From Cyanobacteria bacterium REEB446 (lineage in GTDB: Bacteria > Cyanobacteriota > Vampirovibrionia > LMEP-6097): DNA of 35,345 nt. Shown here one piece after another: positions 1 through 35,345 of this stretch. The notes under the pieces were generated by a model, which saw nothing but the letters and a program-made list of their open reading frames with translations, did not search any database and was not told the origin of the DNA. The position numbers and the translations under genes were made by a program. How positions within the stretch are numbered: position 1 is the first letter of the stretch; every line of letters begins with the position of its first letter. The stretch is from the NCBI GenBank assembly GCA_018970325.1, contig JAGWWP010000002.1, forward strand, positions 88,693 to 124,037. Direction: 5' to 3'.

Positions 1-2
1 TT

Positions 3-356
3 GACTCTGCTGTTTTTGGCAAAGCAAAAGATCAAAGTTTCTATAGCTCAGTAAGTCAAATATATCAAAGCTTTGGAGGTGAAGAACTATACCCCTCCTT
101 AGAACAAAAAGCAGCTATGCTTTTATACCTCGTAGTAAAAAATCACTCTTTCATTGATGGTAATAAACGTATTGCAGCAGCATTATTTCTACATTTTCTT
201 GATAAAAATCAAATACTCTATCATCCATCTGGCAGCCGAGGAATCAGTGAAGAAGGACTTGCGGCTTTAACATTACTTATCGCAGCATCTAAACCAGAAG
301 AAAAAGATACTATGCTGAAGATTATCATTACTATTCTTAACAGGAGTCAATTATGA
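3..356 (+). CDS. Fic-domain protein, C-terminal part (5' end outside window)
   Basis: The reading frame is open from the first bases of the window, so this is the 3' part of a longer gene. The visible 117 residues contain HSFIDGNKR (bases 144-170), which matches the Fic motif HxFx(D/E)GN(K/R)xxR. Fic proteins usually transfer AMP or another nucleotide phosphate to a target protein, with the motif His as catalyst and the Asp/Glu binding metal. The sequence around it (YPSLEQKAAMLLYLVVKN before, then a helix-rich tail) resembles the Fic/death-on-curing proteins often found inside type I restriction loci. The stop overlaps the hsdS start in ATGA (353-356), so the two genes are probably cotranscribed and translationally coupled. 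An inhibitory helix, if there is one, would lie in the missing N-terminal part or in another gene. The target is unknown. Confidence 0.8.
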   Translation, partial: DSAVFGKAKDQSFYSSVSQIYQSFGGEELYPSLEQKAAMLLYLVVKNHSFIDGNKRIAAALFLHFLDKNQILYHPSGSRGISEEGLAALTLLIAASKPEEKDTMLKIIITILNRSQL

Positions 357-1528
357 AAGCTACAACAGAAAAGGCATTTGGAGCTAAGTTGCAGAGCGTG
401 TTTTCAAATCCCTGTGAAAAGTGGCAGACAAAGAAGCTTGGGGGAATTATTTCCTTAGAATATGGTAAGCCTTTGCTGGATTCACAGAGAGATTCATCTG
501 GTTTATATCCCGTTTATGGTGCCAATGGTATAAAAGATAGAACTAATGAATTTTATTGGGATAAGCCTAGTATTATAGTTGGCAGAAAGGGTTCCGCAGG
601 AGAGATAAATATAACTGAAAGTAAATTTTGGCCACTTGATGTTACTTATTTTATTAAATTTGACGAAGAGCTATATGATTTACGTTTTTTATATTATCTT
701 CTTAAGACTTTAAATCTCCCTCAACTAGCAAAGGGAGTCAAGCCTGGTATAAATAGAAATGAAGTCTATTCTGTTGAAGTGTGTGTCCCCGAATCTATTA
801 CAGAACAACACCGCATAGTCTCCATTCTTGATAAGGCTTTCACTGAAATAGATAAAGCTAAAAAAAATACTGAAGAAAGTATCAAAAAGAATAAAGAGCT
901 TTTTGAAGCAAAGTTGCGGAGCGTGTTTGCAAATACAAAGTCAGATTGGCAGACAAAGAAGCTTGGAGACATATGTGAAATGGCTCCTGGTGGCACACCG
1001 TTAAAATCAATTAAAGAGTATTGGCTAGATGGTAAAGTATCTTGGTATTCATCAGGTGAACTAAATGAATTGTATACTTCAGCCCCTCGTAAATGTATTA
1101 CGCACAAAGGGCTCGGCAATTCGAATACCAAACTGTTTCCAAAAGGCTCTTTATTAATTGGGATTTATGATACAGCCGCTCTTAAAATGTCAATTCTAGA
1201 TCGACAAGCAGCGTTTAATCAAGCAATTGTTGGTATCAAACCTAACTCACAGATAGAAGTAAAATTTATTTTTCACATCATAAATGCAATCAAAACAGAG
1301 ATATTAAACCAACGACGTGGCGTTAGGCAGAAGAACCTTAGTTTTGAAAAAATTAAAAACATAAGACTTCCACTGCCTCCTCTCCCTGAACAACACCGCA
1401 TAGTTGCAGAACTAGACGCAATTTCAGAAGAAACTAAAAAATTAGAAAAATTATACAGATCCAAACTCACCCACCTAGAAGAACTCAAAAAATCTATACT
1501 AAAACAAGCATTTGAGGGAAAATTATAA
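353..1528 (+). CDS. hsdS: Type I restriction-modification specificity subunit HsdS
   Basis: HsdS is the DNA-recognition subunit of a type I restriction-modification complex. At 391 residues it has the usual two-half layout: a target recognition domain (about residues 25-145), a conserved helix (EQHRIVSILDKAFTEIDKAK), a second target recognition domain (about 200-340) and a second conserved helix beginning PPLPEQHRIVAELD. Each target domain is preceded by nearly the same segment, FGAKLQSVF...WQTKKLG and FEAKLRSVF...WQTKKLG. The duplication is also present at DNA level, with an exact 20-base match at 422-441 and 947-966. The protein starts directly in this repeat segment, so the conserved region that normally precedes the first target domain is short. 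The ATG overlaps the end of the Fic gene and hsdR starts 3 bases after its stop. The recognised DNA sequence cannot be read from the protein. Confidence 0.92.
   Translation: MKATTEKAFGAKLQSVFSNPCEKWQTKKLGGIISLEYGKPLLDSQRDSSGLYPVYGANGIKDRTNEFYWDKPSIIVGRKGSAGEINITESKFWPLDVTYFIKFDEELYDLRFLYYLLKTLNLPQLAKGVKPGINRNEVYSVEVCVPESITEQHRIVSILDKAFTEIDKAKKNTEESIKKNKELFEAKLRSVFANTKSDWQTKKLGDICEMAPGGTPLKSIKEYWLDGKVSWYSSGELNELYTSAPRKCITHKGLGNSNTKLFPKGSLLIGIYDTAALKMSILDRQAAFNQAIVGIKPNSQIEVKFIFHIINAIKTEILNQRRGVRQKNLSFEKIKNIRLPLPPLPEQHRIVAELDAISEETKKLEKLYRSKLTHLEELKKSILKQAFEGKL
422..441 (+). repeat. hsdS internal direct repeat, copy 1
   Basis: This 20-base segment, TGGCAGACAAAGAAGCTTGG, recurs exactly at 947-966, 525 bases (175 codons) downstream and in the same frame. 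It is the core of a longer imperfect repeat (about 378-441 against 901-966) that precedes each target recognition domain. Such repeats are the usual substrates for recombination that swaps or deletes HsdS target domains. Confidence 0.9.
947..966 (+). repeat. hsdS internal direct repeat, copy 2
   Basis: Exact second copy of the 20-base repeat at 422-441. A second repeated pair in the same gene, 17 bases at 803-819 and 1388-1404, encodes the EQHRIV start of each conserved helix. The two halves of the gene are therefore bounded by matching sequence on both sides. Confidence 0.9.
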
Positions 1529-1531
1529 TCA

Positions 1532-3865
1532 GTGCGTAACGAAGCTGAAACGAGAGCCGAACTTATAGACCCTCTTCTTAAAGAATGTGGATGGGGAGTA
1601 GTTCCAGATTCTAAAATACTTAGAGAGTACAGAATCACAGAAGGCAGAATAGAAGCCACTGGTATTCGTGCTAAAGCTGATATCGCTGATTATATTCTTG
1701 TTTATAAAAATAAAAAACTAGCAGTTATAGAAGCTAAAAAGGAAAGCTTATCTGAGTCTGAAGGAGTCGCTCAAGCTAAAGACTATGCTTGTAAGTTACA
1801 GATAGAATACACTTATGCGACTAATGGCAGAGTAATTTATGAGATGTTTATGGGGACTGGGCTTGAGCAGCATGTCACCAAATACCCTAGTCCAGAAGAG
1901 CTATGGGGAAGAGTTCACCAAGAATATAGTGAATGGAAAGAAAATTTTAATGCTATTCCATTTGAAACGGTAAATGGGAAAAAGGTTCGTTATTATCAGG
2001 AATTAGCAGTTAATAATACCCTTGATGCTATAGCTGAAAATAAGGAAAGAATTTTGCTCACGCTTGCTACTGGTGCAGGAAAGACTTTTATTGCATTTCA
2101 GATAGTTTGGAAATTATTTCATGCTCGCTGGAACTTAAATCGTGACGGTAAAAGAAGGCCTCGAATACTTTTCCTAGCAGATAGAAATATTTTAGCTGAC
2201 CAAGCCTTTAATGATTTCTCAGCCTTCCCAGAAGATGCTTTAGTTCGTATTAATCCTAAAGAAATTAGCAAAAAAGGTAAAGTCCCGATGAATGGAAGTA
2301 TCTTCTTTACTATATTTCAGACCTTCATGAGTGGAGATGGAAAAACTCCTTATTATGGAGATTATCCTAATGATTTTTTTGATTTTATTATCATAGATGA
2401 ATGTCATCGAGGCGGTGCTAATGACGAGTCTAACTGGCGTGGTATTCTTGAGTACTTCTCTTTAGCAGTTCAGTTAGGTTTAACGGCTACTCCTAAGCGT
2501 AAGGATAATATTGATACCTATAAATATTTTGGTGAGCCAGTGTATATCTATTCACTTAAACAAGGTGTAAATGATGGTTTCCTCACTCCATTTAAAATTA
2601 AACGTATTAAGACTACACTCGATGATTATATTTACACGCCAGATGATGAAATTATAGATGGCGAAGTCGAAGAAGGGAAAATCTACGAAGAGAAAGATTT
2701 TAATAGAATTATAGAAATTAAACAGAGAGAGGCTTTTAGGGTGAAGCTAGCTCTTGATAATCTTAATCAAAATGAAAAATCTCTAGTCTTCTGTGCGACC
2801 CAAGAACATGCAGCCGCTATTCGTGATTTGATTAATCAATATAAAACAAATACTAATCCCCTTTACTGTGTTCGAGTTACATCTAATGATGGTGCTCTTG
2901 GTGAGCAGTATTTAAAAGATTTTCAAGATAATGAAAAAACTATTCCGACAATGCTTACCACTTCGCAAAAACTCTCTACAGGCGTGGATGCACGGAATAT
3001 ACGCAATATTGTTCTTTTAAGACCTATTAAATCCATGATTGAATTTAAACAAATCATTGGGCGAGGAACTAGGCTTTATGATGGTAAAAATTACTTTACT
3101 ATTATTGATTTTGTTGATGCCTATAAACATTTCTCTGACCCAGAATGGGACGGTGAGCCGATAGATAACACTATTGAGGATGAGGGGGAATCTAATAAAC
3201 CAATCCCAGAGCAGCCTACTGAAGAGCCAGATTTGGTCGATGAGGAAGAGGAAGAAAATACTAAAAAGAAAAAACTGAAAATTAAACTTAGAGACGGAAA
3301 AGAAAGAGAAATACAGCATATGGTATCTACCATGTTTTGGAGTGCTGATGGCAAGCCTATTTCAGCTGAACAGTTTTTAGAAAATTTATTTGGAACTTTA
3401 CCAGAATTATTTAAGAATGAAGATGAATTGCGTGAAATTTGGTCAAGTCCTTTAACTCGTAGCAAATTTTTGGAAAAGCTGTCAGATATTGGCTATTCGA
3501 GAGATAAACTTGAAGCTTTACAGAAATTAGTTCAAGCAGAGGATTCTGATTTATTTGACGTACTTGCCTATGTAGCATTTGCAAGGCAACTAATATCAAG
3601 AGAAGAAAGGGTGTCTAAAACTAAGCAGAGCATTACAAATAGCTTAAATAATCAGCAGAAAGAATTTATTGAATTTGTTTTAGAGCAGTATATAGAAAAA
3701 GGAGTGGATGAGCTAAATGAAGAGAAGATTCCAGATCTTATTAAGCTGAAATATCATGCTGTAACCAATGCTGAAGAAGCTTTGGGTAGTGTCTCTAAAA
3801 TAAGAAATACTTTCTTTGAGTTTCAGAAAATACTTTATCATTATCATCAGCCTAAAGTTGCTTAA
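1532..3865 (+). CDS. hsdR: Type I restriction endonuclease subunit HsdR, EcoEI-like
   Basis: This is the ATP-dependent translocase and nuclease subunit of the type I system. The N-terminal nuclease domain has a PD-(D/E)xK pattern: Asp50/Asp53, then VIEAKK with Glu67 and Lys69. The helicase motor follows, with Walker A ATGAGKT (179-185), motif II DECH (289-292), motif III LTATP (about 317-321) and motif VI IIGRGTRLYDGK. An acidic and then lysine-rich linker separates the motor from a C-terminal domain that probably contacts HsdM/HsdS. At 777 residues it fits the short HsdR family typified by EcoEI, not the roughly 1,100-residue EcoKI type. The start is GTG, 3 bases after the hsdS stop. All catalytic motifs look intact, so the subunit should work if hsdM lies upstream of the window. 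Confidence 0.95.
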   Translation: MRNEAETRAELIDPLLKECGWGVVPDSKILREYRITEGRIEATGIRAKADIADYILVYKNKKLAVIEAKKESLSESEGVAQAKDYACKLQIEYTYATNGRVIYEMFMGTGLEQHVTKYPSPEELWGRVHQEYSEWKENFNAIPFETVNGKKVRYYQELAVNNTLDAIAENKERILLTLATGAGKTFIAFQIVWKLFHARWNLNRDGKRRPRILFLADRNILADQAFNDFSAFPEDALVRINPKEISKKGKVPMNGSIFFTIFQTFMSGDGKTPYYGDYPNDFFDFIIIDECHRGGANDESNWRGILEYFSLAVQLGLTATPKRKDNIDTYKYFGEPVYIYSLKQGVNDGFLTPFKIKRIKTTLDDYIYTPDDEIIDGEVEEGKIYEEKDFNRIIEIKQREAFRVKLALDNLNQNEKSLVFCATQEHAAAIRDLINQYKTNTNPLYCVRVTSNDGALGEQYLKDFQDNEKTIPTMLTTSQKLSTGVDARNIRNIVLLRPIKSMIEFKQIIGRGTRLYDGKNYFTIIDFVDAYKHFSDPEWDGEPIDNTIEDEGESNKPIPEQPTEEPDLVDEEEEENTKKKKLKIKLRDGKEREIQHMVSTMFWSADGKPISAEQFLENLFGTLPELFKNEDELREIWSSPLTRSKFLEKLSDIGYSRDKLEALQKLVQAEDSDLFDVLAYVAFARQLISREERVSKTKQSITNSLNNQQKEFIEFVLEQYIEKGVDELNEEKIPDLIKLKYHAVTNAEEALGSVSKIRNTFFEFQKILYHYHQPKVA

Positions 3866-4013
3866 TAAAATAAAAAGGATATTCACCTTTAATCAGAAGG
3901 ACTTTTGGGAAAAAAGGTTTAATCTATATACGTTTCTAGCTGCTGGCTTTTTCTTAATATTGGGTGTAAAATGCATCTATAAAGGCTTAGATGTTCTGGA
4001 GCACTCTATCTAA
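3816..4013 (+). CDS. Possible small membrane protein after hsdR (start uncertain)
   Basis: An open frame overlaps the last 50 bases of hsdR and ends at 4013. The TTG at 3816 is only its first possible start codon; no convincing ATG, GTG or TTG lies after the hsdR stop in this frame. The distal part encodes a charged stretch and then a hydrophobic segment, TFLAAGFFLILGVKCIYKG, that could span a membrane once. It is followed at 4025 by a second tiny ORF with one predicted membrane segment. I recognise no family. It may be a real small protein, a decayed gene, or chance coding in the spacer between hsdR and valS. Confidence 0.3.
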   Translation: MSFRKYFIIIISLKLLNKIKRIFTFNQKDFWEKRFNLYTFLAAGFFLILGVKCIYKGLDVLEHSI

Positions 4014-4024
4014 AAGGAAATATT

Positions 4025-4150
4025 ATGCTAAATAGTGATATAGATGTTTTTTATGCAAGTTTTTTTCTAATTTCATCAATACTCGCAGCAGTATATTTCT
4101 TATATAAGAAAGTCTCATTAATTGACGAGAATGAAAACACGAACCCCTAG
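4025..4150 (+). CDS. Possible 41-residue single-span membrane protein
   Basis: ATG at 4025 is preceded by an AAAAGGAAA purine stretch at a usable ribosome-binding distance. The 41-residue product has a short polar N-terminus, one hydrophobic segment (FFLISSILAAVYFLY), two lysines and an acidic tail, a typical single-span layout with the positive charges after the membrane segment. It lies 11 bases after the preceding small ORF and ends 39 bases before valS. No homology is recognised. The ribosome site and hydrophobic core are the only support. Confidence 0.4.
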   Translation: MLNSDIDVFYASFFLISSILAAVYFLYKKVSLIDENENTNP

Positions 4151-4189
4151 GCGTGTAGCATTCATACTAATTTAGTACAATTAATAGCT

Positions 4190-7141
4190 GTGAATACGAC
4201 CTTACCTTTTAAAGCTAGTTATGATTTCCTTGAAGCTGAGCAGAAGTGGTTAGCCGTTTGGTTAGATAAAAAAATCTTCCAAGTAAATAAAGACCTAAAT
4301 AATGGTCGTGAAGTTTTTAGTATAGCCCTGCCACCGCCTAATGTTACTGGGGAGCTACATATGGGGCATGCCTTGGGCGGAACTATACAGGATGTATTAA
4401 TTCGCTATCATCGTATGCGTGGCTATGATGTTCACTGGCAGATTGGTTCAGATCATGCGGGTATCGGAACACAGTTAGTCGTAGAAAAAAAACTTAAGGG
4501 TGAAGAGAAGCTTAGAAAGGAAGATTTAGGCAGAGAAGCTTTTCTTGAAAGAATTCAGGCTTGGAAGGAACAGTCTGGTAATCAGATTCTTGAGCAGATG
4601 AAAAGGCTCGGCTTTAGTCCAGATTATGATCGTACTCGTTATACTATGGATGCTCAGTATCAAGAAGCGGTGCTGGCTGCTTTTAAAAAGTATCACGCTG
4701 AAGGCTATATATATAAAGGGAAACGCTTAACGAATTGGTGTCCTAAATGTTTAACCTCTCTTTCTGACTTAGAGATAGAAGAACCTGCTAAAACTAAAAA
4801 GCTCTATGAAATTAAATATAAGTTAGAAAAGCCTTATGGTGAAGTTCAGGAATTAATAGTAGCGACGACTAGACCTGAAACTATGTTTGGCGATACAGCT
4901 GTAGCTATTAATCCATATGACGAAAGATATTTAAGTTTAATTAATGAAATAAAGTCTAAACCTAACTCTGTAAAGGTTTTAATACCGTTTATTAATAAAG
5001 CTATTCCAGTTATATTAGATGAGCAGGTTAAATTAGATTTCGGAACGGGAGCTTTAAAAGTCACTCCAGCTCATGATTTTAACGATAATCTTATCGGGAA
5101 AAGACATGGACTTGCTGAGCTAAATATATTTAATGATAAAGCTGAGCTTTTAGCTATACCTGAAGTTCCTACTGAGTTTCAAGGGCTTGATAGATATAAG
5201 GCAAGAACTGCTGTAGAGAAGGCTTTAGCTTTAAACGAGGCTTTAGTGAAGGTTACAGAATATACAGGGACTGAAAGTTTGCATGATAGATGTAATACTG
5301 AAATAGAGCCAGCTTTAAGTGATCAGTGGTATTTAAGTATGAAGCAGCTTGCTGAAATGGCTTTAAATAGAGTTATTAATAAGGGCTTAGATGATTCTGA
5401 GAGAACAGATTTTATTCCAGAAAGATACGAAGAGCCTTTTAAAGCCTGGCTTGAAAACATTCAGGATTGGTGTATTAGTCGCCAGATATGGTGGGGGCAT
5501 CAGATTCCTATCGAAGGTGAAACAGATGTATTAGATACTTGGTTCAGTAGTGCATTATGGCCGTTTATTAGTATGGCTGATGATGAAGCTGTGCTTAAGA
5601 AGTACTACCCGACTACTGTTTTAGCTACGGCAAGAGAAATTATTAATCTCTGGGTAACTAGAATGATATTTTCTAGTGAATTCTTTAGGCAGGAAAAGGC
5701 TTTCAGTAAAGTGCTAATTCACCCAGTAGTACAGACACCAGATGGTAAAAGGATGAGTAAGTCTAAAGGTAATGCTATAGATCCATTACTTTTAGTTAGA
5801 AATTATGGTGCTGATGCTTCTCGAATGTGGTACGCACAGGTAGGGGTTTTTTCTAGTCAGGATGTGCGTTTCCCAGGTAAATCATTTCCAAGTAAAGAAG
5901 ATCCTAAAGTGAAAGATTGGGAATGTGAGGTGATGGAGAAGTATAAACGCTTTGCTAATAAGCTTTATAACTCTGCGAAATTTACTTGTATGAATTTAGT
6001 CGAAGATCCTAGTTATAAAAGTACTGGGAAATTTAAGGTTAAGCCTATCACTGAGCTGAATTTTAATGAAATGACTTTTGCTGATAGATGGATACTCTAT
6101 ACATTAGAAGAAGTTCTATTTAATGTTTCTGATGCTTTTGCTAGATATGATATAGGTGCTGCACAGGAGTTGATCTTTGATTTCACTTGGAATCATTTCT
6201 GTGACTGGTATATAGAGTTTTCTAAAATACAGGATAATTTAGAAACTAAAAATCAGGTGCTGTTCTACGTTTTAGCCTCTGCTCTTAGAGCTTTGCAGCC
6301 ATTTATGCCATTCGTGACAGAGGAAATCTGGCAGAGCTTAATGCAGATCGTAGATTTTGCGGGAGTAGAGGATGATTATTTCACTGAAGAGTATAAAGCC
6401 AAGCCTTATGTGGCTTTCGCTAAATTTCCAGAAGATCAAAAAGGGCAAATAGCTTTTCTTAGAGCTGCACTCGCTGAAACGAAGGGCATAGGAGCTTTTC
6501 AGGAAAAAGCTAATGTCATTTGGTCAATGAAATTAGCAACTGAAATCATCTCTAAAATTAGAAATACTAGGCAGAGTTTAAATATCTCTTGGAGTGATGA
6601 AATTAAGCTATTTGTATCTAATCCTAGTGAAGCAGATATTTCTACCTTAATCGAGATTAGTCCTTATATAAAAAGAATAGCTAAATGCTCAGATATATTT
6701 ATGGACGAGGCTGTCCCAGAAAAGCCTTTAAGTAGTTTTATTATTAAATCAGAAAACGCAGGAATTGGAGATTGCGAGCAGCTTAAAGATGGGACTGCTC
6801 ACAATCGTGCAAGTTCAAGGCTGAGGAGGACGAATGACCGCAGTGTACTACAGGTACATGAGGATCATGAGGACAACGAAAACGCAGGAATTGGAGATTG
6901 CGAGCAGTCCCAAGAGATGTTTTTTCATATTCCGTTACAAGGCTTAGTCGACATAGATAAATTAAAAATCAATCTAGAAGATAAACTCAGTAAATTAAAT
7001 AAATCTAAGCAGCAATTAGAGACCCGTTTAGCTGCTATGTTAAATAAAGCTCCAGAGGAAAGGATTCAAGAGGCTAAAGGTGATCTAGAAAAGCTAAATT
7101 TAGAAGAGAAAATTTATTTAGAAGAATTAAATAGTCTTTAA
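4190..7141 (+). CDS. valS: Valyl-tRNA synthetase
   Basis: ValRS charges tRNA-Val with valine in the cytoplasm. The class I signatures are present: PPPNVTGELHMGH (HIGH-type, His57-His60) and RMSKS (about 521-525). The editing domain is visible around FGTGALKVTPAHDFND, followed by WCISRQIWWG and DVLDTWFSSALWPF, the anticodon-binding helices, and a C-terminal coiled coil. The start is GTG at 4190. Two things are unusual. The segment between WWGHQIP and DVLDTWFSS is about 5 residues, where E. coli ValRS has about 30 and many others carry a zinc knuckle. Residues about 855-907 are an in-frame insertion of a repeated palindromic element, placed between the anticodon-binding region and the coiled coil. 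Both catalytic motifs are intact, so the enzyme is probably functional. Confidence 0.97.
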   Translation: MNTTLPFKASYDFLEAEQKWLAVWLDKKIFQVNKDLNNGREVFSIALPPPNVTGELHMGHALGGTIQDVLIRYHRMRGYDVHWQIGSDHAGIGTQLVVEKKLKGEEKLRKEDLGREAFLERIQAWKEQSGNQILEQMKRLGFSPDYDRTRYTMDAQYQEAVLAAFKKYHAEGYIYKGKRLTNWCPKCLTSLSDLEIEEPAKTKKLYEIKYKLEKPYGEVQELIVATTRPETMFGDTAVAINPYDERYLSLINEIKSKPNSVKVLIPFINKAIPVILDEQVKLDFGTGALKVTPAHDFNDNLIGKRHGLAELNIFNDKAELLAIPEVPTEFQGLDRYKARTAVEKALALNEALVKVTEYTGTESLHDRCNTEIEPALSDQWYLSMKQLAEMALNRVINKGLDDSERTDFIPERYEEPFKAWLENIQDWCISRQIWWGHQIPIEGETDVLDTWFSSALWPFISMADDEAVLKKYYPTTVLATAREIINLWVTRMIFSSEFFRQEKAFSKVLIHPVVQTPDGKRMSKSKGNAIDPLLLVRNYGADASRMWYAQVGVFSSQDVRFPGKSFPSKEDPKVKDWECEVMEKYKRFANKLYNSAKFTCMNLVEDPSYKSTGKFKVKPITELNFNEMTFADRWILYTLEEVLFNVSDAFARYDIGAAQELIFDFTWNHFCDWYIEFSKIQDNLETKNQVLFYVLASALRALQPFMPFVTEEIWQSLMQIVDFAGVEDDYFTEEYKAKPYVAFAKFPEDQKGQIAFLRAALAETKGIGAFQEKANVIWSMKLATEIISKIRNTRQSLNISWSDEIKLFVSNPSEADISTLIEISPYIKRIAKCSDIFMDEAVPEKPLSSFIIKSENAGIGDCEQLKDGTAHNRASSRLRRTNDRSVLQVHEDHEDNENAGIGDCEQSQEMFFHIPLQGLVDIDKLKINLEDKLSKLNKSKQQLETRLAAMLNKAPEERIQEAKGDLEKLNLEEKIYLEELNSL
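6752..6911 (+). repeat. Palindromic element inserted in frame in valS
   Basis: A 121-base element (6791-6911) begins GGGACTGCTCACAATC and ends GATTGCGAGCAGTCCC; these ends are inverted repeats matching at 15 of 16 positions. Its exact centre (6844-6858) is a smaller hairpin, TGTAC-TACAG-GTACA. The 30-base right end (6878-6907) is repeated exactly at 6752-6781, just left of the element. The two copies are 126 bases apart, which is 42 codons, so recombination between them would delete the segment without a frameshift. The coding frame stays open, giving ENAGIGDCEQ twice and ASSRLRRTNDR in between. Related sequence is found elsewhere in the window at 11893, 14086, 20479, 27656, 32355 and 32481. 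Confidence 0.85.
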
Positions 7142-7162
7142 TTTTTATAAACTCGACTGATC

Positions 7163-7192
7163 CTTAACTCATCCTTAACCCACTCATTCAAC
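7163..7192 (+). promoter_or_regulatory. Possible cyanobacterial-type Pho box
   Basis: Three 8-base units lie at exact 11-base intervals: CTTAACTC, CTTAACCC and the weaker CATTCAAC, separated by 3-base spacers. This is the arrangement of the SphR (PhoB) site described in cyanobacteria, direct repeats of PyTTAAPyPy with 3-base spacing. It sits 43 bases upstream of the 378-aa gene that opens a short gene run including plsY. Two units match well and one poorly, so the call is tentative. No phosphate regulator gene is in the window. Confidence 0.45.
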
Positions 7193-7234
7193 AATACAAT
7201 TAGTAATACTTTCTAGGAGTCTAAACTTTAGATT

Positions 7235-8371
7235 ATGGGTACAAACCCGCCAGCACAAATACTTGATGGTAGTGATCTGCCTAATTTAGAGTTTTTGCCT
7301 AAGTATAAAGATGGTAAAGAAACTGCTCAAATTTCACATCAGTATGATTATTGTGGGCGTAACAGTATACATGTCAAGAATCATTCTTTTCGCAAAGCAA
7401 ATACTAGAACAGAAAGTGAAGAGATGGTTATTTACACTAAGCCGGGTAGGGCAAGACCTCTTGAGCTTGTTAGTGCAGTTAAAGATGATAGAGCTGGTAA
7501 GCTTCCGCAGCATAATACTCCGGGTTTATTTCATCCAGATTTAGAAATCAGACCGACTAGGGATATTTTTATAATTAAAAATAAGATTTATCATATTGAT
7601 AATTTGCCAGGTTTTGGTTATTCACCACATCCAGTGATTATGACTCAAAAAAAATTACATGAAATATATGAGCAGTTTGCTAATTTAAATTTTGTTGCAT
7701 TTAAGCATATGCTGGGTATTGATGTTGCTAAAGATAAGGATAAACGAGATTTTATTGTTTGGGTTAGGCAAGAATCAGCGCTAGAGCATAGTTATATCTG
7801 TGTTGATAAAGATAATGGTTATGCGACATTCATGCAGATAGTTAAAAAAGACCAAGCTGGAAAAGTGGTCAATGTAATTTATACGCCATTTCATATGGGT
7901 GAAGCGATGGTAATGACAGAGTCTTACATAGATGGTAGTGGGCGTTTGCGTAACATTGTTCATATTGGTGTAGCTGGTGCCGCCGCTGAAAGTAATACTG
8001 AAACAGATAGAAGAAGTGGAGTTGAAAGATTTGATGATGGTACGATGCTCTGGGTGCTAAGTAGTTATAAAGGTGGTAAATGTACTACTGGTGCGGCAGC
8101 TCTGAGACCAGATGGCAGTATCGTTATTATGCCTAAAAGCCTTAATAAAAAATTAGCTCAAAATGCAGCTAGAAGCTTTGGGGGAGAACAGATTCTACCA
8201 TCTACGCAGACTTGGACTGGTAGGTTCTCACTGGAAGCCTGTGTTCCAATTTCTGAGGATAAATTTGTTATTAGAACTGAATATAAAACAGCGGTTAGAA
8301 GACAAACTTCAGCCTTGGTTGATGGGTCTTGTATACCTAGCTTAAGACCAATTTTTGATGTTAAACTATAG
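7235..8371 (+). CDS. Unrecognised 378-residue protein
   Basis: I do not recognise a family. The protein has no evident signal peptide or membrane segment and looks soluble, with many alternating hydrophobic/polar stretches suggesting beta-rich structure. Features include YDYCGRNSIHVKNHSF near residue 40, a central VGVAGAAAES-like small-residue segment (HIGVAGAAAES) and SYKGGKCTTGAAAL near residue 280. The ATG at 7235 has AGGAG at 7215-7219, rather distant at 15 bases. The possible Pho box lies just upstream. The lipoprotein gene begins 3 bases after the TAG stop, and plsY and a YgjP-like gene follow, so they probably share a transcript. Phosphate-linked expression is only an inference from the upstream repeats. 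The frame is intact and its codon use matches its neighbours. Confidence 0.85.
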   Translation: MGTNPPAQILDGSDLPNLEFLPKYKDGKETAQISHQYDYCGRNSIHVKNHSFRKANTRTESEEMVIYTKPGRARPLELVSAVKDDRAGKLPQHNTPGLFHPDLEIRPTRDIFIIKNKIYHIDNLPGFGYSPHPVIMTQKKLHEIYEQFANLNFVAFKHMLGIDVAKDKDKRDFIVWVRQESALEHSYICVDKDNGYATFMQIVKKDQAGKVVNVIYTPFHMGEAMVMTESYIDGSGRLRNIVHIGVAGAAAESNTETDRRSGVERFDDGTMLWVLSSYKGGKCTTGAAALRPDGSIVIMPKSLNKKLAQNAARSFGGEQILPSTQTWTGRFSLEACVPISEDKFVIRTEYKTAVRRQTSALVDGSCIPSLRPIFDVKL

Positions 8372-8374
8372 TCT

Positions 8375-8740
8375 GTGACTACTCTAAAAAAAATCTTTTT
8401 TTTCACACTTATTATCTTTGGAAGCAGTTCCTGTTTTCAAGAATTTCAAGATTTAAGGCAAGGAGAAACTTATTTAAAAGAGGCTAAATATCAAGAAGCG
8501 ATAAGCCTTTTTGATAAGCATACGTCCAAACAAAGTAAGCAGTTAAACTCAGTTGCTCATAGAGATTACGCTATTAGCACTTTAATTAATTTGGAAACTG
8601 ATAAGACTTTGCGTTATAAAAATGCGAAGCTTCTTCTGCGTGAAGCTTTAGATCTTGATCCGACTAATCAATCTGCTAAGGCACTTTATAAAATGCTATC
8701 TAAAACCATGGAAACTGAGCTTGGCGAGCTTTTGGAGTAA
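8375..8740 (+). CDS. Small TPR-like lipoprotein
   Basis: The N-terminus is a lipoprotein signal: Lys5-Lys6, a hydrophobic stretch (IFFFTLIIFG) and SSSC, with Cys20 as the likely lipid-modified residue. The mature part, about 100 residues, is helical with tetratricopeptide character. GETYLKEAKYQEAISLFDKH resembles one TPR unit and AKLLLREALDLDPTNQSAKALY another. Such lipoproteins usually hold protein complexes together at the inner or outer membrane; the partner here is unknown. The start is GTG, 3 bases after the previous stop, and plsY begins 3 bases after its own stop. The lipobox is not a perfect LxxC (S rather than L at -3), so lipidation is likely but not certain. Confidence 0.85.
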   Translation: MTTLKKIFFFTLIIFGSSSCFQEFQDLRQGETYLKEAKYQEAISLFDKHTSKQSKQLNSVAHRDYAISTLINLETDKTLRYKNAKLLLREALDLDPTNQSAKALYKMLSKTMETELGELLE

Positions 8741-8743
8741 TTT

Positions 8744-9370
8744 ATGATTGAGTGGGCGTCCATTATTTTAGTTTATGCTGTGGTGTATTTAGTAACAGCT
8801 ATACCCTTTGGTTATTATTTAGGGCTTATTTATGGCAAAGATTTAACGGAATTAGGCAGTAAAAGCATCGGTGCGACTAATGTGCTTAGGGTCTTAGGTA
8901 AATGGCAGGCTGTTTTAGTCTTAACTTTAGATATAACTAAAGGTTTTTTACCGCTGTTTCTTATAACGAATTTTTTTTGGGAGATAATCCCGCGTGAATC
9001 CTATCTTTTTTTATTTTTGACCATAGTACCATTGATAGGACACAGTAAAAGCTTATATATCGGTTTTAAAGGTGGTAAATCATCAGCCACGGGTTTTGGG
9101 GTTTTACTTGCTATCAATCCACTGGTGGCTTTAATTACTATCTTAATTTGGATAGTGACGGTTAAACTTTCAAAGTATTCTTCTTTGGGTTCAATAATAT
9201 GTATTCCATTAGTTCCTGTATGGCTCTATCTTTTTGGAGAGCCATTGAATATAATTATCTTTGGTGTAATCGCTTTCGTTTACATAGTACTTATTAAGCA
9301 CTCTACTAATATGAAGAGATTGCTTAGTGGTACTGAACCTAAGGTAGGTCAGACTCAACAAGATGCTTGA
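8744..9370 (+). CDS. plsY: Glycerol-3-phosphate acyltransferase PlsY
   Basis: PlsY transfers an acyl group from acyl-phosphate to glycerol-3-phosphate, the first step of membrane phospholipid synthesis, in the inner membrane. The 208-residue length and multi-span hydrophobic profile fit the family. Its three conserved loops are visible: GSKSIGATNVLRVLGK (family GSxNxGATNxxR), GHSKSLYIGFKGGKSSATGFG (family GHxxPxFxxFxGGKGxAT) and KHSTNMKRLLSGTEPK near the C-terminus. In the second loop the common GGKG is GGKS, and the Pro after GH is Ser. The gene is packed into the run that begins at 7235; its 3' end overlaps the next gene by 8 bases. PlsX, which makes the acyl-phosphate, is not in the window. 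Confidence 0.95.
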   Translation: MIEWASIILVYAVVYLVTAIPFGYYLGLIYGKDLTELGSKSIGATNVLRVLGKWQAVLVLTLDITKGFLPLFLITNFFWEIIPRESYLFLFLTIVPLIGHSKSLYIGFKGGKSSATGFGVLLAINPLVALITILIWIVTVKLSKYSSLGSIICIPLVPVWLYLFGEPLNIIIFGVIAFVYIVLIKHSTNMKRLLSGTEPKVGQTQQDA

Positions 9371-10070
9371 ACCTGAAGAATTAGCTTTAATAGAGTTTAA
9401 AAATAACCCAAGGGCTAAAAGGTTAAGGTTAACAGCGAGTAAGATTAAAGGGCTCGAATTAACGGCTCCTAAGTGGGTTAATTTTGAGGATTGTAAAGAT
9501 TTTTTAAACCAACATCATTCTTGGATTAAAGAGCATTTAGAAAAAATACAGAATGAGACACGCGATGGGATTTTTTATCCTGACAAAAAGTACAAGACAT
9601 TTAAGCATGAATTAGTTTTTATACCAGGTGCTGTTTTAGAGACTAAGTGCCGAATATCAGCAAATAAAATTAAGCTTTATTACAATGAATCAATTGATTT
9701 TAAAAAAAATAAAAAGATTCAAGATCTAATTAAAGATGTTTTAACAGAAGTCTTAAGGAATGAAGCGAAAGAATATCTTCCAGAGAGGGTCGCCTATTTA
9801 GCTTTTAAGCATAAGCTAAAATACCGAAATTTATATTTAAAAAACATGAAAAGCCAGTGGGGTAGCTGTTCTTATGAGAATAATATAAATTTGTCTTTGC
9901 ATTTAATGAGGCTGCCTGTAGACCTTATTGACTATGTAATCTTACATGAGCTTACACATACTGTTGAAAAAAATCACAGTTCGAGATTCTGGAATTTAGT
10001 GGAAAAATTCATACCAGGAGCGAAGCTGCTAGATTCTAATCTAAAAAATTATCATCCTGAATTATTTTAA
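9363..10070 (+). CDS. YgjP-like (DUF45/M48-type) metalloprotein
   Basis: This 235-residue protein belongs to the YgjP/DUF45 family, the fold also called WLM-like metallopeptidase. It has the family's SQWGSCS motif (164-170) and a zinc site: HELTH (195-199), with His205 in NHSSRFW as the likely third ligand. E. coli YgjP has been reported to act on UTP, whereas the HExxH motif suggests peptidase ancestry, so the substrate here is left open. There is no signal peptide and it is probably cytoplasmic. The start overlaps plsY by 8 bases, suggesting translational coupling. Its stop lies 6 bases from the 3' end of the convergent histidine kinase gene, with no terminator between, so the two transcripts must overlap. 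Confidence 0.9.
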   Translation: MLEPEELALIEFKNNPRAKRLRLTASKIKGLELTAPKWVNFEDCKDFLNQHHSWIKEHLEKIQNETRDGIFYPDKKYKTFKHELVFIPGAVLETKCRISANKIKLYYNESIDFKKNKKIQDLIKDVLTEVLRNEAKEYLPERVAYLAFKHKLKYRNLYLKNMKSQWGSCSYENNINLSLHLMRLPVDLIDYVILHELTHTVEKNHSSRFWNLVEKFIPGAKLLDSNLKNYHPELF

Positions 10071-10076
10071 TCGGTC

Positions 10077-11354
10077 TCATAAATACAACGGTAAGGTAAT
10101 GGTAAAAGTAGAACCTTCTCCAAGAATGCTTTTGCAACTAATTTCCCCATCAAGAGCTGTGATTAAATCTTTGCATATAGCAAGCCCTAAGCCTAATCCG
10201 TGAATTTTATTAGTTTTAGCACTTTTAACTCTATAGAAACGATCAAAGATTTTTGCGACATCCTCCTCTGTCATCCCGATACCGTGGTCTGACACGGAGA
10301 AGTGAAAATGTTTGCTATCGGAATGTGCTGAAATAAGAATCTCTCCGCCATCTGGTGAATATTTAATCGCATTGGTTAAGAGATTTTCGATAATTTGTAA
10401 AAGCAGCTTTTTATCTGCTCTTAATGCTGCTAAATTATCATTGAAATTAAAATTGAATTGGTGATTGGTTTGTAAGGGAGCTAGAGTTTTTAAAGCAAAT
10501 TCAATCATTTCTTTAAAATCTACTTTTTCAAAACTTACTTGCCAACCAATGTTATTAGCTCTATTTAATTGAATAAGATCATCTATCATTCTTGATAAGC
10601 GATTACTTGCATCTACTATCTGTAAAGAAGCTTCATTGATAATCTCTGGGCTGTTTTGATGTCTCTGTAACATGTTACTAAAGCCAAGAATGCCAACTAG
10701 AGGGGTTCTTAATTCATGTGAAACGTTGTTGATCAGATCTACTTTGAATTTATTAATCTCAACTAATTCTTGGTTTTTCTGTTCTAGTACTTTTAATTTT
10801 ACTAGTGAGGCTTCTAAAAAGTTTTTGAGATTATTAAAAATGGAATCAGAAATTTGTTTAATTTTAATTTTTGAGAGAGTATTTAGATTATTAGGCATCT
10901 GTAGTTCATCCACCTTAATAGCAAGCTGGTCTGCAAAAGCCCAGAGTAGAGAAATATGCTCCTCGCTTAATTCATCAAAAGATTTCAAATGAAATAAGCC
11001 TATAACTCTGCCACGTAATTCCAAAGGGAATGTGATTTGGTATGAACCAACCCTGCTGGGACTTTTAGAAATTAAGACATCTTCGATTAATCTTCTATCA
11101 AAGAACTCACTGTCTATCAGTTCTTGCATTATTTCTGAGCCGTCGGGCTGCTCCTGATTTAGATTGCCAAAGATGAAAATTTCCACCTCTAAAAAAGATA
11201 AATATGATTTTAATGAACTACTAACTTTTTCTTTGATCAAATCAAGATCAGCATAGTCTTCTATAATTTTGATTAAATTACGAAACCATAACCAGTTAAA
11301 TAACTTATTGGTGTTAGTATCAGCTCTTACCATTGTTGATATACAATGATACAT
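10077..11354 (-). CDS. Sensor histidine kinase with GAF-like input domain
   Basis: A soluble sensor kinase of 425 residues with no membrane segments. Residues about 25-150 look like a GAF domain. A coiled linker follows (180-205), then HisKA with the phospho-acceptor in SHELRTPL (His213). The ATPase domain has an N box (IIENLLTNAIKYSPDGG, Asn328), a G1 box (SDHGIG, Asp356), an F box (IFDRFYR) and a G2 box (GLGLGLAI, 386-392). All catalytic residues are present. No response regulator is adjacent, so it is an orphan; the only regulator in the window, at 27769-28473, lacks the receiver Asp. The ATG at 11354 has no good ribosome site and an in-frame ATG seven codons in is equally plausible. The divergent gene starts 28 bases away, so both promoters are squeezed into or around that gap. 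Confidence 0.93.
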   Translation of the reverse strand: MYHCISTMVRADTNTNKLFNWLWFRNLIKIIEDYADLDLIKEKVSSSLKSYLSFLEVEIFIFGNLNQEQPDGSEIMQELIDSEFFDRRLIEDVLISKSPSRVGSYQITFPLELRGRVIGLFHLKSFDELSEEHISLLWAFADQLAIKVDELQMPNNLNTLSKIKIKQISDSIFNNLKNFLEASLVKLKVLEQKNQELVEINKFKVDLINNVSHELRTPLVGILGFSNMLQRHQNSPEIINEASLQIVDASNRLSRMIDDLIQLNRANNIGWQVSFEKVDFKEMIEFALKTLAPLQTNHQFNFNFNDNLAALRADKKLLLQIIENLLTNAIKYSPDGGEILISAHSDSKHFHFSVSDHGIGMTEEDVAKIFDRFYRVKSAKTNKIHGLGLGLAICKDLITALDGEISCKSILGEGSTFTITLPLYL

Positions 11355-11382
11355 GAGGTAACTATAAATTTTTGATTTTCAT

Positions 11383-11892
11383 ATGCGCTTAATAAATTTT
11401 TATACTGGAATTTTAATTATCTGCTGTTTTTCTTTATTGTTTACTGTGGAAGCTTCTGCTAGGTTGAATTCTACTTATGCCGAAAATCTGAAACAGTATG
11501 GTGCTGAGATTAATCGTGAAATTTTTGATGAAAATCCTTTAAATGGCTATGTAACTTTCTCTATTGATGAGTATTTTAAATTAGTAGCTTTTTTTGTTAA
11601 TGGTAGGGTGCGTAGTGAGCATCTTTTACCTAAAAACCCAACTCATCCTAAGGTTTTAAATCGTAATGAAGTTCGCGACATATCTATGAATATGTTTGGT
11701 ATGGGTGATAGAGGGATTTTTCATAAACAGGTTAACCTGGCTAGAGTTAAAGCCTTCTTCTTTGATAAAGGTCTTATTAGTTATGAATATGACCCGAAAA
11801 ATAAAAGAGCTGAGCAGTATGTAGCAATTAAGACTTTACTGTATGAGCCAGGTAATTCTTATAGGCACATTAACTATAAAGCTTATATCTAA
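11383..11892 (+). CDS. Small secreted protein of unknown function
   Basis: The 169-residue product begins with a classical signal peptide: MRLINFYTG, a hydrophobic core (ILIICCFSLLFTV) and a likely cleavage site after EASA. The mature part (about 143 residues) is mixed alpha/beta with no recognised domain. Visible features are FSIDEYFKLVAFFVNGRVRS, which looks like a beta hairpin, and a basic stretch near the C-terminus. There are no cysteines in the mature part. It is divergent from the histidine kinase and leads the run of envelope-type genes up to 17426. The 15-base gap to the next gene contains the start of a short repeated element. Confidence 0.8.
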   Translation: MRLINFYTGILIICCFSLLFTVEASARLNSTYAENLKQYGAEINREIFDENPLNGYVTFSIDEYFKLVAFFVNGRVRSEHLLPKNPTHPKVLNRNEVRDISMNMFGMGDRGIFHKQVNLARVKAFFFDKGLISYEYDPKNKRAEQYVAIKTLLYEPGNSYRHINYKAYI

Positions 11893-11927
11893 GAGGAACG
11901 CAGAGATTGAATATGGAGAGCAGTCCC
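11893..11927 (+). repeat. Repeat-element copy spanning an intergenic gap and start codon
   Basis: GAGGAACGCAGAGATTGA followed by GAGAGCAGTCCC matches the right half of the valS element and the intergenic copy at 27656-27697 (AACGCAGAGATTGA is identical in the latter). The copy begins in the gap after the small secreted gene and runs through the TTG (11907) and ATG (11913) start candidates of the ATP-grasp gene. It therefore supplies both the purine-rich ribosome site and the first few codons. Confidence 0.7.
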
Positions 11928-12824
11928 TTAGATTTAGCTGTGCCTAAAGCTGTTAGTGATACTTATTCTGTTTTTATAGTCTGTGATTTAGATCCAAGGT
12001 ACTTAAGTTCGACTCTAGATTTCTTAAATTCTTTTAGTTCTGAAAAATCTCTATCTAAAACTTTTTCTACCGTTTCAATTGAAGAGTTTTTAAGTTGGCG
12101 ATTGGATTTTAATCCATCGGCAGAAGTTTTATGCTTACATCTCAGTCTAGATAATGAAATTAAAAACCATAAATTAATATCAGATCACGCTTTTAAATTG
12201 AGACTTAAGCAGTTAAATCCTTATAACTCTTTCTCTGAACTTTTTGATAATAAATTTTTATTCTATAATTTCATGCTAGCGCAGGGTTTTAAGCAAGCAA
12301 AAACCTATTTTATTAAGAAAGATGAGTCTCTGACTGAATTATCTGCGACTCTCCAGGCTCTTGGCTCTGGTTTGAAATTAGATTATCATCCTAGTCCTTC
12401 TATTTGCTTTGTTTTGAAACCCTGTTTTGGAACGGAATCTATAGATCAGTATTCTTTTAACCTTGAAGATATTATTCTGAAGGCTCCTGAATTTTTGGAA
12501 AAAATTGCTTTAATTCATCAATATGATTCAGTATTAATTCAGGAAAAGCTCAATTTTAAAGAAGAATATAAGATTATTTTTTTAGAAGGATATCTTTTTT
12601 CTGCTAAAGCTTTATCAGAGAATCTTTTGGTTCTTTGTCAAGAATTTTTAAAAGCTCTTGAAGATTATGCAAAATTAATGAGAGAAAGTCTTAATAGGTT
12701 TTTTTCGATAGATGTATTAGAACTGTTTAATGGAGAATTGGTTGTACTGGAGACTAATTCTAGACCTGCTGGGATTTATAAATGCATTAATTTTTCCTAT
12801 TTATTGAAAGATAGAGATCGATAA
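11907..12824 (+). CDS. ATP-grasp domain protein
   Basis: The C-terminal two thirds have ATP-grasp features: VLKPCFGTES (about 170) at the nucleotide-binding Lys, VLIQEKLNFKEEYKIIF (about 210-228), the glycine-containing strand FLEGYLFSA, and a metal-binding end FSIDVLELFNGELVVLETN with Asp and Glu-x-Asn (about 268-282). ATP-grasp enzymes join a carboxylate to an amine or thiol through an acyl-phosphate; the substrates here cannot be told. The N-terminal 110 residues are a separate domain resembling the pre-ATP-grasp fold. Start choice: TTG at 11907 has GAGG 10 bases upstream; ATG at 11913 is two codons in. Both lie inside a repeated element. Neighbours are secreted proteins, so a role in cell-surface modification is possible but unproven. 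Confidence 0.8.
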   Translation: MNMESSPLDLAVPKAVSDTYSVFIVCDLDPRYLSSTLDFLNSFSSEKSLSKTFSTVSIEEFLSWRLDFNPSAEVLCLHLSLDNEIKNHKLISDHAFKLRLKQLNPYNSFSELFDNKFLFYNFMLAQGFKQAKTYFIKKDESLTELSATLQALGSGLKLDYHPSPSICFVLKPCFGTESIDQYSFNLEDIILKAPEFLEKIALIHQYDSVLIQEKLNFKEEYKIIFLEGYLFSAKALSENLLVLCQEFLKALEDYAKLMRESLNRFFSIDVLELFNGELVVLETNSRPAGIYKCINFSYLLKDRDR

Positions 12825-12831
12825 ATTAACA

Positions 12832-13797
12832 ATGTTAAGTTGTTTAAAATACCTCCAAATGTGGCATAAAGTATTTATAATGTTTTGCAAAAAAACTTTC
12901 GTTAAAGTTTTTTTGACTGTTCTACAGTTATCTTTTTTTGTTGCCTTGAGTTTTTATATACCAGTTAGAGCTGTAGAAGAGGCTCCAGTAATAGTTTTAG
13001 TCGATTTAAATACTTGGGATTTAGCTGATGCAGATGCGAGTGTTTTAAATAATAAAAATATTTTAGAAGTAACTAAGGTAGATGGCTGGAAGGATATAGT
13101 TAATAAGACTAAAGCTGTAAACGTAATTATTAAGCATCAAAGCGGCTACTGTGGTTTATATACTGCTCAGGGAGAGTTTATCCGTGAAATTAAACTTAAA
13201 GATCAGAATATTCCTACTTATTACAGTAATAATTATTATCCAAGCACTGTCGAAAACCAGCAAGCTAAATACTGGGGAGAAACAGGTTACACCACTGGTG
13301 GACGTATGGACCCATATAGACCACTGAGAGAGCCAAGGAATGATGATAGTGGTATTCAAGATTATAAAAGACTAAATCCAGGTTGGGGATATAAGACTGT
13401 GGAAACTGGTAATAAGACCGCTGGTGGTCATGTTATGGACTTCGCTAGACTTATGCCGCTTAGTTCTGTAACTCCTTTCTCGTATCCAGGTATTTATCAA
13501 GGTTCTAGCCTCGCTTATGCTTGGGGGCTAGGCACTATTCCGCATATAGGTTCTTTTGTCGCCAATCTGAGAAAGAGTTCTAGCGATAGAGATAATTATA
13601 TTAAAACTCAGCAAGCAAGGGAGGAATTCGTAGATTATCCAGTTCAATACTACAATTCTACAGAGCCATCTAATCCTATAACTAGAGATCCTAATTATTT
13701 TCGCTATCAGAATCCACCACAGGCTTTTAGTCAAGAACAGCCTAACTATGGTCGTGATGCAGATTATTATCGTAATACTGGAATGCAGCATCCGTAA
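12832..13797 (+). CDS. Secreted Tyr/Asn/Pro-rich protein
   Basis: An N-terminal hydrophobic segment (VFLTVLQLSFFVALSFYIPV) ending near VRAVEEA reads as a signal peptide. If translation starts at ATG 12832 the signal is unusually long, and ATG at 12880 (MFCKKTFVKVF) would give a normal length. The first 90 mature residues look like a small folded domain (VIVLVDLNTWDLADADA...). The rest is low-complexity, rich in Tyr, Asn, Pro, Gly and Ser, for example YYSNNYYPST and YRNTGMQHP, with little hydrophobic content. That composition suits an extended or surface-exposed extracellular segment. Only two cysteines lie before the mature part and one within it. No family is recognised. It is 7 bases after the ATP-grasp gene and 15 before the PhoX-like gene. 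Confidence 0.75.
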   Translation: MLSCLKYLQMWHKVFIMFCKKTFVKVFLTVLQLSFFVALSFYIPVRAVEEAPVIVLVDLNTWDLADADASVLNNKNILEVTKVDGWKDIVNKTKAVNVIIKHQSGYCGLYTAQGEFIREIKLKDQNIPTYYSNNYYPSTVENQQAKYWGETGYTTGGRMDPYRPLREPRNDDSGIQDYKRLNPGWGYKTVETGNKTAGGHVMDFARLMPLSSVTPFSYPGIYQGSSLAYAWGLGTIPHIGSFVANLRKSSSDRDNYIKTQQAREEFVDYPVQYYNSTEPSNPITRDPNYFRYQNPPQAFSQEQPNYGRDADYYRNTGMQHP

Positions 13798-13812
13798 GAT
13801 ACAATAGTTTAA

Positions 13813-15522
13813 GTGGTATTAGTAGATAGAAGAAGTCTTATGAAATTTCTGGGTTTAGGATTGGCCTTGCCAGCTTTAAACTCTTGTGACAGTCTTATTG
13901 AACATTTTTCTTATAATAAAAATCTTGAAGTTAGTCCAGGTCTTGAATTTAACTCACTACTTGGTACTTTTAAATCTTTAGAAGCTAGTTCATTAGATGA
14001 ACTAGTGCTTCCTGAAGGGTATAGTTACGATATTATTCGCTCGTATGGAGATGTGATTTTACGCTCTAAGCCTGAAAGTGAATCGGAGAAATCCGCAGAG
14101 AATGGAGTTGGTCAGAGGCGTCTGGAGGGCAGTGAAAACGCAGTAATTGGAGTTCCCGAGCAGCTGCAAGATCTAAAGTTTGGCTATAATAACGATTATA
14201 TAGGTTTTATTCCTTTAAGTAGTGATGAAGCTTTGCTTGCTGTGAATCATGAGTTTTTAGATCCTTTAGATATTCCAGTTGAAGTGGAGCAGAGAAAAGC
14301 TGTCGGTGTCTCGATTCTAAAAATAAAGAAGGACAGTCATGGTCTGTGGAAGTTTGATGAAGATCCAGAGTCTCAGCGAGAATTTAATAGACGTATAACT
14401 GCAAATACACCTTGCGCTGTTAGTGGTGCGGTAGCAGAGCTTTATCCTGAAATGACTGGAACGCTTGCTAACTGTAGTGGGGCTATAACGCCATGGAATA
14501 CGGTGCTTACTTGTGAGGAAAATTATTATTTATTTGATGAAGTTTATAAATGGAAAAGTTTTGATGCAAGGCAGTATGGCTGGATAGTAGAAATTAATCC
14601 TTTAAAACCAGATTCTAAGCCGATTAAGCATACTGCTTTAGGGCGCATGGCTCATGAGAACTGTGCTTTGGTTAGATCAAATGATGACAGAATGGTAGTC
14701 TACATGGGAGATGATAAAGAACGTCAATTTATTTATAAATTTGTTTCTAAAAATCCTGTAACAATGCCTAAGAATTTTAAAAATCTTGATCTTGAGCCTC
14801 ATTTGAGTCCTTTTTCTGAAGGAGATCTATACGTAGCTAAGTTAGATAAGGATTTAAAATTTACTGAACTTAACTCAGGTAAAGGTAAGTGGTTAAAACT
14901 GAGTCTAGATAATCCAATCTTAAAATCTAAATTTAAATCACAGGCAGAGCTTTTGATAGAAACTAGGTTAGCTGCTAAATATCTAGCAGCTACACCTATG
15001 GATAGACCAGAGTCATTGTCTGTGAGTCCTAAAGATGGCTCCATTCTTGCTGCTTTGACTTATAGTCCTGCTGAAAACAATAATTTTGGCTCACTGTTTA
15101 GAATCATCGAAGATAATCCTCACTCTGAGTCGATGACCTTTCATTATGAGAATTTAATTATTGGCGGCAAAGCCTCTGGCTTTGCTTGCCCTGATAATAT
15201 TTATTTCGATAAAAACAGTAATTTATGGTTAGCTACTGACATTGATGGTGCTAAGTTGAATAAAGCACCTTATGATTTTCAAGGAAATAACAGTCTTTTT
15301 GTTATTCCGAGTGAAGGTACTCATGCTGGTAAGGCACTTCGTTTTGCAAGTGCTCCATCTGGAGCAGAGTTCTGTGGAATCTGTTTCTCGGAGGATTATA
15401 AGACTCTGTTTCTTTCCGTGCAACACCCTGGAGAAGGCGGCTTACAGAGTAGATGGCCTTATGGTACTAATGTCGCTAAATCATCTTTAGTCGCTATTTA
15501 TCAAGAACTAGAGTGGTGGTAA
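13813..15522 (+). CDS. phoX: PhoX-like (DUF839) alkaline phosphatase
   Basis: PhoX enzymes are calcium/iron-dependent alkaline phosphatases exported by the Tat system that free phosphate from organic esters outside the cytoplasm. The N-terminus has a Tat-type signal: DRRSLMKFLGLG (Arg6-Arg7), a hydrophobic stretch and a Cys at NSC that could be lipid-modified. Family segments are LAVNHEFLDPL, GTLANCSGAITPWNTVLTCEENY, LGRMAHENCALV, VVYMGDDKERQFIYKFVS and PDNIYFDKNSNLWLATD. Length (569) is slightly below that of typical bacterial PhoX. Residues about 92-117 are a low-similarity insertion containing two repeat-element copies (ENGVGQ, ENAVIGVPEQ), just before the first conserved segment. The GTG start at 13813 places the twin arginines correctly. 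A related DUF839 protein with other substrates cannot be excluded. Confidence 0.85.
   Translation: MVLVDRRSLMKFLGLGLALPALNSCDSLIEHFSYNKNLEVSPGLEFNSLLGTFKSLEASSLDELVLPEGYSYDIIRSYGDVILRSKPESESEKSAENGVGQRRLEGSENAVIGVPEQLQDLKFGYNNDYIGFIPLSSDEALLAVNHEFLDPLDIPVEVEQRKAVGVSILKIKKDSHGLWKFDEDPESQREFNRRITANTPCAVSGAVAELYPEMTGTLANCSGAITPWNTVLTCEENYYLFDEVYKWKSFDARQYGWIVEINPLKPDSKPIKHTALGRMAHENCALVRSNDDRMVVYMGDDKERQFIYKFVSKNPVTMPKNFKNLDLEPHLSPFSEGDLYVAKLDKDLKFTELNSGKGKWLKLSLDNPILKSKFKSQAELLIETRLAAKYLAATPMDRPESLSVSPKDGSILAALTYSPAENNNFGSLFRIIEDNPHSESMTFHYENLIIGGKASGFACPDNIYFDKNSNLWLATDIDGAKLNKAPYDFQGNNSLFVIPSEGTHAGKALRFASAPSGAEFCGICFSEDYKTLFLSVQHPGEGGLQSRWPYGTNVAKSSLVAIYQELEWW
14086..14163 (+). repeat. Two degenerate repeat-element copies inside phoX
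   Basis: GAGAAATCCGCAGAGAATGG (14086-14105) continued by AGTTGGTCAG, and GAAAACGCAGTAATTGGAG (14134-14152) continued by TTCCCGAGCAG, both align to the 30-base right end of the valS element. The second is the better match. They encode SAENGVGQ and ENAVIGVPEQ, in the same reading phase as ENAGIGDCEQ in valS, and lie 48 bases apart in the linker between the signal region and the conserved PhoX core. Confidence 0.65.
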
Positions 15523-15530
15523 GCTAAGGT

Positions 15531-17426
15531 ATGGTACTTAAAATAAACTATCAGAGAATTCTTAAGTCAAAAGCAAGCTTATTCGTATCAATATTTTTTT
15601 TATCAATATTTTTTTTTAATTCGTTCTGTTTCGCTGCTGAGACTGTTCAAAAGACTGCTGTAGTGAACTCTGGGGATGGAGTTGCTGAGCGACCTGTAAA
15701 ACACAAGTTCTTAAAGTTTGATGTATTACCTTCTAATAAGGCTCCTAAAGCTGATGATAAATTCGATGTGATTTTAGAGGGTGTATTAAGGTCAGACAGT
15801 GGCTTCCAAAAAGAAAGATTACGAGTTTTTTTAGACGATAGTTTAATTTCAAGTCCTGAAGATTTTGTGATACAAACTCTACCAAAGGATAATCGAATTA
15901 GGTTTACTTTTGCTAAGAGTGATTTAAGTTATAAAGCTAAAGCAGCTAATTTAATTAAGATAAAGTTTTTAGATACAGAGCTTGCTGGAAATGTTTTAGC
16001 GGAGAGGGAGATACCTGTTTTTGTTAAACCTCGTGATACTTTTGAGACTAGTCCAGCCTTTGCTGGTTTTTTTGATACGCAGAAAATAGTATCTCTCAAA
16101 GTAGAGTTGTATGATGATGATGCTTCGCAGCTCACCGCTATCGAATCATCTGAAATCTATTCTAAGCTTCATAAATCTCTTAAAGTATCTTCAGATAAGA
16201 GGAAATTTTTATTAACTTTCGAGCATGATCCTCAGTATATTCAAGGTGAATCAGAGAGTACCTTTAGTGAAAAAAATTCAGTACTCTTAAATAATTTAAA
16301 AATCTTTAGCACGGATGCTAATGGTAAGAGAACTAACGTAACTAGTAAATTTTCTTTTAAGTTGAAAGCTAATTCTACTCATAAGTTCGCTGATTTTTCG
16401 ACTTTGATAACTCAATTTACTACTATCGGATTGGCTTATCCTGATATTCAGACTTTAGAGTTTATCGTAGATGTCGAAGATTATTTAAAAAAAATTAATG
16501 TCTTTTTTCCACAAGATGCACAAACTCGTTCAGAGAAAAGTATCAAGATAGTTGCTGTTCAGACTCCTTTGAGTACAGTGAATATTAATAAAAATACTAT
16601 AGTTTTTTATGAAGATACTACGGCTAATCAATTCAGTGTTATTAGTGATCCCGTTATTTTAACTTCTTCTTATGCCACTGCTTTAAATTTAACTACAGTT
16701 TCTGCTTTTGCTTTTAATACTAAAGCTATTGAGAACCACCCTTTGGGAGATTTACCTAATTTAAGGCTCAGTGTAAATTCCTCTCAAAAAACTTCTCTAG
16801 ATTTAGTTTATGAATTAGATAACATAGTAGTTAATGATTCAAATATTCAGATACCAGTTAAGTTAAAGCTGAATAAAGCTAAAGGATTTTTTGTTAAAAA
16901 TAGAGAGCTAATGAATTTTGGTGAGTCTAAGCTACTAGATTTACCCTTCGCTTTAATCGTGAAAAACTCTCTGGGAGTGGATAGTGATTTAAGGGGGCGT
17001 TTTAATCAGGCTTTAATTTTTAAATTTATAGATAGTCCTCGTTTTATAGATAAAGCTTCTGTGACAGTTAAGCTTAATAAGAATCCTTTAAATCCTTCTT
17101 TGGCACTGAAGTTTAATTATAATAACAGTGCAGATGGCTCTACAGATCCATTGGATCTAGTTATTAATCTTTTAGATGCTAACTCTAATAAAGTCGCTAC
17201 TGCTAAATTTGAAAATTTTTCGACTCTTACTAAAAAGGCAAACGGTTTTTTCGAAAGAACACTGACTAATGCTGAGTTAGGCGAAGCATTCTTTACTAAT
17301 GCTTCTGCGGCGACAAAGGTTCAGTTAGAGCTTCATAGAGATCAAGATTATTTAAATAGGCTTGCTTTAGACCCTGCTCAGTATCCTGTTTTAAATGAAG
17401 TAGATACATTGTTGTTGCGTCTGTGA
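15531..17426 (+). CDS. Large secreted protein of unknown function
   Basis: The 631-residue product has a basic N-terminus, a strongly hydrophobic core (LFVSIFFLSIFFFNSFCFA) and a cleavage-like AAE site, so it is exported. The mature part is Lys/Asp/Asn-rich, with regularly alternating hydrophobic residues, few cysteines and no membrane segment, which suggests repeated beta-sandwich domains. I see no catalytic motif or sorting signal, and the C-terminus ends LNEVDTLLLRL. It starts 8 bases after the PhoX-like gene, so the two may be translated from one message; an accessory or structural role at the cell surface is an inference. Near residues 44-54 the sequence GDGVAERPV (DNA GGGGATGGAGTTGCTGAGCG) faintly resembles the repeat element seen in phoX and alaS. 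Confidence 0.75.
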   Translation: MVLKINYQRILKSKASLFVSIFFLSIFFFNSFCFAAETVQKTAVVNSGDGVAERPVKHKFLKFDVLPSNKAPKADDKFDVILEGVLRSDSGFQKERLRVFLDDSLISSPEDFVIQTLPKDNRIRFTFAKSDLSYKAKAANLIKIKFLDTELAGNVLAEREIPVFVKPRDTFETSPAFAGFFDTQKIVSLKVELYDDDASQLTAIESSEIYSKLHKSLKVSSDKRKFLLTFEHDPQYIQGESESTFSEKNSVLLNNLKIFSTDANGKRTNVTSKFSFKLKANSTHKFADFSTLITQFTTIGLAYPDIQTLEFIVDVEDYLKKINVFFPQDAQTRSEKSIKIVAVQTPLSTVNINKNTIVFYEDTTANQFSVISDPVILTSSYATALNLTTVSAFAFNTKAIENHPLGDLPNLRLSVNSSQKTSLDLVYELDNIVVNDSNIQIPVKLKLNKAKGFFVKNRELMNFGESKLLDLPFALIVKNSLGVDSDLRGRFNQALIFKFIDSPRFIDKASVTVKLNKNPLNPSLALKFNYNNSADGSTDPLDLVINLLDANSNKVATAKFENFSTLTKKANGFFERTLTNAELGEAFFTNASAATKVQLELHRDQDYLNRLALDPAQYPVLNEVDTLLLRL

Positions 17427-17611
17427 TTGTAAATTCCTACTATCCCGCTTAGTTTAAAGAAGCTCGCAATAACCTAGAAAGGCACTACACCGAGAATGCA
17501 AACTGGTAAAGCCAATTTTAAATATAATTGGAGATCATCGTATTTGTATTATGGCGGACTCATTAACTTCAGGTAATGTTCGAGTTGCTTTTCAGAAAAT
17601 GCATGAAAAAC

Positions 17612-17947
17612 CTACAGATCTGTAAGTATTCTTAGAGATACCTCTGCAAGCTCTTCTTCGCTCATGTGTTCGAATTCAACCCAAAGTTCTTCTATATCTT
17701 CTTTATAGTCTGCAAAGTCTTGATGTGCTGTAATAAACTTCTCGACTTTTCCATAAGTTCTGAAGAAAGTAATAGATCTATAAAGATCTAAGGCGAGCGA
17801 TTGATAGAGACTATAAGTCTCAACTTCTCTTGAAGAGAAGAAAGATAGCACCAGTTCTTTTTGGGCTACTTCTGATGATGCAAATAAGTTTTTATCGAAA
17901 TCGTTGAAATGATCCATAAGCAGAGAAAAACATTTGTAGATTAACAC
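17612..17947 (-). CDS. Small helical protein of unknown function
   Basis: The frame encodes up to 111 residues from GTG 17947, or 101 from the in-frame ATG at 17917 (MDHFNDFDKNLF), which looks the more natural start. Neither has a clear ribosome site. The product is predicted to be mostly helical and acidic, with many Glu/Asp and aromatic residues (SLYQSLALDLYRSITFFRTY, EELWVEFEHMSEEELAEVS), and has no signal peptide, membrane segment or motif I recognise. It is alone on the minus strand between the secreted-protein run and ribBA, and its 5' end faces ribBA across 79 bases. It could be a small cytoplasmic adaptor-type protein; there is no evidence for any specific function. Confidence 0.6.
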   Translation of the reverse strand: MLIYKCFSLLMDHFNDFDKNLFASSEVAQKELVLSFFSSREVETYSLYQSLALDLYRSITFFRTYGKVEKFITAHQDFADYKEDIEELWVEFEHMSEEELAEVSLRILTDL

Positions 17948-18026
17948 CTAGTTAAGGCTGAGGGGAATTAAAACTTATTTTCCATTATTTTTATATTTTT
18001 AATTCGGGAGGATTGGCAAACTATTA

Positions 18027-19280
18027 ATGAGGTCTACTAAGTTATACTTAAGTCTAATGACCTCATCAGATTTTGATACCGTAGAATCAGCTATAGAAGA
18101 TATTCGTAACGGAAAGATGATTATTGTTGCGGATGATGATAATCGTGAAAATGAAGGTGATTTAATCTGTGCAGCCGAGAAAGTAAGCCCAGAGATTATT
18201 AATTTTATGAGCAAGCATGCTCGTGGTTTGATTTGTTTAACTTTAGATTCAGAGACTGTAAAGAAGCTTAATTTAGATGATATGGTAAGGGAAAATACCG
18301 ATGCTAATAAGACAGCTTTTACTATTAGCATTGATGCTGATCCACGTTTTGGGGTGACTACTGGTATAAGCGCTTTTGATCGAGCTAAGACTATAGAAGT
18401 AGCTTTAGCAAATGATGTTGTCGCCAGTGATCTGAGAAGACCAGGGCATATTTTCCCTCTTAAGTCCGTAGAGGGTGGTGTTTTGAAGAGGGTTGGTCAT
18501 ACTGAGGCTTCAGTGGATCTTGCTCGCTTAGCTGGTCTTAAACCATCTGGAGTTATCTGTGAAATTCTTAAAGATAATGGTGAGATGGCTAGGCGTGATG
18601 ATCTTTTTAAGTATGCTAAAGAGTTTGGGCTGAAATTCATTACTATAGCTGATTTGGTGGCTTATAGACTTAAGAAAGAACGTTTTGTGCATCGTATTGT
18701 AGATGTAGCTCTGCCAAATAAGTATTCCGAAGATTTTAGAATATATGGTTATAAAGATTCTCTTTCGGATAAAGAGCACGTAGCTTTAGTTTTAGGTGAT
18801 TTAGAGAAAGCTGTTGAAGATTCTAAGCCAGTTTTAGTTAGGGTGCATAGTGAATGCTTAACTGGAGATTTATTTGGTAGTTTGCGCTGTGATTGTGGAA
18901 CCCAGTTAGATGGAGCGATTAAACAGATTCGTGAAGCAGGTTTGGGTGTTTTAGTATATTTAAGGCAGGAAGGCAGGGGCATTGGTCTTTTAAATAAATT
19001 AAAGGCATATGAATTACAGGATGAAGGTCACGACACGGTTTCTGCTAATTTACAGTTAGGTTTCCCTGCTGATTTAAGGACTTTCGGCGTAGGAGCACAG
19101 ATACTCTCTGATTTAGGATTGAAGGAAATTAAACTGCTTACTAATAATCCAAAGAAGATTTATGGGATAGAGGGATATGGTCTGAAAATCACAGAAAGGG
19201 TTCCACTGCATTATGAAGCATGTAAGCATAATGAAAAATACTTAGAGACTAAGAGAAACAAGTTAGGTCATTTATTTTAA
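18027..19280 (+). CDS. ribBA: Riboflavin biosynthesis bifunctional protein RibBA
   Basis: RibBA makes both precursors of riboflavin. The N-terminal half is 3,4-dihydroxy-2-butanone 4-phosphate synthase, acting on ribulose 5-phosphate: DDDNRENEGDLI, SKHARGLICL, RPGHIFPL and GHTEASVDLARLAGL are all present. The C-terminal half is GTP cyclohydrolase II: VHSECLTGDLFGSLRCDCG supplies the three zinc cysteines, RQEGRGIGLLNKLKAYELQ the catalytic region, and NNPKKIYGIEGYGL the GTP site. At 417 residues it is standard length. ATG 18027 has GGGAGG about 16 bases upstream; an in-frame ATG at 18057 begins nearer the family's usual N-terminus. The stop overlaps the mutL ATG by one base, so the genes are coupled. 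Other riboflavin genes are not in the window. Confidence 0.97.
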   Translation: MRSTKLYLSLMTSSDFDTVESAIEDIRNGKMIIVADDDNRENEGDLICAAEKVSPEIINFMSKHARGLICLTLDSETVKKLNLDDMVRENTDANKTAFTISIDADPRFGVTTGISAFDRAKTIEVALANDVVASDLRRPGHIFPLKSVEGGVLKRVGHTEASVDLARLAGLKPSGVICEILKDNGEMARRDDLFKYAKEFGLKFITIADLVAYRLKKERFVHRIVDVALPNKYSEDFRIYGYKDSLSDKEHVALVLGDLEKAVEDSKPVLVRVHSECLTGDLFGSLRCDCGTQLDGAIKQIREAGLGVLVYLRQEGRGIGLLNKLKAYELQDEGHDTVSANLQLGFPADLRTFGVGAQILSDLGLKEIKLLTNNPKKIYGIEGYGLKITERVPLHYEACKHNEKYLETKRNKLGHLF

Positions 19281-21382
19281 TGCCGATAAGAATACTATCT
19301 GATTTGATTGCTAATCAAATAGCTGCAGGTGAAGTAGTAGAAGGGGCTTTATCTGTTGTTAAAGAATTAGTTGAAAACAGTATAGATGCTGGAGCTAATT
19401 CGATTGCAGTGGAGCTTAGTAAACAGCTTAGATACATTAAAGTTTCGGATAATGGTTCTGGTATTCCAGTAAATGAAATACCTTTAGCTTTCACTCGCCA
19501 TGCGACTAGTAAGATTACAGAAATAGAGGATTTATTTTCTATAGATTCTAATGGTTTTAGGGGAGAGGCTTTAGCGAGTATATCTTCTGTCAGTAAAGTT
19601 ACCTGTATTAGTAAAACTAGATCTGAAGCTGATGCTACAAAATTTTATATAGATGCTGATAGAGAAGAAGTATCCTCTGTGGGTGCTGGAGTCGGTACTA
19701 GTATAGAGGTGGATGAGCTTTTTTATAATACTCCAGCTCGTTTGAAGTTTATGAAGTCTGTGGTAAAAGAAAAGCAGAATATTATAGATCTATTAAAAGC
19801 CTTTTCTATATTCAATCCTAATGTTTCTTTTGAACTCTTAATTGATGGAAAAACCCAGTTTAAGGTTTTAAAAGATCAGCCTTTTAAAGTTACAGCACGT
19901 GAATTATTTGGCAGATCTGCATTTGAGCATTTAATTAATTTCGAATATAATACTGGAGCGATTAAAGTTTCAGGCTACTTAGCAGCTCCAGAGCTGAATC
20001 GTAGCGACAAGCGATATTATTTTACTGCGGTAAATAAGCGTATTATTAAATGTAATACTATAAGATCTGCTGTGGATAGGGTTTATAAAGATTTATTACC
20101 TGTAAAGAAATATCCGATTATCATCATTAATTTAGAGTTGCCGAGCTCAGATGTCGATGTTAATGTACATCCGCGTAAACAAGAAGTTAAATACCTGCAC
20201 GCTAATGAAGTTTATAGAACTTTAATCACCGCAATTTCTACTAATTTATCTGAGTATTTTTATAAATGTTCAGAATATAAACAGTTAGAGATTTTCAACC
20301 CAGTACTAGCAGATTTAGAACCTCATGCTGATTCGGATACTGCTAGTCGAGAAAATATTAGTGCTTATTCTGAAACGGAAACATTTTCGATATCACAGCC
20401 TAAGTTAGCAGTCTTGCCTAAGATCCATAGAGAATTTACACCTTCAAGTTTGAGTACGCCTAGTATAAGTCTAGATCAGGGGGGGGGAGCTGAACGAACA
20501 AGTTCAAGGCTGACCTATCAGGACTCTGGGGTGAGTGAAAGTGGCATCGTGCATCAGTTTCGGAGTGACAGTGATAAGACTTTATCTTTCCTTACAAGGT
20601 TCCCGTCTATTGAGGTGAATTTTATAGAAGGAAATCTTTCTGATTACCTTGAGGGTATTAGTTTTGATGAGCGAGAAGAGAGTTTTAAAATCTTCAGTGC
20701 TAATGCTGATCAGTCTTTTGGGTTTTTAGTAACAGGTAAATTATTCCCAGTCGATGAAAGTATTCAGGATTTATATTTAGATTCTTTAGAAATATTTACT
20801 AAGAAGCTGTTAGAGACTAAATCTGAAGATAATTTACTGTATGCTGAATCTAATTCTTTAAAGGAGTTAGCCATAATGACGGAAGGTACTTCTTTAGATA
20901 AACAAGCTGCAACTCAATTACTTTCTAAAAAAAAAACAGCGACTAAACTTTCAAGACCTAGTATAAAACCTCCTTTAGGGCAGCTTGAGGAGATTTGGGC
21001 TAGAGATAATTATTCATGTGTATACTGTGCTAAAGCACTTATTCACCCTAAGGTGGTGAAACAGGCTTTACTTAGAGCTGAATCTGAATCAATCTCTTGG
21101 CTTAATGCACGCAATCAAACAATTAGCGAGCATTTGATTGAAGCACATAAAGCTTCCTTTGATCATCATTTGCCAGCCTCTAAATTTGCGGTCTTGAATT
21201 TAGACTCTCGTAATCTTTTTGCTACTTGTAGAGAATGTAATCAGAGAAAATCTGCAAGTTTAGCTAGTAAAACTTGGACACCACGGCAAGTAAATTCTTG
21301 GGCTAATTTTTCAATTAATAATCCCTTAGAGCTAGCTGGAGTAAAATTTATATCAGCGTTAGAGGCGATTTATGATAATTAA
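19280..21382 (+). CDS. mutL: MutL mismatch-repair ATPase fused to a C-terminal HNH nuclease domain
   Basis: MutL couples MutS mismatch recognition to strand removal. Residues 1-330 are a normal GHL ATPase plus transducer: GEVVEGALSVVKELVENSID (Glu29, Asn33), DNGSGI (57-62), TRHATSKI (72-79), GFRGEALASI (92-101) and VDVNVHPRKQEVKY. After a linker (about 340-430), the expected C-terminal dimerisation/endonuclease domain with its DQHA(x)2E(x)4E motif is not recognisable. Instead residues about 569-700 form an HNH nuclease domain: CVYC (580-583), DHH (628-630), then NLFATCRECNQRKS with Asn645, Cys650, Cys653 and Asn654. These are the metal-binding cysteines and catalytic residues of an active-type HNH. 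The linker has a nine-G run (20479-20487) and a fragment related to the valS element. The next gene overlaps by 11 bases. Confidence 0.93.
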   Translation: MPIRILSDLIANQIAAGEVVEGALSVVKELVENSIDAGANSIAVELSKQLRYIKVSDNGSGIPVNEIPLAFTRHATSKITEIEDLFSIDSNGFRGEALASISSVSKVTCISKTRSEADATKFYIDADREEVSSVGAGVGTSIEVDELFYNTPARLKFMKSVVKEKQNIIDLLKAFSIFNPNVSFELLIDGKTQFKVLKDQPFKVTARELFGRSAFEHLINFEYNTGAIKVSGYLAAPELNRSDKRYYFTAVNKRIIKCNTIRSAVDRVYKDLLPVKKYPIIIINLELPSSDVDVNVHPRKQEVKYLHANEVYRTLITAISTNLSEYFYKCSEYKQLEIFNPVLADLEPHADSDTASRENISAYSETETFSISQPKLAVLPKIHREFTPSSLSTPSISLDQGGGAERTSSRLTYQDSGVSESGIVHQFRSDSDKTLSFLTRFPSIEVNFIEGNLSDYLEGISFDEREESFKIFSANADQSFGFLVTGKLFPVDESIQDLYLDSLEIFTKKLLETKSEDNLLYAESNSLKELAIMTEGTSLDKQAATQLLSKKKTATKLSRPSIKPPLGQLEEIWARDNYSCVYCAKALIHPKVVKQALLRAESESISWLNARNQTISEHLIEAHKASFDHHLPASKFAVLNLDSRNLFATCRECNQRKSASLASKTWTPRQVNSWANFSINNPLELAGVKFISALEAIYDN
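20479..20513 (+). repeat. Nine-G tract and repeat-element fragment in mutL
   Basis: Positions 20479-20487 are nine consecutive G in an otherwise AT-rich gene. Shortly after, AAGTTCAAGGCTGA (20500-20513) is identical to 6811-6824 in the valS element and is read in the same phase, giving SSRL in both proteins (ERTSSRL here, NRASSRL in ValRS). The segment lies in the linker between the MutL ATPase and the C-terminal part. The present length keeps the frame open; gain or loss of one G would truncate the protein before the HNH domain. Confidence 0.75.
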
Positions 21383-24300
21383 GCTAATAGCCTATCTTTG
21401 TTTTTTTTTAAGTGGCTTTGCTGCACTGGTACATGAGCTTTCTTGGGCGCGTATTCTAAAGCAGGTTTTTATTTCTGAATCACTAAGCACGGCTTTAGTT
21501 TTAATAATCTTTTTTGGTGGCATCGCAGTAGGTTCTTATTTCGCTGCAGCTTTAAGTAAATTCTTTTATCCAGCTAAGAGTTCCTATGCCTCTTTGTTCA
21601 TCTTTAGTATTTTAAATTTAGTTTTAGCTTTTTTAACTTATTTAACTGGTAATTTCTTTAATCCTGAACATTTATTTTCTTCATTAATGTTAGCCCCTAT
21701 TTCCATACTCTTAGGTAGCTTGTTTCCATTATTGAGTAATTTCTATGTTGCGTATCGTGAAAATAATACTGAAAAATCTAATACAGTTTCTAAAGTATAT
21801 TTTGTGAATACCTTTGCTGGATTGCTTGCTATTGTTTTTGTAATTTTCTTTGCTTTTAAACAGCTTGGTTTAAAACTTACTCTGCATAATCTTGCGATTC
21901 TACATCTTTCTATATTTATTCTAAGCTTCTTGCCATCTCTATTTAATATGAAAGCTGTAGTCGTTGAGATTTTTGAGTCGATTAAAATATTCACCTTGAA
22001 TCTTAGTTTGCATAGTCCAAAAAATCAACTATCAAAAGCTTTTGATGATGATAATTTGGAAGATGAAACTCCTTTGAATATTGAGGCTCAAGGATCTAAG
22101 GTGTTGCTGTGGCTTAGCTTTGCCTTTGGTTTTATTTTATTAGGGCTTGAACTTGTCTGGATGAGAGCTTTTAGCCTTATTCTTGCTAGCTCAGTTTACT
22201 CTTTTGCCATGGTTCTTGCGGCAGTTATATTTGGTCTTGCTTTAGGAACTTTTATATTCTATTTAGTAGCTAAACCTCTTAAACTCAGTCAGGGAGATAG
22301 TTTTGAAGATGATATAGAGCATATTAATTGGCTTGTTTTGCTTTTAGCAGCTTTAATTTTTATTAGTTCCTTTAGCTTTAAATCACTTACAAATACTTAT
22401 TTATATTTGATAGATTCAGTAGGATTCTTATTAAATGATTTTCACCGTGAAGATCTATACAAGATTGCTTTGAGTTTTATGAAATTTGTACTTGCTGGGA
22501 TAGTAGTAGTGCCAGTCTCTGCTACTATAGCTTTTGCTAGTACCTATTTATTACAGATATTTGCTTATAGTGATTACCTGAATGATAGATCAAGAGTGCT
22601 TTATGCAGGTGCTAATATCGGCAAGCTTTTTTCTATTAATACTCTTGGAGGTATTCTTGGTTCTTTTATTACAGTTTTCTTTTTCATTCCTTCGCTAGAA
22701 GCTGGTCTTAATCAGTGTTTGCTGATATTTAATTTAATAGCTTTACTTACTTTAGTGATTACTCTTAGTTTTTCTAAAGAGAAACAGTATTTTTTATTTT
22801 TTATTGCAGCTTTGTGTTTCATAGCTTTGATTCTTTTAAAGCCGAATTTTATTACAGCGAGAACAGCTAGTGGAGCAGAGCTCTATTATGCATTAAAGTA
22901 CAGAGGCGAGCAAGGATATTATGTAGATGACACTCAGGAAGAGGTTTTGTTTCATCAAGATGGTCTCTATTCTACAGTAACCGTTATTAAAGATAGTTTC
23001 GCTAATACTATTTATTTGAAAAATAATGCAAAAGTTGAAGCTGGTATCCCTATTGAAGATGAGATATTCTCAGCAGCTGATATGCAAACGCAAGTTTTAC
23101 TAGGTGTCGCTCCTAAGTATTTTAAAGATGAGTTTAATAATATTTTACTTATTGGAATGGGTTCTGGGATTACTTTAGACTCACTTGCGATGATTAGTGG
23201 TGATGCTAAACTATGCGTGGCGGAGATAGAAGATCTTGTCTTTAAGGCGGCTGATAAATTCTTCTCTCAGGCTTGGCAAGCTATTCCAGATAAGAAAATT
23301 ACTAGATATAAGGGTAATGCTCGCTCGCTGATTAAATCATCTAAAGAAAAATATGATTTAATCGTTTCACAGCCTTCTGATCCTTGGCTATCAGCAGATA
23401 TGTTTACTGATGAATTCTGGAAATTAGCTCATAGTAAGCTTTCTAAAGATGGAATTTTTGTCCAGTGGTTGCAGCTTTATTCTTTAGAGCCTAAGTATCT
23501 TTTACTGACTTTAAATACCCTGAAGCATAATTTTAAACATTTACTAGTAATTCATCCGCCACGTACTGCTGAAATTATAATACTGGCTAGTGATAAGGAT
23601 TTCCGCTTTAGAGATTTTAATGTAGATAAATATCCTTATTTGAAAACCACTCTAAATCGAGTTTCTATACATAATTCAGCAGATTTTATGGCAAATATTA
23701 TGCTTGCACCCAAAGATGTGAAAAATTTATTAGTAGTTGAAGTTCCTCGCCTAGACTTGCCTGCACCGATGTTGAATAATTCTAATAATTCTTTACTTGA
23801 GTTTCATACAGCTGAAAATTTTTATAAGTTTTCAGAAACTATTAATCAAAATTTACAGGCATTGACCTCTTATGTATCTTTTGAACATATTTTATCTTTA
23901 GCTAAATATAATTCTGAGTCTGAGAAAATAGCTTTAGTTCAGGCTTTAAGAGCTAATTACCAAAAGAGCTTATCAGGACAGTCTTTAAAAACACGGGCTT
24001 CTTTTTATAAGAATAAGCTTTATGTACAATCTTTAAGTTTTTTTGGGCTTACTTCATTAGGTGAAGAAGATGAACTGCAAGATACTTTAGTGTTGAAAAC
24101 TGCTTCAGAAGCTGATGCTGAGTATAAATTAAAAGAGGATCAGTTAATAAAAGGAAAGCTTGAGGCAGAGGAAGATATAGAAGTTCAAGATATTGAAATA
24201 GTGCATAAACCACTAAATATTTCATCTGCTGATGAAAAGAACTACAAGAGTCTTTTAGGGATTGGGGTTAAGAATTTTGAACAGGGTTTTTATGACGATG

Positions 24301-24629
24301 CTGAAAAGAATTTTAGAACCGCATTGAAAATAGATCCTAATTTGGATCAAGCTTATTTATATTTAGCTCAGATAAAGCTTTTAATGAAGGATGATAATAA
24401 GTTTCTGGAGTATATAAATTACTGCCTCAGGATAAATCCTTTTAACGTAAAAGCTCTTTATCTAGCTGCTGATTATAATTACAGCTTTGCATCATTAGCT
24501 AAGGCGACTTTTTATGTAGATAGATTATTTAATGACACTGACTATAAAACTAAACTAACGGCTGATGAGATAAATAAACTTATGAAGATTAGGAGGAAGC
24601 TTGCAGAGATTATATCTAAGACTAATTAA
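21372..24629 (+). CDS. Membrane-anchored spermidine-synthase-like protein with C-terminal TPRs
   Basis: The 1085 residues have three parts. Residues 1 to about 500 are multi-span membrane segments of the kind found in fused MFS/spermidine-synthase-like proteins, starting AYLCFFLSGFAALVHELSWAR. Residues about 580-740 are a Rossmann domain like spermidine synthase: LLIGMGSGITLDSLAM (nucleotide loop), LCVAEIEDLV, and SQPSDPWLS where the polyamine catalytic Asp would be. Residues about 955-1050 are TPR repeats (FEQGFYDDAEKNFRTALKID). True spermidine synthase needs further polyamine-binding residues that I cannot confirm, so the substrate is open; similar proteins are annotated only as synthase-like. 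It overlaps the mutL end by 11 bases. A consensus promoter on the opposite strand starts just past its stop. Confidence 0.85.
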   Translation: MIIKLIAYLCFFLSGFAALVHELSWARILKQVFISESLSTALVLIIFFGGIAVGSYFAAALSKFFYPAKSSYASLFIFSILNLVLAFLTYLTGNFFNPEHLFSSLMLAPISILLGSLFPLLSNFYVAYRENNTEKSNTVSKVYFVNTFAGLLAIVFVIFFAFKQLGLKLTLHNLAILHLSIFILSFLPSLFNMKAVVVEIFESIKIFTLNLSLHSPKNQLSKAFDDDNLEDETPLNIEAQGSKVLLWLSFAFGFILLGLELVWMRAFSLILASSVYSFAMVLAAVIFGLALGTFIFYLVAKPLKLSQGDSFEDDIEHINWLVLLLAALIFISSFSFKSLTNTYLYLIDSVGFLLNDFHREDLYKIALSFMKFVLAGIVVVPVSATIAFASTYLLQIFAYSDYLNDRSRVLYAGANIGKLFSINTLGGILGSFITVFFFIPSLEAGLNQCLLIFNLIALLTLVITLSFSKEKQYFLFFIAALCFIALILLKPNFITARTASGAELYYALKYRGEQGYYVDDTQEEVLFHQDGLYSTVTVIKDSFANTIYLKNNAKVEAGIPIEDEIFSAADMQTQVLLGVAPKYFKDEFNNILLIGMGSGITLDSLAMISGDAKLCVAEIEDLVFKAADKFFSQAWQAIPDKKITRYKGNARSLIKSSKEKYDLIVSQPSDPWLSADMFTDEFWKLAHSKLSKDGIFVQWLQLYSLEPKYLLLTLNTLKHNFKHLLVIHPPRTAEIIILASDKDFRFRDFNVDKYPYLKTTLNRVSIHNSADFMANIMLAPKDVKNLLVVEVPRLDLPAPMLNNSNNSLLEFHTAENFYKFSETINQNLQALTSYVSFEHILSLAKYNSESEKIALVQALRANYQKSLSGQSLKTRASFYKNKLYVQSLSFFGLTSLGEEDELQDTLVLKTASEADAEYKLKEDQLIKGKLEAEEDIEVQDIEIVHKPLNISSADEKNYKSLLGIGVKNFEQGFYDDAEKNFRTALKIDPNLDQAYLYLAQIKLLMKDDNKFLEYINYCLRINPFNVKALYLAADYNYSFASLAKATFYVDRLFNDTDYKTKLTADEINKLMKIRRKLAEIISKTN

Positions 24630-24659
24630 ATTATAAATTCTTCAAACACAACTTGTCAA
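24630..24659 (-). promoter_or_regulatory. Consensus sigma-70 promoter, antisense to the preceding gene
   Basis: Read on the minus strand, TTGACA (24654-24659) is followed by an 18-base spacer and TATAAT (24630-24635). Both hexamers are exact consensus. Transcription would start near 24623 and run leftward into the 3' end of the 1085-aa gene, opposite its coding strand. No plausible minus-strand gene lies there, so the product would be an antisense RNA. clpC is also on the minus strand but ends to the right of the promoter, so it is not driven by it. Confidence 0.55.
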
Positions 24660-24810
24660 AATAAGATTAAATGGTTTAAGATAAGTTGTATTATATCAAG
24701 CTCCATTTCTTCCCTGAATCCGAGAGGTTAGATCTGAGTTTCTTTGTTCTCTTTGAGTGTTTGATAAAGATGGGAGAGTAGTGTTAGTAATAAAAAATTA
24801 AAAGCTAAAT

Positions 24811-27540
24811 CTACCCCGCCCTATTACCAACAGGCTCTCCGCCACCAGTCTCAGAACCTATTCCACCACCTGTTCCGTTAAGACCAAGAGCTTTCTTTTT
24901 CTTTTTAATAGTAGATCTTTTTAGCTCTTCCTGTTTCTCTGGAGGTAGTTTACCAGTAACTCTAAACTTAATCTGAGCTTTAACTAAAGCCTGTCTCTTA
25001 TCAGCATCTTTAGTCTCTTCAGTTACATCTTCTGGTTTTTCATAAATTTTATCTTTAGGAAACTCTGCTTCGAAAATTACATAGGCTTCGATCTCGTCTC
25101 CATCGGTATGTTCACCATTAATGAGAGAATCTGAAATAGGATCTTCAAGAAGCTTCTGTATAGTTCTCTTCATCGGTCTTGCACCATAGGTTCTATTATA
25201 ACCCTCAGTCGAGACCTTATCTTTAACTTCATCTGTAAGAGTAATGGTCATACCTTTCTCTTTTAGTCTACTTTCTAGATCTTTCTTCATGATGTCGACT
25301 ATCTTACGCATATCAGTACGAGTCAAGTGTTTAAATATGACGATATCATCAAGCCTGTTCAGAAATTCTGGTCTAAATGCACGTTTCATCTCTTCCATAA
25401 CCGCATCTTTCATACGCTTATATTTTTCATCTTCAGCCTGTTCTTCAGTATTAGATGCAAAGAAACCTACACCGAAATCACTGTTCATGCGCTGAGCACC
25501 GACGTTAGAGGTCATGATGATAATAGTATTTTTAAAGCTAACTTTACGTCCCTTGCTATCAGTTAAATGACCATCATCTAACATCTGTAACATAACGTTA
25601 AATACGTCAGGGTGAGCTTTCTCAATTTCATCGAAAAGTACTACGCTGTAAGGCTTTCTACGAACAGCTTCAGTTAATTGACCACCATCGCCGTAACCAA
25701 CATATCCTGGAGGCGAACCTATAAGTTTACTTACAGTATGCTTTTCCATATACTCAGACATGTCGACTCTGATTAAATTATCAGCACTGCCGAAGTAATA
25801 ATCAGCAAGAACTTTAGCTAGCTCAGTCTTACCTACACCAGTAGGACCGCAGAATACGAAAGAACCTATCGGTCTTTCAGGATTTTTTAATCCAGCTCTC
25901 GCTCTTCTAATAGCTTTCGATACTGCTGTAACAGCCGAGTCTTGGCCTATAATTTTGCCGTGAAGAGTATCTTCCATCTGTCTTAGCTTGTCGTTCTCGC
26001 CAGCTTTCAAGTCACCAACAGGTATTCCAGTCCAGCTAGCTACTATCTCAGCTATCTCTTCTTCGCCCACTGTAGGTTTATTTTTTTCTTGTTCTCTTCT
26101 CCATTCTTCTTGGAGACTACGAATTTTTTCTCTAATATTATTTTCTTGATCTCTGAGTTGCGAAGCTTTTTCAAACTCTTGCTGACGAATAGCTTCTTCT
26201 TTCTGTCTTGAAATAGTAACCAATTCATCTTCATATTTTTTAGCTTCTGGTGGTAAACCACTAGCTTTAAGTCTTACTCTAGAACTAGCTTCATCGATAA
26301 GGTCAATGGCCTTATCTGGTAGATGTCTATCAAAGATATATCGATCAGATAGCCTAGCAGCTGCTTCTACAGCAGCATCAGTGATAATTAGACGATGATG
26401 CTCTTCATATTTCTGTCTTAGACCGATAATGATCTGAATAGTTTCTTCGACAGAAGGTGAGTCTATAATTACAGGCTGAAAACGTCTTTCTAGAGCAGCA
26501 TCTCTTTCTATATGCTTACGATATTCTTCTAAAGTAGTAGTACCGATACACTGAAGTTCTCCACGAGCGAGTGCTGGTTTTAAAATATTAGCTGCATCTA
26601 TAGCACCTTCAGCTGCTCCAGCGCCGATTAAAGTATGCAGTTCATCTATGACTAACATCATATTTCCAGCAGTGCGGATTTCATCCATTATTTTTTTAAG
26701 TCTTTCTTCAAATTCGCCTCTATATTTAGTTCCAGCGACTAAAAGACCTAAATCTAAAACGATTAATTTTTTACCAACTAAAATATCTGGTACGTCATTT
26801 GCGACTATTTTTTGAGCTAAGCCTTCAGCTACAGCAGTTTTACCTACGCCAGGCTCACCTATTAATACAGGATTATTCTTAGTTCTTCTGCCCAATATCT
26901 GTATTACTCTTTCTATCTCTTCAGCACGCCCAATAACAGGATCTAATCTGCCTTCGGCAGCAGCTAAAGTGAGATCTGTACCAAATTCGTCTAAAGTAGG
27001 AGTTCTCGTTCTAGTATTTTGGTTAGCATTTTTATTAGAACCTACTCCTAATAAAGAATTGTTAGTACTACTGCCAGAGCCACCAGCGGCAGTTGAGTTA
27101 GAACCTGATTCACCCAGTAACCTAATAATATGCTGTCTAACTTTAGCTAAATCTACACCTAAATTATCTAAAACTCTAGCAGCAACTCCTTCACCTTCTC
27201 TGATTAAGCCTAATAAAAGGTGCTCCGTACCTATATAGTTATGTCCGAACTGTCTAGCTTCATCCCAGCTTAACTCTAAAACCCATTTAGCTCTCGGTGT
27301 AAATGGAATTTCGACTGCTACGAAGCCTGAGCCTCTACCTATAATTTTTTCTACTTCAATGCGAGCGTCTTTTAAATTTACTCCCATGGATTTGAGCGTC
27401 TTTGCGGCTACACCAGTACCTTCACCGATAAGTCCGAGCAATATCTGCTCGGTACCAACGAAATTATGACCAAGTCTTCTAGCTTCTTCTTGAGCTAGCA
27501 TTATGACTTTTATCGCCTTCTCTGTAAATCTTTCAAACAT
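24811..27540 (-). CDS. clpC: ATP-dependent Clp protease ATPase subunit ClpC
   Basis: ClpC is a hexameric AAA+ unfoldase that feeds proteins to the ClpP peptidase. Domains in order: two Clp-N repeats (about 1-145), a Ser/Gly/Asn-rich linker, AAA1 with Walker A GEPGVGKT (228-235), a UVR-type coiled segment ([19 protein letters not shown]) that marks ClpC rather than ClpB, and AAA2 with Walker A GPTGVGKT and sensor [13 protein letters not shown] long ClpB-type middle domain is absent. The C-terminus carries a tail of about 35 residues, lysine-rich and then Gly-rich ([15 protein letters not shown]), which is not part of the usual fold. Length (909) is longer than the usual 810-850 because of the linker and tail. 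The start has no clear ribosome site. clpP is not in the window. Confidence 0.97.
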
Positions 27541-27655
27541 ATATAGTGCGTTAAGCTTTGCTAGTTAGTATCTTACCACCAATTCTAAAGCAGGTATCAA
27601 ATCAACTTAGTTAGAGTGATTTAAATTATCAGAATTTAAGAAAGTATAAATCATC

Positions 27656-27697
27656 AGGACGACGAAAACGCAGAGATTGAAGATTGTGAGTAGTCCC
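27656..27697 (+). repeat. Intergenic repeat-element copy between clpC and the LuxR gene
   Basis: CAGGACGACGAAAACGCAG (27655-27673) continued by AGATTGAAGATTGTGAG and ending TAGTCCC closely matches the right arm of the valS element (from GAGGACAACGAAAACGCAGG to GAGCAGTCCC). It lies 8 bases from a strong terminator hairpin and upstream of clpC, in the spacer where insertion does no coding harm. Its left arm is not present, so it is a half copy. Confidence 0.75.
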
Positions 27698-27704
27698 ATT
27701 AATG

Positions 27705-27743
27705 AAAAACAGTGAACCAAAGTTATTCTGGCTCACTGTTTTT
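27705..27743 (-). terminator. Rho-independent terminator after the LuxR-type gene
   Basis: A 15-base stem (27705-27719 with 27729-27743, one mismatch) encloses a 9-base loop, core CAGTGAACCA/TGGCTCACTG. On the minus strand the stem ends in five T. It is 26 bases beyond the stop of the LuxR-type gene, separating it from clpC. The flanking A/T runs make it nearly symmetrical, so it could also act on plus-strand transcription. Confidence 0.8.
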
Positions 27744-27768
27744 ACAGGGGTATGTGTGTTAGGGAAAT

Positions 27769-28473
27769 TTACATAGAGATAGTCGCTTTCATTAAACTTT
27801 CTAAATCATGCTTTAAAGCGTAAAGCACGGCTTGAGTTCTGTCGTTAACTTGGAGTTTTGTAAAGACGTTGTTGATGTGAGTCTTTACAGTCGATTCAGA
27901 GATGAATAGAGTTTTAGCAACTGCTTTATAGTTAAAGCCTTCGCATAAATACTTTAATACTTCTGCTTCTCTTTCAGTTAATAGTTCTAGATTCGCGTAG
28001 TTAGTTTCATTAGAAGTAAGAACTGATCTATTCGAGCTTAATGTCGTTTTAATAGATTGGTTTAAAACGAAGTCTATAAATAGTTGGCATGCCTCAGCTG
28101 CTTCTATAGCAAGTGACATAGTTCTCTCAGCCCTTTCACTTAGTAACCATGCACTAATATTTTTAGCAAAATAGATGTCAAACATTGAAGCTTCTTCAAT
28201 ACTTCTAGATATAAAGATTACTCTAGTATTAGGGGAGTTCATAGCTATCATATTTAGTAAGTCTGCTGTGGATCTTTCACCTGGTAATTCGCTAGACATA
28301 ACGATAATATTTGGTTTGTTAAAATTTAAGTGTTGGATTAAAGCCTCTTGATAATCTACTCTTTCGATTTTATTAAAACCAGCCATGTTTAGTTCTTTAG
28401 TAATTTGAACAGTTGACTGTACTGGGCTTAATGCGATAATCGCTTCTCTAGCTAGGCTTTGGTGTTTAATCAT
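27769..28473 (-). CDS. LuxR-family regulator with a degenerate receiver-like domain
   Basis: The C-terminal part is a LuxR-type DNA-binding domain: LELLTEREAEVLKYL, then KAVAKTLFISESTVKTHINN (recognition helix) and KLQVNDRTQAV (about 162-217). The N-terminal 130 residues align in outline with a receiver domain but lack every phosphorylation residue. The Asp pair of strand 1 is replaced in IIALSPVQ, the acceptor Asp is Ser60 in IIVMSSELPG, and the conserved Lys is Ser112 in AWLLSERAE. It therefore cannot be switched by normal phosphotransfer and may instead sense a partner or ligand, as other atypical receivers do. The start is well supported: GAGGAG 8 bases before ATG. It is divergent from ftsH and upstream of clpC, two protein-quality-control genes, so regulation of one or both is possible but untested. 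Confidence 0.9.
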   Translation of the reverse strand: MIKHQSLAREAIIALSPVQSTVQITKELNMAGFNKIERVDYQEALIQHLNFNKPNIIVMSSELPGERSTADLLNMIAMNSPNTRVIFISRSIEEASMFDIYFAKNISAWLLSERAERTMSLAIEAAEACQLFIDFVLNQSIKTTLSSNRSVLTSNETNYANLELLTEREAEVLKYLCEGFNYKAVAKTLFISESTVKTHINNVFTKLQVNDRTQAVLYALKHDLESLMKATISM

Positions 28474-28706
28474 TTATGGTGCTCCTCTTTTCCTTTTTCC
28501 TCTTTAGTGACTTTGTATTAGTCCTTTAGTTCTCGCACTTACGATATAGGCCAATAAGCGAAGAGGATAGTAGGGGGAACCCCATGTGAAAAATGAAAAT
28601 TTAAACTATATAATTAATATATCGGCTATTTTCTGGAAAACTTTAGCTTTTTTTTGAAAATTTTTAAAAAATTTTTTGATTTTAATTAGTCCATTTACTT
28701 TAAAGG

Positions 28707-28735
28707 TTGCAAAGACTTAGAATAGTTAGCATAGT
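28707..28735 (+). promoter_or_regulatory. Possible ftsH promoter giving a very short leader
   Basis: TTGCAA (28707-28712), a 17-base spacer and CATAGT (28730-28735) form a moderate sigma-70 promoter; TTTACT (28694) with TAGAAT (28718) is an alternative. Either would start transcription between about 28730 and 28743, leaving a leader of 15 bases or less before ATG 28745. No ribosome site precedes that ATG, which suits a leaderless or nearly leaderless message. The rest of the 271-base divergent spacer holds only A/T-rich tracts, for example near 28651-28680, and a small GGGG-GAA-CCCC hairpin near 28573. Confidence 0.35.
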
Positions 28736-28744
28736 TGTAACTAT

Positions 28745-30745
28745 ATGAAGAAAGTCCCATCTACTTTACCTCTAGTTGTTTTAGTGCTTTTTCTATCTCT
28801 CTTTGTCATGAGTTTGATGGGGCAAGATAATAAAAGAAGAATTCTTAGCTACAGTGATTTTATTAAACGAGTCCTACCAAATGATGGTTCGTCTAGTCCT
28901 ATCTATAGAGTCATTTTGACTAATGGTGATGATATAGCCAAGATCGAGGATAAGAACGGTGAGATCTACTACGCCCGTATTCCAGCAAGTTTATTAGGTG
29001 CTAATCAAGATTTAGCTGATAAGTTAGTGAATCATGATATTGAAGTAGATGTTAAGGCTCAGTCTAATGAGGGCTTTTGGATAAATATCATTTCTAACTT
29101 TATTGTTCCAGTGGGTTTATTTGCATTTTTTATATTTATGCTCAGAAACGCTGGTGGCGGTGGTCCTATGTCTTTCGGAAAGAGCAGGGCTAAGATGATG
29201 ACTAAAGATATTAATGTTAGCTTCGATGATGTTGCTGGTATCAGTGAAAGTAAAAGAGAGTTAGAGGAGATAGTTGATTTTTTAAAAAGTACTGATAAGT
29301 ACAAAGCTCTGGGGGCTAAGGTACCGAAAGGGGTTCTACTGGTAGGTCCTCCAGGTTGTGGTAAAACTTTACTTGCAAAGGCGGTAGCTGGTGAGGCTGG
29401 CGTGCCTTTTTTTAGTATCAGTGGTTCTGATTTCGTCGAGATGTTCGTCGGGGTAGGGGCTAGCAGAGTTAGAGATCTTTTCGAGCAGGCTAAGAAAAAT
29501 GCACCCTGTATTATTTTTATAGATGAAATAGATGCAGTCGGCAGGCAGCGTAGCGGTATGTCTGGTGGTGGAAATGATGAACGTGAGCAGACTTTAAATC
29601 AGTTGTTAGTAGAGATGGACGGTTTTCAACCTAACTCTGGAATTATAGTTTTAGCTGCGACGAATAGACCAGATGTTTTAGATAAGGCATTATTAAGACC
29701 AGGTAGATTCGATAGGAAAGTAGTTATAGATACTCCAGATTTAGCTGGCAGAAAGCAGATCTTAGATGTTCACGCTAGAGGTAAGCCTATGGCAGCTGAC
29801 ATTGATTTAAAAGTTATAGCGAAAAGAACACCAGGCTTTAGTGGTGCAGACTTAATGAATTTAGTAAATGAATCAGCTATACTGGCTGCAAGGGATACTG
29901 CCAAAGAAATTCAGATAAAGCATATAGAAGAAGCTATAGACAAGGTTGCTATCGGCCCAGAGAAACGCAGTAAAATTATCAAACCTAAAGACCAATTAAA
30001 TACAGCGATTCATGAAATAGGTCATACTCTAGTAAGTATCTTTAAAGAATCTAATAATGAATTTCATAAGGTAACTATTATTCCAAGAGGTATGGCATTA
30101 GGTTTAACTTGGTCTACGGAAGAGGAATATAAAGTATCAGCTTCTGAAAAGCATTTAAAGACAGAGATGATGGTGCTTTTAGGTGGCAGAGTGGCAGAGG
30201 AAATAACTTTCGGTAAGGAGAATATTACCACTGGTGCATCGAATGACATGGAAAGATGTACTGCTATTGCAAGAGCGATGATCACTCGTTATGGGATGAA
30301 TAGTAATTTAGGTATAGTCACTTATGGTGATAATGAATCTAACCCTTATCTGTCTCAGAATTCTTATATGCAGAATTATAGTGATGAGTTTGCTAAAAAA
30401 ATTGATGAAGAAGTTAAAGATTTGATACAGACTATGTATACGGAGGTGAAGACTCTTTTAAATGAAAAGAAAACTCTGTTACTTGGCGTGTCTCAAGAGC
30501 TTTTAAAGAAAGAAACTTTAGATAAAGAACAAGTTCTCTTAACTATAGAGCAGATACAGAAAGGTGAATATGAAATCTTAAGTTTAGAAGAGATGGAAAA
30601 AATCGCTACTTCTAGAATGCCAGAGCGTGTCGAAACTATGATACGTGAAGAAGAAGCTCAGAGACGTGATGAGCGTGAGAGATTAAGAAAAGAAGAGAAC
30701 GAGGAAAAGCGTGAAGACACTAGAGATAAAGATGAAGAAGCTTAG
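28745..30745 (+). CDS. ftsH: ATP-dependent zinc metalloprotease FtsH
   Basis: FtsH is a membrane-anchored AAA+ protease that removes misfolded or short-lived membrane and cytoplasmic proteins. The visible plan is standard: membrane segment 1 (about 7-26), an extracytoplasmic domain (27-111), membrane segment 2 (112-133) with a glycine run after it, AAA domain with Walker A GPPGCGKT (201-208), Walker B IIFIDEID, second region of homology [20 protein letters not shown], and zinc protease motif HEIGH (423-427) with the distal Asp in [17 protein letters not shown] replaces the commoner HEAGH but keeps both His and Glu. The C-terminus is a long charged Glu/Arg/Lys tail (about 620-666). Its last 14 bases overlap alaS when the latter starts at ATG 30732, suggesting coupled translation. 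The ATG lacks a ribosome site. Confidence 0.97.
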
Positions 30746-33692
30746 TACTAATGAGATTCGCAGAGCTTGGATAAATTTTTTTGAAAAAGACTGTGGACTA
30801 GAGCATAAATTTTATAAAAGTGCTTCTTTAGTACCTGATAATCCTACGCTACTGCTGAATTCAGCTGGCATGGTGCCTTTTATTCCATATTTTATAGGAG
30901 CGACTAAAAGACCAGAGCCACCGAGGGCTGTAAGTATACAGAAGTGTGCTCGTGTCGGTGGCAAAGACAGCGATTTAAGTAATATTGGTTACACACAAAG
31001 ACATCATAGTTTTTTTGAGATGTTGGGGAATTTTTCTTTTGGTAATTACTTTAAGCAAGAAGTTATCCCTATGGCTTGGAAATTCGTTACTGAAGTTTTA
31101 GGACTCTCACCTGAAAAGCTTTATGTATCAGTTTTTGAAGGTGATGATACTAGACCTTTTGATGAAGAGTCTTATAATCTTTGGGCTGATATTTTTAAAA
31201 ATGTTTATCCTGAAAAAGAAATCGCTGAGCATATTTGGAAATTAACGGCGAAGGATAATTTCTGGGGACCACCAGGTCCTACTGGTCCTTGTGGTCCTTG
31301 TAGTGAAATCTATTATGATCTTGGGGAGCATATTTTAGATAAGGATGATAGATATATAGAAATCTGGAATCTAGTATTTATGCAGTTTGAAAAGCTAGAT
31401 GACGGTAGTTTAAAACCTTTAGAGCACAAGAATATAGATACTGGTGCTGGTTTAGAGCGTATAGCGATGGTTTTGCAGGGTGTTAATAATACTTTTGAAA
31501 CAGATGAGCTTGCTGAGTTGGTGTCTGCGACGAAGGCTGAGGTTTTTAAAGGTAGTGTTATACCTGAGGGGAAATCTTATTCTGAGATCAGCGAATTGTC
31601 TTCGAAGAAAGAGTTTGAGGCATATTTTAAAATTATCGTAGATCACTTACGCTGTGCTTGTTTTCTTATAGCAGATGGTGTCAGACCTAGTAATGTAAGT
31701 AGAGGTTATGTGCTTAGAATGTTGATTAGGAGAGCGGCACGCTTTTTACATAAACTGGGTAATAGCTCTGAACCGCTTTTATATAAGTTATCAGAGAAAG
31801 CAGTAGATATTTATGGAGCTTTTTATGATGAGCTGGTTTTAAGTAAGGAGCTTATAGTAAGTGTGCTTAGAAAAGAGGAAGAGCTTTTTGCTAAGACGGT
31901 TGAGAATGGCTTGAAAAACTTAGATCTTATAGTTCGTGAGAATAATTCAGTCTCTATTCCTACATTGAGCGGTGCTATTCTTTTTAATCTTTATTCTACA
32001 TATGGTTTGCCACTTGAAATTGTTGAGGATGTTATTGAGGATTATCGTAAACAGGGATTTTCGCTAGAAATCGATTATGAAGGCTATGAAAAAGCTCGTG
32101 AAGAGCATTCTAAAGCTTCTTCGACTTCTGCTTTTAATGTCTCAGTAACTTCCGAAAAATCGCTATCACAGCTTTTACAGGCTTATCCTAAAACAGAGTT
32201 TTTAGGTTACGCTCAGGAAGAGACTGAAGCTGAGATCTTAATGATTTTAGATAAGGATAAAAATCCTATTTCTGAAATTAATTTCTCGGATATTTTGGCT
32301 AAGAAAAATTCTGATTTAGTTTCAGAAAAACTTGTTTCTACTGAAAATCATAAAGAGACCGCAAATGGAGTTGTGCAACGGTCTCATAAAGATGATTACG
32401 AGTTTTTTTTAGTACTAGATAAGACTACTTTTTATGCTGAGTCTGGTGGTCAAGTGTCTGATTCAGGATATATTATTAAAGACCTTGCAAGGATGACGAA
32501 TGACGGTAATGTAGAAGAGCCTTTGACGGAATTTTTAGATGATAATCTGAAAATTAATATTTCTCATAATCTATTATTTAAGGTCTCTGATGTAAAAGCT
32601 ATAGATGGTCGCATCTTACATAAACTAGTCATAGAGCTGCCTTGCGATTCTATTTCTAAAGACACGCAGGCAGTTTTAAAAACTGGTGATTTAATTAAAG
32701 CACAGATAAATTCAAAGCAGCGTTTGCTCACGAAGTTTCATCATAGCTCTTGTCATTTACTGCAAGCTGCTTTGAGGAAGGTGTTAGGAAATACAGTTAC
32801 TCAAGCGGGTTCTCTGGTCTCTGCGGAATATACACGTTTTGATTTCAATTATGAATCAGCCCTTAGTAAAGAACAGTTAAATGCAGTGGAAAAACAGATG
32901 AATGATTGGGTTAAGGCGGCTTTACCTGTAACCACTATAGAGACTAGCTTTGATGAGGCGATTAAATTAGGAGCGTTGGCATTTTTTGAAGATAAGTATG
33001 AAGATACTGTAAGAGTCTTGAAAATAGCGAGTGAATCAGAGCTAGCTTCAGTGGAGCTTTGTGGTGGGACGCATGTGTCGAATACAGCCGAAATAGCTCA
33101 AGTGAAGATAGCTAGTGAATCTTCTGTCGCTAGTGGAGTTAGGCGTATAAAACTTTTTGTAAATGAGTGTGCTGAAAGATTTATTAAAGAAGAGCAGCTG
33201 AAGCAGTCTGAGATAGAAGAATTAGAGAAGCGTAAAGAGATTGAGAAGCAGTTAGAGAATGAGAAAAAAGCAGGGAAATTACATCTATTAAATGCTAAAA
33301 CAGATGAGTTTTTAAAACTGGCGCTTGAAAAAGACGGGAGAACTTTTATTATTGCTGATCTTAATAAAATCGTTGATTTTACCCTCGACGCAGATGTCTT
33401 GAAAGATTTTGCTGCTAATCTTAAGGGAAGTTTAGAAGCAAAAGGGCTTTTAGTATGGCTTTTCTTGATTGGGGCTTTTGATCAAAAGGTAACTATTTTA
33501 GGAGCTTGTTCTAAATCTCTTGCAGAGATTGAGAAATTTAAAGTTAATAATCTAATTAAATCTGCGGCTAATATTTGTGGTGGAGGCGGAGGCGGCCGTC
33601 CTGATTTCGCTCAGGCTGGTGCTAAAAATATAGCTAAAATTCCAGAAGCTCTAGCTATGATTAAAAGCACAGTGCTAGAAGGTGTTCAATAA
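30732..33692 (+). CDS. alaS: Alanyl-tRNA synthetase
   Basis: AlaRS charges tRNA-Ala with alanine and edits mischarged serine and glycine. Start: ATG 30732 gives [17 protein letters not shown], the family's usual N-terminus; an in-frame GTG at 30711 has a better ribosome site (GAGG) but would add seven atypical residues. The catalytic core includes LLNSAGMVPFIPYF, RVGGKDSDLSNIG and GPTGPCGPCSEIYYD. The editing domain has HHSSCHLLQAALR and CGGTHVSNT, the zinc-type His and Cys residues. The C-terminal C-Ala domain ends NICGGGGGGRPDFAQAG. The 986 residues exceed the typical 870-880, partly through extra segments in the middle, two of which (542-552 and about 584-595) resemble the repeat element found in valS. 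It overlaps ftsH by 14 bases and abuts the next gene. Confidence 0.96.
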   Translation: MKKLSTNEIRRAWINFFEKDCGLEHKFYKSASLVPDNPTLLLNSAGMVPFIPYFIGATKRPEPPRAVSIQKCARVGGKDSDLSNIGYTQRHHSFFEMLGNFSFGNYFKQEVIPMAWKFVTEVLGLSPEKLYVSVFEGDDTRPFDEESYNLWADIFKNVYPEKEIAEHIWKLTAKDNFWGPPGPTGPCGPCSEIYYDLGEHILDKDDRYIEIWNLVFMQFEKLDDGSLKPLEHKNIDTGAGLERIAMVLQGVNNTFETDELAELVSATKAEVFKGSVIPEGKSYSEISELSSKKEFEAYFKIIVDHLRCACFLIADGVRPSNVSRGYVLRMLIRRAARFLHKLGNSSEPLLYKLSEKAVDIYGAFYDELVLSKELIVSVLRKEEELFAKTVENGLKNLDLIVRENNSVSIPTLSGAILFNLYSTYGLPLEIVEDVIEDYRKQGFSLEIDYEGYEKAREEHSKASSTSAFNVSVTSEKSLSQLLQAYPKTEFLGYAQEETEAEILMILDKDKNPISEINFSDILAKKNSDLVSEKLVSTENHKETANGVVQRSHKDDYEFFLVLDKTTFYAESGGQVSDSGYIIKDLARMTNDGNVEEPLTEFLDDNLKINISHNLLFKVSDVKAIDGRILHKLVIELPCDSISKDTQAVLKTGDLIKAQINSKQRLLTKFHHSSCHLLQAALRKVLGNTVTQAGSLVSAEYTRFDFNYESALSKEQLNAVEKQMNDWVKAALPVTTIETSFDEAIKLGALAFFEDKYEDTVRVLKIASESELASVELCGGTHVSNTAEIAQVKIASESSVASGVRRIKLFVNECAERFIKEEQLKQSEIEELEKRKEIEKQLENEKKAGKLHLLNAKTDEFLKLALEKDGRTFIIADLNKIVDFTLDADVLKDFAANLKGSLEAKGLLVWLFLIGAFDQKVTILGACSKSLAEIEKFKVNNLIKSAANICGGGGGGRPDFAQAGAKNIAKIPEALAMIKSTVLEGVQ
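32355..32385 (+). repeat. Palindromic repeat copy in alaS, first
   Basis: GAGACCG (32355-32361) and CGGTCTC (32379-32385) are a perfect inverted repeat around 17 bases that include CAAATGGAGTTG, like ATGGAGTTG in the first phoX copy. It encodes ETANGVVQRS in frame, in a region of AlaRS that is not conserved. The relation to the valS element is weaker than that of the other copies. Confidence 0.5.
32481..32514 (+). repeat. Palindromic repeat copy in alaS, second
   Basis: CCTTGCAAGG (32483-32492) is a perfect palindrome. It runs on into GACGAATGACGGTAATGTA, which matches GACGAATGACCGCAGTGTA in the middle of the valS element at 16 of 19 positions. It encodes ARMTNDGNV, comparable with RLRRTNDRSV in ValRS, in the same phase. 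Confidence 0.6.
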
Positions 33693-34421
33693 TTGCAGTT
33701 TTTAGGATTATGTTTTTTAAATTTTTATTTATCTTTAAAACAGATAGTTACCTTTAAAGTAGAAAAAACAGAATTAGTTAGGCAGTTAGTTTTTATTGCC
33801 TATGAATCTTTGCCCATGATTCTTGTTTTGACTTGCGTAAGTAGCTTAATTATTACTGTTAATACTGCTACAGAGCTGATTAAATATGGTGGCAGAGAAC
33901 TCATCGGGGCTGCCATTACTTTAAGTAATTTGCAGGAAATTACACCGATATTTATTGCTTTTGCGATTACGGCTCGTTGCGGGACTGCATTTACCGCTGA
34001 AATAGCCACTATGAAAATTAGTGATCAGTTAGACGCTCTTAAAATTATGAAGATAGACCAGTTGTATTACTTAATGACTCCTAAGCTATTTGCGATTATT
34101 TTACTTACCCCCTTCGTTTTAGCTATTTCTGCACTAGTTAGTATGGTCTCTGGCATGTTAATGGCTAATTACGCTATCAAGTTAGAGTATTTTGAGTTTT
34201 TAGACTCAGCGTGGAGGTATGCGAGCCTTAAGGAGTATTTTTATCCTTTAATTAAAGCTGAGATATTTAATATTTATACTGTTGTTGTCTGTGTTACTTG
34301 TGCGCTTACTGCCGGTGATTCATCTAAGGATGTAGGTATAGCTACTAGTCGTGCTTCTACTGCTGTTTTGATTGGAGTTGTTATCATTAATGGTTTCTTG
34401 ACGCCGATTATGTATCACTAG
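33693..34421 (+). CDS. MlaE/YrbE-family ABC transporter permease
   Basis: MlaE-family permeases are the membrane part of ABC systems that move phospholipids or other lipids across the envelope, working with an ATPase (MlaF) and an MCE-domain protein (MlaD). The 242-residue product has the family's hydrophobic profile and its conserved centre AFAITARCGTAFTAEIATMK (near the coupling region), followed by DQLDALKIMKIDQLYYLMTPK, the membrane-spanning segment, and CVTCALTAGDSSKDVGIATSRA. The family is clear, the transported lipid is not. The TTG start immediately follows the alaS stop and carries no independent ribosome site, so it is probably translated by coupling. No MlaF or MlaD gene follows in the window. 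Confidence 0.92.
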   Translation: MQFLGLCFLNFYLSLKQIVTFKVEKTELVRQLVFIAYESLPMILVLTCVSSLIITVNTATELIKYGGRELIGAAITLSNLQEITPIFIAFAITARCGTAFTAEIATMKISDQLDALKIMKIDQLYYLMTPKLFAIILLTPFVLAISALVSMVSGMLMANYAIKLEYFEFLDSAWRYASLKEYFYPLIKAEIFNIYTVVVCVTCALTAGDSSKDVGIATSRASTAVLIGVVIINGFLTPIMYH

Positions 34422-34454
34422 AAGCTGGTGTGTAGTTTTACTAAATAGCTCTTG

Positions 34455-35120
34455 CTAAAAGTGTTTCTCTAAAAGGTTTTCATAATAATCTTTATCTATA
34501 ATTTTGAGTCCTAATTTTTCATATTCAATAAAATCTTCCAGTACTGGTTTTGAAAAATAATTACCAGTTTTCTCTTGCTGGAAAGATTTTGGTAGTTTTT
34601 TTGTAAGCATGTAGTTTTTAAGCAGATCTTTTATTGAGTTTGCAGCAAGTGGGTAAAGTTCATTTACAGTTCTAAATAGACATTTATTTGGATTATGTGT
34701 TAATTTTTCGATCTAAAAAATGCTCCCTGTATCAATTCCAGAATCTTCTATGCTATGTATCGTAAATCCATATTTACTTTCATTCTGTTTTTTACTCCAA
34801 AAACTAGCAAGAATTCCTTTGTAGTCAGGTAAAATTCCTGAATGAATGTTGATTATTGGGCATTGAGCTGCTTTAATCATATTTTCATTAAAGATTTTCC
34901 CAAAACGAATAGAAATAATTAGATCTGATTTTATGTTTTTTAGCTCTTCGCTTAATTGATCTTTGCTCAAATCCTGTGCCCGAAAGGATTTGATATTGTA
35001 ATTCTTTTGTAATTTTTGAAAATAGATTTTTTCTGAAGAATATTTTTCTAAGTAATTAGGTAAAACGCTTTCATAGCTTGCGAGTAGATCGAGATAAGTA
35101 TTATTAACTTTATTACCCAC
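34455..35120 (-). pseudogene. Formyltransferase-family gene interrupted by an in-frame TAG
   Basis: Residues 1-135, from GTG 35120, contain the formyltransferase core: IINIHSGILPDYKG (Asn91, His93) and IHSIEDSGIDTGSIF (Asp130), the catalytic Asn-His-Asp set that transfers a formyl group from formyl-tetrahydrofolate. A TAG at 34713-34715 follows GSIF, yet the same frame stays open for another 85 codons, reading IEKLTHNPNKC on to NLLEKHF and ending at 34455. That is the length of the missing C-terminal part. Upstream of the GTG the frame is also open to 35282, with a hydrophobic stretch (KKFLLLFSIIGLIFQ) but no ATG/GTG/TTG, so the true start may also be lost. TAG is a normal stop in other genes here, so simple nonsense decay fits best; a sequencing error or readthrough remains possible. 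Confidence 0.75.
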
Positions 35121-35319
35121 GCTTTCTGTGAAAAATATAGTACTGCCTAAAACACTGTTTTTTAATTTTTCATCTTCTAAAATAATTAATCTAAATAATT
35201 CTTCTAAAAATAAGTAAGCATGAATTAAAGTGGACTGAAAAATTAAACCAATAATTGAGAAAAGTAGAAGGAATTTTTTTAACTACAACTAATATTTTTA
35301 TCACAGATTATTGACACAT

Positions 35320-35345
35320 AGTATTTTTTCGTAAGAAAAAATACT
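35320..35345. terminator. Perfect A/T-rich hairpin at the window edge
   Basis: AGTATTTTTTC (35320-35330) and GAAAAAATACT (35335-35345) are perfect reverse complements around a 4-base loop, GTAA. The stem may continue past the window. It lies upstream of the broken formyltransferase frame and could be a terminator of a gene beyond the window, a repeat end, or a promoter-region hairpin. The low GC content makes a strong terminator less certain. Confidence 0.4.

Follow-up and report, generated by a model that had tools for sequence, protein, structure and literature searches.

The window analysed here, a stretch of 35,345 nt, carries the gene valS at positions 4190-7141, which hosts a full 121-nt element at 6791-6911 together with an upstream partial copy; all element copies in the window, and the target-site copies described below, lie on the + strand. 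The full element sits in codon phase 0, scores 139.7 bits with covariance model R1 and is absent from the valS of L033. Its flanks resemble a target-site duplication, with AAGAT on the left (6786-6790) and AAGAG, a 4/5 match, on the right (6912-6916), both assigned from the sequence and from the 5-bp duplication statistics given below. The element is a near-palindrome, and its length of 121 bases and inverted ends matching at 15/16 positions (GGGACTGCTCACAATC / GATTGCGAGCAGTCCC), as given in a preliminary description of the window, were confirmed. Just upstream, positions 6752-6781 hold a 30-nt remnant of the 3' end of an earlier copy, encoding ENAGIGDCEQ and recognised as direct repeat D1, and the valS frame stays open through both. 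As L033 lacks the valS segment and nothing comparable exists in the ValRS of T. thermophilus (1gax), it is not native protein sequence.

Further copies are scattered through the window. A 3'-end remnant lies between two open reading frames (ORFs) at 11893-11927, where 38 nt are missing from the orthologous L033. Two degenerate 3'-end remnants in phoX (14086-14163; ..SAENGVG.. and ENAVIGVPEQ) were recognised by comparison with two congeners, G001 and G002: the site carries a full element in G001, a shorter remnant in G002 and only remnants in the present genome. In mutL, a 5'-end remnant (20486-20513; AERTSSRL) was identified by a left-core match and is common to G002, while a 48-nt intergenic 3'-end remnant at 27650-27697 is cleanly missing from both congeners. 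The alaS gene contains an internally deleted copy at 32355-32385 that has kept both complementary ends (GAGACCG...CGGTCTC) and is common to G001 and G002, as well as a possible, very degraded core remnant at 32481-32512, which rests on core resemblance only (GACGAATGACGGTAATGT), in a region that diverges in relatives. The preliminary description had listed copies at 11893, 14086/14134, 20479, 27656, 32355 and 32481; comparison with relatives upheld each of them as real except the last, which remains unconfirmed. A minor correction is that all except the valS copy are fragments and not whole elements.

Some neighbouring features were also recorded. The ORF at 11907-12824 has a weak match to ATP-grasp (R2K clade), and the 11893 remnant, located at its start or immediately before it, may be the source of a new start region. 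MutL (19280-21382) has its N-terminal ATPase and transducer domains, without a recognised MutL C-terminal domain; its tail (aa ~530-700) resembles an HNH nuclease (CVYC...CREC; PF01844, E 0.006, below the cut-off). Near the window edge, at 353-3865, an ORF pair resembles type I restriction HsdS and HsdR, as judged by eye only.

A scan with ValS grouped the genome with Candidatus Caenarcaniphilales, of the Vampirovibrionia/Melainabacteria lineage of Cyanobacteriota, and not with Rickettsiales; ValS identity was 91-92% to isolates LMEP_6097 and RE-15aug16-7, and 64% to DT_14. The assembly of the present genome (G000) comprises 2.25 Mb in 97 contigs. The genomes used are metagenome assemblies; nevertheless, the element family recurs in independent assemblies of the host family. 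The family of palindromic elements proposed earlier held, and is larger than claimed, with dozens of copies genome-wide: blastn detected 41 strong copies, and the genome-wide profile scan that had been named as a check, carried out with a covariance model built from 25 copies (A1/R1), found about 54 long copies (E < 1e-19), besides shorter internally deleted ones. Many remnants exist in addition to the long copies. With a tolerance of up to 3 mismatches, core patterns matched 69 left cores and 94 right cores, against 0 for a reversed control. Three length classes could be distinguished, namely the 121-nt form (46 copies), a long form of approximately 190-200 nt and short forms of 63-94 nt.

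Among copies the inner core hardly varies, and the central loop holds a few hypervariable bases (one codon and a third position). The terminal 15-16 nt, GGG...CCC and variants, differ in sequence from copy to copy while their complementarity is kept: 13/15 pairs of the terminal stem have changed on both sides, a covariation reached by 0/500 shuffles. Over the whole structure 97.5% of cells pair, which no shuffle matched, and folding predicts a strong hairpin (z -4). An every-third-base pairing in the RNAalifold model was judged to be a composition artefact and set aside, and no structured RNA, intron or ribozyme in Rfam matched the element. The long form carries an extra module of about 78 nt inside the central loop.

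Several structural details may be added as observations. Columns 60-63 of the element, at the hairpin tip, are hypervariable among copies that elsewhere exceed 90% identity, as though each transposition wrote them anew. The ~78-nt module is structured (CCAGCGATGCCGAGCATGCGA...GCAAGCGGAAATACAAGCTTG...) and was seen in seven G000 copies (L151:2501-2699, L145, L180, L194, L176, L141 and L201), among which its own small hairpin likewise seems to covary. Tandem arrays with 126-nt spacing occur within one ORF (L192, G000:C60:10515-10811; also G002:C33). Moreover, full copies often lie a few bases 3' of a 3'-end remnant that is older and differs in its terminal arm (L001, L002, L003, L011, L015-L018, L020, L029), an adjacency that suggests either that tolerated spots are hit repeatedly or that the element prefers certain sites.

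Evidence for mobility came from the flanks. At a length of 5 bp, mean identity between the two flanks was 0.674, as compared to 0.384 in shuffled data (sd 0.028; z about 10), with 14/46 copies having perfect duplications, while lengths of 2-4 and 6-9 bp gave no comparable signal; the target-site duplication is thus 5 bp, of varied sequence. Each insertion adds 121 + 5 = 126 nt, that is, 42 codons. The ubiX site is exactly empty in G001, which reads TTAT-CTCAG-GGTT against TTATCTCAG-element-CTCAGGGTT in the present genome, with CTCAG as the duplicated target. At pseC/degT, the present genome has a full copy, G001 an empty site and G002 a 30-nt right-end remnant with the same terminal arm; in gltX, the full copy of the present genome corresponds to a 33-nt left-end remnant in G002, and purH, radA and cysN carry differing element forms across the three genomes. 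Because congeners have empty sites or shorter forms, and the window copies behave alike, we consider the insertions to be recent, to differ between species and to decay by frame-keeping deletions. Insertion, the target duplication and the decay of shared insertions are shown by these comparisons, and neither the 5-bp duplication, nor the remnants left by in-frame decay, nor the Caenarcaniphilales host had figured in the preliminary description. The source of mobility was not recovered: among unpaired ends no autonomous parent above approximately 200 nt was present, the unpaired left ends inspected being internally deleted or truncated copies, and no element with a transposase was found by this route, although no dedicated transposase search was made. 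Phage and plasmid collections gave no match when one divergent copy (L231) was the sole query, and viral contigs gave nothing with two core patterns. None of 292 genomes of the phylum contained a strict core pattern, which is weak evidence, as that pattern misses the present genome itself.

Position relative to genes follows a strict rule. Full 121-nt copies lie inside ORFs in 28/46 cases, all of them in sense and in codon phase 0. In 0.45 Mb of the present genome, 30 full and 39 remnant genic copies were likewise in sense frame 0 without exception (69/69), the other five frames being unoccupied, and in G001 the in-frame genic copies were 18/18 sense phase 0; the genic share there is lower (18/47 in frame). 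These counts are not fully independent, as insertions are partly common to congeners and remnants cluster near full copies. Sense frame 0 of the element is stop-free, while sense frames 1 and 2 contain stops, so that purging explains the phase-0 rule. The antisense frame 0, however, is open in 31/46 copies and yet unused by genic copies of the present genome; if an open frame were the only filter, finding no antisense copy among 28 would have P = 5e-7. Under random landing, with sense phase-0 or intergenic copies as survivors, a genic share of 64% is expected, as compared to 61% observed; the expectation rests on the 91% coding DNA of a single window and on the assumption that intergenic copies survive equally well. 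An insertion that keeps the frame therefore appears to do hardly more harm than one between genes. Elsewhere in the family and class, other genera have a smaller proportion of in-frame genic copies (5/41, P = 2.5e-6), and one antisense in-frame copy occurred among them (L365, G007). The open frame and the sense phase-0 rule are thus shown, while purging itself is inferred.

The host genes include the tRNA ligases for valine (valS), glutamate (gltX) and glycine (glyS), GMP synthase (guaA), signal peptidase I (lepB), PurH, RadA, UbiX, CysN, RibD, GltD, PdxA, ArgJ, acireductone synthase and leucyl aminopeptidase. Profile matches often break at the insertion (CysN, GuaA, UbiX, PdxA, ArgJ), which indicates that insertions fall mid-domain and not in tails. 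For UbiX, the counterparts of the two flanks in 6m8v are residues 3-25 and 29-52, with only a 3-residue turn between them; tolerance at surface loops, as suggested earlier, is thereby supported for this protein. The core of genic copies carried 13 synonymous and 49 nonsynonymous substitutions, where random changes would give 51:189; the figures for intergenic copies were similar (10:50). As the genic ratio matches random changes and intergenic copies behave alike, the peptide is without detectable selection; this absence of protein-level constraint is shown from the sequences. That the added peptide is a tolerated passenger is our conclusion, with tolerance and translation being inferred in the absence of expression or protein data.

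Overall, the element is likely a selfish, non-autonomous palindromic transposable element that is tolerated in sense phase 0, its other genic insertions being purged; translation, tolerance, purging and mobilisation in trans are inferred. It inserts by a 5-bp staggered cut, as the duplicated target shows, and each insertion accordingly adds 126 nt, exactly 42 codons. A copy landing in sense at codon phase 0 would extend the protein by a hydrophilic stretch of 42 residues and be tolerated almost like an intergenic insertion, while other genic insertions would be purged. Copies then decay by frame-preserving deletions, leaving scars of 10 to 15 residues such as ENAEIGVCEQ, and mobilisation would be provided in trans by an unidentified transposase. 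The strict sense rule would further require selection against the usually open antisense peptide, or an insertion bias.

Such a bias is the core of the alternative that survives best, in which insertion is directional relative to transcription, for instance through a single-stranded or RNA intermediate, and the sense rule reflects mechanism and not purging. The absence of antisense in-frame copies despite a frame open in 31/46 speaks for it, as do terminal arms that change and stay complementary, as if one arm templated the other. However, one antisense in-frame copy exists in another genus (L365, G007), and purging of a more hydrophobic antisense peptide fits the same data; the orientation of intergenic copies was not tested. 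We regard this alternative as unlikely.

Less probable still, and in our view very unlikely, is that the element is selected for, either as a useful peptide linker or as a structured mRNA segment acting in regulation or mRNA stability. The strong covariation of the terminal stem arms (13/15 pairs, 0/500 shuffles) and the known effect of ERIC on mRNA stability (PMC2229807) could be taken in its favour. Nevertheless, synonymous and nonsynonymous changes fit the random expectation, copies differ between sister species and decay, the genic share equals that of passive landing, and a mobility machinery that depends on complementary ends would produce the stem covariation just as well. It is also highly improbable that the host protein lacks the segment altogether because it is cut out of the RNA or bypassed by the ribosome. 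In favour of this, the essential GltX, GuaA and ValS tolerate 42 extra residues, and the hairpin predicted is strong (z -4); but 69/69 genic copies keep the single fully open sense frame and decay in frame, which would be needless if the segment were removed, and an intron or ribozyme match in Rfam is absent. Finally, native low-complexity protein sequence or chance resemblance of fragments, to which only the weakness of short remnants taken singly lends support, is all but excluded by empty sites, the target-site duplication, nucleotide conservation across unrelated genes and 0 control-pattern matches, being refuted for all listed copies except 32481, with a native protein segment ruled out by empty sites and solved homologues.

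When compared with known systems, the element most resembles in behaviour the Rickettsia palindromic elements (RPEs), palindromes of 105-150 nt with an open frame that sit within unrelated protein genes and preserve their reading frame (Ogata et al. 2000, 2002; PMC10969869, PMC2229807). The present element meets the same description of a palindrome of approximately 100-150 nt with an ORF, in frame in many unrelated genes. It differs in phylum (Cyanobacteriota, not Rickettsiales) and in its 5-bp target-site duplication and empty sites, the duplication being listed as unknown for RPEs (PMC2229807, Table 1). The RPE1 model TIGR01045 had no match in the genome, although 14 control genomes were likewise without a match, and no NCBIfam or Pfam model matched the element peptide at E<=10. 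As far as tested, the element is unrelated to RPEs in sequence and works like them; the RPE-like behaviour of a different family put forward in the preliminary description is therefore supported by dozens of copies, by genic copies in sense and in frame, by empty sites and by the lack of an RPE1 match. Protein-coding palindromic repeats also exist outside Rickettsia. Wolbachia palindromic elements are one such group, and coding palindromes of M. jannaschii are another (Suyama et al. 2005, cited in PMC2229807); neither was compared in sequence. With bacterial MITEs (Correia/NEMIS, RUP, QMITE) the element shares its short length, inverted ends, a target-site duplication and the lack of a transposase gene, but its terminal arms vary among copies while remaining complementary, and most full copies (28/46) are genic and in frame.

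Divergent relatives, detected with the cross-genus model A2/R2, occur in every sampled member of the host family and also in one further genus of the class. Outside the phylum, model R2 found relatives in 13/43 tested genomes, mostly Desulfobacterota, with 38 in Geothermobacter hydrogeniphilus and 65 in Desulfobacteraceae RAAP-1. The boxes CAAGGC, GGAGTTTAC-loop-GTAAATGAGG and AACGCAG are common to the relatives, and no published sequence of the motif was found in the open-access literature searched. Separately, palindromic elements that are divergent yet built alike were seen in abundance in genomes of Desulfobacterota and others (L252-L266), and no described family was matched to them.

The enterobacterial ERIC/IRU/RU-1 repeats show a likeness in structure: these are 127-nt palindromes with a 42-codon open frame (PMC2759123) and a similar box order (AAGGC, GGAGnTTAC-loop-GTAAnTGA, AACGCA), and E. 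coli copies may carry an internal insert of about 70 nt (L267), as the present element has a form longer by about 78 nt. The best hit of models R2 and R3 was ERIC in both uninterrupted E. coli ERIC loci, with E values of only 0.02-0.2, and a simple gapped profile against ERIC was matched by 0/500 shuffles at gap 5/1 and 4/0.5, and by 8/500 at 7/1. On the other hand, ERIC has TA termini, whereas the present element has GGG...CCC-type ends and a 5-bp target-site duplication. Moreover, ORF fusions of RU-1/ERIC have been reported at C-terminal regions, outside conserved domains (PMC2759123), while the present element inserts mid-domain, with 28/46 full copies genic and in frame, against an intergenic criterion for ERIC. 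Homology with ERIC is possible; the evidence is suggestive and not proof, since ERIC was chosen for comparison because it looked similar.

In-frame palindromic elements have so far been regarded as peculiar to Rickettsia and a few other organisms, and no signature of their insertion was known; the present element is apparently an independent case in the cyanobacterial phylum. It offers a clean 5-bp target-site duplication and empty sites, together with a sense-and-frame filter that could be quantified and a decay to peptide scars that can be followed in essential enzymes. Two questions thereby become accessible to testing: by what means such elements move, and to what extent the indels and loops of bacterial proteins have evolved as scar tissue of selfish DNA. 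A bolder reading, to which we give less credence than to its contrary, would join ERIC, the Caenarcaniphilales elements and those of Desulfobacterota in one ancient cross-phylum superfamily, defined by the CAAGGC / GGAGTTTAC-loop-GTAAATGAGG / AACGCAG boxes and by re-templated complementary arms, from which a stop-free 121-nt version would have arisen in one genus and invaded protein genes harmlessly. If so, protein-coding palindromes would be a repeatable evolutionary outcome of such elements.
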